Virus record (IMG/VR): IMGVR_UViG_3300046167_000572
Coordinates: 1-54,815 of that record
From: a virus
Length of the DNA: 54,815 nucleotides
Strand: one strand, 5' to 3'
Program-made: the position numbers and the translations under genes
Notes under the pieces: model-generated
The model's database searches: none
The model's input: the letters and a program-made list of their open reading frames with translations, nothing else
What the model was told of the DNA's origin: nothing
Shown: one piece after another, positions 1 through 54,815 of the stretch
Layout of the letters: every line of letters begins with the position of its first letter
Numbering within the stretch: the stretch's first letter is position 1

Positions 1-312
1 TTTGTTACAACCCCTATCTTTAGCCATCTCTTCAATATATTTCATATATCTCCTGTTAGCATTGTCTCTCTTGTCATATGCCACCCAAATTAACAATGAC
101 TTAGTTGGCTGAAAAACACTTGGCTTTTCCTGTAGGATAATAAAACTTTCACAGGGATTTTGTTCTATATCTATGTGAAGCTCTGCTATCCCATTTACTA
201 TAGCTGTGTATATATCTTCTGGTCTCCATTCTGGGTTTGCGACTTTTTTTATTTCCCGCAATCCAGGCTCTATGAATTCCCAATAAATTCTTACATCAAC
301 TTGAGTTAACAT
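1..312 (-). CDS. Acetyltransferase-like phage protein, N-terminal 104 residues (gene crosses the window ends)
   Basis: The start is ATG at 310-312, and the frame runs off the window at base 1 exactly on a codon boundary. Read on from base 54815 it continues in phase for 30 more residues to a TAA at 54723-54725, giving 134 residues. Composition and length resemble the small GNAT-like proteins beside podovirus ejection genes: a central beta-rich stretch (SFIILQE, SLLIWVAY) is followed by a helix (YMKYIEEMAKDRGC) and a C-terminal strand. I see no unambiguous acetyl-CoA loop, so the enzymatic role is inference. It lies between the fibre gene downstream and the ejection genes upstream on the circle. 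Confidence 0.7.
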   Translation of the reverse strand, partial: MLTQVDVRIYWEFIEPGLREIKKVANPEWRPEDIYTAIVNGIAELHIDIEQNPCESFIILQEKPSVFQPTKSLLIWVAYDKRDNANRRYMKYIEEMAKDRGCNK

Positions 313-353
313 TTTTCTTGTAAGATATCACTTTTTATTACATGTATCAAAGC

Positions 354-686
354 TTATTCCTCTGGTGGATGTACATAATCTATACCATAAATCATAGCAG
401 TAAATATGGTATTTAGGTCGCTTTCTTTTTCTGAAAATATTGCTATAGCCCACTGTAGTGCAATGTCATTAGTAACAGAATCTATATGCAACATCTCATC
501 ATCAAGTCTCTTTACTCTACTGTAAGGTGAAAAAGTTACCCAATCCTCTTTTGTTGCAGAAACGCTTTCATCATCTGTTCTTACGGCTGTTATGTTTACA
601 ACAACCTCAGTAATAACCTTTATTCCATGAACCATATCTGAGTTCAGTCTTACAAATTCGTATGTGTAGTTAAATTCATGAATCAT
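354..686 (-). CDS. Hypothetical tail-region protein, 110 aa
   Basis: This soluble, acidic protein has no signal peptide or membrane segment. It begins one base after the fibre gene's stop codon, so it is probably translationally coupled to the 1367-residue fibre. Small proteins directly after a fibre gene are often fibre assembly or capping factors, but I recognise no family here and that role is only positional inference. The alternating strands in the first 60 residues (YTYEFVRLN, VITEVVVNITAV) suggest a beta-sandwich N-terminus. Confidence 0.7.
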   Translation of the reverse strand: MIHEFNYTYEFVRLNSDMVHGIKVITEVVVNITAVRTDDESVSATKEDWVTFSPYSRVKRLDDEMLHIDSVTNDIALQWAIAIFSEKESDLNTIFTAMIYGIDYVHPPEE

Positions 687-687
687 A

Positions 688-3600
688 TTAGAATACCGTT
701 GTTACCGACCAAGTATCTTGTGTTTCTCCAACCTGGAGTATTGCATTTCTTGTATTAAATCCAGCACTGCTAGACAGTAGCTGTATAGTTATTTGATCTC
801 CGTTGCTTACAGTCCTTGCTGCGTTTGAATAAGCACCACCATTGATACTAAACTCTGCACTCGTGTGAGTTCCTGTGAGGAATGATGCCGTAGCACTTGT
901 GAAGGATCCGCTAAGAGTTTGCGTATTACTTGTTATTGTTGTGTTTTTTGCTTGCCCGTACTTATCAGTAAAAGTAAATTGATTAGGAGTGTTGACTCCA
1001 AACTTCATAAACCTTGCTTCCACATAATCTACATAGGCTGGATTGCTGTCACCCTGACCCCTAATAAAAAAGTTTAGAGTTCCACTTCCCTCATATCTAA
1101 ATGTTAGAGGTATGTTAGTGGTGTCCGCAGATGATACAAGCCTTGATTGACTAACGTGTCCTGGTAGTTTTTCTATCAATGGTGTTATATAAACTATATG
1201 GGATTGAGATTCACTGGGTGCTGTTGTATCTCCATTTGTAGACGTGTGTGTATTTACATCATATGGAGCATTTGATGTTGGACTTCCATTGTTTCCAAAA
1301 TCGCCATCAGATATAAAAAAGTTTACTGTTTTGACCTGACCTGCTCCGCCCTTTGCTCTTACAAATCCAGTGTAGAATCCTGCTCCAGTTCCTATCTCTG
1401 CTACATGAGCATGTCTCATATCATTATAATAAAACCCACCAATTTCTGTTCCTGATTTCTTTCCGCCTTTTGTTGGCAGTGCAAAGTTATCTGTATTTAC
1501 ATTTTCTACAGTTATGGTGTTTGCTTTTATTTTCCCGCCTTCGATGGTCGTGGTGTTATTGTTTATGTCAGCAGCTGTTCCGCCTGCCTCTACGGGTGTA
1601 ATTGTTAACTTGTTAGCAGAGATTGTGCTAGTTTGTATATTACCGCCGTGGATAGAAGTTTGTCCGTCTGTAGACAGATTGCCTTCAACAATTATGTTAT
1701 TAGCACTTATTAATCCATTAACATCTATTCTTGCCGCATCTATAGTGTCTGATGTTATTTTTGTTGCACTTAGACTATCAATTTTTGCATCATCAATAGC
1801 AGCGTTGCCTATTTTGGCGTTGGTTATAGCTCCGTTTTGTATAAATGCGTCTTGCATATAAACACCAGCTGGAACACTTACTCCGTTTAATGTTGTTGCA
1901 GAGCTTCTAACTATAAATGGCGAAGATATAAAACCACCATTAGGTGATACTATTTGAAAGCTATCAGTTTGAAAAGTTACATCAACAGTTCCTGTGCCAG
2001 CGGATGCATTATTTTCAATAACCATGCCGCCGATTCTTGGTGGATTGCTCCCTGCTGCTACCTGTAATACATAGGCTGCCGCTGCATTACCTTCTATATC
2101 TGCAACTGTTGAAGATAGCTGTGTAACGCTTGAAGAAACACCATTAACATCACTGGTGATTTGGGTTATAGCAGAAGCATTTGCTGTTATGTTTGTTCCC
2201 TGTTGATTAACAGAAGACTGTAAAGAACTAATAGCTGTTGACTGTCCAGATATATCATCATCATTATTTGTGATTTGAGACTCAAGCGATGTGATGCTAT
2301 TATTTATAGCTGTTATATCTCCATCATTTAAAGTTACCTGTGCTTGCAAGGACGATACTGAGCTGGACAGACCAGATATATCCGTATCATTTCCAGAGAC
2401 AGATGTTTGTAGTGCTGTTATATCACTAGCTTGTGAGGTTATAGATCCTTCTGCTGTGGTAACTCTACTATCTAATCCACTAATAGCACTAGAGTTTGAA
2501 GTTATTGTTACCTCTGCCGCATCTAAATCTGTTTGTATGGTAGTTACAGTATTATCCAATGATGTTACATCGTTAGATATGCTTGATATAGAATTGCCTT
2601 GAGTGCTGACCGTTGACTGTAAAGAAGTTATAGCACCAGAGTTAGCAGATATACTTCCATTAGCTGTTGCCAGGTTGTTTGTTAATGTTGATATATCAGA
2701 TGAGTTAGAGGTTATATTATTGCCTTGAGTGCTAACAGTGCTTTGTAGTGTGCTTATGGCTCCTGCGTTGACAACTATACCCTCATCCCTTAATAGCTGC
2801 CACTCTCCTGTTGCTATCTCATCAGCCGTAGCTGAATAAGCTCTATATACTTTATTATCATCATTTGTATTTATCCAAAGATCCCCTATTGACGTTGCTG
2901 TTGGAACGCTGCCTTGAGCGAAGGTTCTTGTCTTTGTGTCTACCTCTGTTGATAATGTGTTCAATGATGTTTGTAAAGCCGTTACATCGGTAGCCGCTGC
3001 CCTTGTTGTAAGGGTCGATTCGTTTGAGGTAACTCTTGTATCTAAACCTGTTATAGCTGAAGCGTTGGTTGATATGTTTGTATTTGCATTATTTACAGAC
3101 GTATTTAAAGAAGTTATAGACGCATTAATTGCTGTTATATCACTATCATTTGCAGACACAGAGCTTTGCAAAGTAGATATTGCAGATGTGTTTGTTGTTA
3201 TGTTTCCCTCTGCGGTTGTTAGGTCTGTTTCCAAAGATGTTACATCTGATTGCAAGGTAGATATATTTCCATTTGCTGTAGATATAGAGCTTGTCAGCCC
3301 AGTGATAGCACTAGAGTTGGCTGTTATATTTCCCTCTGCGGTTGTTACGCTTGACTCAAGGGCTGTTATATCTGACTGTGCAGTAGTTAAAGTACCATTT
3401 ATGGTTGACACGCTAGATGTCAGCCCAGTGATAGCACTAGAGTTGGCTGTTATATTGGTGTTAGCTGTGGATAAACTGTTAGTAAGAGAGGTTACGCTTG
3501 ATGATACAGATGTTATATCTCCATCGTTAGCTGTTATCTGATTTTGTAAACTATTTATTGATGAGGCATTACTCGTTATGTTGCTATTAGCTGTAGACAA

Positions 3601-4791
3601 GCTGTTAGTAAGGGATGTTATATCTTGTGAGTTTGTAGTTATACTGCCCTCAGCAGAAGTTACCCTTGTTGTTAAGTTAGATATAGCAGAGGCATTAGCA
3701 GATAAACCAGTCGTTCCGTCTGTTATGGCTGAATTTAAAGACGTTATGTTTACTGATGTTGATATATTAGTAGCACCAGCGACACCAGCAACTAAAAGTA
3801 TATTATCAGCATTGGATTCAATAGCCAGCTCGTTTGCGTCTATCTGTGACTGCAATGTTGTATCAACGGAAGATGCTGCTCCTGAAGATGTTGTTGACCA
3901 AGAAGACCCCGTATAAATATATATCTGATTATTGTTATCAGTTTCAATCCAAATATCTCCAGCCTGAAGAGAGCTGTTGTCGTTTCTGTTTTGCGGTGGA
4001 GTTTCAGATCTTATTGTTTGCGTAGCTGTAGTTGTTAGGGTGCTTAGTGTTGAAGCCAATGATGTTATATCGCTGGCTGCTGTGTTTGCTGTAGACTGTG
4101 CTGACGTTGCTGCTGCCTGTGCCGTATCAACGGCTGTATCTATAGATGTAACCGCGTTCTGTAGTGCTACCGTTTGAGAATTTAGGTTTACAGTTATGTC
4201 TGAATTTAATGTTGCAAACCCTGGAAGCTGAGATATTGATTCATTGAGCTCGCTCATAACTGCACCAATATCTATTGCAGTTGATGCCTCTACTCCATTT
4301 ATAGAATTAAACCCACTTTTCTTTCCGTTAGAGCTTACATTTCTAAGCCAGTAGTATCTTGTTTGACCCGTCCCAACCTGATGTGAAAACACCGCTGCAC
4401 TTACAGATGCTATAAATGTTTTTGTTGCAAAAGTGTCCGAGGTATTTACATAAATCTCTGTGTGCGAGTGTCCTCTATAAAATGGACTATCCCAAGAAAT
4501 TAATATGTTTTCAAAGGCTCCGTCTGCTGTAACCCCTGTTGGGACTGTTGGCTCTTCGCCCTGATCCTCGCTGCCTCCTATAATAACAAAGCTAGAACCT
4601 CCAGACGTAAAAGAGAAATTTCTTTTTGCTATACCTGAATCAATAAGATCTCTGAAAGTTACTGCTGAATCGAGCTTATCTCCTTTTTCGCCTTTGAGCT
4701 GTGCTATTGAATCATTAAGTGAATTAGCAAACCTTTTGCCTTCGTTATCGAAACTTCTTGGTACAACAAAGGTTCCCCTTGTTTTAGCCAT
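688..4791 (-). CDS. Giant central tail-fibre / host-specificity-like protein, 1367 aa
   Basis: The N-terminus (MAKTRGTFVVPRSFDNEGKR) is followed by a fibronectin type III-like domain at about residues 80-170 (WDSPFYRGHSHTEIY, YYWLRNVSSNGKKSGF). From about 170 to 930 comes a long array of Ser/Thr/Asn-rich heptad-like segments (ITANSSAITGLTSSVS, TLQSDVTSLE), expected to form a trimeric coiled-coil shaft. The shaft is interrupted twice by a short beta unit containing GDLWINTNDDNKVY or GDIWIETDNNNQIYIY. Near 1000-1100 lies an 'IGNAAIDDAKID...SATKI...IDAARIDV' segment like those of lambda gpJ-type tail tip proteins, followed by a beta-rich C-terminal head likely to contact the receptor. ATG overlaps the upstream gene's stop. 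The shaft is encoded by partly near-identical DNA repeats, which favours length variation. Confidence 0.85.
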   Translation of the reverse strand: MAKTRGTFVVPRSFDNEGKRFANSLNDSIAQLKGEKGDKLDSAVTFRDLIDSGIAKRNFSFTSGGSSFVIIGGSEDQGEEPTVPTGVTADGAFENILISWDSPFYRGHSHTEIYVNTSDTFATKTFIASVSAAVFSHQVGTGQTRYYWLRNVSSNGKKSGFNSINGVEASTAIDIGAVMSELNESISQLPGFATLNSDITVNLNSQTVALQNAVTSIDTAVDTAQAAATSAQSTANTAASDITSLASTLSTLTTTATQTIRSETPPQNRNDNSSLQAGDIWIETDNNNQIYIYTGSSWSTTSSGAASSVDTTLQSQIDANELAIESNADNILLVAGVAGATNISTSVNITSLNSAITDGTTGLSANASAISNLTTRVTSAEGSITTNSQDITSLTNSLSTANSNITSNASSINSLQNQITANDGDITSVSSSVTSLTNSLSTANTNITANSSAITGLTSSVSTINGTLTTAQSDITALESSVTTAEGNITANSSAITGLTSSISTANGNISTLQSDVTSLETDLTTAEGNITTNTSAISTLQSSVSANDSDITAINASITSLNTSVNNANTNISTNASAITGLDTRVTSNESTLTTRAAATDVTALQTSLNTLSTEVDTKTRTFAQGSVPTATSIGDLWINTNDDNKVYRAYSATADEIATGEWQLLRDEGIVVNAGAISTLQSTVSTQGNNITSNSSDISTLTNNLATANGSISANSGAITSLQSTVSTQGNSISSISNDVTSLDNTVTTIQTDLDAAEVTITSNSSAISGLDSRVTTAEGSITSQASDITALQTSVSGNDTDISGLSSSVSSLQAQVTLNDGDITAINNSITSLESQITNNDDDISGQSTAISSLQSSVNQQGTNITANASAITQITSDVNGVSSSVTQLSSTVADIEGNAAAAYVLQVAAGSNPPRIGGMVIENNASAGTGTVDVTFQTDSFQIVSPNGGFISSPFIVRSSATTLNGVSVPAGVYMQDAFIQNGAITNAKIGNAAIDDAKIDSLSATKITSDTIDAARIDVNGLISANNIIVEGNLSTDGQTSIHGGNIQTSTISANKLTITPVEAGGTAADINNNTTTIEGGKIKANTITVENVNTDNFALPTKGGKKSGTEIGGFYYNDMRHAHVAEIGTGAGFYTGFVRAKGGAGQVKTVNFFISDGDFGNNGSPTSNAPYDVNTHTSTNGDTTAPSESQSHIVYITPLIEKLPGHVSQSRLVSSADTTNIPLTFRYEGSGTLNFFIRGQGDSNPAYVDYVEARFMKFGVNTPNQFTFTDKYGQAKNTTITSNTQTLSGSFTSATASFLTGTHTSAEFSINGGAYSNAARTVSNGDQITIQLLSSSAGFNTRNAILQVGETQDTWSVTTVF
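3293..3456. repeat. Direct repeats inside the fibre shaft
   Basis: A 38-base stretch at 3293-3330 recurs without a mismatch at 3419-3456. It encodes the ITANSSAITGLTS unit in both copies. Flanking stretches (for example 3200-3225 against 3322-3345, and 3455-3490 against 3585-3620) are similar but diverged. The 126-bp spacing is a multiple of three, so recombination between copies would keep the frame. Confidence 0.9.
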
Positions 4792-6458
4792 TAGACTATC
4801 TCCTGTGGACTCTCATAAACACAAACTTCATTAACTATGTCTGTTCCTTCTAATTGTATCTCAAAAGATTTAGCCTTATATCCTCCAGGTAATCTAAATA
4901 TATTTTCACTTGTTACGGCTTGTGTATGCTTTAAATTTCCATCAGCATACATTTTAAAAGTAAGTGAGCTATACGACTCTGCACTAACTTTTGCTATTCC
5001 TGGTGACAGCGGTCTATTTGTATAAAATTCTTTAGATTTCCAAAGATAAGATCTGGGAGTTGTGCCCTGTACAAATTTTTTAAGAGTTCCGTTTATTACC
5101 AAATATAAAACATCTTCTTGTCTATCGTTATATCCTGCGGTTGCATAAAAGTCTAAGTTAACAAAAGCATTCTTCTGTCCCCTAGGATCAAATAGAAATC
5201 CTCTTTTAGTGGAGGGGTTTGTTCCGTCCCACGTGAATCCAATATACTTTCCTTCATACTCGTAGCCATCCACATTCTCTGGGTAATAGTCTTGCCACTG
5301 ATCTCTTGTCATTATTTGTTCAGTTATAAGCTGTATTCCTGAATTTGATGCTAGCACCAATCCATCTGGAGAAGAGTAAATCGCATACTCTCCCATGTCT
5401 ACTAAAGATCTTTTATTACTACAGGGCAGATTTGCATCTATTTCAACCATAGCCATAGAGCTTGGATCTGTTCCAGAAGCCATTAATGGTTTGCCTTTAG
5501 TTGTTATAAGAAGACCCGAGGCGATAGATGCTATAGCAACAATATCGTCTTTTGTCGTTAACTGATTACCAAGTGGGTATGAGTGTGGTAAAAATGCTTC
5601 ACTAAATAGTAAAGTATTTCCTGAGAAGCCTGACGTAATACCGTTTGGCATAGTAGTAAGCCCTAACATTGGTCCGTCTGGATGTGATGCTGTTACATCA
5701 TCTGGCGGTGCAAGATTGTCGGCTGATTCTATTTCTTCCCCGAGAACATCATCCAGGACAGTATCGCTAATTGCATGTGCTGTTGTTGTTGTTGTGTCTC
5801 CAACAAACCTAAACACACCATTAACATCTGTTCTATAAATCCTTCTTTTAGCTATTGAGTAGTTGCCTGATGTTATCGCGGGAAGGGTTACTGTTACGGT
5901 TGAGCCGTTCGATGCGTCAACAATGTCGCTTGAGGTGACTGCGGATGGAGGACCTTCCTCTCCAAAACTTGTAACCTCTGTGTATAAATAGGCTCTTGAG
6001 CTGATTGCAGCACCTGGATCTGCTGATGTATTATCGACAGCTATGCTTGTTATTGCTGCTGGACTTGGAAGACCAAGCCTAAATGTTGCAGTTGGATAGG
6101 GACCAGATCCTGAAAACAAAGTAGAGCTATTGCCGTACTTAGGAAAAGTACCATAGCCAGTAAAGTAGAATCTTCCATATTGGTCCTCTTTTATAGGGCT
6201 GTTAATAATGTCAACATCATCATCAAATGTAAGCCATTGATTTGCGGTTACTTTGTGTATTGTCTTTGTTGTTCCTGATATATCACTTGCTGGATGCGTG
6301 CTTGGCTCTGATGCATCATTGACATCTATTGGCAAGCCTTCTATTCTTCCTGAATCCAAAAAAACATTTTGTGCGTCCTGAGCCATATCCTCTGGTATAA
6401 GTCTTGGAGAGATCTTTTTGTTTATCCCGCTAAATGTTGTAAGTTTAAATCCAGCCAC
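4791..6458 (-). CDS. Structural protein, probable tail hub/nozzle component, 555 aa
   Basis: The N-terminus (GFKLTTFSGINKKISPRLIP, then AQDAQNVFLDSGRIEGL) is typical of a large podovirus family in which a beta-propeller-like tail protein begins 'F.G..pr..p..L....a..a.Nv....G.i...'. The middle has an FN3-like strand set (YLYTEVTSFGEEGPPS, RRIYRTDVNGVFRFVG). The remainder has strand-rich repeats ending in a lectin-like tail. I place it in the tail hub/stabilisation class (T7 gp12/P22 gp10-like in position), not as an adhesin. It overlaps the fibre gene by one base and follows the holin gene by 3 bp. Confidence 0.75.
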   Translation of the reverse strand: MAGFKLTTFSGINKKISPRLIPEDMAQDAQNVFLDSGRIEGLPIDVNDASEPSTHPASDISGTTKTIHKVTANQWLTFDDDVDIINSPIKEDQYGRFYFTGYGTFPKYGNSSTLFSGSGPYPTATFRLGLPSPAAITSIAVDNTSADPGAAISSRAYLYTEVTSFGEEGPPSAVTSSDIVDASNGSTVTVTLPAITSGNYSIAKRRIYRTDVNGVFRFVGDTTTTTAHAISDTVLDDVLGEEIESADNLAPPDDVTASHPDGPMLGLTTMPNGITSGFSGNTLLFSEAFLPHSYPLGNQLTTKDDIVAIASIASGLLITTKGKPLMASGTDPSSMAMVEIDANLPCSNKRSLVDMGEYAIYSSPDGLVLASNSGIQLITEQIMTRDQWQDYYPENVDGYEYEGKYIGFTWDGTNPSTKRGFLFDPRGQKNAFVNLDFYATAGYNDRQEDVLYLVINGTLKKFVQGTTPRSYLWKSKEFYTNRPLSPGIAKVSAESYSSLTFKMYADGNLKHTQAVTSENIFRLPGGYKAKSFEIQLEGTDIVNEVCVYESPQEIV

Positions 6459-6461
6459 GCG

Positions 6462-6944
6462 TTAATCCTGTTTATCGTTTGATGAGTTAGAAGCACCAAA
6501 ATAAAAAGATATCACAGCACTAGCCAAACCACCTAAATATCCTAAAACTAAATTTATTAAAGCTTCGCTGTTTTGCTCTGGTGGCTGCAAGGTAACAAGA
6601 AAGATGTAACCCATGAATCCGCCAACGACTGCTATTCCCATAATTCTTGCTGTCCAATCTTTACTAAACTTGTTCCTGGCATCCTGTCCATCAGCAACCT
6701 CTAGCCTAAATACATCTACATCTAGCTCTCTCATCTGAACTTCAAATGCCTGCTCTGCTTTTTTTAGCTCAAGCATTTGTTCTGGTGTTGCTTCTTGTAT
6801 GGCTTTTTGTATTGACTTAGGTGTGTTGGGAACGCCCAAAACTTCAGATATCATATTGGCTGCCATGCCTCCCATTGGTCCGCCCAATGCAGAACCCAAG
6901 GTTGGGGCGACTGCACCTACTATGTTTTTTAATAATGCTTTCAT
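6462..6944 (-). CDS. Holin of the GTA/3TM type, 160 aa
   Basis: The N-terminus is Gly/Ala-rich and amphipathic (VAPTLGSALGGPMGGMAANM). A charged helical segment at residues 45-90 contains the family-like pattern 'TPEQMLELKKAEQAFE...D...QDARN.FSKDWTARI'. Two C-terminal hydrophobic segments follow (IMGIAVVGGFMGYIFLV and ALINLVLGYLGGLASAVISF), then a polar tail. This is the layout of 3TM gene-transfer-agent-type holins, which permeabilise the inner membrane at lysis. It sits directly after the CHASE2 cyclase and before the tail hub gene, within the same leftward transcript. Confidence 0.75.
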   Translation of the reverse strand: MKALLKNIVGAVAPTLGSALGGPMGGMAANMISEVLGVPNTPKSIQKAIQEATPEQMLELKKAEQAFEVQMRELDVDVFRLEVADGQDARNKFSKDWTARIMGIAVVGGFMGYIFLVTLQPPEQNSEALINLVLGYLGGLASAVISFYFGASNSSNDKQD

Positions 6945-6952
6945 AATTCCTC

Positions 6953-8701
6953 TTAAACTGTATATATGATTAAAGGCTTTTCTTTTCCTTTAACTTTTAT
7001 TGGTTCTAACAATTTTAACTTATTATTGACTTTTTTTGCAGTTGATTCGCCAATCAATATATCTACGCCCGCCTCCTTGGTTGCTGACTCTAATCTAGCA
7101 GCTGTATTTACACAGTCACCAATAGCAGAATAATCAAATCTAGTTTGTGATCCCATGTTTCCAATAACTGCATATCCAGTATTTACTCCAATACCAATTG
7201 CTATTGGTTCTGGTAATTCTTTTTGCAACTGTCTTATTGCTGTTCTCATATCTTGTGCACAAGCTACCGCTCTCTTCTCATGCTGATCTAAATATAGTGG
7301 TGCTGAAAAAATAGCCATACATGCATCGCCAATAAATTTATCTACCATACCACCATGAGCCTGAACGCATTCCACTTGAACTGTTAAAACCTTGTTCATA
7401 ATTTCTGTTACTTGTTCTGGTTCTAGCTTCTCACTTAAATTTGTAAAGCCTCTAACATCTGTAAATAAAAATGTTGCTTCTTTTTTTTCTCCCCCGAGTT
7501 TCAGGAGGTCTGGATTTTTTTGTAATTGTTTAACTTGTCTTGGATCTAGATAATGTTCAAATTGTTTTTTTATCTGTTGACGCAATTTATGCTGCTTTCT
7601 AAAGTTCAAATAGAACGCAATAGCTCCAGTTATAAACTGAGACACAAAAGTCCACGAAAAATCTATCAAAAACCCTTTTTGAATGCTAATAACTCCTGAG
7701 AGCCCCGTGGTTAACAGCAAAATTACTGCCATACATATGCCCTTAGTAACACCAAGATAATTAATTACAAGCCATGTCAGAGACACGAAAATTCCAAAAA
7801 TTGCAATTTCCAACGCCAAAGCAAAATCTGGAACCCTTGGAGAGTTTTTTACAAGAATTGACTCAGATAATGCAGCTTGAATTTTATGTGGTTCTAATAA
7901 TCCAACTGGGGTTGCTATTTGTGGTGAGATTCCTGGAGCAGTAACTCCAATAAAAACAAACTTATTAAGAACATTCATTTCATCCAATGTGGTTTCTGGT
8001 GTTCTTATCCAACTAATCCACTTTCTTCCCAGTGAATCTGTTTTAACAGGATCTAATCCTTTCACCCTTATCTCTTCTATACCAAGCTCATTGCTTTTGA
8101 TGACATAAGTATCTGCACCAACGAGTGCTTTTAAAACCTCCGTGCCAAACGCGGGAACATATCCGTCAGGTGTTTTTAATAATAGAGGTATTCTTCTGAC
8201 AAGATTGTCTATATCGGTAGGTGCAGTTGCAATACCCTGTTGTATATAATTTCTAAGGTTGTTAGTATTTTGAACTACACCTTTGGATAACATACCACCT
8301 TTACCTGTACCCAGCATTACAGTTCCAACTGTTTTTGGGTATATTTGATTTGGGGCTTCAAACATTGCCAATATTGATGTACCTTGTTGTAAAGACTCTG
8401 CAAATTCTTTATCTCCCCCGAGTCGATCTGGGTGAGGAAATGCAATAACCCAACCCACCCCCAAAGCACCAGCATCTAATATATCTTTATTTATTTGTGC
8501 AAGCCTGGATCTTGGAACTGGATATCCGCCCTCTTGGTTTATAAAATCTTCATCAAGATTTATGACTGTAAAATAACCAGATGGATCCTGTTCTTTGACT
8601 AAAGCATCGTATATTTTTAATTTAAGTATTTCTGTAGGAGTGCTTTTAAATACTAATGGCATTCCTAGTATTATAAGTATTGTGAATAGTATACGTTTCA
8701 T
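6953..8701 (-). CDS. CHASE2-domain membrane class III nucleotidyl cyclase, 582 aa
   Basis: An N-terminal membrane helix (1-18) leads into a periplasmic CHASE2 sensor (about 25-285: GYFTVINLDEDF, YPVPRSRLAQI, GVGWVIAFP, VFIGVTAPG). Three membrane helices follow (about 295-365), then a cytoplasmic class III cyclase domain (about 405-580). Catalytic features are visible: metal aspartates D415 (FTDVRGFT) and D459 (DKFIGDACMAIF), purine-binding K455, and transition-state N532/R536 (GDCVNTAARLE). The residue seven before N532 is Ser where type IIIa enzymes have Asp and IIIb enzymes usually Thr, so ATP is the likely but unproven substrate. Nothing is truncated. Its start overlaps the FecR gene's stop, matching the common bacterial FecR-CHASE2 pairing. 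A full-length signalling cyclase is very unusual in a phage. Confidence 0.93.
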   Translation of the reverse strand: MKRILFTILIILGMPLVFKSTPTEILKLKIYDALVKEQDPSGYFTVINLDEDFINQEGGYPVPRSRLAQINKDILDAGALGVGWVIAFPHPDRLGGDKEFAESLQQGTSILAMFEAPNQIYPKTVGTVMLGTGKGGMLSKGVVQNTNNLRNYIQQGIATAPTDIDNLVRRIPLLLKTPDGYVPAFGTEVLKALVGADTYVIKSNELGIEEIRVKGLDPVKTDSLGRKWISWIRTPETTLDEMNVLNKFVFIGVTAPGISPQIATPVGLLEPHKIQAALSESILVKNSPRVPDFALALEIAIFGIFVSLTWLVINYLGVTKGICMAVILLLTTGLSGVISIQKGFLIDFSWTFVSQFITGAIAFYLNFRKQHKLRQQIKKQFEHYLDPRQVKQLQKNPDLLKLGGEKKEATFLFTDVRGFTNLSEKLEPEQVTEIMNKVLTVQVECVQAHGGMVDKFIGDACMAIFSAPLYLDQHEKRAVACAQDMRTAIRQLQKELPEPIAIGIGVNTGYAVIGNMGSQTRFDYSAIGDCVNTAARLESATKEAGVDILIGESTAKKVNNKLKLLEPIKVKGKEKPLIIYTV

Positions 8702-9894
8702 TAATTAGTTTGAGTGATTTTAATAGTGCTACCTGTTCCGCCGTTTACTTTAATAATATTAGAAGTGCCGTCTTGTAAAAAGATAATAGTATAGCTCTGA
8801 GATGAGTCTACATCTAACCTAGCAGTATCGCTTACGCTACGCATAATGGTCAACACCTCTCCTGTTACAAAAGAGGTTATTTGTGTGTTTAGATCTTGAC
8901 CAAATTTAGTTCCAACTATATTGATAGATGTTGCGTCTTGGGCTAGCTGATCTTCCTGCTTTATTTCTTGTAGTGCATCTATTACATCTAATAAGTCTTC
9001 TAAGAAATTTACATCTAAATAGTTTATATCTAGCTCTGTAAACTCTAGATCTTTATCAGAATCTAAAAAGTCTTCTTCCAGATAATCTATGTCCAGGTCA
9101 TCAAAATCTAGAATGCTTTTTTTGTTTGTCTGAATAGAGTCTTCTATTACTTGTTCTTGCTTTGGTGGCGTTACTATTAGCATGTTGTCTATCAGGTCTA
9201 GAGTTAGGTCAAGTATCACTGGTGGGCTTGGAGATTTTTCAAAGACATCAACTGTTGTTGCCTGGTATGGTTTATTAAGAGTTACTGAACCTATTGCCGT
9301 GGTGACTATTATTTCCCCGCTTGCAACACCCAGTTCATTTGGCAAAAGGATTAATAATGATCTGCCTATCTCATCTACAGTAACCGTAAAGTCAGTACCG
9401 CGAATTGCTATGTTAGCTGTTGGCGTTTTAAGATCTATATTGTTCTTGTCTATTTTGTTTAATCCGCCAGTAATAAACCTAGCAGTACCAAGTCCAAACG
9501 TAATAGCCATTTTTGATTTACTGGGGTTGGGGTCAAATATATATTCGTCTATAGTTAGAGTTGAGTTCTCTGTTAACTTTACCTGAGACTCATCAAGGAA
9601 GGTAATAGCCATGCGACCATTAGTAGTAATAGCTTCATCATTCTGCTGTATATCAAATCTTTGTTTTGCCTGATATGGCTTGTCTCTTATAACCTGTGCT
9701 GAGCCCGTGAGCTCAGATATATTTCCTATATCAACAGCCTGTGGAGGTTCCGCCATCGTTCTGAACGACACAAATAGTGCCATTAGAACCAGTAGAGTTA
9801 ATCTGTAACCAATCAGAAGCAAGAGTTGAAGACTGTATGATGTTGAAGGTTCTACTGTTTCCCGTTTGATCAAGGTAGAAATATCCTCCTGCAT
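8701..9894 (-). CDS. FecR-domain periplasmic protein with acidic C-terminal repeats
   Basis: A hydrophobic signal/anchor (LLLLIGYRLTLLVLMALFVS, ending RTMA before EPPQA) precedes a FecR domain: SELTGSAQV..., DEAITTNGRMAITFLDESQV, LTENSTLTID, the hallmark TPTANIAIRGTDFTV, then VASGEIIVTT. After a Pro-rich linker comes a strongly acidic tandem (LDIDYLEEDFL, LDINYLDVNFL) and a terminal beta unit. FecR domains bind ligands or transduce signals in the periplasm. I chose ATG at 9894 because AGGAAG lies 7 bases upstream; ATG at 9783 or TTG at 9822 are alternatives, and an open frame reaches 9939. All choices overlap the curlin gene in another frame. Confidence 0.88.
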   Translation of the reverse strand: MQEDISTLIKRETVEPSTSYSLQLLLLIGYRLTLLVLMALFVSFRTMAEPPQAVDIGNISELTGSAQVIRDKPYQAKQRFDIQQNDEAITTNGRMAITFLDESQVKLTENSTLTIDEYIFDPNPSKSKMAITFGLGTARFITGGLNKIDKNNIDLKTPTANIAIRGTDFTVTVDEIGRSLLILLPNELGVASGEIIVTTAIGSVTLNKPYQATTVDVFEKSPSPPVILDLTLDLIDNMLIVTPPKQEQVIEDSIQTNKKSILDFDDLDIDYLEEDFLDSDKDLEFTELDINYLDVNFLEDLLDVIDALQEIKQEDQLAQDATSINIVGTKFGQDLNTQITSFVTGEVLTIMRSVSDTARLDVDSSQSYTIIFLQDGTSNIIKVNGGTGSTIKITQTN

Positions 9895-10441
9895 AACCAC
9901 TTCCTGTAAAATTAACTGTATTGCTGTCGCCATCAACATCTACATAGTTAGTGGCACCATCATAGTTTATATCAAAATCAAATGTGTTGCTGTCGCCATT
10001 GATGATCCAATCAAGATCTAGATTTTCACTGAGTGCACTTACTCCTGTATCTAAGGTAAATGTATTAGAATTTCCAGTTACATCAACATTATAATCTGAA
10101 CCACTTATGCCGTAAGTATCTGTTGGATCTGCTTGAATTGTGAAGGTGTTGCTATCGCCGTCAAACTCAAAAAAACCCGTTACGTTATCGCCATATATAT
10201 CACCTAGAAATTTATTAGTATTACCTATTTGATTAATATCAAGTGTTAAATTAAGTCCATCAAGATCTAGTGGTGTGAGGGTTCCTGCTATTGAATTAAG
10301 ACCTCCAATAATATTAGATGATCCTAGTTGTTCTAAATCTATGTTAGCTGTAGCTCCTGATTGGTCAACATATATTTCGTTGTCAGCCGCGTATAGCGGA
10401 AACACAATCATCATCGCAGTTAATAGTTTTAATGTTTTCAT
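9731..10441 (-). CDS. Curlin-like secreted repeat protein (candidate CsgA/CsgB-type amyloid subunit)
   Basis: A clear signal peptide (MKTLKLLTAMMIVFPLYA, cut before ADNE) is followed by repeated curlin-style motifs of the I/L-x-Q-x-G-x-x-N type (VDQSGATANID, LEQLGSSNIIG, INQIGNTNKFLG, LDQTGNSRTFNI). Four or five G(D/N)SNTF units (DGDSNTFTI, GNSNTFTL, GDSNTFDF, DGDSNTVNF) are spaced 25-40 residues apart. Such repeats stack as a beta-solenoid in curli. The C-terminus has an unusual Cys pair (ICVVQNDGG, then STGC). The gene lies just downstream of csgG and csgF homologues, which supports export through that pore. Start ATG 10439-10441 is set by the signal peptide; an in-frame ATG at 10468 would prepend nine polar residues. 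Confidence 0.83.
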   Translation of the reverse strand: MKTLKLLTAMMIVFPLYAADNEIYVDQSGATANIDLEQLGSSNIIGGLNSIAGTLTPLDLDGLNLTLDINQIGNTNKFLGDIYGDNVTGFFEFDGDSNTFTIQADPTDTYGISGSDYNVDVTGNSNTFTLDTGVSALSENLDLDWIINGDSNTFDFDINYDGATNYVDVDGDSNTVNFTGSGYAGGYFYLDQTGNSRTFNIIQSSTLASDWLQINSTGSNGTICVVQNDGGTSTGC

Positions 10442-11249
10442 AAATGCTCCAATATCCTTTTTCTGCACCTTCCTTAATTGTTTGTAATACTGCGGTTTCT
10501 ATAGCTGTTTGTAATGCTATGTTTGTAGACTCATTCCTAACTAAACCGCCCTCAATTTCTACCAGCTCAGTTGCATCAGTTATGAATCTAAAAACATCAC
10601 TATCAATAGATGCACTAAGTATTGTCTTTGTTACCAACACTTCAAGCAAAACCTTTCCCGTACTTACAGATACAGTTCTTAATGATATAGTCACTGTGTC
10701 TTGCTTATATTGTCTAGACATTCCTATTCCAAGATATCTAGCACCTGCACCACCGCTTTTTAGGTTACTTTCATAAGATATCACACCACCCTGCATTAGC
10801 AAACCTGCAAACATTAATGGCTGTAATTGTGTATTTTCTTTAAATTCTTTTCGTGTACTTCTTATTATTTGACGTTCTTTTGTTACGTTGTCCAATCCAA
10901 CACGTTCAACAACTTCAAAAAAGCCGTCATTATTACTTCCAGCATGCTTAAGTGCTCTTATAAGATATGCGTCTGGGGATTGTGTTACTGCTGTTGAGAA
11001 TGTTGCATAGTTGCTATTACTTCTTCTTTGCCCTGTTTGGTCTGTAAAAGATCCTGCGTATATAGCTATAACTGGCTTTACCTTATTTGCATTTTTTATT
11101 GATGCAAGCTCATATACAAGAAGAGATCCAATCTCTGGCTTCTCTATTCTTTGTAACGGGGGTATGTTGTTTTCTATTGGGTCAAATAATAAAGCACAGC
11201 TAGAAAGCAAAATTCCCGATAGGAAGAGATATAGTTGTCGTATTACCAT
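10383..11249 (-). CDS. csgG: CsgG-like outer-membrane curli secretion channel lipoprotein, 288 aa
   Basis: It starts with a lipoprotein signal (MVIRQLYLFLSGILLSSC, lipobox LLSSC with Cys18). Conserved CsgG stretches follow in order: VIAIYAGSFTDQTGQR, PDAYLIRALKHAG, GFFEVVERVGLDNVTKERQ, the transmembrane hairpin region YESNLKSGGAGARYLGIGMS then QYKQDTVTISLRTVSV, and GKVLLEVLVTKTILS. In bacteria nine copies form a 36-strand outer-membrane pore that exports curli subunits. Length matches cellular CsgG plus a short extra tail with NCDDDC. It overlaps csgF by 50 bp and the curlin gene by 59 bp. Confidence 0.95.
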   Translation of the reverse strand: MVIRQLYLFLSGILLSSCALLFDPIENNIPPLQRIEKPEIGSLLVYELASIKNANKVKPVIAIYAGSFTDQTGQRRSNSNYATFSTAVTQSPDAYLIRALKHAGSNNDGFFEVVERVGLDNVTKERQIIRSTRKEFKENTQLQPLMFAGLLMQGGVISYESNLKSGGAGARYLGIGMSRQYKQDTVTISLRTVSVSTGKVLLEVLVTKTILSASIDSDVFRFITDATELVEIEGGLVRNESTNIALQTAIETAVLQTIKEGAEKGYWSIYENIKTINCDDDCVSAIRG

Positions 11250-11697
11250 CTGAATCTGTAATGTTTAAAGTTATTATTCCGTCTACAACATTATACTCTA
11301 TAGTGTTTCCTTCTAAAGTTAAAACACCACTATCGCTGGGAGTCTCTCCAAATAGATTCTCTACAAGCTGTCTAGATAACTGTGCATATATTCTAGACTC
11401 TAAGTTTCTTATAAATCTTGCAAGTGTTGTATTTTCTTTGTCTCTTTCTATTTCATCTTGCAATGCTTTCAGCTCTGCCTTCACGGTCATACGCCTAGAA
11501 TATTGTTGATTTTCTATAGTTAAATAATGAGCTGATGTTCCTATACCCGAAAAAGAAGGCGACTTAAATTTATGTACCATTTCATCTGATTTTACATTCT
11601 GTACAAATATACATACAAATAAAACTATGCCTATCAAAGATACAATTTTAATTATTAAATCTTTTTCTTTGGCTTCTTTAATCTCTTCTTTGGTCAT
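11200..11697 (-). CDS. csgF: CsgF-like curli assembly factor
   Basis: After a cytoplasmic stub and a membrane/signal segment (IIKIVSLIGIVLFVCIFVQ), the mature part begins with the CsgF signature VHKFKSPSFSGIG (compare F-x-N-P-x-F-G-G), the piece that plugs into the CsgG pore. A helix (LESRIYAQLSRQLVENLFGE) follows, then the C-terminal beta unit with NTIEYNVVDGIITLNITDS and TTTISLP. CsgF normally couples the CsgG pore to nucleation of extracellular fibres. Start ATG 11697 is preferred over 11715 because it gives the expected topology. It overlaps the upstream small membrane gene by 20 bp. Confidence 0.88.
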   Translation of the reverse strand: MTKEEIKEAKEKDLIIKIVSLIGIVLFVCIFVQNVKSDEMVHKFKSPSFSGIGTSAHYLTIENQQYSRRMTVKAELKALQDEIERDKENTTLARFIRNLESRIYAQLSRQLVENLFGETPSDSGVLTLEGNTIEYNVVDGIITLNITDSDGNTTTISLPIGNFAF

Positions 11698-12025
11698 CTC
11701 TATCCGCCTTAGCAATCTTATTGCTATCTATTAACTGTGGTACTCCGAGAATAGTTTTTATAAGAGTATCTTGCCTTATAATCTCGTTGTCTAAACTTCG
11801 CACTCTGTCAATTAATGCTACCAGAATACCGTGTTGAGAATCAAGTTTAGATCCTAAACGCTCTTCTATTGCTGATATTTGTTCTGCTACCTTTTGATCA
11901 ACAACATCGAGTTTAGTTTCCATGCCGTCTACAATACGCATTATTAATTTGTATATAAACCAACCTAGTCCGAATGCAGCTGCAACAGGAAAACCTAATT
12001 CGGTTATTATCGCAACCGCATCCAT
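11678..12025 (-). CDS. Small membrane protein with C-terminal coiled coil, holin-like, 115 aa
   Basis: One N-terminal hydrophobic helix (residues 6-30, ITELGFPVAAAFGLGWFIYK) is followed by about 80 residues of heptad-rich coiled coil (KLDVVDQKVAEQISAIEERL). The form matches YvrJ- or holin-like small phage membrane proteins. It sits at the head of the curli cassette, 4 bp after a second small membrane gene. It could be a lysis component or a membrane anchor for the secretion genes; the sequence does not decide. Confidence 0.75.
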   Translation of the reverse strand: MDAVAIITELGFPVAAAFGLGWFIYKLIMRIVDGMETKLDVVDQKVAEQISAIEERLGSKLDSQHGILVALIDRVRSLDNEIIRQDTLIKTILGVPQLIDSNKIAKADRDDQRRD

Positions 12026-12029
12026 TTAC

Positions 12030-12188
12030 TTATTTCTTGACTTTAAAATTAAGTGCAAGTAAATCTATGTAGGAAAACATCTTTCCTATCCACTTATCAT
12101 CCTTTTGAGACGGAGTCCAAGCAGCTATTAAAGACGCACCAGTAACAATGTAAGTAACTGTTGTTATTATATCTAATAAAAAATCCAT
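12030..12188 (-). CDS. 52-residue single-membrane-span protein
   Basis: ATG at 12186-12188 follows a near-perfect Shine-Dalgarno (AGGAGGTGAAAT). The product begins MDFLLDIITTVTYIVTGASL, has one membrane helix, and carries a polar tail containing TPSQKDDKWIGKMFSYIDLL. The motif 'TPs.kDd..igk.y..iDllAln' is common in small marine phage membrane proteins sometimes annotated as holins. It is the first gene after the cassette promoter. Confidence 0.75.
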   Translation of the reverse strand: MDFLLDIITTVTYIVTGASLIAAWTPSQKDDKWIGKMFSYIDLLALNFKVKK

Positions 12189-12213
12189 ATTTCACCTCCT
12201 GTGTGAAGCATTT

Positions 12214-12239
12214 ATTATATCATTTGATTGATTAATCAA
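12214..12239 (-). promoter_or_regulatory. Extended -10 promoter with palindromic operator for the lysis/curli cassette
   Basis: On the minus strand a perfect TATAAT (12214-12219) is preceded by TG one base away, making an extended -10 (TGATATAAT). A perfect 12-bp palindrome, TTGATTAATCAA, lies at 12228-12239, where a -35 box or activator/repressor would sit. The TTGATT inside it is 14 bp from the -10, too short for a classical -35, so activation or an extended -10 mechanism is likelier. The first gene starts 26 bp downstream. Confidence 0.65.
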
Positions 12240-12275
12240 CTAAATTAGTCCACATATAATTTTCTGAAACTTATA

Positions 12276-13004
12276 CTATTCACCACCCTCCCCGCTGTTT
12301 TCAGCGGTCAAGCTAAATGTAAAACTATAAGTGTAAGTTGTGCTACCGCTCTTTTCAAAAATAAGTTGGCTGCTGAAATTCCAATCAGAGGTTCCAGGAT
12401 CTTCAAAATCTCCCCCCGAATCTAAATTTGCATCAAAGTCTACAAAAGAGGTTGATGCTGGTATTGAGACAGCTGACCCATCATATCCAATACTAGAACC
12501 ACTATAATATGGATTTTCATCGCTTCCACTAGCAGCGTCTGTCAAAGAAACCTCATTATGTCTTACTGTATATCCCGCAGGAGGATTTGTTATTCTGTAA
12601 AGAAGAGTATTGTCTGATTGAGAATCTATATCCCCCGATCCATAAAATTTTACTTCTATGTTTCCATTCAGGTATTGAACCCTAAGTTGTATACCGCACG
12701 AGGTATTACTATCTGAACTAGATGACTCAGAAGAAAAAGAATTTATATAAGTTGTTGCAGAAGAAAAATCATGGTTATACCCTAAAATTTCTCCCACCCT
12801 GTGGGGGGCTGCTGTTTTGGAAGAATAAAGAGTTCCGCCAGGATCAGAGGCTGCTGTATTGATTGCCCCATACGTTCCTGCCCAAACAGCTGCAAGAGAT
12901 GTTGGTCCTGTGGTAAACCCATACAAGGAATGAGCATAGTTATTTTGCTCAAACTCATTACGGATTTTAGCTAATGATATAGCCCCTGAAATAGGAACTG
13001 CCAT
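12276..13004 (-). CDS. Tail-associated structural protein, 242 aa
   Basis: The N-terminal motif VPISGAISLAKIRNEFEQNN is typical of short phage tail or baseplate-associated proteins ('P.sG.IsL..i..E'). After a linker, residues 85-240 form a beta-rich, Ser/Gly-rich domain (ITNPPAGYTVRHNEV, STTYTYSFTFSLTA) that looks like a small adhesin or fibre cap. It starts 3 bp after the 90-residue gene and ends just before the cassette promoter, so it is the last gene of the tail block. Confidence 0.75.
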   Translation of the reverse strand: MAVPISGAISLAKIRNEFEQNNYAHSLYGFTTGPTSLAAVWAGTYGAINTAASDPGGTLYSSKTAAPHRVGEILGYNHDFSSATTYINSFSSESSSSDSNTSCGIQLRVQYLNGNIEVKFYGSGDIDSQSDNTLLYRITNPPAGYTVRHNEVSLTDAASGSDENPYYSGSSIGYDGSAVSIPASTSFVDFDANLDSGGDFEDPGTSDWNFSSQLIFEKSGSTTYTYSFTFSLTAENSGEGGE

Positions 13005-13007
13005 AAC

Positions 13008-13280
13008 TTATGACCAAATAGCTCCGCATACAGTTTGCACTAATGCGTCTTCACCTGATACATCTGTAGCAGATCCGCCGTCTTCTACAAATTTAAAAAT
13101 ATTTTTTACTGTTGTGCTTACAGTACCGTCTACGCCAGCATCGTTGCCTGTTCCTGTTAGACTGTGATTGTAAACCACTAGTACAGATGGGTGTTTTGCG
13201 TTTGATGTATTCTCGGCACTTGTATCAGAAAGAGGATAAACCTCACATCTTTGAACTGTTGTTACACTACTAATCGCCAT
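13008..13280 (-). CDS. Small tail accessory protein, 90 aa
   Basis: This soluble protein (AISSVTTVQRCEVYPL at the N-terminus, VCGAIWS at the C-terminus) overlaps the end of the S74 fibre gene by 11 bp, which implies translational coupling. I have seen such 90-residue proteins between fibre genes of marine podoviruses but cannot name a function. Confidence 0.7.
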   Translation of the reverse strand: MAISSVTTVQRCEVYPLSDTSAENTSNAKHPSVLVVYNHSLTGTGNDAGVDGTVSTTVKNIFKFVEDGGSATDVSGEDALVQTVCGAIWS

Positions 13281-16200
13281 TATTATTCTCCTTTAAAAGT
13301 TTAAGTTCTAGTTTCATATATTCTATCTCTTTTTGTTGATCTTTTACAGCCTCAATTAGATAACCAACCAAGTTGCCATAAGCTACTGACTTAGTGCTCA
13401 TTTCATCGTCATTGGTATGAACAAGCTCTGGTGCAATCTTTTCTATTTCTTGGGCTATAACTCCTGAACTATTTTTGCCATCTTTTTCAAAACTGACTCC
13501 ACGCATTTGTAATGCTTTTTTACCATCTAATGTTTGTATGTTACTTTTTAGTCTTTCATCTGAGTAAGCTACAACATCTCCTGTAAAAGTCCCTGTACCA
13601 CTACCGTTAACTTTAAAGTTAATTTGTCCACCTCTAGCACCAACAACAAAGTGTCTAACTTCAGCAGAGGATGAATCTGTAATTCTTCCCATCTCAATAA
13701 ACATGCCGTTAGCTGTGCTTCCACTAGTATTGTTTTGATTTATATAAGTAACAGTTTTGTTATAAGTTCCAGTATTACCATTTGCTGTATAACGATGTGG
13801 AGTTGTAGAAGATGTTTCATGATAGCCTATATTAGTTAGGTTTCTTGCGGAGTCTATTACAGTAGAGCCTGAAATGCCAATACCACCTGCAACATTTAGT
13901 TTTTGTCCAGTACCTACTGAAGCCAAGCCAATACCTAAAGTCCCACTGTTAGTATAAAAATGGTTAAGACTTCCTCTATAAAATATATAGTCAGTTGCAC
14001 TGTTGTCAGTAAAACCTATACCTGTTGTAGCATCTGTTGACTTTGTTATTAGCGGTCCATCAGAGCTAGATGTAAATTCATGCTGATTACCTCCACCATT
14101 TGCTGTAATAGTACCTGAAGATATAGTGCCTATATTAGTTAGGTTTCTTGATGAGTCTATTACATTGGTATTATTAACTCTATAACCTGCAGTATTTAAG
14201 AAAGATAAATTGCCTGACATTTCAGGTGTACCTGAAGCAGTCCATTCACCTAACGTAAAATTACCATCACTAGTCATCGTTAAACTTCTTGATACTACAC
14301 TTGACCAATGGAAGTTTAAGTTTGGAGAATACTGGTTATTGGTTGAGTTATTGGTATTTAATCCTCTTTCTCTAATAGAAATAGGCGACACCTGCCAATC
14401 ATCATGACCAGTAGTATGGTGCGAATGAAATTGACTTACATTTGCTCCTGAATTTACAATAAGTCTAGCACTAGAGATAGTTCCTATATTGCTCATATTA
14501 CGAGAAGCATCTATAACTGCTGTACTTCCTATTCTTAAAGCACCATATAAATATAAATCTGAGTTACTCGCACTTTGTCCAATAAAAACAGGATATGTTG
14601 AATTGTAGTTTAAATATAAACCTTCATAACTAGCACTATTTGGAGCTTTGCCTTCTATATGTCTTACTTTAACTGATGCATTTCCAGTACCACCGACATT
14701 AATGTCTTTTGTGGTCATTTCACTGTTATCAATAACTACCCTATCGCCACCACCTGTTCTAAATGTCCAAGAATTATCTTGTATTCTAATGTATGTGTCG
14801 GTATCACCTGTGTGATAAATATATTCACTAAGATAAAGATCACCTGATGTTGTTATATCACCACTAGAGATAGTTCCTATGTTGGTTAGGTTTCTTGCAC
14901 TTGAAATAACCTCTGTTCCGCCTACATAATATCCACCATTTACATAAAGACCGCTAGAATATAATCTTGATCTCCATGTGCTTCCTAGTCTTGTCTCAAA
15001 TCTATCTGAATATCCTAATATTGAAGTTGTAGGAACTCCTCCAGTACCTGTGGCACTAAATGCGATTACTGAAACATTATTTGCTGGATTAAATAATCTT
15101 ATATTTTCGTCATAGTTATTGAAATTTGTTCCATCATTAATCCAAACCGACCCATTTTGTATTGTTCCTGCAAAAGTGGCGTTTTGTGATGAGTTTAATA
15201 ATAAAGCCTGTGTACCAACTGTAAAAAACTTCATTGTTGAGCCTAATGATTCTGCTCTAAGCTCTACATTGTCTCTATCTGAAGCATTTAATAATAATTT
15301 ACCCCTTACAGTTCCTGCATCAGTTAGGTAGATATTATCTTCTGCTGATATAGCACCTGTACTTGTTATAGCACCACTACTTATTGAATTTATATTTACT
15401 AAGGCACGAGAATTAGTTAATACATTAGTTCCTGAAATTTGAATAAGTCCATCAACATTTAAATCATCACCAACAGTTAATGCAACTCCTGAGGTATCAT
15501 TACTAATACCTCCTCTAAATCTCGCAGCATTCTGAAAATATGAGCCTTGACTAGAGGTAACATAAAAATAATTATTATTTACTAAAACTTCGCCTGTATT
15601 TAAAACCCTGAATGAATCTGAGCCATCACTACCTCTTTTTACTTCAAATGCATAACCACTAGAACCACTTCCAGTAAAAACAGTGTTACCTGTACTTGTA
15701 ATAGCACCACTAGAGATATTTCCACTTGAGATAGTTCCTACATTTAAGTTAAAAGTTCCATTTGACCTCGTAGCCCAATCATGCCAACCATTCCCAGCTG
15801 CATTTAATACTCTTAAATTATTCCTAGAATATAAATAACTAAAATGTTGTAAATAATCACTTGATGTAACATAACCAGCAAAACTTGCGTTTTGAGCTTG
15901 GTCTATAAGAAGAGCTTGTGTCGAACCTGAAGCATTTTGACTTGTAGCAGAACCGCCAGTAAATAATACAAAATCACCACTACCACTTGTTCTCAATCTA
16001 ATAGAACCCGTATTATCAGTCATAATAAGATCTGCATTAGGGTCGTCTGCTTCTAATACTAATAATTCATTATTCGTTGATGAACTAGGTTGTAATACTT
16101 TAATAGGTGCTGAAGCAGTAATAGCCCCACTTGAGATAGTTCCTATATTAGTAAGATTACGAGAGGAGTCTATTACAGTAGTTGCATTTATTCTAAATCC

Positions 16201-19200
16201 ACCAGTTCTTGCATCTATACCAGTTGCATTAATTCTAAGCCTTTCTGCTTGTTCTGTATAAATTCTCACACGATCATTATTATCATCTAAGTAAAGCAAA
16301 TTAGTGTAGCTTGTACCTGAGCCTGTTGCCCATCCAACACCGCCACTATCATGGTAGCTTCTTAGTGTTTTTGTACCAGTACCATCTATAGTTACTGTAT
16401 TTGTTCCTGAAGAATTAGCAGTTATAGCACCACTAGAGATAGTTCCTGCAAAGGTGGCACTCCCATCTTGTGTAAAACTTAAAGCGTTAACTGGACTACC
16501 TAAATTTTCTGACTTAATAATTAATTTATTATTGTTGCTATTGCCTGAACCTTCATAAAAAAATCTCCACCCATACCCAGTACCATTTCCTCTATTTCCT
16601 AAATAAATAGCGGCATCTGAACCACCTAAATCATCTCCACCAATATATAAATAATCTGTAGTTGCAGGTGATGGATTAGCACCTAAATTCATACGAAACT
16701 TGCCACTAGTTGTTATAGCACCACTAGAGATAGTTCCTATGTTTTGTAGATTACGAGAACTTGTTAAAACACTTACAGTTCCAACTTTAAAATTAGATAG
16801 TCCTGAATGCCATACACCATTACCTGCACCTGTTAAGTCTGCTGTAGTTGACCAGTATGGATGCCCATCTGTACCAACGCCAAAAAATCTTGAATGAACA
16901 CCATGAACATCAAACTTCATACCAACTTGATTAGATGAAGGGCTAGTTCTATAAATAACTAATTGATCTGCAACATTGCCTTCATTTATAGTGACTTTAC
17001 CTGCAAAGGTAGCGTTAATAGGATCAAGTTTAAAAGCATTAGTTCCAGCATTATTAAAAAAGAATCCTTCACCATTTAAACTATCAAGAATCATAGCACC
17101 TGTAGAATCTGTAGAAATATTACTTGCTATGCCATTATTTGGTCTTTGTAAAATAAGTTTGTTTCCGCTTCTTACTTCAATATCCCCTGTACTTGTAATA
17201 GCACCACTAGAGATAGTTCCTACTGATAATAAATCATCAAAATACCAATTTTCATTAGCAAAGTCATAGCCAAACTCATGGCTATAATTAGCAGTACCAT
17301 CTATTTTAGGTGCTTGATAAGTTCTATCGTTTGTACTTGCCCAGCCATAGTTCATTTCATGTTTAGTGGTATGCCCTGATTCTACTGCTGGTGCTATTGT
17401 TCTTAATATTACGCCAGAGCCATTTGCTGTAAAAGCAGTAGAGTTATTAGACTGCACAAAACCGCTTGTTGTAATGTTTCCACTAGAGATAGTTCCTATG
17501 TTGGTAAGGTTTCTGCTTAAATCAAACCACTTAGTAGAACCCATATATAAATCGCCATCTGACTTAACAGCGAAAGTATCAAACCCACTTGTTTGATTAT
17601 AAATTCTAAACAGATCATCGCCATCTAATATATACCTTGCATGAAGACCTGTATTTTTAATATCAATACCTGCCTGTCCATTAGAAACATTGTTGTTAAT
17701 GGTAAGTTTTGCCACATCTTTATTAATGGCTATGTTGCCCGTAGTATCTAATTCTCCAGTAATTGAAGCACCACCGCTAGTGGTTTCAAACTTAGGCAAA
17801 TTATTGTGATATAGAGTTACTGCACCACCATTAGTAGCAACTAAATAATTTTTTGTTCCACCTTCATTTTGTAAATTAAGATTCGTACCTTGTAATCTTA
17901 AATTACCAGTTCCAACATCTCTTACATAACTATGACTACCGTCATGGTAAATTTGTAAATCTGAAGAGTTACCAAATACTGCTTTGTCACCATCGCCAAA
18001 GTTTAAGTTAGCAGATGTAGTACCACCATCAAAAGTAATAGTTCCTGTATTTGTAATGTTCTGGGATCCCATATTAAGGGCACCAGTCATGGTTCCGCCA
18101 GCTAGTGGTAATTTTGTAGCTATGCTATTTGTTACAGTTGTTGAGAAGTTTGCATCATCCCCCAGGGCAGCTGCGAGTTCGTTAAGAGTGTTAAGTGTAC
18201 CAGGTGCAGAGTCAGCTAGGTTAGCTATAGCTGTGTCTGTATATGCTGTTGTTGCAACTTTTGTAGAGTTGTCTCCTGCTGACTGAGTAGTGGCTGTTAC
18301 TGAAGATGCTATTGAACCTGCATTAACTGTTCCTGAAAGGTGAAGGTCTTTGAATCTTCCACTTGAATAGCCTAAATCAACAGCACCATTTGAAACACTA
18401 CCAGCACTTGTTACTGGGAAAATAGTACTACCAGCAAAACGTACCCCATAGCTACTTCCTGCTATATCTAGTCCGCTTGAATAACTACCAATACTTCCAA
18501 CTGTTGTATTATCCTTTCTAAAATCAACTAAAGTTCCATCGCTTGTCATTCTATCTAAAAACAATGCTGTACTTGCGTTTCTACTTATAGCAATATTGTC
18601 AGGCTTAACAGCAACACCTTCGTTACCTGTGTCGCTTGGTGGGAAAGTATTTGTAGTTCCAACTAAAAAATTGCCTGATGCGTCTATGACTACTTTAGGG
18701 CTTGATAAATTATCATTAGCATTATCAAAAGCAAAATATGTTTGTGATGCAGGTATTCCTAATCTCCAAGCCGCACTTGTTGCACTTTCAAACTTTTGGT
18801 TTATTAAACCTGCACTTGCAGTAGTTAAATGTAACTTTGCATCTATAGTAGTTTCGCCTATACCCAAAGACTCAGCACTAGCATCCCAAAAGAACTTTGC
18901 TGTTGTGCCTGTGTCTTCGTAAAAGGATATGTCTCCATTAGACGCTATTGCTAAACGCTTTCTTGCATTTCCTTCAGCAGTAACTCTAGTAAAGAAATCT
19001 AAACCACCATTAAATTCTCCTGATGTGGCACTTGTTTTAGAACCTTTAATAACACCAAAAACTCTTTGTGTTCCACTACCATCATCACCTTTAAAACTTA
19101 TTGAAGCACCTGAACCTACTGCTTGTGTTTCAGTTGATTCAAGTTGTAGGGTTGCACCAGTATTACTTACATCTGAACCACCTTTAATTGTAGCATCGCC

Positions 19201-20677
19201 TTCTACTGTAAACCCATCACTTACGACTGTTCCTGTTATGTCTATTCCGCTTGAGCTTGTGGCTAGTTTTGAAACATTATTGTGATATAAAGTTACTGCA
19301 CCATTTTGATTTGCTGTTAAATAAGCTTCATTTGTGCCATAAGATTTAAATTCAAGATTAGTTGCTTTTATTACAAGATTTCCAGTACCACTATCTTCTA
19401 TTCTGCTTTCTGTACCATTATGAAAGATTTGTAAATCATTAGAGCCACCATACATAGACTTAACATTGTCTAAATGTTGATTATGTTTGCTAGTTATAAG
19501 ATAACCATTACCGCCATCTAGCCTAAAATATTCTGCTACACCACCACTACCATCATCACTTCTAAATACAATGTCTTTATCATCTGCAAAGTTACTTATA
19601 AATAAATCACCAGTATTATTTAAAATATGAGTGTCTGTTCCATTATGTAAGAATCTTACATCTGAGCTATTACCCAATAATAATTCTTTGTTATCAAATA
19701 ATTTTATAGATTCAAGGTTTAATAGATTTTTTGAACTATCTATAACAGTTGTGCCACCTATTTGAATATCACCTCTAACAACATTTACAGAACCACCAGT
19801 AGATATAAATAATGCTGTAGATGTAGAGCCATTTCCTGATGTATTGTTATAGTCAGTCCAAAAACTCCAAGCACCATCTCTATACATTGCCGGCAGGTTC
19901 ATTAGTATTTCCTGATGTTGGGCTAGTGCCATATATTCTTAATGAATCGTCATCCCATGAAGGAATACCTATCCAAGCATTTTTAACTGAATTGTTAAAT
20001 GCAACTCTTGCATCTACACTTCCTGAAGCTGAGTTAACAGTAATAGTTTGTGATGATGTCATACCATCAGTAGTTACTGTTCCTGTAACGTCTATGCCTG
20101 AACTGGTTGTTTTAATTTTTTGCGAACCATTATGATTTAATTCAACTGCACCATCTTCACGGGCAATCATCATTATTTCACCATCTAGTTTTTGCATAAG
20201 AATACTAGAGCTTCCCTGTATGCGAAGTGTTCCAGTGCCAGTATCCTTAATATAACTATTACTACCATCATGGTAGATTTGTAAATCATTAGAAGCACCA
20301 AACTGAGCTTTAACATTGTCTGGGAAGGTTGTGCCGTTGGCATCTAGGTAGGCTTCTACTTCTTCGTTGATTGAAGATCCAACCTGGGGAAATGATTCTA
20401 ATACAGCCTTTATTAACCTTAGCTCTGCTAGGTCGCCTGTAACAAATGATCTTGCTGTGGTATCGTCTTGGGCTCTAACAACAGTAAGTGTGTTACCGCT
20501 TCTTGCAGTAACCTTAACTATTTCATTATTTGTTCCGTCATCGAATGTGCAATAAAAGAAATCACCGCCAGTAGGCGATGGTAATACTGAACCATCTGTA
20601 ACTGTAATGCTTGTTGCACTACTGTTTATTCCACTGGCAAGTGTCGTCCTTGCATTATTTTGAAAGACAATCGCCAT
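13270..20677 (-). CDS. Giant S74-type tail fibre/tailspike with intramolecular chaperone (one gene, apparent frameshift near 19890)
   Basis: Two frames (19880-20677 and 13270-19932) join as one protein of about 2,470 residues: the upstream part ends ...SGNTNEPA and the downstream part continues MYRDGAWSFWTDYN. One extra G in GCCGGCAATG explains the break. The N-terminal part (VFQNNARTTLASGINSSATS) is a virion-anchoring domain seen in many fibres. The shaft has repeated 'NDLQIYHDGSNSYI'-like units and about ten modules starting with NIGTISSGAIT. The last ~95 residues form a peptidase S74 chaperone (AYSDERLKSNIQTLDGKKAL, then SGVIAQEIEKIAPELV) with the self-cleaving Ser of SDERLK and a C-terminal coiled coil. 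S74 domains trimerise fibres and then cut themselves off. Confidence 0.9.
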
Positions 20678-20694
20678 TAACTACCTCTTTTTAT

Positions 20695-21126
20695 TTAACT
20701 AACTGTGACCGTCCAAGTAATTGTCATTGAGTCAGCAGATCCTTTATTTACAACAGAAAAGACTGTTCTACACAACATTGTACCACTAGACGATGCATTG
20801 AATATACCAGCTTCAGTTATTGCACCAGTTCCTGTACCTGGACCGAATGTTGCAACATATACAATGTCATTACCTGTAACATTTGTTGATGTTAGTGCGG
20901 TTCTGCTTCCTGATATCTGTGATCCCAGGGCTGAGTCTGAAGCCGCTGCTGCTGTAGATCCTGTGCCAACAGACATGTGTGTCATTGCAGTAGTAGAAGC
21001 ATCCTTCATTCTTGATGCCACATATTCCTTACCGTCAGTAACGACTATGTTAGGTACCTCTGCAACAACCTCGTTGTTGACTTCTATTTTCAATTTACCT
21101 GTTAGTTTAAAATTATCAACTATCAT
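20695..21126 (-). CDS. Tail protein, 143 aa
   Basis: The protein is beta-rich (FKLTGKLKIEVNNEVVAEVP at the start, DSMTITWTVTVS at the end) with a Ser/Ala-rich central loop. The 'VTDGKEYVASRM...MSVGTGSTA' stretch recurs in phage tail proteins placed just before fibres. It lies 8 bp after the 407-residue protein and 17 bp before the S74 fibre, so a fibre-connector role is plausible but not shown. Confidence 0.75.
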   Translation of the reverse strand: MIVDNFKLTGKLKIEVNNEVVAEVPNIVVTDGKEYVASRMKDASTTAMTHMSVGTGSTAAAASDSALGSQISGSRTALTSTNVTGNDIVYVATFGPGTGTGAITEAGIFNASSSGTMLCRTVFSVVNKGSADSMTITWTVTVS

Positions 21127-21134
21127 TTTTGCTC

Positions 21135-22358
21135 CTAATTAAGAGCACTTGTATTAAGTGCTGCTGTATTTAAAACGCTTTTAGAACTTACTATAACTTT
21201 AAAGTTTATGTTCTCAGTTATAGTTAAAGCGTCATCAATACTTTTGCTAAAAGATATCACATCCTGTTCTGATATGGAAAGGATATCTGACCGCGAAAGG
21301 CTTGATAGTAAGGTCGCGGACTCATTAACGGAAAGTGTATCTGATGCGGGTTTGCTTATAGAGCTAGCTATTTGCTCTACTATACTTGTGCTGTCTGTCA
21401 GTGCCTTACTTAAAGAAAAAATATTCTCTTCTGTTAAAAAGGCTACATTGTTCTTGATGCTAGCTATATCTGTTTGCAACGGGTCATCCACACTGGCTAT
21501 ATCATCTAAGCTTATAACATCCAGGAATGATCTATTAAAAGATACTGTTCTACTTAAAGACTCTCCCATAGATAAGCTGTCTGCCTTTGAGAGTAACGGT
21601 TGCAGTGTCGCTTGCTCGGTGAGAGAGTAGCTGTCTGTCTTTGAGGTGCTAAGGCTTTTTGCATTTGCCTCTGTAACGCTAATATCATCTTGCTTGGGTA
21701 GTGCGGTGTTAAATGCCTGCGTGTCTGTAAGGGGTATGGTGTCGCTTTCATTTTTCCCCAAATCAAAATCTGAGTTTTCAAATATAAGAAACGCGTCTAA
21801 GTGATTCTTGTTGAACCCAAATAACTGACTATCTGCAAAAGCAAAGCTGTCGCTTTCTGGTCTTGATACTAATAACGCTGGGACATCAATAATAGTTGTT
21901 GTATCGCTGAACTCTCTCAAGAACTCTAATAGAATTTCTATGGACTCAGTTATGCTAGTTGTATCATTAAGAGCCTTAGATATGTCAAAAGTCGTGTCGT
22001 CAGAAAAACCAAAGGTATCTGCAAATGGCTTGTTAACACTGTAAGCTAGGTCCTCTAATATATTAAGAACGACTACATTTGGATTGTCGCCAGTAAAATA
22101 AAGGTTCTTAGTATCTGGATCTGTGATTATGTCAGCAAAAAGATTTACACTGCTTATTAATAGGTTCGGCTGTACATAGTTAAGTAATGTTCCAGATATA
22201 GGAGCAATAGTTGAAACGCCAACATTTACACTCGGGCTAACTACAGATGTTTGTAATGAGGGGGAATCAGATTCTGCTGGCTGTACTAATAAAGATAGTT
22301 CTTGGCTTTGTATTGCCGCTTGTAGATTCGTATATTCTACAATTAACTTTATAGCCAT
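21135..22358 (-). CDS. Repetitive structural protein with 'S-x-S/T-E' repeats, 407 aa
   Basis: After a 90-residue N-terminal domain the protein is an irregular array of 18-22-residue repeats with the pattern Leu-Ser-[Lys/Arg]-x-x-x-Asp-[Ser/Thr]-x-[Ser]-[Leu/Ile]-x-Glu (TDSTSIVEQIASSISKPAS, SDTLSVNESATLLSSLSRSD). The C-terminus ends in the short tandem LNTAALNTSALN. Such arrays occur in phage neck whiskers and virion decorations. It abuts the 124-residue gene by a one-base overlap. Confidence 0.75.
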   Translation of the reverse strand: MAIKLIVEYTNLQAAIQSQELSLLVQPAESDSPSLQTSVVSPSVNVGVSTIAPISGTLLNYVQPNLLISSVNLFADIITDPDTKNLYFTGDNPNVVVLNILEDLAYSVNKPFADTFGFSDDTTFDISKALNDTTSITESIEILLEFLREFSDTTTIIDVPALLVSRPESDSFAFADSQLFGFNKNHLDAFLIFENSDFDLGKNESDTIPLTDTQAFNTALPKQDDISVTEANAKSLSTSKTDSYSLTEQATLQPLLSKADSLSMGESLSRTVSFNRSFLDVISLDDIASVDDPLQTDIASIKNNVAFLTEENIFSLSKALTDSTSIVEQIASSISKPASDTLSVNESATLLSSLSRSDILSISEQDVISFSKSIDDALTITENINFKVIVSSKSVLNTAALNTSALN

Positions 22359-22732
22359 TAGTCAAAATCATCTCTCACATTGAACTTAATTAAATCATTA
22401 ATTGTTTGAATGTTGCTGTCAGCCTTGGTTATTTCTATTTCTCCCTCGTAGAACCCTGCCTCTGCGAACGTAGATGATGTGAACACCATTGCACACTTTC
22501 CATCGGAGGGAGCTGTATTAGAACATGTTATTGTTGACAGTACGTTTGTTGTTCCAATCTTTCTTATTCTTACTCTTACGGTAGCACCCGTTAAGTTTAT
22601 AGGTGCAAATGTTGTAGGGTCTTCTGGGTTTAATGTTTTCCCAGAAGCCGCCGTGTTTGAGTCGGTTAGTGTGAAGTTTAGCTCTGGATGAGTATCGCCT
22701 ACTACTGCTTTAATTGTTGTTGAATATGCCAT
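22358..22732 (-). CDS. BppU-N-like baseplate/receptor-binding accessory, 124 aa
   Basis: The fold signature 'GDTHPELNFTLTDSNT....INLTGATVRVRIRK......G.YEGEIEIT' matches the small immunoglobulin-like BppU N-terminal type domain used to attach receptor-binding modules. It is complete at 124 residues and begins directly at the stop of the adaptor gene upstream. Confidence 0.75.
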   Translation of the reverse strand: MAYSTTIKAVVGDTHPELNFTLTDSNTAASGKTLNPEDPTTFAPINLTGATVRVRIRKIGTTNVLSTITCSNTAPSDGKCAMVFTSSTFAEAGFYEGEIEITKADSNIQTINDLIKFNVRDDFD

Positions 22733-23410
22733 CTATACAAACTCCTGGTATCTTATTGTTAGCGGAGCACCAACCAATCCGTATTTAGATTTTCTTACAG
22801 CCTGTGCCTCTCCTTTGTCATATAGTCTTTTATTAAGATCTGCTGCCTGTACGTCATACCATGGACTGTCTTTCATCATCTGCAATCTATATAAAGCACC
22901 ATGAATGATTAGCTCCTGGTACTCATTAGCTATAATGTTAGGTACTGTGCTTGCTGTCGCTGTAGGCTTTAGGCTATAAAGAGCGTAGAGCGAATAGTTT
23001 TTGTCTGGCGTGGGAGCAACAAGGATTGTTTCTTGATCTTTCTGACTATAAAACCTAGGTCTGCCTTTACCATATGCGTCAAACAAAGAAGGAGATCCTA
23101 TAAGTGATTTTGGCTCAAGTCTTGTAAAGCTTTTCTCAGATACCTGTACTGACGAATCTCCAAACTCAGAAAAGAAATCTATTAAATGATTAAGCTCTGT
23201 GCCGACTGGTATATCTAGGTCAGCAGCCTCGTACTCGTTAATACCTGTAACTGTTTGAAATAAGGTAAGATCTGATAAGTATATGTCTGTGTTTATACAA
23301 AAATCTATAATAGTGTTCCTTAGTTCTTCTATAGCTATAAACGATGGACAGCTTGGTGCCTCGCGTTTTACTTTAGGAACTAAAGACTTTATATTTTTTG
23401 CTACTGCCAT
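22733..23410 (-). CDS. Head-tail connector / tail tubular-like adaptor, 225 aa
   Basis: The N-terminal KREAPSCPSFIAIEELRNTI and the motifs 'DIPVGTELNHLI', 'YSLYALYSLKPTATAS' and 'ELIIHGALYRLQMMKDSPWY' are characteristic of podovirus adaptor or tail-completion proteins encoded next to the portal/coat block. Its last base abuts the next gene. The function is inferred from position and these motifs. Confidence 0.75.
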   Translation of the reverse strand: MAVAKNIKSLVPKVKREAPSCPSFIAIEELRNTIIDFCINTDIYLSDLTLFQTVTGINEYEAADLDIPVGTELNHLIDFFSEFGDSSVQVSEKSFTRLEPKSLIGSPSLFDAYGKGRPRFYSQKDQETILVAPTPDKNYSLYALYSLKPTATASTVPNIIANEYQELIIHGALYRLQMMKDSPWYDVQAADLNKRLYDKGEAQAVRKSKYGLVGAPLTIRYQEFV

Positions 23411-23416
23411 ATATCA

Positions 23417-24082
23417 CTATTGTGCTGGTGTTGAAGGCTGAGGAGTAGATCCTGCATCAACTTGGTTTTTTATTCCTAATGCATTTTGAATGACTGCAAG
23501 TAAACTCCAGATCTGTTCATGTCTCCAGCGTACTCCGTATCTTTTTGGTAGGCTCTATAGAGAATGTAATCCAGTATAGCGTTTGCATAAATGTCATCCA
23601 ATGAAATTACTGTGCTCGTTGTATTAAAGTTTGCTATGGTTACATCCACAGGTGCCGAGCTGTAAACCAAATCTATTGTTGCGTCCGATGCTGTGGAATG
23701 TGGATAAACATAAAATACTTTTGGATCCATAGGGTCATAAACATAGTGCTCTACGTTTGTATCTGTGGTTCCATGCCAGTCTTCTATCTGATCATCCAGA
23801 ACTCTTCTTTCAATATTTGTTATTGGTTTGGTCGTTGGGCTAGCGTTTTTATAGATTGATAGCAATCTAAGTGCAGGCACCAGGCAGTGTCTGTTTCGCA
23901 CTGTTGGCAGTCAAAGTAAAAGATGTATTTACTGGATTGGCATCTGGTCTAAAAAGCACAACCTCTCTTTGACCATCGTTAAGATAATCAAGAAGTGTTT
24001 GCTGTGACCATCTCACATTGGTTGTATCCTGGAGAATCTCTTCAGCCCTATCTATTAAATCAATTACTTTAACGGTTGCCAT
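23417..24082 (-). CDS. DUF6682-type phage adaptor protein (one gene, two apparent frameshifts)
   Basis: Three frame segments make one protein. Residues from MATVKVIDLIDRAEEILQDT to AKQTLPGAC (24082 to about 23880) continue as LRLLSIYKNASPTTKP to YAGDMNRSGVYLQ (to about 23495), then NALGIKNQVDAGSTPQPSTP, ending at TAG 23417-23419. Loss of one A in the AAA run near 23489 and one extra base near 23877 restore the frame. The family (I believe DUF6682) is found beside podovirus coat genes and is thought to be a head-completion/adaptor protein. Confidence 0.75.
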
Positions 24083-24367
24083 TTATAGTCCTAGTTTCTT
24101 AAGTTCTTCTTTTTTTAAATCAGATTTTTTATACACGAAAGTCCAACTTTCCTCTCTGTGTAATGGATGCCATGGTACAAGTTTTCCATGTTCACCCCTC
24201 GAAGCTATAGGATCAGAACCCTCTTTAACGACCTCAACCTTTTCTGCTACATCTACGTTATCTTCTAATGAAGATAGCTTTACTTCTAAGTCTGCAAGTT
24301 TGTCTTTTGGGTTTAGTGAAACATTATATTCTTCTTTAGCTTTCTTGATTAATTCATCTTTAGTCAT
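24083..24367 (-). CDS. Small coat-adjacent protein, 94 aa
   Basis: A charged helical N-terminus (MTKDELIKKAKEEYNVSLNP) is followed by an acidic linker and a compact C-terminus (GKLVPWHPLHREESWTFVYK). Small proteins with this shape follow the coat gene in many marine podoviruses, and the N-terminus resembles rho-N/HeH-type helical domains. It abuts the adaptor gene without a gap and lies after the coat terminator. Confidence 0.75.
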   Translation of the reverse strand: MTKDELIKKAKEEYNVSLNPKDKLADLEVKLSSLEDNVDVAEKVEVVKEGSDPIASRGEHGKLVPWHPLHREESWTFVYKKSDLKKEELKKLGL

Positions 24368-24439
24368 ATTTACCTCGCTATGTTTAAGCTACGTTTAAGG
24401 TATCACAAATATGTGGTTTCTATCTAGTGGGGATTTGAA

Positions 24440-24467
24440 TAAAAAAAGGGGAGCCGAAACTCCCCTT
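24440..24467 (-). terminator. Rho-independent terminator after the coat gene
   Basis: On the minus strand an 8-bp perfect stem AAGGGGAG/CTCCCCTT with a 6-base loop is followed directly by a T run (24440-24447). It begins 9 bp after the coat stop. Partial termination here would keep coat mRNA high relative to downstream tail genes. Confidence 0.9.
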
Positions 24468-24475
24468 AAGCAATG

Positions 24476-25342
24476 TTAAGCAGTTTGCAGCTTAAACTCA
24501 CCAACAGCTGTTGGAAGGATAACTTTGTATCCGTATACAGCCAAGCCTCTAACGCCATCACCGAATGAAGACTCAAGTCTTACAGTTTCAGTGTTAGTCA
24601 TTTGAGAAGCATAAGCAACAGCTTTAGGATGCCCATACAGACCAGATGTTACTCCGCCTGCTGTGCTTAAGTTGTTAGATACATACATGTTGAATCTATC
24701 AACCGTTCCAATAAAGCCATTTCTTAATGGAGATACATTATCACCAGTTAAGTATGCTTGTCTTAGTTCTGATTGCTTTAATACTGTTGCAACAGCAGGA
24801 TTGATGATCATGAATCTTCCATCTTCTGGAATGTTATTCTCATCAAGCTGTTGTCCAGCATCAAGGATATGCCCAAGAACATTTGCAGATGTTACGTTTG
24901 CAGGTGTTCCGTTGATGTCTGTTAAAGACGAACCAGCGGCTACGTTTGCGAACACATCTTGCTCAATAGCGATTTTCATGTTCTGAGCTGCGTCATTAGC
25001 TGCTTCGTTCATGAAGTCGATATCTGCTTGTTCTCTTAAAATATCGTCAACTTTAAAAGCATAGCTTTTAGCCTTGTTGATATCTAACTCAATAGTAGAT
25101 GATGTTACATCACTATATGAGATTGAGCCAGAATAGTCAGCTACTGATACAGCAGGAACTGTTCTGATATTTACTTTATTACCTAACCCTGAGATCTCTC
25201 CTTCGTACTCGTTAGTTGTAACTTCAGACAACATGGTCTGAGAATAGAACTTAGCTTGTAACTTCTTTGAGAAGACTTCAGGTATAAAATGATTCTCACC
25301 AGCAGCGAAAGCAAAGTTTCCGCCTGAAGTTGAATATGCCAT
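24476..25342 (-). CDS. Major coat protein, 288 aa
   Basis: The sequence shows an HK97-fold coat pattern of the P22/podovirus kind: an N-arm with ENHFIPEVFSKKLQAKFYSQ, 'NKVNIRTVPAVSVADYSG', 'AKSYAFKVDDILREQADIDF', the long helix 'MNEAANDAAQNMKIAIEQDVF', and 'FMIINPAVATVLKQSELRQA'. It ends with a C-terminal A-domain strand. It is preceded by AGAGGTAATTATA-ATG, a good ribosome site, follows the scaffold gene, and has its own terminator, all as expected for the most expressed virion gene. Confidence 0.92.
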   Translation of the reverse strand: MAYSTSGGNFAFAAGENHFIPEVFSKKLQAKFYSQTMLSEVTTNEYEGEISGLGNKVNIRTVPAVSVADYSGSISYSDVTSSTIELDINKAKSYAFKVDDILREQADIDFMNEAANDAAQNMKIAIEQDVFANVAAGSSLTDINGTPANVTSANVLGHILDAGQQLDENNIPEDGRFMIINPAVATVLKQSELRQAYLTGDNVSPLRNGFIGTVDRFNMYVSNNLSTAGGVTSGLYGHPKAVAYASQMTNTETVRLESSFGDGVRGLAVYGYKVILPTAVGEFKLQTA

Positions 25343-25392
25343 TATAATTACCTCTTTTTTAAAAAAATTTTAATTTAATAGCAACAAATTAA

Positions 25393-26367
25393 TTAAGGCT
25401 TCACTCTTCCATCGGCATAAGCTTGATCAATTTCTTTCTCGTGCTTACTAAACTGTTTATCATTTAGCTTGCCAATTTCGCTTGCAGTCCAAATTCTTTT
25501 GCTACTACCTACGTTTTGTTTCCTGGCTTTAGAGAGTGAAGGTTCAATGTTTTGTTTCGCCTTTTCTACTAATTCCTTTTTAGAAACTTTTTTGGAAATA
25601 AGACCTAAATCAGTTTTATATTTTGTTAAGAGGGATATTACATCCTCAGCATCACCGCCACTAGCTGCGTTCTGCCACATATTAGACTGCCTTCCTAACC
25701 ATAAAGTGAAATCTTCACTCTGTGATACAGACTGCCAATCCGCATGTGCATCTGCAATAGCACCATAATGCTTCTTATCTGCTTCTTCTTTCTGAGTCTT
25801 CAAGACCTCTTCTGTAGCCTGATTAACTTTTTGGTCAACAGACGCGATGCGAGCATCAACGTATTTTTGAAGTGGCTTTACGATCTCTGGATAATCTTTC
25901 ATTATCTCACCCAGATCAACATTAACCTCTTCTTTCTGTTGCTCAATCCGTACATCGGACTTCATAACTTCCATAGCTTTGATTTTATTATCCATCTCTG
26001 CTATTTTCGTTTCGAGCTCTTTCTCTCTCTGGGTTGCCTTGGTCATTCGTGCCTGAGCATTCTTGTACCTTTCTTCCCATTGATCAGCAGATAATAAACC
26101 CTTATCAGATTTAACATCTTCTTCCTGAATCTCTTGTTCTTCCTGATCAGATGCTTCTTCAGTTTCCTGAGATTCATCGGGTGAAGTTTCTACTAGTTCC
26201 TCTTCAATCTCTTCGGGGGTGTCTGTGGTTTCATCTTCTTGAGTAGCTAACCCTTTAGATTCAACTTCAGATTCCGTCTTAGATTCAGCAACTTGCTTCA
26301 TCATCTCATCAGCTTCTAGTTCAAGCTTTTCGGCGATTACCTCGCCTCTAGTTTTTTCTCTTTCCAT
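25393..26367 (-). CDS. Scaffolding protein, 324 aa
   Basis: The N-terminal half is highly acidic and disordered (EDETTDTPEEIEEELVETSP), followed by a coiled coil (ARMTKATQREKELETKIAEM) and a basic helical C-terminus (KARKQNVGSSKRIW), the part that usually binds coat protein. The position between portal and coat and this charge distribution are typical of podovirus internal scaffolds. Confidence 0.88.
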   Translation of the reverse strand: MEREKTRGEVIAEKLELEADEMMKQVAESKTESEVESKGLATQEDETTDTPEEIEEELVETSPDESQETEEASDQEEQEIQEEDVKSDKGLLSADQWEERYKNAQARMTKATQREKELETKIAEMDNKIKAMEVMKSDVRIEQQKEEVNVDLGEIMKDYPEIVKPLQKYVDARIASVDQKVNQATEEVLKTQKEEADKKHYGAIADAHADWQSVSQSEDFTLWLGRQSNMWQNAASGGDAEDVISLLTKYKTDLGLISKKVSKKELVEKAKQNIEPSLSKARKQNVGSSKRIWTASEIGKLNDKQFSKHEKEIDQAYADGRVKP

Positions 26368-26399
26368 TTTTTCGGTCCTTATGTGGGGTGTCGATAAAA

Positions 26400-26579
26400 T
26401 TATTTATAAATGTTAGGTGTGTCCCTTCTGGAGCCTAACGATTCTATTACCTTTGTGGCAATTGTATCTAAAGATACAACAAATTTAAGTATGTCGCAAC
26501 GACCTTGGCTAAAGCGGAAGTCCTCCGTTATTTCCAACTGGTCCCGCTCCATTTGGCGGAGCGACTCCATTTCGTCCAT
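26400..26579 (-). CDS. Small protein overlapping the portal 3' end
   Basis: The frame is open from 26669, but only the part beyond the portal stop (26509) is surely unique: EITEDFRFSQGRCDILKFVV, then TIATKVIESLGSRRDTPNIY. A start among the in-frame ATGs at 26579, 26570 or 26552 gives about 50-60 residues and overlaps the portal tail by 44-71 bp. Similar short helical genes occur between portal and scaffold in related podoviruses. The start is uncertain. Confidence 0.55.
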   Translation of the reverse strand: MDEMESLRQMERDQLEITEDFRFSQGRCDILKFVVSLDTIATKVIESLGSRRDTPNIYK

Positions 26580-28520
26580 CAGCACCGACCATTCCTTCGG
26601 CATTTGGGACTTGATTAGCCTCACCGCCTTGCTGGCTGGCAAGGATAGCTTGTTGTAGTGCTTGCTCATCCATTAACTCCTTTTGTGATTTTATAACTTC
26701 TTCTGGATCTATATCTAATGATTTAGCTATATCAGTTAGTAGTTTCTCACGATCAACTAGCTGTGCGTCCATTGGGTTATTTATTAAAGAAAGGAACTGT
26801 AGCAATCTTTGTGATTGTACTTCTTTCTGTATTAGGGCTGTGGATCCTTTAGCGACAACACGCATATCTGATTTAACTAACTCGTTTTCATTCCAAGGTC
26901 ATATTCCAATCATATAAAGAACGTATCATTGGTTTAGTTAAATAGTCGTCAATGTTTTTAATAACTGATTTGAGAACTATGTTTGCGTTACTCATTAGAA
27001 TAGATATACCTGTAGCGGTTCTATTTAATGAGCTTTGTGTTTGTCCATGTGTATAAGATGGCAACGCGGTGGTTTCATCGGCGAACCTTCTAAATAATTC
27101 TATAACAGATACAAGGGCTGGTGAATTAGATTGTGGTTGATAGAATCTTACCATTGGCTGATTACCATCTCCCCCCTCTCTTAGGAATACTCTCCAAGGG
27201 TAAAGCTCTGTTGGGTCTTCCCCTGAAGCCATGATATCGGTATTAACTTCAACCATTGGTCCTGACGATAATGCTACGTTATCTAAGTAGATTCTGGTTG
27301 CAGCATTCATTGTTGTCTGTGAATCACGCATCATTCTTGGAACCCCTGTTCCCCAAAACGCGTGTGGATTTTTTTCATACGGGAATATAAAGTATGGCAT
27401 TACTTGTCCAGGTAGTGGGTTCAACTGTGCCTTTACAACCTTGCCATCAACTATCCATACGTTAGCACTGTACTCCTGTGAAAGATCATCATCTGAATTA
27501 AACTCAACTCCTGCATCCTCTAAATCATATCCATTTAATGATCCCCAGAACTCAAGTAACTCAAATTTATTTGTTTGTGTTGTTCTGTCGGTTACGTTGG
27601 CTATCTCTCTTCTTGATCTTTCGTGTTGTGCTTCATCGTGGTTCCCATCGGGATTCATTTCTATACACTCATTAATTAGATCTACATTAAATCCTGGATA
27701 GTCCTTAAGGTCAGTAAACTCCTGTCTTGATATAATATGTCTTCTAAATATATCTCTTAGATCTTCCATAGAGGTTGCTACTGGATCTGGATATAAATCA
27801 AATATAGATACTGCCTCCATCTCTGGGGCTGGGCTTTCTTCATATATTAAATTAAAGCCTTCTTCCGTTTTGACCCACTTATGATCTTTTTCTACTTTTA
27901 AAGTACCAGCCTTCATAGCACCAGTACCAAATATAACTTGTTCCATGATGGCATCTTTCATCTTGCCCTCAAGGTTAGACTCAAGTGCTTGGTCAAGGAT
28001 AGCCTCTTCCATGTTATCGACCCTTCTTTCTGTTTCCTCGGCGAGCTCCTCTTTGAGCTCTTCAAGTCTGGCTTGTATTAAATCATCAACAAGACCTGGA
28101 TCAACAACCTGTGCTGCCTGCATTATTTCTAGTGCAGCGGCTTCGGTTAATTCTTTTTCTACTAATGGCTGCTTGGCAATCGGAGTTGATTCAATTGAGA
28201 AGAACTTTTGTCCTGGTTGGAAAAGTAAGTCTGTCATCCTTGAGAATGCAGCAAGTACCTTTGTCCTAGTAAGACCAACGTAGACCTTGGGATCTATCTC
28301 CCTTAGATTGAATCTTCGCGAGAACATCGGGATCGTATTGACCCATGAATGCTCTGAGATCTTCTATCCAGTCATCCTCTATATCATCACGAGCATCTTT
28401 ATACTCTGTGTATTTTGATTCTAAAATTTGTCCAAGGGAATTTAGTTCTTCTTGCTCCTGACCATCAGTGTCATTTGCAATATCTACTCCCCCCGGTTTT
28501 AACTCTTTATCTATATTCAT
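26509..28520 (-). CDS. P22-like portal protein (one gene, two apparent frameshifts)
   Basis: Three frames join into about 670 residues. The first runs from MNIDKELKPGGVDIANDTDG to KIQSKGDRS, then KVYVGLTRTKVLAAFSRMTD to IRSLYDWNMT, then NENELVKSDMRVVAKGSTAL to NNGGLPL. Removing one G from the GGG at 28289-28291 and one base near 26880-26885 restores the frame. Family stretches include 'IDDYLTKPMIRSLYDWNMT', 'PHAFWGTGVPRMMRDSQTTM' and 'KGSTALIQKEVQSQRLLQFL'. The Gly/Pro-rich end stands in for the barrel tail. The dodecameric portal is the DNA gate for packaging and ejection. Confidence 0.9.
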
Positions 28521-30101
28521 TTAAAAAAATTGTTTTTTCACCCGTTTAAAGTTTTGTCTATGCTTCCTCGGCATACTATTCAATCCGAACAAAGCAATCG
28601 CATATGCCATTATTCTATCATCAAAACACCCATGTTGGGCATTTGATATTCCCCTTGCGTCTACGACATAAGTTCTGAGCTCATCTATAAGCTCTTTATC
28701 AACTATACCACTTTCTCCTTGTCTCAGTAAGTGTGCTAAGTTATCAATAATTAAGGGCTTTGTCTTGCTTGTTGTTAAAAACCCTGCACGCCTTGTTAGT
28801 TTATCGGTGTAGGCATCATCTACGGTTTGTTGTACATAAAGGTTTGGATAATTAAGTTCTTGTATTTTTCTTATTGTAGTTAGACCGTGGTTGTTTCTTT
28901 CAATCAATGTCCACGCCTTATTGTAGTGCAATCCGATTTTGGAAACTATGTAGGCTAGGTCGAAGGGGTCAACGTGTCCAGACCAGGTTGCAACTTGACA
29001 CCCCATATGATCTAGGACTTGGATGCAGCTGTAGTCTCCATGCTCCAATCCCTCCGCAACGTCTACTCCAATACAATACCTTAGAGAATCCTTTGGATTC
29101 TCGAAAATTTTTAGGAGCCCTTTTGCATGTGATACGAACTCTGTATCTCGCACGTCAAATCGGGAAACGGGGGTGTAGCACTCTACTGCTGCCTGATCTA
29201 TAAACTTAGGCTCAACAAACAATCTACCTGTAGTCAAAAACGCTTCTTGCGGGGTAGAGGGGTATTCCTGTCTAAACAAGTCTTCGCCACCTAGCTCTTG
29301 TATTTTTAAACGCCTAAACATTATTTGCTCATCGTCAAGATTAAACATACGTTTAATATCTTCCTCTTCACGCTCTAGCTCAAAGTAAGGATCAACTTTA
29401 CGCTTGTAGTCAGCCATCATAAACCAAGGTATAAAACATATCTGCCACTCCCCCTCGCCTCGCAACGCTCTCATGCATGCATCATAGAACCATCCGCCTG
29501 CTCCATTCGCGGTGGACTCAAGTAATATTTCGGACTCTGCTTCGGGGACTGTTTGTAATAATCCTGGAATAATATCTGCGTTTGGATAGAAGGCTACCTC
29601 AGAACCATGTAGATAGTTAGTAGTCCAACCCCTTCCGACCTCTCCCGTTCGTGCTGTAGCGATTCTCCATCTTGATCCGTGGGTAAAAGCCATTGAATTA
29701 CTAGTAGACTCTTTTAATTCTGGTGTAACTATTGGGTGTGGTAGGTTGTCATAGAAGTTTCTGACCATTCCAAAGATAGCTTTTGTGGATTCATTAAGAT
29801 GTGATACCACTACGGCGTTCTGATTCTGTGCTGTTACTGTTTTCCAGAACCCTCTTGCCTGGCAGTATGTAGATATACCCGTTTGCCTGGACTTTAATAT
29901 TAATATTCGGACGTGCCCACGCTCTTTTATTTGTTTATTAATTTGTTCATCTAGCATTTTTTGTGCTTCGTTGAACTCAAACTCAATTAACTTACCTTGT
30001 TTATTTATAATTTTTAAACAGTGCTTTGCGTAAAGAGGCAAATTCGATTTAAAGGTATTTATAATTTTTTTGATTTCTGGTTTTTTGCTTTCTAAGTCCA
30101 T
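28521..30101 (-). CDS. terL: Large terminase subunit (ATPase/nuclease), 526 aa
   Basis: The ATPase half has Walker A-like LKSRQTGIST (about 69-78), the 'VSHLNESTKAIFGMVRNFYD' segment, 'GWTTNYLHGSEVAFYPNAD' and 'EILLESTANGAGGWFYDACM' (Walker B/coupling region). The RNase H-like nuclease half has IGVDVAEGLEHGDYSC with acidic residues, and a C-terminal AHGCFDDRIMAYAIAL with paired Asp. Length is normal. It packages DNA through the portal encoded immediately downstream. Confidence 0.94.
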   Translation of the reverse strand: MDLESKKPEIKKIINTFKSNLPLYAKHCLKIINKQGKLIEFEFNEAQKMLDEQINKQIKERGHVRILILKSRQTGISTYCQARGFWKTVTAQNQNAVVVSHLNESTKAIFGMVRNFYDNLPHPIVTPELKESTSNSMAFTHGSRWRIATARTGEVGRGWTTNYLHGSEVAFYPNADIIPGLLQTVPEAESEILLESTANGAGGWFYDACMRALRGEGEWQICFIPWFMMADYKRKVDPYFELEREEEDIKRMFNLDDEQIMFRRLKIQELGGEDLFRQEYPSTPQEAFLTTGRLFVEPKFIDQAAVECYTPVSRFDVRDTEFVSHAKGLLKIFENPKDSLRYCIGVDVAEGLEHGDYSCIQVLDHMGCQVATWSGHVDPFDLAYIVSKIGLHYNKAWTLIERNNHGLTTIRKIQELNYPNLYVQQTVDDAYTDKLTRRAGFLTTSKTKPLIIDNLAHLLRQGESGIVDKELIDELRTYVVDARGISNAQHGCFDDRIMAYAIALFGLNSMPRKHRQNFKRVKKQFF

Positions 30102-30259
30102 AAATACATGCCCCCCCTATTTATATATTTTATATTTTGGGGAAGAGAGAGGGAGAGGGATATGGGTATATGTATATGAGGTACCTTGTCCAGCACTCCC
30201 GCCCCTTATAAACAAAGGGTTCTTGATGAGGTCTATGATGATATTGATGAAAGTGTCAC
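30102..30259 (-). other. Inter-terminase spacer with homopyrimidine tract and possible decayed small ORF
   Basis: This is the only sizeable non-coding gap in the packaging genes. On the minus strand it holds a 21-base polypyrimidine run (30140-30160) and a G7 tract just before terL. One frame without a standard start reads DLIKNPLFIRGGSAGQGTSY, then TYTHIPLPLSSPKYKIYK, which looks coding-like. It may be a lost or frameshifted small gene, or a packaging recognition site. Confidence 0.5.
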
Positions 30260-30670
30260 CTAATTAAGGTGATCCTCTTTACTGGCAAAATCTAAAGTCT
30301 CAAACCAAGAATCTTTCATTGAAACCTCTAACTTAGAAGAGGAATCAATCATCTGGTAATACTTCATGAGTAGCTCTAAGGCTTTGACACGGCTTCCTGC
30401 GGTGTGACCGCCTACATCGCCAAGGGCTTCTGCTTTGAGTTGCTCTATGATGCTGTCATGGTCTTGTAGGTTGCGTTCCTTGGACTCTGACAACTCTTTT
30501 GCAAGCATTTCTTGGACCTCATCATCGTTCATCAATCTGTACCCACTATTGTAAGCAGACCTCTCTGAGTATCCACATCTTTTGGCTGACTCAGTTGCGT
30601 TCTTTGTTATCAAATAATGCTGAACAAATTCCTCTTTCTTTTGCTTCATTGTCTTGTTGTTAATTGGCAT
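30260..30670 (-). CDS. terS: Small terminase subunit, 136 aa
   Basis: The N-terminal helix-turn-helix reads 'KEEFVQHYLITKNATESAKR' then 'CGYSERSAYNSGYRLMNDDE', the classic Terminase_2-type DNA-binding motif. Helical oligomerisation segments (EQLKAEALGDV, RVKALELLMKYYQM) and an acidic C-terminus follow. It recognises the phage packaging site and hands DNA to TerL, encoded 158 bp downstream. Confidence 0.88.
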   Translation of the reverse strand: MPINNKTMKQKKEEFVQHYLITKNATESAKRCGYSERSAYNSGYRLMNDDEVQEMLAKELSESKERNLQDHDSIIEQLKAEALGDVGGHTAGSRVKALELLMKYYQMIDSSSKLEVSMKDSWFETLDFASKEDHLN

Positions 30671-30672
30671 AG

Positions 30673-31185
30673 TTATTCCTCGTTATGTAGTGCTACTAGT
30701 TTACACCATTTGATCAAATCTTTTAACTCCATCGTGTACTTCATCATGTTACAAGACAGACACACCAGAGCTATGTTTCCTTGCACATATCCAAGATCAT
30801 TATTGATGCGATCAATAGAGATGTTTGATAGGTGATAGCCTGTTCCATCCTTGATATGAGTCATTGATACTCCTGTGTATTCACACCTACCTTTTTGCTT
30901 GTCGTATATACGGTATAAGTCGTCTCTGTCTATATCAAAGTTGTGTGTCTTCTTACGTCTATATGCTAACTGTGAGTATAGGTTGCTTATGTAAGAGTAC
31001 GGGCTTGTTGTCATTCTTTTTCTTCTCCCCGCGGAACGGCACGCCTTACACTTCCTAGCTCTATATCCTTTGCTTATTTCAAAGTTCGTTATGTCCTTGC
31101 AGGTTTTGCAAGTTGTGCATGTTCTAGTCTTACGACCAGTCGTATGGAGTTGTGTCTTTGACTTCGATATCGAACTCTTTGACAT
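30673..31185 (-). CDS. HNH endonuclease with zinc ribbons, 170 aa
   Basis: A basic N-terminus with CTTCKTCKD and KCKACRS Cys pairs precedes an HNH core: GRCEYTGVSM, then SIDRINNDLGYVQGNIALVC and LSCNMMKY. HNH nucleases beside terminase genes assist terminase cleavage in several phages; others are free-standing homing nucleases. The 2-bp gap to terS and the conserved position favour a packaging role. Confidence 0.82.
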   Translation of the reverse strand: MSKSSISKSKTQLHTTGRKTRTCTTCKTCKDITNFEISKGYRARKCKACRSAGRRKRMTTSPYSYISNLYSQLAYRRKKTHNFDIDRDDLYRIYDKQKGRCEYTGVSMTHIKDGTGYHLSNISIDRINNDLGYVQGNIALVCLSCNMMKYTMELKDLIKWCKLVALHNEE

Positions 31186-31558
31186 CTTGGAGTGTATCCC
31201 TGAATCGTTTCATTGCCACCTTGCTTGATGATACTGCGGTGGTTCCTTTCATTAAGCTCTCACCTACAAGAAGACATCCGTGTGAGTCCTTCTCAGGGAA
31301 GTTGCCTACATGGAATAGTATGTATGTTCTGTCTTCTACGTCTGTGATCTCGAACGTGTTGCCAAATCTTTTTGATGTATACGCCTTACATGTATATGTG
31401 CCTGTTGGTATACAGCTGACCTCTTTTTTATTTCCCCGCCACGGACGCTCTGCGATCCAAAAGACTTGATCATCTATTGTTAGTTTGCCAAGAGTTCCGT
31501 CTGGTAGATATGCGAATCTTTCAAGTATCGCCTCTGGTTCGTTTTTCTTAAAGAACAT
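31130..31558 (-). CDS. DUF5675-family protein, candidate peptidoglycan-active lysis enzyme
   Basis: I use ATG 31558 (MFFKKNEPEAILERFAY), which overlaps the stop of the upstream holin-like gene. Family features are 'DGTLGKLTIDDQVFWIAERP', 'SCIPTGTYTCKAYTS', 'TYILFHVGN' and 'DSHGCLLVG'. The His plus SHGC pattern resembles L,D-transpeptidase-fold active sites, and DUF5675 proteins are commonly located in phage lysis cassettes. Enzymatic function is inference. The first 55 bases of the following HNH gene overlap its end. Confidence 0.75.
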   Translation of the reverse strand: MFFKKNEPEAILERFAYLPDGTLGKLTIDDQVFWIAERPWRGNKKEVSCIPTGTYTCKAYTSKRFGNTFEITDVEDRTYILFHVGNFPEKDSHGCLLVGESLMKGTTAVSSSKVAMKRFRDTLQDVKEFDIEVKDTTPYDWS

Positions 31559-31817
31559 AAGTAAATATTGCTCCGCCAATTCCCATGATAGAACCAATTG
31601 CAACACCGCCAATAATTCTTTCAGCCCACTTTGATTGCACGTTGTCTCTCATTTGTGATTTCTCAAGAGTTCTGAGTCTTATCTCATGATCTGAAGACTG
31701 GCTTAATGATCTTCCAACTCTTTCCTCAAGCACAGGTATGTGCCTCACAAATGAAAGTACCTCTTCCATATGTTTCTCAAGGTTTGCTATACGCATTTCT
31801 ATTCCTGATGTATCCAT
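31548..31817 (-). CDS. XhlA-like holin-associated membrane protein, 89 aa
   Basis: ATG 31817 (MDTSGIEMRIANLEKHMEEV) is preferred over the open frame's 31889. A heptad coiled coil occupies residues 5-60 and one C-terminal hydrophobic helix follows (IIGGVAIGSIMGIGGAIF). That is the hemolysin XhlA/holin-accessory layout. It starts the leftward late block opposite the rightward ribozyme operon and is coupled to the DUF5675 gene. Confidence 0.75.
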   Translation of the reverse strand: MDTSGIEMRIANLEKHMEEVLSFVRHIPVLEERVGRSLSQSSDHEIRLRTLEKSQMRDNVQSKWAERIIGGVAIGSIMGIGGAIFTYVL

Positions 31818-31910
31818 TTCTTTCAGATAAAAGTTCTGTTGATGATGAAATAAAGATACAGGATCAAGACAAACATTTCTATAGATCAAAAAAATAATTG
31901 CAGATATTTG

Positions 31911-31940
31911 TTGACACTACATATCGTATGGCATTAATAT
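31911..31940 (+). promoter_or_regulatory. Promoter of the ribozyme operon
   Basis: A consensus -35 TTGACA (31911-31916) lies 18 bp from a weaker -10 TAATAT (31935-31940). CAATGTTTACA follows at 31946-31956 and recurs in the integrase-side promoter. The first gene's ribosome site AAAGGAGGG precedes ATG 31981. No other promoter of this quality is seen between here and the terminator at 35.2 kb. Confidence 0.7.
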
Positions 31941-31980
31941 GTAATCAATGTTTACAAACAAACACCCAAAGGAGGGCAAT

Positions 31981-32358
31981 ATGACAACATTAAGACAGAC
32001 AACTAATAACGAAATACTAGCTAACGCTATGAAGCATGCAGAAGAGCCAACACTTTCAAGCATTATCCTTATGTATGTATGGGCATACAAAAGTAAACCT
32101 GCAAGCGATGCAACATATGTTGGAATTCTTGAGGCTGTATTTGAGTACATTGATAACACTCGCTGGGTTGCAGTGAGCCCATCAGAAAAATTAATTCAAT
32201 GGATAAACAGCTCTAACAAAATTGCAAACTCTGGGTATGAGAATTACAAGCAAGCAATAGACTCAGTGCTTGATCAGTATATTGGCAACAGTGGGGTTCA
32301 AGAGCATCCTATATCTTGGACCGCAACTGTAGGTAAACCTGTAAAAATACAAGACTAA
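31981..32358 (+). CDS. Ribozyme-operon gene 1, hypothetical, 125 aa
   Basis: ATG 31981 is chosen over the open frame's 31948 because AAAGGAGGG sits just upstream and the same leader pattern precedes genes 2 and 4. The protein (MTTLRQTTNNEILANAMKHA) is soluble and mostly helical, with 'WAYKSKPASDATYVGILEAV' and 'TRWVAVSPSEKLIQWINSSN'. I recognise no family. Its TAA lies inside the first hammerhead's stem I, so the mRNA would be cut 38 bases after the stop. Confidence 0.8.
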   Translation: MTTLRQTTNNEILANAMKHAEEPTLSSIILMYVWAYKSKPASDATYVGILEAVFEYIDNTRWVAVSPSEKLIQWINSSNKIANSGYENYKQAIDSVLDQYIGNSGVQEHPISWTATVGKPVKIQD

Positions 32359-32402
32359 CTGATGAGACCTGATTGGTCGAAACGCCGTGAGGCGTCTTAG
32401 TC
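32353..32402 (+). ncRNA. Type I hammerhead ribozyme 1
   Basis: All core positions match the consensus: CTGATGA (32359-32365), GAAA (32379-32382) and GTC at 32394-32396, with predicted cleavage after C32396. Stem I pairs GACTAA (32353-32358) with TTAGTC (32397-32402); stem II pairs GACC with GGTC (loop TGATT); stem III pairs CGCC with GGCG (loop GTGA). Stem I is open-ended, hence type I. The gene 1 stop codon TAA is part of stem I. Confidence 0.96.
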
Positions 32403-32426
32403 AAACAAACAGCCAAGGAGGCAATT

Positions 32427-32846
32427 ATGACAACATTTAACGTATATCAAATAACAGTAAGCAATGAGGTCTATGACTTTGTTAATACAGATGGTGAGAG
32501 CCATACTTCTGCTGGTGAGAAGTACCCTGAGTACAAAGCAAAATTAGAAACAATGATGGGTTTTAAAGATTGGAGTGATTCCTACTTCAAACATTACACG
32601 CATGTTTGTGATGTAAAGATCGAGGGAAACAATCCTGAAGATGTTTTTATTGCTCTTAACTCTGGTTCTGATTATGCACTTGATACAGCACCATCAATCG
32701 TCAAGCATACAAACTTTCACAGCTTGAGCGTTGGTGACATTGTTGAAGATGATCTGGGTAACTTTTATTTCTGCGACAGTTATGGCTTCAAGAAGTTTAA
32801 TAACCCAAGAGTGTTACAAGAGGAGGTGATACGCAAAGCAGGCTAA
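32427..32846 (+). CDS. Ribozyme-operon gene 2, YodL-like C-terminal motif, 139 aa
   Basis: The C-terminal stretch HSLSVGDIVEDDLGNFYFCD, then SYGFKKF, matches the YodL-like/'HSLSVGDV' module found in many phage and plasmid small proteins. The N-terminal part carries KHYTHVCDVKIEGNNPEDVF, an acidic alpha/beta unit. The strong SD AAGGAGG lies 6-7 bp before ATG. It is encoded entirely between two ribozymes and its stop TAA is inside the second. No function is established. Confidence 0.83.
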   Translation: MTTFNVYQITVSNEVYDFVNTDGESHTSAGEKYPEYKAKLETMMGFKDWSDSYFKHYTHVCDVKIEGNNPEDVFIALNSGSDYALDTAPSIVKHTNFHSLSVGDIVEDDLGNFYFCDSYGFKKFNNPRVLQEEVIRKAG

Positions 32847-32892
32847 CTGATGAGCTCTCAATGAGCGAAACTCCCTACGGGGAGTCTTAGTC
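32841..32892 (+). ncRNA. Type I hammerhead ribozyme 2
   Basis: Core: CTGATGA (32847-32853), GAAA (32867-32870), GTC (32884-32886), with cleavage after C32886. Stem I is GGCTAA/TTAGTC (one G-U); stem II is GCTC/GAGC with loop TCAAT; stem III is CTCCC/GGGAG capped by a TACG (UNCG-type) tetraloop. Stem II and III sequences differ from ribozyme 1 while pairing is kept, which is compensatory evidence of selection. Confidence 0.96.
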
Positions 32893-32915
32893 AAAACAAT
32901 TACTGGGAGGTAAAT

Positions 32916-33299
32916 ATGACAAAACTAAATACTAAAACTGATGCTCAAATAACTTGGGAACAAGAAATTGCTATTGCTACTAAGATTAACAGTACAGCTG
33001 ATAAGGCTGAATTGTCTTTAATCAATCCTATTAGATTCTTGAAATATGTTGAGCTTAAAAGATCATTCCATGATCAAGCAGAAGATATGGCTAAATGGAT
33101 CACTAAAGAGCAGTCCAAGGATCATGGACTGGTCCAATCCTTTGCCTACTTCATGGACAAGGGCTACACCATTAACAAGCCTGACAGATATGAGTACAGA
33201 TCAGCGGTCTTCAATGATCTTGCTGAGGCTATCAAGAATGATTCTGAGTACAACATATATGACATAGTTCGTAGATGGGATATGTACTATCACTCATAG
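32916..33299 (+). CDS. Ribozyme-operon gene 3, hypothetical, 127 aa
   Basis: The protein is soluble and helix-rich (ELSLINPIRFLKYVELKRSF, DQAEDMAKWITKEQSKDHGL, DLAEAIKNDSEYNIYDIVRR). I do not recognise the family. SD GGGAGG precedes ATG by 7 bases. The TAG stop's last base is the first base of the third ribozyme. Confidence 0.8.
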   Translation: MTKLNTKTDAQITWEQEIAIATKINSTADKAELSLINPIRFLKYVELKRSFHDQAEDMAKWITKEQSKDHGLVQSFAYFMDKGYTINKPDRYEYRSAVFNDLAEAIKNDSEYNIYDIVRRWDMYYHS

Positions 33300-33365
33300 G
33301 CTAACTGATGAGACCTGATTGGTCGAAACCTTCTCTTTTCCCCGCGAATCGAGGAGGTCTTAGTC
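33299..33365 (+). ncRNA. Type I hammerhead ribozyme 3
   Basis: Core: CTGATGA (33305-33311), GAAA (33325-33328), GTC (33357-33359), with cleavage after C33359. Stem I is GGCTAA/TTAGTC; stem II is GACC/GGTC with the same TGATT loop as ribozyme 1; stem III is a 7-bp helix (33329-33335 with 33351-33357, one U-G) and a 15-base loop at 33336-33350. Confidence 0.95.
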
Positions 33366-33386
33366 AAACAAACCGTAGGAGGGAAT

Positions 33387-33599
33387 ATGACAACAATAGA
33401 AATGAAAATGAAAAGATCAATAGAAGACATGGAGCAAATCTTAGTAGATGCAAAAGTTACTACTTGGGATGCTTTAGAGAATCTATATGATCACATGAGC
33501 CAGTATGCAATTGATCCTGACGGAGATTTTGAGGGCGTTGTTAGGCAAAAGTACAGAACGTATTTATTTGAACAAAGAAAAAATGGAGGGCAATCATAA
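33387..33599 (+). CDS. Ribozyme-operon gene 4, hypothetical, 70 aa
   Basis: This short acidic helical protein (TIEMKMKRSIEDMEQILVDA, then DALENLYDHMSQYAIDPDGD) starts from ATG after TAGGAGGGAAT. It is the last gene behind a ribozyme: the RNA made by the third cleavage would start 27 bases upstream of its ATG and run to the terminator. The stop overlaps the next start (TAATG). Confidence 0.78.
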   Translation: MTTIEMKMKRSIEDMEQILVDAKVTTWDALENLYDHMSQYAIDPDGDFEGVVRQKYRTYLFEQRKNGGQS

Positions 33600-33781
33600 T
33601 GGATAACTACACAGCTGTAGGTATTGCAGAGGGATTCATTCCAGCTGATCATGAGGATCAAGTCAGGGAGGCATGGCAACATTTAGTTGACACTGGTCTG
33701 GCTTGGCAACTTCAGGGCTGGTTTGGTAGAACTGCAATGGGTTTAATAGAACAAGGTTTAATAACACAAGGAGGTGAATAA
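33599..33781 (+). CDS. Widespread small phage protein with WQ-LVDTG-FGRTA motif, 60 aa
   Basis: The sequence AWQHLVDTGLAWQLQGWFGR belongs to a common small phage family (I think DUF7417) usually encoded in early or accessory operons. Its biochemical role is unknown. It is coupled by TAATG on both sides. Confidence 0.83.
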   Translation: MDNYTAVGIAEGFIPADHEDQVREAWQHLVDTGLAWQLQGWFGRTAMGLIEQGLITQGGE

Positions 33782-34017
33782 TGAGCCTAAATAATCAGAA
33801 CTCTAAATTTGTTTCTTACTTTCTAGATTTTTATCGTGATAGTGGAGATGACATAGCACCCTTAGAGGCGTGCAAGTATTTAAAAATGTATAAAACAAAT
33901 TTTCCTAATCTATGGAGCGGTGGAGACAGCCTAGACAGAGAAAAGGTTTATGAATTATTTTTAATGGGTAGAGCAGATGCTATTGCCAAAGAACACAAAC
34001 AAATGGAGGTGAAATAA
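33781..34017 (+). CDS. Hypothetical early protein, 78 aa
   Basis: A small soluble protein (NQNSKFVSYFLDFYRDSGDD, APLEACKYLKMYKTNFP) with SD GGAGGTGAATA before ATG and TAATG coupling to the next gene. No family is recognised. The charged helical ends resemble host-takeover mini-proteins, but nothing in the sequence proves that. Confidence 0.75.
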   Translation: MSLNNQNSKFVSYFLDFYRDSGDDIAPLEACKYLKMYKTNFPNLWSGGDSLDREKVYELFLMGRADAIAKEHKQMEVK

Positions 34018-34307
34018 TGACTAATTGGATAACTAAACAAGAACTTGAAACAGCTAAAACCATGGCTTCTGAAATATTTCAAGATTTTAATAGAGTCTAT
34101 TGCTATCAAGAGGGTGAACAAACATGGACAGAGATTGATATAAACGGAAAGTTTTTTGATGTTGAGTGCTTTGATGATGACATGGATAAACCAAGAACTG
34201 ACACATATTGCTCTATATATCCTGTATACCCTACAGAGTGCGGAACGTGGAGAGAAACAGATGGTTCAAAATGGATAAGATTATTTACAAACAAGGAGGT
34301 GAAATAA
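34017..34307 (+). CDS. Hypothetical early protein, 96 aa
   Basis: The protein is acidic with aromatic strands (TWTEIDINGKFFDVECFDDD, DTYCSIYPVYPTECGTWRET). Four Cys residues (positions about 20, 45, 62 and 70) are not in a clear zinc pattern. SD GGAGGTGAAATA precedes ATG; the stop overlaps the next ATG. No family recognised. Confidence 0.73.
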   Translation: MTNWITKQELETAKTMASEIFQDFNRVYCYQEGEQTWTEIDINGKFFDVECFDDDMDKPRTDTYCSIYPVYPTECGTWRETDGSKWIRLFTNKEVK

Positions 34308-34807
34308 TGAGTGCGTATTTATGTAATGCAGATCATATAGGTGAGATGAGCAAGTTCTTTGCTAATGGTAGTGTGCCAATGGCTAGTAGTGAGCTTGTGA
34401 CTCATGCCTATAACATGGTGACAAGGGAGAAGATTTCTTTTTCTTCCCCGCAAGAGGCGGCTGAAATATTAGCCAGAGAGAATATCAAAAGCTTACAGGC
34501 TAGATATCCAGATAGCTGGAAGGGTTTCTTTACATGGAACCCTGAAGGCAAGGATGATGAGTTTGATGAGAGCATGATCCTGCTCTTTGTTAATCAATGC
34601 CAAGCCAAAGCTAAGGGATATCCCAAGGTTAATAAGAAACAGCTTTACGGCATGATCAACTGCTACAGGTATCAAGCCTGCGAAGATGAGAGCTGGGTCC
34701 AGTCTGATGCCTATTGGCTGACACAAAGCCTAAAGAATATTGTGTCAAGCAAGCTCATTGGTGATGTTGATATGTGGGAGTTTAGACCAGAGGAGGACGT
34801 AGCATGA
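34307..34807 (+). CDS. Hypothetical early protein, 166 aa
   Basis: ATG 34307 (MSAYLCNADHIGEMSKFFAN) is used because GGAGGTGAAATA precedes it; the open frame begins upstream at 34208 inside the previous gene. The segment 'MINCYRYQACEDESWVQSDA' occurs in a loosely conserved phage family whose N-terminus senses nothing obvious. It has no membrane segment and no catalytic motif that I recognise. Confidence 0.77.
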   Translation: MSAYLCNADHIGEMSKFFANGSVPMASSELVTHAYNMVTREKISFSSPQEAAEILARENIKSLQARYPDSWKGFFTWNPEGKDDEFDESMILLFVNQCQAKAKGYPKVNKKQLYGMINCYRYQACEDESWVQSDAYWLTQSLKNIVSSKLIGDVDMWEFRPEEDVA

Positions 34808-35085
34808 TTATTGATGGAAGTTTTGAATTAGACTTTGTTGACAAAGGAACACCACATAATGGCATGCGTACTGACTATGATGGCTTTAAACCTTTCTGGG
34901 AAGTTCAGTGTCTAAGCAATAGCAATCTATGGTCAGGGAGCAAGCAAGACTGTATTGAATGGATGGCTGATCATTATGTGGATCACTTTAATGAGAACTC
35001 AAAAACTGAAGAGCAAGCTCTAAAAAAATCTTTAGCTTGGGTCAATAAGTGTTTGAAAAAAGCTGAAGCAGAGGAGGTGTCATGA
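34804..35085 (+). CDS. Hypothetical early protein, 93 aa
   Basis: ATGA overlap with the preceding gene. The product has a beta-strand N-terminus ([36 protein letters not shown]) and a helical, Lys-rich C-terminus ([17 protein letters not shown]). No family recognised. Confidence 0.74.
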
Positions 35086-35228
35086 CTTGTTCAGAATGTG
35101 GCGGCAACTCCAGAGTTGTAGATGTACGCAAGTACGTTGACGGATCAGTCAACAAACGCAGACGAGAATGTCTGGAATGTAAAAGAAGGTTTACTACATA
35201 CGAGGAGGAATATAAAAAGAAAAAGTAA
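35082..35228 (+). CDS. NrdR-type zinc-ribbon mini-protein without ATP cone, 48 aa
   Basis: The whole protein is the NrdR N-terminal zinc ribbon: [20 protein letters not shown], then [17 protein letters not shown] and a Lys tail. The four ligands are C3, C6, C30 and C33, with the DNA-contacting RRRREC-type arm kept. Cellular NrdR (about 150 residues) represses ribonucleotide reductase genes and needs its ATP cone to sense nucleotides. This version lacks that cone, so it might act as a constitutive or competing binder of NrdR boxes (inference). ATG overlaps the upstream stop (ATGA); the terminator follows 15 bp later. Confidence 0.87.
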
Positions 35229-35243
35229 ACAAATTAAAAGAGA

Positions 35244-35272
35244 AGCGGGGTAATTACCTCGCTTTTTTTTGC
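35244..35272 (+). terminator. Rho-independent terminator ending the ribozyme operon
   Basis: The inverted repeat AGCGGGGTAA/TTACCTCGCT (one G-U, tight loop in TAATTA) is followed by a run of eight T. It closes the rightward operon that starts at 31.9 kb. Confidence 0.92.
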
Positions 35273-35329
35273 CTTTTTTAAATGTCAAGACTGTTATTGA
35301 TTTTTCTTTTTGGTAGACTAGTAGGTTCC

Positions 35330-35506
35330 ATGTTAATAAAAGAAGCCATAATAAAAATAGCTAGAGATCTGAAATCAGAGAACGGCTTTCACTATCAAGA
35401 AAAACTAATTCTTGATAACTATCCTAATGATCTGACAGAATCAGATATTAAAAAAGCAATGATGGCTGTTGCTTCAGTATCAGACGTGTTGCTTGATCTA
35501 AAGTAA
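35330..35506 (+). CDS. Hypothetical protein beyond the terminator, 58 aa
   Basis: The start MLIKEAIIKIARDLKSENGF is preferred to the open frame's 35282, which would prepend a hydrophobic stretch lying on the terminator's T tract. It reads as a small helical protein (DLTESDIKKAMMAVASVSDV). There is no clear Shine-Dalgarno, and it converges tail to tail with the next leftward gene, overlapping 9 bp. Confidence 0.6.
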   Translation: MLIKEAIIKIARDLKSENGFHYQEKLILDNYPNDLTESDIKKAMMAVASVSDVLLDLK

Positions 35507-35695
35507 ATCTATTTCTTTTATTGAATCTTCGTAGTTGTTTCCAAGTTTTGACCACTCAGCATCTCCACTCATTTTGTATACCCATCCGCTTGCCTTGTGC
35601 TTTCTGCCATGAGGGTTGCTTGGTATCCATCTGATCATAACTCTGTCGTGTCCATTTTCTAGAAACTTTTTTTGAAGCTCTTCTTTTTTGCTCAT
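35498..35695 (-). CDS. Hypothetical small protein, 65 aa
   Basis: ATG 35695 gives MSKKEELQKKFLENGHDRVM and a WVYKMSGDAEWSKLGNNYED end. The start two bases after the upstream gene's stop makes it the natural coupled start; the longer frame to 35743 overlaps that gene. No family recognised. Confidence 0.72.
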   Translation of the reverse strand: MSKKEELQKKFLENGHDRVMIRWIPSNPHGRKHKASGWVYKMSGDAEWSKLGNNYEDSIKEIDLL

Positions 35696-35696
35696 A

Positions 35697-35873
35697 TCAG
35701 TGTATGGTTTTTTTACCGTCCTTATGATAAACGAAAACCTCACTTAATTCACCCATAAGATCTAATCCTACTTCGTGCAGTGCCTCTTCCGCCTCCTCCC
35801 AGTTTGGAGCAACTATGATTAATTCTTGTGATGTGTCATCAATGTTGGTAAGTGAACCAAGGAATATTTTCAT
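35697..35873 (-). CDS. Hypothetical small protein, 58 aa
   Basis: Translation from 35873 gives MKIFLGSLTNIDDTSQELII, then APNWEEAEEALHEVGLDL and VFVYHKDGKKTIH. The alpha/beta pattern and the tight spacing to both neighbours (1-2 bp) support it as real despite its size. Function unknown. Confidence 0.68.
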   Translation of the reverse strand: MKIFLGSLTNIDDTSQELIIVAPNWEEAEEALHEVGLDLMGELSEVFVYHKDGKKTIH

Positions 35874-35874
35874 A

Positions 35875-36156
35875 TTACCATTTAACTTTGTTTGCCCAGT
35901 AAGCGGCAGACATCTTTCCTCTTGATATATTTTTGGCGTGTCTTGCTTTGAATGATTTCTTTCTGGCTTTGTTTTTTGCGGTGGTTGGATTTTTTCCCGC
36001 CCCGCTCACGCCCTGCTGACCAAACCTAATTGTTTTTACTTTGGTTCCTTGCTTGGCTACTACAACGTGTGATTTAGTTTTATGACTTGGTGTTCGTTTA
36101 GGTTTATTAAAACCACTAACGCCAGCTCTTGTAAGTCTTGAATCTTTTTTAGACAT
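35875..36156 (-). CDS. Basic conserved phage protein (DUF6321-like), 93 aa
   Basis: Motifs AGVSGFNKPKRTPSHKTKSH, VVVAKQGTKVKTIRFGQQGV and KARHAKNISRGKMSAAYWAN match a family of marine phage and large-virus proteins that I associate with DUF6321. It is rich in Lys/Arg and likely binds nucleic acid. It is the last of five consecutive very basic genes and overlaps the preceding one by one base. Confidence 0.8.
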   Translation of the reverse strand: MSKKDSRLTRAGVSGFNKPKRTPSHKTKSHVVVAKQGTKVKTIRFGQQGVSGAGKNPTTAKNKARKKSFKARHAKNISRGKMSAAYWANKVKW

Positions 36157-36398
36157 TATCTTTTCTTTCCTTTGTGCAAACCATGTCTTGCGTGTTGTTT
36201 GCCCTTGGCGGTAGCTTGTCTTTTCTTTTTGTTTGCCTGTGCTAGCTTGCTTCTTCCTTTGGCTGTGGACTTTAGTTTCTTAATTGTTTTAGCTGGGGCG
36301 TAGACCTCTCCAGTAGTTGAGGACTTCTTTCCGCTTGGAGTTCTCCATTTCTGCTTGGTCCATCTTTTTAAAGACTTTTGTTGTTTCTTAAGTGGCAT
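36156..36398 (-). CDS. Very basic small protein, 80 aa
   Basis: About a third of the residues are Lys/Arg (PLKKQQKSLKRWTKQKWRTP, QANKKKRQATAKGKQHARHG). The 'KSLK.WTKQKWRT.SGK.S..TGE.Y.P...I' pattern is shared with small proteins of many marine viruses. It likely binds DNA or RNA; the exact role is unknown. Confidence 0.78.
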   Translation of the reverse strand: MPLKKQQKSLKRWTKQKWRTPSGKKSSTTGEVYAPAKTIKKLKSTAKGRSKLAQANKKKRQATAKGKQHARHGLHKGKKR

Positions 36399-36528
36399 TC
36401 TTTTTCTTAGCGTTTGCCTTCCTTCTAACTCTAGAAACTTTTCTTTTTGGCTTTGGCTCTTTCATTAGGCGTGATTCCTGCCTGTTGAGACTCCATTCAA
36501 CAAATCTGTCAAATAATTTTCCTATCAT
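36388..36528 (-). CDS. Basic small protein, 46 aa
   Basis: Translation from ATG 36526-36528: MIGKLFDRFVEWSLNRQESR, then PKPKRKVSRVRRKANAKKKN. An amphipathic N-terminal helix carries an Arg/Lys tail. It overlaps its upstream neighbour by one base (TAATG) and its downstream neighbour by 11 bp, which supports translation. Confidence 0.7.
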   Translation of the reverse strand: MIGKLFDRFVEWSLNRQESRLMKEPKPKRKVSRVRRKANAKKKNAT

Positions 36529-36722
36529 TACTTGTATCCTCCGCCTTTTGCTTTATACATTTTTGCTAGCATCTGGGCTTTTCTTGCGGACCACTGTCCA
36601 GCCCGTCCACCCTTTGATCCAGCCTTGATCCTGTTAAAAAGATTTTTACGCATAGTTGGTTTAGTATAGTTACCAGCAGAATTAACAGTGGACTTTTTCT
36701 TTCCTGGTTTTTTAGCAGGCAT
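36528..36722 (-). CDS. Basic conserved protein with GSKGG-GQWSARKAQ motif, 64 aa
   Basis: The C-terminal 45 residues, LFNRIKAGSKGGRAGQWSAR then KAQMLAKMYKAKGGGY, match a family shared by phages and giant viruses that I associate with DUF5872. The N-terminus is a Lys/Pro tail (MPAKKPGKKKSTVNSAGNYT). Function unknown; the charge suggests nucleic-acid binding. Confidence 0.82.
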   Translation of the reverse strand: MPAKKPGKKKSTVNSAGNYTKPTMRKNLFNRIKAGSKGGRAGQWSARKAQMLAKMYKAKGGGYK

Positions 36723-36811
36723 TACTTTTTAGTTTTTTTGCCTTTCTTTGCACCCTTTTTCATTGGGGGTCTTCCTCTTGTTTTTCCGTATGTTCCTTTT
36801 CCTTGTGGCAT
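36722..36811 (-). CDS. Basic mini-protein, 29 aa
   Basis: Translation from ATG 36809-36811: MPQGKGTYGKTRGRPPMKKG followed by AKKGKKTKK. It contains an AT-hook-like GRPP core flanked by Lys runs. The stop shares a base with the next ATG, and the same MPxGKGTYGxxxGRP peptide style is common next to such genes in marine phages. Confidence 0.65.
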   Translation of the reverse strand: MPQGKGTYGKTRGRPPMKKGAKKGKKTKK

Positions 36812-36812
36812 G

Positions 36813-37106
36813 TTATGTACTCCTAAATTTTCTTACTACTCTATGATAGACCATATCCTTCATGCCCTTCATAGACCTTGTATGCTCTGGTAGTTCGTCC
36901 CATGCTTTTTTTCTTTCCTCCCGCGTTGGAAGTTCAGCAATGGTGTTGACGATTCCCATTTGCATAGATGTAAGATATACCAAATCTATAAAATTTTCAT
37001 CTATATCACTAAGATAGTTCATACGCTCCTGATGGGATTTTAAAAGACTAATTCTATGTGCGTATTGTAATATGTTTATTTGACCTGTCTGATCTGTGTG
37101 CTTCAC
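36813..37106 (-). CDS. Hypothetical protein, 97 aa
   Basis: Helical and soluble (HRISLLKSHQERMNYLSDID, ELPTREERKKAWDELPEHTR) with a basic C-terminus (YHRVVRKFRST). ATGA-type overlap with the upstream DUF3310-like gene. I know similar short proteins in phage early regions but not a function. Confidence 0.75.
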   Translation of the reverse strand: MKHTDQTGQINILQYAHRISLLKSHQERMNYLSDIDENFIDLVYLTSMQMGIVNTIAELPTREERKKAWDELPEHTRSMKGMKDMVYHRVVRKFRST

Positions 37107-37393
37107 TTCTTGTTGTGCAGATCATGATTGTATAAAGCAAAGAACCCATAATGAATCACCTTAAGTATATCAGCCCTGTTCTTTCCTTCTTTTTTGCCAT
37201 AGCGTTGTGCATATTTCATCACATTACCCATGCAGAACCCTTCACCGTGCCCACTATCCATTATGAACTCTGTGGCTTGAAACCTGTTTAATGAATAATG
37301 CTGGTCATAAGTCTTGTCCACATATTTTGCAAACTCTTCTATAAGATCTGCTTCGTTATATTTATAATCTATTTCTGTTTTTTTTCTTTGCAT
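37103..37393 (-). CDS. DUF3310-like protein, 96 aa
   Basis: The sequence RFQATEFIMDSGHGEGFCMG, NVMKYAQRYGKKEGKNRADI, LKVIHYGFFALYNHDLH follows the DUF3310 pattern 'GN.iKY..Ry.kK......DL.K...Y...', a helical fold related to MazG-like or nucleotide-binding phage proteins. The catalytic role is unproven. Confidence 0.75.
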   Translation of the reverse strand: MQRKKTEIDYKYNEADLIEEFAKYVDKTYDQHYSLNRFQATEFIMDSGHGEGFCMGNVMKYAQRYGKKEGKNRADILKVIHYGFFALYNHDLHNKK

Positions 37394-37524
37394 TCTTTAT
37401 CCTTCTTTTTTTTCTTTTCCCCAAAAATCTTATCAAAGTTTTCATTAAACTTATCTTTATTGGAAACCCTGTCGCGATCTCCCTTTCCACCATGCCAGCC
37501 CCCAAGCCTTTCTCGTGTTGTCAT
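37369..37524 (-). CDS. Small charged protein with GGWHGGKGDR motif, 51 aa
   Basis: Translation from ATG 37522-37524: MTTRERLGGWHGGKGDRDRV, then NKDKFNENFDKIFGE and a Lys-rich tail. The 'GG.HGGKGD..R..d...F..n...I' peptide is conserved in many phages, which makes this short frame credible. It overlaps the DUF3310-like gene by 25 bp. Confidence 0.72.
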   Translation of the reverse strand: MTTRERLGGWHGGKGDRDRVSNKDKFNENFDKIFGEKKKKKDKECKEKKQK

Positions 37525-37533
37525 AATTTTTCC

Positions 37534-37836
37534 TCAGTCATTTTCTATTAGTTCTACAAGTCTATCCAGTAAATCTGTTTGCTTCCCGTACCTTCTTTCA
37601 AATTCATTTTTAAAAGGATGCCGTGAAACATACATGTCATTGTTTGCACCCTCTCTGTGATGTTTATAACAAAGAGGTAAGGTTAAAAGATGTGCCTGCG
37701 GTTTTGTTTTTCCGTCAATGTGATGTATTTCTGCGGGAGAGTAACAACCATAAAACAAATGACAGACTACACAGCCAAAATTGGCTATGGAATCCATCCA
37801 CTCTTTTTCTTTTTTAGTTGGTGATCTTCCTCGCAT
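37534..37836 (-). CDS. Ref/DUF968-like HNH nuclease, 100 aa
   Basis: Features: CVVC (C22, C25), AEIHHIDGKTK (H38, H39, D41), 'HLLTLPLCYKHHREGANN' (H49, C56, H59, H60) and 'FERRYGKQTDLLDRL'. This is the Ref-type recombination-enhancement nuclease layout, whose P1 member cuts DNA in RecA-bound joints. It fits a phage with its own annealing and exonuclease genes across the divergent promoter. Confidence 0.83.
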   Translation of the reverse strand: MRGRSPTKKEKEWMDSIANFGCVVCHLFYGCYSPAEIHHIDGKTKPQAHLLTLPLCYKHHREGANNDMYVSRHPFKNEFERRYGKQTDLLDRLVELIEND

Positions 37837-37972
37837 AGTCCTTAAGTAACATTTTGTTATTGTTTGTAACGTATTCCTTGTATGTAATTTCAGGTTCGTT
37901 ATGTTTTCTTCTCTCAGTTTTGCACTCTTCGTACATCATTTTGCAATAATCTTTAAAGGTATTATGCTCCAT
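37814..37972 (-). CDS. Hypothetical small protein, 52 aa
   Basis: Translation from ATG 37970-37972: MEHNTFKDYCKMMYEECKTE, then RRKHNEPEITYKEYVTNNNK and MLLKDYARKITN. It overlaps the Ref-like gene by 23 bp and the upstream gene by 11 bp, filling what would otherwise be a gap in a tightly packed operon. Confidence 0.62.
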   Translation of the reverse strand: MEHNTFKDYCKMMYEECKTERRKHNEPEITYKEYVTNNNKMLLKDYARKITN

Positions 37973-38297
37973 ATCTATTCCTCTCTGATCTTAGGTTAGC
38001 CATTTTTGTTCTCCACTCTTCAAACTGCATATCAACAGCCTGCTTCTCTGTCTGCAAAGCATCAAGGCTAGCCTTAGCACCTGCAACGTGTAAGGATGCC
38101 TCATAATAGCTCTCAGTAGCCTCTGCTTTAGATTTTTGAGCATTGTAACTACGCTCTCCATCCTCCTTGGCTTGGCAAAGCTCTATCCAAAAAACTCTTT
38201 TAAGATTTACTTCAGACTTAAGCACGTTGACTCTTGCCTCAGATATTTTTGGTATAATTGCTCTTAGTTGTTCGTGAAAGTTCTCAGATCTGTCCAT
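37962..38297 (-). CDS. Coiled-coil protein downstream of helicase, 111 aa
   Basis: ATG 38297 (MDRSENFHEQLRAIIPKISE) overlaps the helicase stop; the longer frame to 38357 lies inside the helicase. Nearly all of it is predicted helix with heptads (AKASLDALQTEKQAVDMQFE). It may be a helicase partner, as inferred from position only. Confidence 0.75.
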   Translation of the reverse strand: MDRSENFHEQLRAIIPKISEARVNVLKSEVNLKRVFWIELCQAKEDGERSYNAQKSKAEATESYYEASLHVAGAKASLDALQTEKQAVDMQFEEWRTKMANLRSERNRYGA

Positions 38298-39591
38298 ATT
38301 CTTTTCTTCTCCCGAATGCGATGTCTGCTGGATCAAGGAACTTAGATCGACTTCCATCGAACCCTAGCTCAAACTCTCCTAGCTCACCCATTCTATTTTT
38401 TCTTACTATAACCTCTGAGTTTCCTGTTTCAAGTGAATCATAATAATCACCCCTGTAAAGCATGATTACCATATCAGCATCTTGTTCAATAGAACCAGAG
38501 TCCCTTAAATCTGAAAGAACTGGTCTCTTATCCGTTCTCGACTCCACACCCCTGTTTAATTGAGATAACGAAATTAGCGGACAACCTACGTCCTTTGCCA
38601 ATCCTTTCAGAAGATTTGAAATATAAGTCATCGAAGCAGTTCTGGAATCAGAGTTGCTTGGTGCTTTATTTGATGTCATTAGTAGTTGTAAATAATCTAC
38701 TACTATTAAATCTATATCCTTAACCGCTTGTATAGATTTAGTTTTATTAATTAATGTTTCTATTGTAATTGGTGACTTATCATAGACATATAGATTTGTT
38801 TTAGATAACTTTTCTTTATGGTCCCTGAAGGTTGTCCACTCTGTCTGGCTCATTCCTCCAGACATCATCTTGTCTATTGTTAGACCAGAGTCTGAGCTTA
38901 TAATCTTTTTAATTAACTGTTCGTTTGTCATTTCCAAACTAAACATCAAGACAGTCTTACCTTTAAATATATTATGTGATGCTATGTTTAAAGCCCAAGT
39001 AGTCTTACCCATTCCTGGTCTTCCAGCCACAATAACAAGATCTCCAGACTTAAAGCCCTTGATCTTTTCATCTATTTCACCAAATCCTGTAGAAATAACA
39101 TTTTGATCCTCTGTGCCAGCAAGCCTTATCTCTTCCTCAACACTGTCTAAAATATCAGAAACTGGTTTTGGAGTTCCAATGTTTTTTATAATTTTATTAT
39201 CTATCAGGGATTGATTGACCTGATCTATCTTTTCCTCAATTGTAGTTCTTGACTCTACAATTTCTGGTATTTCTTTTGATAGTTTAAGAAGCTTGTTGTT
39301 AGCTGTCTTGTATTTCATTTGCTTAAGCCATCCGTCAAACCCAGCAGGGCTAATACAATAGGTTGCAGCATATTTTATTTCATCAAATAGAATATCATCT
39401 TTAATATTGTTTCTAAGAGTAACCATATCTGATGCACGAAGGTCTAGCATGGTTGTATATGCTTTGCCGTATGCAACGCTTTCAAACTCTTCTGGCTCCA
39501 AGCCAAGATCCTGTGCGTCCTGAAACTTTGCATGACTTAATATCATTGCACCAATAACATTTGCTTCTAATTCATATATTTCTTTATCCAT
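38284..39591 (-). CDS. Replicative DNA helicase, DnaB-like, 435 aa
   Basis: The N-terminal DnaB helical domain (residues 1-115) precedes a RecA-like ATPase: Walker A GRPGMGKTTW (about 190-199), FSLEMTNEQL, Walker B DLIVVDYLQLL (about 294-304), then SQLNRGVESRTDKRPVLSDL with RDSGSIEQDADMVIMLYR, the classic DnaB H3/H4 region. It unwinds the phage fork; the winged-helix protein encoded 8 bp into its start probably loads it. Confidence 0.94.
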   Translation of the reverse strand: MDKEIYELEANVIGAMILSHAKFQDAQDLGLEPEEFESVAYGKAYTTMLDLRASDMVTLRNNIKDDILFDEIKYAATYCISPAGFDGWLKQMKYKTANNKLLKLSKEIPEIVESRTTIEEKIDQVNQSLIDNKIIKNIGTPKPVSDILDSVEEEIRLAGTEDQNVISTGFGEIDEKIKGFKSGDLVIVAGRPGMGKTTWALNIASHNIFKGKTVLMFSLEMTNEQLIKKIISSDSGLTIDKMMSGGMSQTEWTTFRDHKEKLSKTNLYVYDKSPITIETLINKTKSIQAVKDIDLIVVDYLQLLMTSNKAPSNSDSRTASMTYISNLLKGLAKDVGCPLISLSQLNRGVESRTDKRPVLSDLRDSGSIEQDADMVIMLYRGDYYDSLETGNSEVIVRKNRMGELGEFELGFDGSRSKFLDPADIAFGRRKEYGQI

Positions 39592-40216
39592 ATCTTCTCT
39601 CTATGATTGCTTCAAACTGATTAATTCCTAACATTGTTGTAAGAGGTGGCTTCTTATCCCAAAAAGATCTTATCCATTTTCTATGACCGCTTGAGTTTGC
39701 TATTTGAAAATAACTAAACCAAAAATCTTCTGCTACTAAATCTATTTTATTTCCAGTCTTTGGCGAGACTATTCCTTTTCTCCCCAGTTCACGCAGTTCT
39801 TTCCATCTTGGTTGTGCCTTAAATGCGTTAGCACTATGTTGATAGAACGACTTGTCTGTCACCTCTTTAAAAATTTCATTAATCCTATCCAAATCTAATA
39901 TATATATCTTTTTAGTATAGTCTTTAGTATTGTAGCCACCTGACGGCGGGGGGTAGCCAGCATATGGCGATACCTGTATTTTATAAAGATTGCTCGTGTT
40001 ATCTCTTCTTTCCCAATCGATCAGCTCCATTTCTTTAAGCTTTTTTAAATTACTTTTTATGGCTGACAAAGACAAGTTTGTAAGCTCAGTTAATTTTTTG
40101 TGTGATGGATATGATTGACCAAACTCATCTGAGTAGTTTGCTAAAACTATTAAAATTAATTTTTGTGTTGAATTGACTTCAACCTTTAAAACTTTTGTGA
40201 TGTATTCAAGTGACAT
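39584..40216 (-). CDS. Winged-helix replication initiator / helicase loader, 210 aa
   Basis: The N-terminus has a lambda O-/RepA-like winged helix: VNSTQKLILIVLANYSDEFG, SYPSHKKLTELTNLSLSAIK, then SNLKKLKEMELIDWERRDNT. A Pro/Gly-rich linker (YAGYPPPSGGYN) joins a C-terminal domain with 'AEDFWFSYFQIANSSGHRKW', typical of DnaB-recruiting initiators. Such genes often contain the replication origin; I saw no convincing iterons by eye. It is transcribed away from the ERF gene. Confidence 0.8.
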   Translation of the reverse strand: MSLEYITKVLKVEVNSTQKLILIVLANYSDEFGQSYPSHKKLTELTNLSLSAIKSNLKKLKEMELIDWERRDNTSNLYKIQVSPYAGYPPPSGGYNTKDYTKKIYILDLDRINEIFKEVTDKSFYQHSANAFKAQPRWKELRELGRKGIVSPKTGNKIDLVAEDFWFSYFQIANSSGHRKWIRSFWDKKPPLTTMLGINQFEAIIERRYG

Positions 40217-40314
40217 GCTTTTCCCTCATGCAGACATTTAACTAAAAAAAATAATCATTGTAAAGTATTGTTTTAAAATTAATTAAATATTACAATCATT
40301 GCGGAGGTTTTATA
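40217..40314. promoter_or_regulatory. Divergent promoter/operator region with TTACAAT boxes
   Basis: Rightward: -35 TTGTTT (40268-40273), 17-bp spacer, -10 TACAAT (40291-40296), SD GCGGAGG, ATG 40315. Two boxes in opposite orientation, TTACAATCATT (plus strand, 40290-40300) and TTACAATGATT (minus strand, about 40252-40263), flank a 27-bp AT-rich core. The leftward box also supplies a TACAAT -10 for the replication gene. This symmetry suggests one regulator controls both directions. Confidence 0.72.
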
Positions 40315-40932
40315 ATGACAAAACAAAAAATATACACAGCACTATCTAATGTGCAAAAACATATGCTAGCAAACCCTATTGCAAAAGAAGGTGTGAATAG
40401 CTATCAAAAATATAAATACAGGGGTATAGATCAGATCATACAATCTTTTTCTAAACCACTACACGACAATAATGTTCTTACGTTGGTTCAACCAGACTTG
40501 AATGTATCAACTAAGTTTTTAGATGATGGTAGGTCAACACTAACAAGGGTTGTTGGAACTTTGAGGTTTGTTTGTACTGATGACGGGTCTTATGTAGACA
40601 GATCATATGTTGGTCATAGCAAATCACAACAGGGAAAAGATCTGGAATCTGCAAGATCTTTTGCTTACAGAAATGCTTTACTTGAAACATTCTGCGTACC
40701 GTTTGAGGGTATAGAAGAGCCAGAGTTAGAGGGTGTTGATAAATCCTCACAACCTGAACAGGATCAAGATGAGTTTTCTGTAATAGAGGACTTCAAAAAA
40801 GAACTCAAATCTGCTGAAACTAAAGAACAGGCACAACAAATATTTAAAAACTATGACAAGGTTGCAGAGCTTAGTAATGATAAAGAAACAAGAGTGCAAT
40901 TAAATCTTATATATAGCAAGGCGGTGAAATAA
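40315..40932 (+). CDS. ERF-superfamily single-strand annealing protein, 205 aa
   Basis: Family features: MTKQKIYTALSNVQKHMLAN, 'YQKYKYRGIDQIIQSFSKPL', 'TLRFVCTDDGSYVDRSYVGH' and 'KDLESARSFAYRNALLETFC'. The acidic C-terminal linker is typical of P22 Erf relatives. It anneals complementary single strands with the exonuclease encoded immediately downstream (one-base overlap), a Red-type recombination pair. Confidence 0.87.
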   Translation: MTKQKIYTALSNVQKHMLANPIAKEGVNSYQKYKYRGIDQIIQSFSKPLHDNNVLTLVQPDLNVSTKFLDDGRSTLTRVVGTLRFVCTDDGSYVDRSYVGHSKSQQGKDLESARSFAYRNALLETFCVPFEGIEEPELEGVDKSSQPEQDQDEFSVIEDFKKELKSAETKEQAQQIFKNYDKVAELSNDKETRVQLNLIYSKAVK

Positions 40933-41879
40933 TGGTGCAGATAAAACAAGGCACCCCTGCTTGGCATGATCAAAGATCTAACAGGATTACTGGGACAAGA
41001 CTTCCAAAGGCTGTAGATGAATGTATCTGGACAAAGGGAGATCAGTGGGAGGCACTAGGAAGAGATATCTTTAGAGAGGCAAACCATTTAACACAGGACC
41101 CTTTTAATCAATTTGCTATGTTTGCAATGAAGCACGGTACTGACAGTGAGCCCTTAGCCTTAAAAACTTTGGCTGGCATGGGATATAAAATAACACAGCC
41201 GTCTTTTGTTGTTCACCCTGAACACAATTGGATGGGCATATCACCAGACGGAATAATGCTTAAGGGTAGGAATGGATCTATATCAGCGGTAGAAATAAAA
41301 TGTCCGCAATCTAAGCCATGTACAAACGTAAAGGAACAGAAAAGAAACTACTGGCATCAAATGCAAATGGCTATGGAATGCATGGACATTGATGAAATGC
41401 TTTTCTTTCAATGGTATAGCGATACAGAATATTTTGAGCAATGGATATCAAGAGACACCAAGTGGGCTCAAACATATATACCTAAAGCACAAAAGTTTAT
41501 GGACTGGTACAACGAAAAATCTAAGGATCTTACTTATATTGAAAGATGGTCAGAAGATAAAGATGAACCAGGAATTAATTATAAAACGGTTGAAGATACT
41601 GATGAAACATCAGAGCTTGCAACTGTATTAAAAGAACTAAAGCAGCTCAAAGACAAGTCTTCTGTCCTAGATCTTAGGAAAAAAGAATTGTCTGCTATGT
41701 TGATAAAAAAACATGGCGGGGCGTTTGGTACGTCTTCAGTGAAATGTCACATGACACAAGCTAGAGGCAGAATTAACTATAGTCGACTGGTCAAGGATCA
41801 GAACATTGAAAGAGATGTGTTAGAAGAATACAGATCTGAAGGTGATTCAAGGATTTATACCAAATTACTAGAGGAATAA
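40932..41879 (+). CDS. YqaJ/lambda-Exo type recombination exonuclease, 315 aa
   Basis: The YqaJ fold shows QGTPAWHDQRSNRITGTRLP, 'FAMKHGTDSEPLALKTLAGM' (E73), 'WMGISPDGIML' (D106) and 'SAVEIKCPQSK' (E121, K123), the PD-(D/E)XK catalytic set, then 'NYWHQMQMAMECMDIDEMLF'. It degrades one strand of dsDNA ends so the ERF protein can anneal. Paired with ERF in one operon. Confidence 0.9.
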   Translation: MVQIKQGTPAWHDQRSNRITGTRLPKAVDECIWTKGDQWEALGRDIFREANHLTQDPFNQFAMFAMKHGTDSEPLALKTLAGMGYKITQPSFVVHPEHNWMGISPDGIMLKGRNGSISAVEIKCPQSKPCTNVKEQKRNYWHQMQMAMECMDIDEMLFFQWYSDTEYFEQWISRDTKWAQTYIPKAQKFMDWYNEKSKDLTYIERWSEDKDEPGINYKTVEDTDETSELATVLKELKQLKDKSSVLDLRKKELSAMLIKKHGGAFGTSSVKCHMTQARGRINYSRLVKDQNIERDVLEEYRSEGDSRIYTKLLEE

Positions 41880-41883
41880 AAAA

Positions 41884-42048
41884 ATGGCTAATAATAAAAA
41901 ATCAATTAGTTCAAGAATTGAAGAGGATGTTTACAACAAACTTATAGCAATAAGTAAAAAAGAAGACCACAAATTCTTTGATAGAAAAATTGCTTATATG
42001 GTAAATAAAATTTTAGAGTCTTGGGTTAATAAGGAGAAAAATATATAA
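41884..42048 (+). CDS. Ribbon-helix-helix (Arc/CopG-like) protein, 54 aa
   Basis: Translation: MANNKKSISSRIEEDVYNKL, then IAISKKEDHKFFDRKIAYMV and NKILESWVNKEKNI. The 'SISSRIEEDVYNKLIAIS' strand-helix start followed by a second helix is the RHH pattern. The TAA overlaps the SSB-like gene's ATG. It is one of the few visible candidates for a phage transcriptional regulator of the TTACAAT boxes (inference). Confidence 0.77.
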   Translation: MANNKKSISSRIEEDVYNKLIAISKKEDHKFFDRKIAYMVNKILESWVNKEKNI

Positions 42049-42305
42049 TGACATACGATAATACTAATCGCGGTGCGATCTGGAAAAACGACAAAAAGGA
42101 AACGGAAAAACATCCTGACTTCAGGGGAGAACTGAATGTTAAAGGTGAAGATTTTTTTGTTAGTGCTTGGAAAAGAAAACCTGGTGCTAATGAAAAATCC
42201 CCAGCCCTTAGCTTTAGCATACAACCTAAAAGCGATGTTTCTTTTAAGCCAAAAACTGATGAAGTTTTTCCTAAAAGTACAATTGAAGATGATTTACCAT
42301 TCTAA
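42048..42305 (+). CDS. SSB-like protein with acidic DDLPF tip, 85 aa
   Basis: The N-terminus (YDNTNRGAIWKNDKKETEKH, PDFRGELNVKGEDFFVSAWK) follows the small DUF736-like phage family with an OB-like beta pattern. The C-terminus ends EDDLPF, almost identical to the DDDIPF tip by which bacterial SSB recruits recombination and repair enzymes. Its position with ERF and YqaJ supports single-strand DNA binding. Confidence 0.8.
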   Translation: MTYDNTNRGAIWKNDKKETEKHPDFRGELNVKGEDFFVSAWKRKPGANEKSPALSFSIQPKSDVSFKPKTDEVFPKSTIEDDLPF

Positions 42306-42316
42306 AAGGAGCAAAA

Positions 42317-42595
42317 ATGGAACAACAAGAAAATAAAAACATTATCTTAAATGTAGACGGAGAGGCTAGAGAGTATGAGATTGACTCTTTATCCAAGGAA
42401 GCCAAGAACAGGTTAAATGTTCTGGGATTTCATACAAATACAATCATGCCTTTGCTTACTGAGATAGTAAGACTGGTACAGCTTGGAAATCAAGTGGATC
42501 AGGGACAGCTCACCGAGAAGTTACCTGAGAAGTACGAAGTTGTACAGCAAGAAGAGGTAGAGGCTGTAGAGGCTGAGGAAGAGCCGTCTAACTAA
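42317..42595 (+). CDS. Hypothetical acidic protein (DUF6447-like), 92 aa
   Basis: The sequence IILNVDGEAREYEIDSLSKE, then AKNRLNVLGFHTNTIMPLLT, resembles a small phage family I associate with DUF6447. The C-terminus is very acidic (QQEEVEAVEAEEEPSN). Good SD (AAAAGGAGCAAAA). Function unknown. Confidence 0.72.
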   Translation: MEQQENKNIILNVDGEAREYEIDSLSKEAKNRLNVLGFHTNTIMPLLTEIVRLVQLGNQVDQGQLTEKLPEKYEVVQQEEVEAVEAEEEPSN

Positions 42596-42597
42596 AG

Positions 42598-43311
42598 ATG
42601 GATGACAAACTAGAAAAGAGTCTCTCTCACTCAGAGAGGCTCTCGTCTATTCTAGGCGAAGGTAGCCTATCAGGATCTCCGTGCAACGGCGGGGTGTGTT
42701 CAACGATGATAGGTGATACAAGATGCAAGACATGCGGACGACATGAAGACGAAATCAACAAATGGAACCAGCTTCCAGAAGAACAAAGAAAAATCATAAA
42801 CATTAAAAATGCCGCTGAAGGTTTTAAAATAAGACAAGTTTTATCACAAGAAGATAGGTGGAGGGATTTACAAAAATTGAAAACAGATACCAATAAAGCA
42901 TTTGAAAAAGATTTAAGGGTTGGTCAGGAACTAGAACAATTAGTTCTTGATGCCATAAAAAAGAAATACCCATCAGCAGTACAGGTTCCTGGTAAGTTTA
43001 AACCATACGATATATTTGTAGCAGAGAAAAACCTAAAGGTAGAAGTTAAGGTTGACTACAAGAGTCAAGAGACTGGAAACATTATCATTGAGCTTTACAT
43101 GTTTAATAAACCATCAGCACTATTAAGCACAGAGGCTGACTACTGGATCATACATACGGGAAAAGAGATTCTTTGGGCTAAGCCTAAAAAGATTATTGAG
43201 TGCATAATGATAAACAATATAAAATCAAAAGAGATTCTTGGTAGCGGTGATGCACAAAAGAAAATAGCATGCCTTATACCAATAGAGTTATTTAAACAAT
43301 ACACTATTTGA
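42598..43311 (+). CDS. DUF1289-like zinc motif fused to PD-(D/E)XK nuclease-like domain, 237 aa
   Basis: Residues 25-75 carry the DUF1289 pattern: SPCNGGVCSTMIGDTRCKTC, then GRHEDEINKWNQLPEEQR (C29, C34, C43, C46). Residues 105-170 form a compact restriction-type fold: RVGQELEQLVLDAIKKKYPS (E111/E113), KFKPYDIFVAEKNL (D138), KVEVKVDYKSQETGNIIIEL (E149-V-K151). The E...D...ExK set predicts an active Mg-dependent nuclease, perhaps a resolvase or helper of the recombination genes upstream. DUF1289 is normally a stand-alone bacterial mini-protein, so this fusion is unusual. Confidence 0.82.
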   Translation: MDDKLEKSLSHSERLSSILGEGSLSGSPCNGGVCSTMIGDTRCKTCGRHEDEINKWNQLPEEQRKIINIKNAAEGFKIRQVLSQEDRWRDLQKLKTDTNKAFEKDLRVGQELEQLVLDAIKKKYPSAVQVPGKFKPYDIFVAEKNLKVEVKVDYKSQETGNIIIELYMFNKPSALLSTEADYWIIHTGKEILWAKPKKIIECIMINNIKSKEILGSGDAQKKIACLIPIELFKQYTI

Positions 43312-43336
43312 CTTTGATAATTTAACAAATTACAAT
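43308..43336 (+). promoter_or_regulatory. Promoter for the integrase pair with TTACAAT box
   Basis: -35 TTGACT (43308-43313), 17-bp spacer, -10 TACAAT (43331-43336). The -10 is embedded in TTACAATGTTTACATT, which repeats the TTACAAT box of the 40.25-kb divergent region and the CAATGTTTACA found at 31946-31956. This suggests the integrase genes share a regulator with the replication/recombination and ribozyme operons. Confidence 0.72.
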
Positions 43337-43363
43337 GTTTACATTACTAACTATGAGGGAATT

Positions 43364-43546
43364 ATGGTAATAGATATAACAATAGAAGACATACAAAATC
43401 TTAAAATTCATTGTGAGTCTAAGATTTCAGAAATATATGACAAAGAAGGTTTAACAATTCAGCAAAAAGCAGACGAAGCTTCTGTTTACAGACAAAGAAT
43501 TGAGAATCTTATTGATGTAATACATCAAGCAAAACTAATTAAATAA
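43364..43546 (+). CDS. Hypothetical helical protein upstream of integrase, 60 aa
   Basis: Short helical protein (VIDITIEDIQNLKIHCESKI, KADEASVYRQRIENLIDVIH) with GAGGGAATT before ATG and a one-base overlap with the integrase start. The position is right for an excisionase-like partner, but I see no winged-helix or Xis motif. Confidence 0.72.
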   Translation: MVIDITIEDIQNLKIHCESKISEIYDKEGLTIQQKADEASVYRQRIENLIDVIHQAKLIK

Positions 43547-44346
43547 TGAATACTTGGCACGACACTGTTAGGCAATATTACAGGTTCAATAAAATGGGTA
43601 AAAACGATTTTACCTATAGAAAATATTTTGATCCTTTGTTTGCTGACATGGACATAAAGAGTATTACTAAAGAACAAATAGCTATTGCAAGGTCTGGGAT
43701 AAACGGATCACCAGGAACTGTTAATAGATATTTAAACTACTTCAGAGCCGTACTTATGTATGGCTACGAAGAGTTAGGGTGGTTGGACACCAAGCCTATG
43801 ATTAAAAGAGTAAAGGAACTCCCTAAGAGAACCAAGTATTTTACTCTGGAAGACATTAAAGTTTTACATACAGTGCTCCCCCTGCACTTAAAAAAACCTT
43901 TTGTCTTCTCCCTCCTTACTGGGGTGAGGATGTCCAACTGCTTTAATCTTAAATGGGATGACATAAATAAAGATCAGATTTCTATAGATGGAACTGAAAC
44001 AAAGAACGGAAAAGGTCTTTCGGTCCCGCTTAACAAGAAATGCAGAGAGCTTCTGTATTCAATTAAAAAAGAAAGCCCGTATGTTTTCACATATTCTGGC
44101 AGAAAGATTAACAGAGCCTCTAACACTGGATGGTATAACGCTTTAAAGAAAGCAAACCTAGAAGGATTTAGATGGCACGACATACGTCACACTTGGGCTA
44201 CTCATCATGTGCAAAATGGAACCCCCTTACATACATTACAGCATCTTGGTGGGTGGTCTGATTTTAATATAGTGAATAGATACGCTCACCTTTCCAAGGA
44301 CTATCTTAGCGATGCTTGTGAGGTCAGCAATAGTTTGGTATCTTAG
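43546..44346 (+). CDS. int: Tyrosine integrase, 266 aa
   Basis: A shortened SAM-like core-binding N-terminus is followed by the catalytic domain with R128 (LLTGVRMSNCFNLKWDDI), a Lys in the beta-hairpin TETKNGKGLSV, H211-D-I-R214-H215 (RWHDIRHTWATHH), H233 (LQHLGGWSDF) and nucleophile Y246 (VNRYAHLS). All active residues are present, so it should be functional. No matching tRNA-end or obvious attP core was seen beside it. It indicates a temperate or formerly temperate phage. Confidence 0.93.
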   Translation: MNTWHDTVRQYYRFNKMGKNDFTYRKYFDPLFADMDIKSITKEQIAIARSGINGSPGTVNRYLNYFRAVLMYGYEELGWLDTKPMIKRVKELPKRTKYFTLEDIKVLHTVLPLHLKKPFVFSLLTGVRMSNCFNLKWDDINKDQISIDGTETKNGKGLSVPLNKKCRELLYSIKKESPYVFTYSGRKINRASNTGWYNALKKANLEGFRWHDIRHTWATHHVQNGTPLHTLQHLGGWSDFNIVNRYAHLSKDYLSDACEVSNSLVS

Positions 44347-44404
44347 ATACTTAAACCTTCAGCGGGGTTGGTTATTTTTCATACCTCCCTCAATAGTATG
44401 TTTA

Positions 44405-47400
44405 CTAATCCCGCTTTTTCTTCTTCTTAATTCTTTCTAAACCGTCTTGTAGGATCTTATTATATTTAAGATGTATTTTGTGCTTATCTTCGTCTATCTG
44501 ATCTGACAGTCTTGAATACCTTGCGTAATCTTTTTCTCGCAAATTCATAATTGTCTTTTCTCTTTGACCTAGTTTTCTAAGTTCTTTGTCTGCCGATTTC
44601 ACAGCCTCTCCTAGTTTAAGATATTCTGAATCAAATCCTGTTCTTTCTACATAGTCTCTTAATGCAGCTTTATTGTTATCTTTTTTATAGTTTGTAAACT
44701 CTCCAACTTTTTGAGAAATAATATCTTTGTTTTTATAAAAGTTGCTTGCGTCAACATAGTCCATGGGGTCTGCTGTTAGGACTCTAACGAATGGAACCTC
44801 GTTTAATTCAATGCTTTCGTTTGTTCCTGTTGTAAGGTTGTTATATACCTTTCCAGATATTGATGCTGTTCTTTCAGCCATGGTATACATGCCACCAAGA
44901 TAGGACTGCAAGTAGAACTTTATTTTGTCTGGGCTCCAGTCAACCATTCCTTTGTCAAACTTACCGCCACCAGTAGCACTGTTAACCATCATTGTAAATT
45001 CTCTATAGAACTCATTAGTGTTTCTAAGCTTTCTTGATGATTGTGGGGTTTCTGCTGTTCCTGGAAACTGTTCTTTATAAACTGGAGCTCCTGTCCATTT
45101 TTCATTTACCCTGGATTCATACAATGGCTTAGCTACTGATGGAACAATTGTTTTTATAAAGTCTATTCCTTGATCCTGAGAATAGCCTATGCCCACTGGG
45201 GAGAATGCCCCAGATACTATTCCAGCCATATCCTTGCCCATTTCTACTGGTGTTCTTTTTTGATATCCAAGTATTGGTTTACTTGCCACCTCGGTTCCCA
45301 TTCTTCCTAAGTTATAGAATATGTTATACCCATATGGCAAAGGAATAGCTAAAGCAAATGGCTTGCCATTAACGGTATATCTTCTGCTGTATTTATTAAA
45401 TTTAACCTCGCCATCCTGAAACTTTACGCCAGGTATCGGGATAACCATAAATCTTTCTTTTTCGTGATCTGGTATCTTATCAATAAGAAGTTTTCCATCC
45501 TCGTCCTCATCTGATATTAACATTGAGTACATCTGCACAAGTGCACCAAGACCAGTAAGACCGCCGATTATATTTTTTGCGGACTTTGAAACCCCGCTCC
45601 AAACAACTTTTCCATTCTGAAATCCTATTGGGTTCATTCCTCTAAACATGTTTACAGAACCCTGAACAGATGCGTTTGCAAAAATATAAAATGCGTTAAC
45701 TACAGGTCCAAGTTTTCCAGATCTGTTAAAGTTTATAGTTAAGTTCTTTGCCAGAACTGCGGCATCATCGAAGTCTTGTTTGGATGCTTTCTTTGTACCG
45801 CCAGCGGCGTTAATGTATTCTTTAAAGACAGCAAACCTTGCAGTGTTTTCAATAGCATTGTTTACATTTTCAACCATTTTAAATGTTGAGTTATAAACCT
45901 TCTTGGCGTTTACCTTTCCCTTTCCAGAGTGAACTAAAGAAAGCTCTTCCATGGCTTTTGCTATTTGATCTATGTCTTTGGCATTCACATAACCAGTCTG
46001 ACCACCAAACTTCTGGAACGCATCAAAGAGTGCAAATGTTTCTGGATCTTTTTCTTGTAAGCTTTTAGTTACATAGCCATCCTTAAGCTGCCTCATTGTT
46101 TTGGCTATATTGTTTGGCTTAAAAGCTTTTGCAAGATCTAGGTTCTGTGCTCTTCCCCCCTCTATCTCTTGTTCTTTTAATAAATTAAAGTACCCAGTTT
46201 GATAATCCCTAAAGAAGTTTCCAACAATAAATTCTGGAGCGAGTGATGTATATAGGCTGGAAAGTGTTCCTGTAAGTCCTCTCATTACACCAATTGACCA
46301 ATGCATACTGTTATTTCCCCAAGCATCTAATCCCTTTGCTAGTCTCTCGTCTCTTATAACAATAAACTTTTGTTTGCCATTTTCCTTAAATCCTATTTTA
46401 GATTCTTTGCCATCCCACTCGTGTGGTCTTTCGTTTCTTTTTACACCCCTGACCTGCCATAGCTTCTTATCTGGGAATGTATTAACAAGCTCCGCCAAGG
46501 ATTTGTCTATGAAGTTCTTTTCTCCCCGAACCACAGCCGACTGCCTTCTTATAACAGCCTGTTCTAAAGGTGGTCCTGACTCAGAGGTCCTTCCCTTAGC
46601 CTCCATTACCTCTCTTCCAAACACACTTATTCCGCCGCCAGTTGCTCTTGGTGAGCTGTCTTCAATAGTTTCAACAGAGAATCCAACTAGCGGCACATAG
46701 TATCTATATGAGCTATCCCAGTCCTCCAGGGTTTGCTCATCCACAAGATCTTGATCTCTGTATATATTTAATGTGTCCTGTTGATATGATTCAAGTAGCT
46801 TGAATGCATTTAAGAGGTTCTTACCTTTTTCATTATTTGCACTTGCCTTGTTTGTCTTTTCATCAAACTTAATTCCAATAGACTCGAGAGTCTCAATCGC
46901 TTTGTCTGTTTTTATTCCAGATCCGCTGTCTTGGTATTTTGCTAATACATTTTTTCTTTTAGTGATCTTTCCTTTAAGGACAGTTCTTTTGCTTTTTTCC
47001 GTTTCAGCAAGAAGTTCAGCCTCAAGCTCGGGTATTTCTTTGTTGTATTTTTCATTGATCTTTTTATTTCTTTCTGGGGCGTGCAGGTTTTTAAGAAAAT
47101 CGTTGAACTCTTCTCTTGATATATTGACGCTATTTAAGAACTCAGATATTTCTGTGGTTGCCTCCACAGCCTTGTCCATTCCGTACTTAACCTTTCCATG
47201 ATACACATCTGTTTTTCTTACAACAGACAGTCTCCTCATTTCTTTTGGGCTAACTAATTTTCCTAGCTTTTCTTCAAAAGCCTTTAGCCTGTCTAGTTTA
47301 TCTACAGCCTGTTCTTGAAAAGTTGAGAATGTTTGAAATAGTTGAGACGCATCGTTGGATGTCATTGTCTCGTAAATATCGAATTGAGATTCTTCTTCTG

Positions 47401-50400
47401 GTAGAACCTTTTTAGATAGGGTTGGGGGTGTTAGGTCTGCTTGTCCTGTGTAGTTTGAGTTGATTGATTCATCTCTTTTCCATCCGTATTTTTCTGAGAA
47501 GGTTTGGTCGACTTCATCAATTCTCTGTTTGAGGTCCCTGACGATATTCTCAACCCTTCCCTGAAGATCGGGTGAGATTCCTCTAATACTCTCAATGTAA
47601 CTTTCGCCATTTTTATTTTTACTCCAGTTGTTAGAAAGATATCCTTCGCTAGACGCAAATTGTCCAAGATCAACATCTTCGTTATTTTCAAATTGTACAC
47701 CATTTAAAACATTGTTTACAATCTTTTTAAATTTTAAGTTTGGTATGTCAAGGTATGAAAAGTTAATTAGCCTTGCACCATTTGCTGTCCCTATAGGGTT
47801 ATAGTCCTTGATTCCTGACTCTTTTTCCATTGCCTCTGCAAGCATCTGTGTTTCGTTTTCAGTTAATGGTCTTCCTATATTAATATCCATTCCATTTAAC
47901 TTAGTCTTAGCTATTCCCTTTTGGAAGAATGGTTTGTGATACCCAATACCGTCCTGCTTTAAAAGTATTCCAAGGGCTGCCGAGTATGCTTTTGCTAGGT
48001 CCTCTGACGCTGGTTCTAGTTTTGCAAATTCCGTTTTTGGATCTGCTTTGTATATCTTTGTTAAAGCTATTTGTGTTTGTGATCCTGGGCTGACTTTACC
48101 CTCAAAGAATCCTGGTGCCTCGACTATTCCAGGCGATAGTATCCCCAGAGTATTGGCAACAAGGTCTGATCCGCTTTCATCTTGTAAAGCTTTCGATATT
48201 GCAACATGGTATTCCTGCAACTGCTCGTATGGTGCATTAAACATCTCAGGCATATGCCCTGATGTTCTTCCTGGTATAGACTCCCAGCTTATTTGACCTA
48301 ATGATTTTTCTAGTGCATTGGCATAATTAAACCCAGCAGCATTTACATCGGTCCCTTCATCTCTAGCCTTTTGAGCCGTCCATATAGCAGCCTGTACCTG
48401 TTGGGGTTCCCAACCAAGCTGATTAGATATTTTTTGTATTTCATTTTCTACGAATGAGTATTGTGCTGGCGTTGGTGCGTCAGTATCAAAGTTAAATGCC
48501 CTGACCATCCAAACATCTACGGTTACTCCCTGTGTCCTGGACGGATCTATAACCCTCATAATATTGTTATAAAATTCGTTGGTTTTTCTTCCCCCCCAGT
48601 CCTTGCCCTCAAAGACATTAATTATCTTTTCGCTCATTGCTTTAGGAAATCTTCCAGTCTTTACTGTTTCTCCAGCAATATATTGATAGTAAGCCTGTAG
48701 TGCATAGTTAAAGTTTGCCTCCACTGGGGTTCCTGGTGATGTTATTGCAATAACCTGTGCAAGTTTGTCTGCGTTTTCTTTGTTGTTGTTTGTTATATCT
48801 AGTAGTGCTTGACCACTTTGCTCATACCAGAATCTTTGAGAAACGCCTTCCTTGGCTAGACCTCTCATTTTTCGCCTGAGTGCACCTACTTTTTGTTTGG
48901 AGTCCATTCCCTCTGGAGCTCCAACAACCTGACCAGTTGTACCTACTTGTTTTAGTTCTGATATTTCAGGTCGAACACCGTCCCTGTCTGTAGATTCTTC
49001 CTGTCCAACCAGTCTTGCACTGGTTTCTGAGACGATATCGCCTGATCTATCATCTTCAACGTCTGTTCTTCTGTCTGAAACCTCAATACTTCGCTGGGCA
49101 CTGGGTGTTTGAAAAGCAAGTTGTACTCTCTCAGCTTTCTTTGTAGTTCCGTCAATTGAAATTGCATCGTTTAGTTCCTCTATTAATTTTAGTGCTGTTG
49201 GAGCCTTCTCTTCTAGCAGTGATCTATTAGTATAATATAATTCATGAAGCTGACCAAACACCTCTGCTTTAATCATTCTTTCTTGAGCTGGGTTCATACT
49301 TCCATTCATTCCAATCATTTCATTAAATGGATATCTAAGCATGTTGCCGTCATAGTATCTGCCCTTCTGACCCTCATTGAACATTCTGAGTGCCTCTTTC
49401 ATTATCTCCCCGCCAGAGTTGTCCGCAATATCTAGAGTGCCTGTGCCTTCGTTGTAGCTAAAGTTTGGTAAATTAAATAAAGGAGACCCTGCTGTTGCTG
49501 GTTGAAGTATATTAAGATTATCGCTAGGAGATCTTGCAATTGTAAAGTCTATATGATGTCCCATTTCATGGGCTATGGTTGATCTTAAATTTAACTTAGA
49601 TCCTAACTTGTTTGTAAATTTTAACTCTGATATTCCAGATATAGGAGAGAAGGATACGCCCCTGAGTGTCGGCATGTAGATTCCATATGAGGCGTCAAAT
49701 GTTTTATATCTATTGTCTTTGGTATGAACGCCAACAAAATCAAGATCTGTAAATATATCAAGTGGCATTCCTGACTTGGTTAAATCTATAATTCCTTTAG
49801 AAGCGTTTATACCCTCTTCGTTATTTAAGTCTCTAAACCTATAATACTTTTGTTCTCCAGACGGGTCCTCTAATAATTTTTCTTCAAAGGTTCTTGCATC
49901 TATTATTAAACTTTTTGTTAGATCTAATTCTTTTTGATCATATGTATCATTTCTTATCTGGTCTATATTTAAAGGTTGGGTTGAGGGGCAGGTCTGTCTC
50001 AAGAAGATTTATATTTGCGTCAAGCCTTTGAGTTATTATTGGAGATAGATTTAAATCTATTTCAGAAGTTTGTGGTCCCGCAACTTTCTTTTTAAAAACT
50101 CCTGAAAGAGGGTCATCAAAATTAAACTCTTCTTGTTTTTTTGCTGGAAACTTAAGCTGAAGAGATTCCATATATTCATCTGGCTGAGAAACTTCTCCCT
50201 CTTCTCCAACCACTAAAGGCTTTCTGAAATCTATAAAAGGTTGATTAAAGTATTCTAATGCAATTACCTCATCTGCGGTCCATCCCTTGCCATTGGCGTT
50301 TGGATCTAAAAGTATTCTTGACGCACTATCAATTGCGTTGTAGTTAAGGGTTAAATTATTAACATTGTTATTAAAGTTTTCTATAAATAATTCTAGTTCA

Positions 50401-51634
50401 GGATTATCCTTTTGACTTCTTATAAAGTCTTTTACTTCTTGACTATAAACAACACCACCAGCCGATCTGGTTGCAGATATAGATCCTGAAGCCATTCCAG
50501 CAGACAGGGTGGTGTGACCAGCTATATCTACTAGAACCTCTCCAACAGATCTTCCTTCATACAGAGGATTGTTTTGATTGTCATATGCTGTTTTTAATTC
50601 TGACTCAAGATCAAACCAAACTGAATTATGCTCTTGTAGAAAGCTGTTAATATTCTCCATCCCAACATCAGCGGCAACTGTTATTAGATCGGTTTTAATT
50701 ATGTCTTTAATTGTTCCTCTTCCCTTGGGCGAAAGAAATCTCACAATTGGCACCACTTCCGTTCCAGCTTCTAGTATTCCATTTATGGTTGAATAGCCCA
50801 AAGCAGTTTCATGCGGCAATCCTTGCTGGACTGCCTCTGAGTATGAAGCAGCTGCGGTCTGTATACCAAAATATGAAAGAGTTGCACTTGTTACGGCTGG
50901 AGCAGCTGATCCACCACTAAGGTAATTTACAGCCATTCCCGTTCCTATAACAGCAATACTTTCAACTGCACTTGATATATCACTTCCGTAAGGACCCAGG
51001 TTGTTGTCAGCTCTTTTCTTTGCAATAGCTTTGTCAATTCGTTTAAATTCTTTTTGTGATTCTTCTTGAGCTTTTTTTAAATTATCATCAACAGCTTTTT
51101 TATATTTTGGATCGTTCTTGTATTCTATCTTTAGACCTGATCTGAAGCTGTGCGTTGTACATGTCGGCATACCCGCTTCCACCATAATCAATACCACCTA
51201 ACTGAGCTTCACCCTTTGCATACTTTGTTGCTTCTTCTGTTGAAACAATTGATGCAAAAGTAAAAACCTTTTCTGCCGCAGATTTTAAGTCTGTTGCCTT
51301 AATACCATCAAGTATATACTTTGTATTTTCAAAAGACTGTGTCAGGATATCTTTCTTCTGCTTCTTTTCCCCAGCTCAAGAACTAGGCTTAACGAAAACA
51401 TCTCCTATAAATCCAACGGCAGCACCTATTGGAGCTTCCATCAAAGTCAGAAGGAACTGGACCCGTTGCTGTTCTTTCTTAGGTATTCTTGCTCTTAAGG
51501 GGGTCTTCAAAGCTAAACTCTGAGGGCTTATCTTCTTGCGGTTTTTCAATATCAGGTGAGCCCAATAAAGAGTTTTCTTTTTCTAGTTCCTCGTCAAGTC
51601 CGAGAGGGTTGTTGAAGTCAAATGTATCTGCCAC
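44405..51634 (-). CDS. Giant internal/ejection polyvalent protein, about 2,410 codons (broken by apparent frameshifts)
   Basis: Frames 44405-50002, 49947-51197 and two more pieces up to a GTG at 51632-51634 (ADTFDFNNPLGLDEELEKEN) join as one product. Breaks lie near 51495, 51376 (in-frame TGA, or two compensating shifts), 51150 and 49985. Parts in order: acidic N-terminus; helical stretch (LLTLMEAPIGAAVGFIGDVF); Gly/Ala-rich membrane-active segment (VESIAVIGTGMAVNYLSGGS); zinc-protease-like HEMGHH (about 49552-49570); a 'PEFIVGNFFRDYQTGYFN' LPD38-like region (about 46.2 kb); many helices; Lys-rich end. Giant polyvalent proteins are ejected with podovirus DNA, and the metalloprotease motif may act on peptidoglycan crosslinks or host protein (inference). 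Confidence 0.83.
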
Positions 51635-51637
51635 ACC

Positions 51638-53215
51638 TTAGTTTCCTATAGTTGAGTTTCTTTCTATAAAGGCTTCCATAAATGCAAGATACTCTGCATC
51701 GGTTGCATCTTCAAGACTTCTGCCATTGTAAGCTCTTTCGTATTGAATAGATGCGTCTTGTTTGTATTTATTATAGAGGTCTGCACCGTAGGTATCCTCA
51801 AGAATTGCATCCACATAGGATTTTGTTTTATCAAATGACATAGATACTGGTCCAAAACTATACATTGCTTTTTGTCCTGGTAGTCTTTTTTCAAGGTTTT
51901 CAAAAGCAGCATATGCGTTTTCAATATCGCCTGTTATTTTCTCTAAATTTAAATATTGTTTATGGTATTCTGCGGTCAAGGTATCTGCATTTTTTCCATC
52001 CTTGTATTCATATGTCTCGTCACCATACTCATCTGTTGTCTTTTGAATGTTTGATGTTGTTATTGGTGCTGGTAGATTATTGTAAAGATATTGCAGATAT
52101 TCACTTTCTCCCCCGTATTGCTCTTCAGAAAACTCAGTAGCTTTTTTAAGTGCTTCGCCCAGGGTTTTTGTTCTTTTATCTTTAGTTTTATTATAGATAT
52201 CTACTTTATTTTTCTTGTCAGCAGGCGAACCAGTAAGGCTAATACTGCCCTTAGATGCTTTCATTAAGGAGTTAAATGTTTCGGGACTCTGTATTAAATA
52301 CATAGCGAAGTCCTTCTCTGCGGAAACCTTGTCTACCATATCTGCAATAGAAACAACCTTGGCATCAGAACCTTCCTGATCTTCTTTTATGGTTTTTGCA
52401 TACTGTGCCTTGTCTGGCATAAAAGTAAACACATCCTCTGGCTCTGTTTGTCCTTCAAAAAGAACAGAATATGTTCCCCCGACCAAAGAGTTTGCAGATT
52501 CAGGTATGGGATCAAAGGCTCCTGAAAGCTTTACTCCCTGGATAACTCCCTTCCTTCCGTCTTTTGCAACAAAATCTTTTCCTTTAAATGTATCTAGGCT
52601 GTCTTTATATATGACGGAAAGAACATCTGAATGATCTCTTGCTATGCCCTCAAAATCACCAGACTCAAGTTGTGGGCTAATTTTTTCCCAGCCCTGCCAA
52701 TAGCTATCATCTAAGTATTTTGTCCAGTCGATGTATGGTCTTACTTGTGTTAACGAATCCTCCACCATGGATGCCCTTACGTCAATATCTATTGAAGCAT
52801 CGCCTGCAATTGCATATGTGTTCATTAAATTTGTAAAAGCTCTAGACTTTACTGCGTCATCTGTTTTAATTGCCTGTGCTGTTAGTTGCAAGTCTGTAAT
52901 TTCTAAATTATTTTTGTTTGTTTCAAGAAGCAAATCTGCATTTTGTTTTCTGTTGTTTGCTTGAGCAATAAATTCATCTGTTTCGGTTCTTGTTTTTTCT
53001 GCTCTTGCGGTTCTAAATTCTGTTTCAGATTCTATGCCTGCGATTCTTGTATCTTGAGTAGATTTTTTTTCTTCCAATTCAAACTGATAGCTTTCTTGTC
53101 TAAGCTTTTCTGTTTTTAATCTTTCTTCGTCTAAGAGTTTGTTCTGCTGCATTTCTGCAAACTTAGTATAATAGTTTAATCCCTGACTAAAACCTGTTCC
53201 AAATTCATTTGCCAT
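51638..53215 (-). CDS. Internal virion (ejection) protein, 525 aa
   Basis: The N-terminal 110 residues are coiled coil (EEKKSTQDTRIAGIESETEF, EKTRTETDEFIAQANNRKQN); the rest is alpha/beta with 'RASMVEDSLTQVRPYIDW' and a long helical C-terminus. It sits between the giant protein and the Gly/Ala-rich core proteins, the order seen for podovirus ejectosome genes. No enzyme motif was seen. Confidence 0.77.
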   Translation of the reverse strand: MANEFGTGFSQGLNYYTKFAEMQQNKLLDEERLKTEKLRQESYQFELEEKKSTQDTRIAGIESETEFRTARAEKTRTETDEFIAQANNRKQNADLLLETNKNNLEITDLQLTAQAIKTDDAVKSRAFTNLMNTYAIAGDASIDIDVRASMVEDSLTQVRPYIDWTKYLDDSYWQGWEKISPQLESGDFEGIARDHSDVLSVIYKDSLDTFKGKDFVAKDGRKGVIQGVKLSGAFDPIPESANSLVGGTYSVLFEGQTEPEDVFTFMPDKAQYAKTIKEDQEGSDAKVVSIADMVDKVSAEKDFAMYLIQSPETFNSLMKASKGSISLTGSPADKKNKVDIYNKTKDKRTKTLGEALKKATEFSEEQYGGESEYLQYLYNNLPAPITTSNIQKTTDEYGDETYEYKDGKNADTLTAEYHKQYLNLEKITGDIENAYAAFENLEKRLPGQKAMYSFGPVSMSFDKTKSYVDAILEDTYGADLYNKYKQDASIQYERAYNGRSLEDATDAEYLAFMEAFIERNSTIGN

Positions 53216-53217
53216 TT

Positions 53218-53676
53218 TTAATCAAATAACTTCTTAAGAAGATATCCTCCGCCTATAATTAATGCTGCCCATGGTGCTGCTGCTGCCAATGCTCCAGCTC
53301 CGCCTGCCGCGGCTGTTCCACCTGCTGCTGCTGTTCCTGCTGCTCCGCCTGCTGCTGCTGTTGTTCCACCCAACAAACCCATCTGTGCTGCTATTGGGTT
53401 TGCTGCTGCTGTTGCAGCGGCTGTACCTCCTGGCACTGATGACATTAATGCACCGCCTGCTACTTTTGAAGCACCACGCTTTGCTAGTAAAGACGCAGCT
53501 GTAATTCCCCCGCCAGTTCCAATGACATTCATTTGTGCAGCTTTCTTTTGTGCAGAAAGTTGCCTATTAATATTTTCTGTTTGCGTTTCTAATTGTGCGG
53601 ATCTGGTAAGACCAGCAAGAGCTTGCTCTTTTTGTATTCTACCAGCACCTATTAAACCACCTAGTCCTTTAGCCAC
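53218..53676 (-). CDS. Gly/Ala-rich membrane-active core protein, 152 aa
   Basis: Over half of the central region is Gly/Ala (GGTAAATAAANPIAAQMGLL, AAGGTAAAGGAGALAAAAPW). The C-terminus ends with a hydrophobic helix plus a KK anchor (WAALIIGGGYLLKKLFD). Such low-complexity proteins are pore or channel parts of podovirus ejectosomes. It overlaps the 163-residue gene by 8 bp. Confidence 0.72.
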   Translation of the reverse strand: MAKGLGGLIGAGRIQKEQALAGLTRSAQLETQTENINRQLSAQKKAAQMNVIGTGGGITAASLLAKRGASKVAGGALMSSVPGGTAAATAAANPIAAQMGLLGGTTAAAGGAAGTAAAGGTAAAGGAGALAAAAPWAALIIGGGYLLKKLFD

Positions 53677-54160
53677 TTAATGTACTCCTTTGTGTCATAG
53701 CACTTCCAAGACCGCCAGATAGAATTTGTTGTCTTCTTTCCCCTGATCTCATTCGTGCAAAATTTCTTGCTGCTACTAACGCAGACGTTTCTGATCTTTG
53801 AAAATCTCCTTGGGACTCAGGTCTTAAATTAAGCCCATATCCTTGCTGTCTTCTTGTTTCCTGACCCCTTACATTAGCATACTGCTTTGCTACGGCTGAC
53901 TGTGCTCTGCCTATTTCTTCTTGTTGTAGTTCCTCAAAGCCTGTTGTCATTTGTGCTATAAGATCTTTTTCTACAGGAAAGAATCTATTCAAGTAATCTT
54001 GAAATTCTTGTTCATATAAATCCGAAAGAGTGTCTTGGGCTGATTGACTTCCGCTTCTAAAAGGATTTACATATAAATTATTATTTTGATTAAAATACCC
54101 ACCCTGTCCATACATAGAGTTACCAAACAGACCTTGAAAATTTCCGTAATTATTATCCAT
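53669..54160 (-). CDS. Internal core protein, 163 aa
   Basis: An Asn/Gly/Tyr-rich start (DNNYGNFQGLFGNSMYGQGG) is followed by helices rich in Gln/Glu/Arg (EDL... replaced here by TGFEELQQEEIGRAQSAVAK and SETSALVAARNFARMRSGER). The pattern and position match internal head proteins of marine podoviruses. Overlaps both neighbours by one to eight bases. Confidence 0.72.
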   Translation of the reverse strand: MDNNYGNFQGLFGNSMYGQGGYFNQNNNLYVNPFRSGSQSAQDTLSDLYEQEFQDYLNRFFPVEKDLIAQMTTGFEELQQEEIGRAQSAVAKQYANVRGQETRRQQGYGLNLRPESQGDFQRSETSALVAARNFARMRSGERRQQILSGGLGSAMTQRSTLSG

Positions 54161-54723
54161 TAACCCTTGCCTTTATAATAACCATAACCCAAACCAGCTG
54201 CTGTTCCTGCGGCACCTAGTGCAGAGGTGTAATCTCCCATGGATTCTTGTGCAATAGATTTTGCTCTTGACTGTGCAAGCTGACCGACATCGCCTAGACC
54301 TGACATAGCCTGACCAGCCTGTCCCTGACCCATTGCTACTATATTTTGCATGCCTTGATAGTATCTATCTAGCTGACCAGAAAGACCTTCAGCGGTCCCT
54401 CTTCCCATTCCTTGTGCTTGAGCTTGCTGCATTTGTGATGCTACTGCCTGATATTGACCGCTTGTTGGATCTGCTCCCATAGAGAATGCTCTTTGTTGCA
54501 TGTTTCTTCTTGCAGATTGAAACTCTGGTTGTTGGATTGCTGTGACAAAACTTTCTACATTAGAAAAAGCTGCATCGTCTTTCATAGAAAAAACATCTGA
54601 CATATATTGATTTTCTAAAGGTACATAATATTGTTGATAAAGATTAAACCTTTGTGCGGCTATAGAAGCTAACTTCTTCTGTGCTGCCGTATCTTTTACT
54701 TGTGTTGATCCGCCGCCTGACAT
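54160..54723 (-). CDS. Internal core protein, 187 aa
   Basis: Gly/Ser N-terminus (MSGGGSTQVKDTAAQKKLAS), then helices with many Gln and Met (ARRNMQQRAFSMGADPTSGQ, ASQMQQAQAQGMGRGTAEGL) and a Gly/Ala-rich amphipathic end (SALGAAGTAAGLGYGYYKGK). This is the first of the four-gene ejection block, begins at the stop of the acetyltransferase-like gene (TAATG) and resembles small ejectosome subunits. Confidence 0.74.
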   Translation of the reverse strand: MSGGGSTQVKDTAAQKKLASIAAQRFNLYQQYYVPLENQYMSDVFSMKDDAAFSNVESFVTAIQQPEFQSARRNMQQRAFSMGADPTSGQYQAVASQMQQAQAQGMGRGTAEGLSGQLDRYYQGMQNIVAMGQGQAGQAMSGLGDVGQLAQSRAKSIAQESMGDYTSALGAAGTAAGLGYGYYKGKG

Positions 54724-54815
54724 TATATTTTTTTCTCCACTATATATTGTTTAGTCTCGTAGCCCTGTTTTGATAATACAGTTGCCAATGCATTCCATGG
54801 TGTCCAAAGCTCTAC
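54723..54815 (-). CDS. Acetyltransferase-like protein, C-terminal 30 residues (continues at base 1)
   Basis: From base 54815 downward the in-phase codons read VELWTPWNALATVLSKQGYE, then TKQYIVEKKI and TAA (54723-54725). Joined to the segment at 1-312 the protein ends ...KDRGCNK-VELWTPW. The sentence-like continuity and exact phase are the evidence that the window is a circle. The stop overlaps the ATG of the next gene. Confidence 0.75.
   Translation of the reverse strand, partial: VELWTPWNALATVLSKQGYETKQYIVEKKI

Follow-up and report, generated by a model that had tools for sequence, protein, structure and literature searches.

It is likely that a single phage operon of ~3.3 kb is punctuated, within its first 1.4 kb, by three active hammerhead ribozymes of type I, as judged from the sequence of the window, that is, the whole 54,815-base virus record analyzed here. 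The first three genes of the operon each overlap at their end with one of the ribozymes, and the activity of the three ribozymes, taken by itself, is very probable. An initial annotation had proposed three type I hammerheads in the same orientation, each of the first three genes being followed by one, with every core base matching the consensus and all three helices formed; the gene map and a structural scan recovered exactly these elements, and the cleavage sites obtained from the structure fall at the bases that had been predicted.

Hammerheads and gene layout in the window

The window encodes a terminase, an SU10-like portal protein, tail proteins, DnaB, ERF, YqaJ and a phage integrase, so that, being a virus record with terminase, portal, tail and integrase genes, it presents a phage or prophage setting. 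Its structural genes lie on the minus strand, and the small plus-strand genes run from ~31.9 kb (Table 1). Also on the minus strand, a 1865-aa ORF beside the integrase (44405-50002) had its only matches in PHROGs to which no function is assigned (the best being phrog_14770, E 2.6e-129), and a 2220-aa ORF (13270-19932) has tail fibre matches scattered along it. We infer a single transcript for genes 1-9, which are presumably early genes, because promoter-like and terminator-like sites are present; the promoter-like site is weak evidence, because 11 such sites occur in the region versus 13.0 expected from shuffles. The program-made ORF list gives gene 1 an in-frame start at 31948, and its start is probably 31981; the leader that precedes this start resembles the predicted ribozyme-made leaders (ACAAACAAACACCCAAAGGAGG vs AAACAAACAGCCAAGGAGG). 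Genes 1-3 have no family match above cut-off, and gene 2 has a YodL-like match of 23.7 bits, slightly below the Pfam cut-off of 24.

Table 1. Features of the operon and its ribozymes (positions in the window)
Feature	Position	Strand	Remarks
Promoter-like site (TTGACA-18-TAATAT)	31911..31940	+	best of the stretch; 10/12 positions; 5′ of gene 1
Gene 1	31981..32358	+	125 aa from the probable start ATG 31981; AGGAGG at 31970-31975; stop codon in ribozyme 1 stem I
Hammerhead ribozyme 1, type I	32353..32402	+	predicted cleavage after C32396; model R1 71.1 bits (32351-32406)
Message 2 leader, predicted, post-cleavage	32397..32426	+	30 nt (TTAGTCAAACAAACAGCCAAGGAGGCAATT)
Gene 2	32427..32846	+	139 aa; stop codon in ribozyme 2 stem I
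Hammerhead ribozyme 2, type I	32841..32892	+	predicted cleavage after C32886; model R1 71.4 bits (32839-32896)
Message 3 leader, predicted, post-cleavage	32887..32915	+	29 nt
Gene 3	32916..33299	+	127 aa; last base of stop codon is first base of ribozyme 3 stem I
Hammerhead ribozyme 3, type I, long stem III	33299..33365	+	predicted cleavage after C33359; model R1 59.9 bits (33297-33369)
Message 4 leader, predicted, post-cleavage	33360..33386	+	27 nt
Genes 4-9	33387..35085	+	tightly packed, stops and starts overlap or touch; ribozyme-free
Gene 5	33599-33781	+	DUF7417/phrog_3908; gene most widely common to the window and related loci
Terminator-like hairpin	35237..35270	+	15 pairs and T run; likely end of the operon

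The core CTGATGA / GAAA / GTC is intact in all three copies, each of which carries the type I elements CUGANGA, GAA-A and U-H before the cut and forms three helices with stem I open-ended, stems I/II/III being of 6/4/5, 6/4/6 and 6/4/8 bp in copies 1, 2 and 3. Stem I is nearly identical across the copies, its second pair being A-U or G-U; in copies 1 and 2 the final three bases of its 5′ arm form the stop codon of the preceding gene, and the next start codon follows the predicted cut by 30, 29 and 27 nt. The variation of stems II and III with pairing kept, which had also been claimed, holds within the window for stem III, which is distinct in each copy, and fails for stem II in copies 1 and 3, where it is the same; these two copies share leader sequence as well. 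All three copies have a UNANU loop II, and their stem I closes with a G-C pair that has an A on either side; the combination of this loop with A-G..C-A at the stem I end may represent a known kind of tertiary contact between stem I and loop II. Lying between genes 1 and 2, 2 and 3, and 3 and 4, the copies form a cluster of the kind in which at least two hammerheads flank single genes or blocks. Neither a fourth copy nor an opposite-strand ribozyme was found in the window by the structural scan or by covariance model R1 (see below) up to E 10.

Folded alone, each minimal motif takes the hammerhead as its lowest-energy structure (3/3). Folded with flanks, copies 2 and 3 have alternative stem I pairings lower by 0-2.5 kcal/mol in an energy model that leaves tertiary contacts outside, the stem I pair probability being at most 0.55 in copy 2 and at most 0.15 in copy 3, and copy 1 is the only one that is clearly the best fold in its context. 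The fold energy relative to shuffles has a z of -2.45 for copy 1, and of -1.34 and -0.66, which are unremarkable, for copies 2 and 3. Therefore, cleavage efficiency may be partial, or may depend on translation and tertiary contacts. The predicted fold with flanks pairs 32886-32891 (CUUAGU, the stem I 3′ arm of copy 2) with 32902-32907 (ACUGGG), in the Shine-Dalgarno stretch of gene 3, and this modelled pairing could possibly link cutting to translation.

The pattern CTGATGA..GAAA..TCTTAG, whose TCTTAG end was derived from the motif already observed, matches three times in the window and not once in 100 dinucleotide shuffles. The bare core CTGATGA..GAAA..GTC gives the same three matches versus 0.41 expected, and as many turn up in 2 of 100 shuffles; this pattern is weak alone, and therefore the stems carry the weight. 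Covariance model R1, built from 70 virus hammerheads with the window and eleven near relatives left out, returned copies 1-3 with E-values of 1.1e-15, 9.1e-16 and 8.5e-13 in a 101-kb search. The search with Rfam hammerhead models that the initial annotation had recommended yielded no hammerhead in the window at curated cut-offs. Below cut-off, RF00163 (Hammerhead_1), with which the copies are identical in topology and core, scored 27.1 bits for copy 1 and 15.3 bits for copy 3 (cut-off 34), and RF02275 was the best clan match for copy 2 in a relaxed search (17.3 bits, among the matches listed). RF03152 (RAGATH-1), with the same core order and similar arms, is the sole Rfam family listed for all three copies, at 23.4, 19 and 23.1 bits (cut-off 56.3); thus, the copies are assigned to neither RF00163 nor RF03152. 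A single one of 40 model R1 matches from 13 chosen sources reached an Rfam cut-off, and this blind spot suggests that such arrays are often unannotated.

Conservation of the ribozymes in relatives and other viruses

Two relatives, L026 and L036, contain the whole stretch, and both keep all three ribozymes at the same places with intact cores, so that core bases are retained in close relatives, a point on which the initial annotation had staked its reading. Their identity to the window is 99% in gene 2, 83-85% in gene 3 and 73-74% in the first 101 residues of gene 1; gene 4 is 99% identical in L026 and was not found in L036. In L112, the ribozyme versions on either side of gene 3 (72%) are those that flank it in the window; L028, with two ribozymes, has the versions in reverse order and genes 1-4 unmatched, and its stem III differs from that of copy 3 in ways that preserve pairing; in L045, the end of gene 2 is succeeded by the ribozyme version that the window has after gene 3. 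For gene 5, the identity is 93-97% in L028, L045 and L112. The relatives thus keep ribozymes while some of the genes have been exchanged. Cores are intact in all 13 ribozymes of L026, L027, L028, L036, L045 and L112, a count from a structural scan that demands the core bases and hence cannot alone show that the core was never lost; the change-tolerant model R1 found no extra decayed copies in L026, L028, L036, L045 and L112. Among named phages, megablast of window positions 25-35 kb against INPHARED gave no match, a gene 2 search for a named close relative gave none either, and the terminase is at most 35.6% identical among the ten best matches listed (top, Roseobacter phage CRP-7).

Strong variation of the stems with kept pairing appears only across other virus contigs. 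A first seed pattern, which fixed four bases per stem I arm, gave at least 120 virus stretches, and 80 of 121 records (window included, among the matches listed) hold a three-stem ribozyme, 161 ribozymes in total; the other 41 hold none. In bacterial and archaeal genomes the same pattern gave 46 matches, one of them with three stems (a Daejeonella MAG, L128), and a prophage in a sequenced bacterium was rejected as a candidate. A set free of this seed bias was obtained by searching virus loci by core and stem II only: among the matches listed, stems I and III are formed as well in 204 of 209 distinct sequences (stem I of at least 5 bp, stem III of at least 4 bp, non-G cleavage base), versus 0.2% with the 3′ parts shuffled and 6.8% with stem I arms dealt among the sequences, and the stem I arms comprise 80 distinct versions among the matches listed. 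This figure was relied on instead of a wider count of 248/253, which included loci whose seed fixed part of stem I. Alignment A1, which omits the eleven near relatives and includes two copies from L198, a locus sharing a short gene 5 piece with the window, has a covariation score of 0.775 as a structure-selected alignment, versus 0.153 when shuffled and 0.05-0.09 for slid partners; its 99.8% paired cells are not independent evidence, because A1 was selected by structure and stem lengths. Covariation across related genomes, which had been put forward as a check, is seen in the family. Additionally, where stem-loop II is 13 nt long, the UNANU loop occurs in 289 of 357 ribozymes and in 57 of 92 once the seed patterns are excluded, and an A stands on both sides of the stem I closing G-C pair in 346 of 418 (in each case among the matches listed).

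Placement at gene ends and cultured carriers

The placement of the ribozymes was assessed with ORF and start calls made by simple rules, not by a gene finder, and their abundance is given as lower bounds from contig slices. Among the matches listed of the stem-II-only loci, the structural scan finds a ribozyme in 200 of 207 records; within the slice covered, 128 of the 200 have a single copy, 72 at least two and 27 at least three, and in all 72 multi-copy records the copies share one strand. Of 275 ribozymes, 224 have the stop of an upstream ORF at -15..+20 relative to the core, 132 have and 143 lack a Shine-Dalgarno start 18-50 nt past the cut, and 111 follow both rules (all among the matches listed), versus 10%, 9% and 1.3% of random positions for the stop, the start and both, these rates being drawn from all virus loci, not from the stem-II-only loci. 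When all virus loci are taken, among the matches listed, 109 of 279 records have at least two copies, a same-strand ORF of at least 80 aa spans 17 of 440 ribozymes versus 41% of random positions, and neighbouring ribozymes are separated by a median of 540 nt. In 20 whole records, most of them chosen for many copies, up to 14 copies were found (two records), on one strand in 20/20. On one virus contig (L104, 3517-5251), three type II hammerheads (RF02276) and three type I form one series on the same strand; its opposite strand has a glutamine riboswitch match at 12245-12338. Proteins encoded 3′ of ribozymes had a Pfam match in at most 31 of the 148 scanned, namely window genes 2 and 3 and 146 of a reduced set of 226 taken longest first, four of the first 150 being omitted; the matches include phage RNA polymerases, DNA polymerase, DNA ligase, ArdC-like anti-restriction proteins and MazG.

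Applied to full records, model R1 finds copies in 10 of 13 named phages, which are no census because they were reached by short DNA matches (CRP-7, by terminase similarity). Pelagibacter phage Eistla EXVC025P has two copies in series, at the ends of gp15 and gp19; the other pelagiphage carriers are HTVC019P, in which the copy sits in a longish gap between annotated genes, HTVC022P, HTVC131P, HTVC168P, HTVC304P and Jormungand EXVC012P, and the carriers beyond the pelagiphages are Flavobacterium phages elemoA and elemoB (partial genome) and Agrobacterium phage OLIVR1. Model R1 gave no match in Roseobacter phage CRP-7, and none at E 0.01 in Streptomyces phages R4 and phiRKBJ001, with which a piece of 19-22 bases is shared. 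In Jormungand (L380), two adjacent ArdA-annotated ORFs (822-1689) lie ~1.3 kb upstream of the hammerhead at ~3001-3067; ardA next to hammerheads is noted in a passage of Perreault et al. (PMC3088659).

Proposed operon processing, its alternatives and known systems

We propose that each hammerhead would fold in the nascent transcript as RNA polymerase passes and would cut itself after its UC. In hammerhead cleavage, the upstream piece receives a 2′,3′-cyclic phosphate and the downstream piece a 5′-OH, and it is from this established chemistry that we infer both cleavage and end groups here. The three cuts would yield message 1 (gene 1), message 2 (gene 2), message 3 (gene 3) and a polycistronic message 4 (genes 4-9), and as predicted they would leave every gene undamaged. 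Messages 1-3 would end in the two ribozyme hairpins and a 2′,3′-cyclic phosphate, and messages 2-4 would begin with a 5′-OH, an A-rich leader of 27-30 nt and a Shine-Dalgarno sequence, thereby resembling the leader that the predicted promoter would give gene 1. The single-gene messages foreseen by the initial annotation would accordingly be confined to genes 1-3, the rest remaining polycistronic from 33360 to the terminator-like hairpin. The least certain part is the benefit, which may be host-independent mRNA processing by which small genes prone to exchange are uncoupled in stability and dosage. In phage T7, RNase III has this effect, cutting the polycistronic early mRNA between small early genes and leaving 3′ hairpins; processing in T7 differs in that a host enzyme, not a ribozyme, makes the cuts.

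A somewhat unlikely alternative is a switch coupled to translation, wherein a ribosome at the stop codon would cover stem I and the core, and cleavage, occurring only if the upstream gene is poorly translated, would tune dosage. The frequency of upstream stops on or next to the ribozyme (224/275, among the matches listed) is consistent with it, as are the two of three window stops that form part of stem I, the near-equal competing folds of copies 2 and 3, and the pairing that the stem I 3′ arm of copy 2 can form before the cut with the gene 3 Shine-Dalgarno stretch. However, any intergenic element would be expected to adjoin a stop in compact phage genomes; only 67 of 209 stem I arms (among the matches listed) end in TAA, hence no strict rule; and the leaders are of just 27-30 nt, with no riboswitch found in the window by Rfam at cut-offs.

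It is improbable that the main role of the repeats is to provide DNA homology through which small cassettes are swapped, with ribozyme activity incidental, even though in L028 and L045 the genes near the ribozymes differ, gene 5 is 93-95% identical and the ribozyme versions are reordered, and copies 1 and 3 share the sequence of stem II and leader. Repeats kept for homology should conserve sequence, whereas the arms diverge with pairing kept (204/209, among the matches listed), the stem III changes of L028 relative to copy 3 likewise preserve pairing, and in L112 gene 3 is still bracketed by the pair of ribozyme versions seen in the window. We consider it very improbable that successive cuts free a gene-length RNA whose 5′-OH and 2′,3′-cyclic phosphate ends are ligated into a circle: successive same-strand ribozymes would release exactly such pieces, but every gene released in the window comes with a Shine-Dalgarno leader and a stop of its own, which is what a linear message requires, and in the part of their work that bears on it Perreault et al. 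(PMC3088659) could not detect spliced or circular products. Chance or decayed look-alikes, to which the Rfam cut-offs left unreached and the three bare-core matches in 2/100 shuffles might point, are hardly credible and contradicted by the 0/100 shuffles of the full pattern, the E-values of 1e-15 to 1e-12 from a model built without the window, the pairing in the stem-II-only loci and the three intact copies in L026 and L036.

The proposed processing of the operon by its hammerheads has precedents, and the earlier statement that no mRNA-processing operon of this kind had been described does not stand, since passages of Perreault et al. 2011 (PMC3088659) describe clustered prophage hammerheads flanking genes and propose the same processing; three tandem arrays were shown there to cleave in vitro, and one triple array in E. 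coli. As in those prophage clusters, for example the triple array around ardA in Agrobacterium tumefaciens, the hammerheads of the window flank single genes or short blocks; going by the description there, the window differs in that all three copies share a single type I form, marked by the UNANU loop II and the A-flanked closing G-C pair of stem I, and in its genes. The same paper (PMC3088659) reports for the haloviruses HF1/HF2 a mapped transcript 5′ end at most 3 nt from the hammerhead cleavage site; this hammerhead likewise lies directly upstream of a phage gene, but it is a variant form before a helicase gene of an archaeal virus, and the passage gives no series. Theta ribozymes of gut phages, in the part of the report concerned (PMC10879173), are also small self-cleaving phage RNAs for which RNA processing is proposed, but they are HDV-like and often adjoin tRNAs. 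In passages of a 2017 review (PMC6155905), such ribozymes are described as clustered and flanking small ORFs, and what hammerheads do in bacteria and phages is treated as an open question; a 2020 review states that phage genomes contain all three hammerhead types (PMC7761336, in part), and a 2023 paper, in the portion consulted, notes enrichment near Mu-like phage genes and other ribozymes, for a reason given as unknown (PMC10085705). In the open-access literature, which mostly leaves subscription papers outside, no title among the matches listed is on hammerhead arrays in marine phages or pelagiphages.

In conclusion, the ribozyme kind had already been described, and the scale of up to 14 copies per contig and the placement rule may be new. 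We advance only tentatively the broader proposal that many unrelated tailed phages process their early operons by gene-end hammerheads of a type I subfamily, largely missed at Rfam cut-offs and numbering up to 14 per contig, which would give exchanged genes 5′-OH leaders and 3′ hairpins and would replace host RNase III/RNase E. The rules that emerge are testable, namely copies on a single strand in each record, stop codons at the ribozyme, a short leader in roughly every second case, and arrays persisting despite the exchange of some genes. With cultured phages that have named hosts among the carriers, the old question of what hammerheads are for becomes testable as well.
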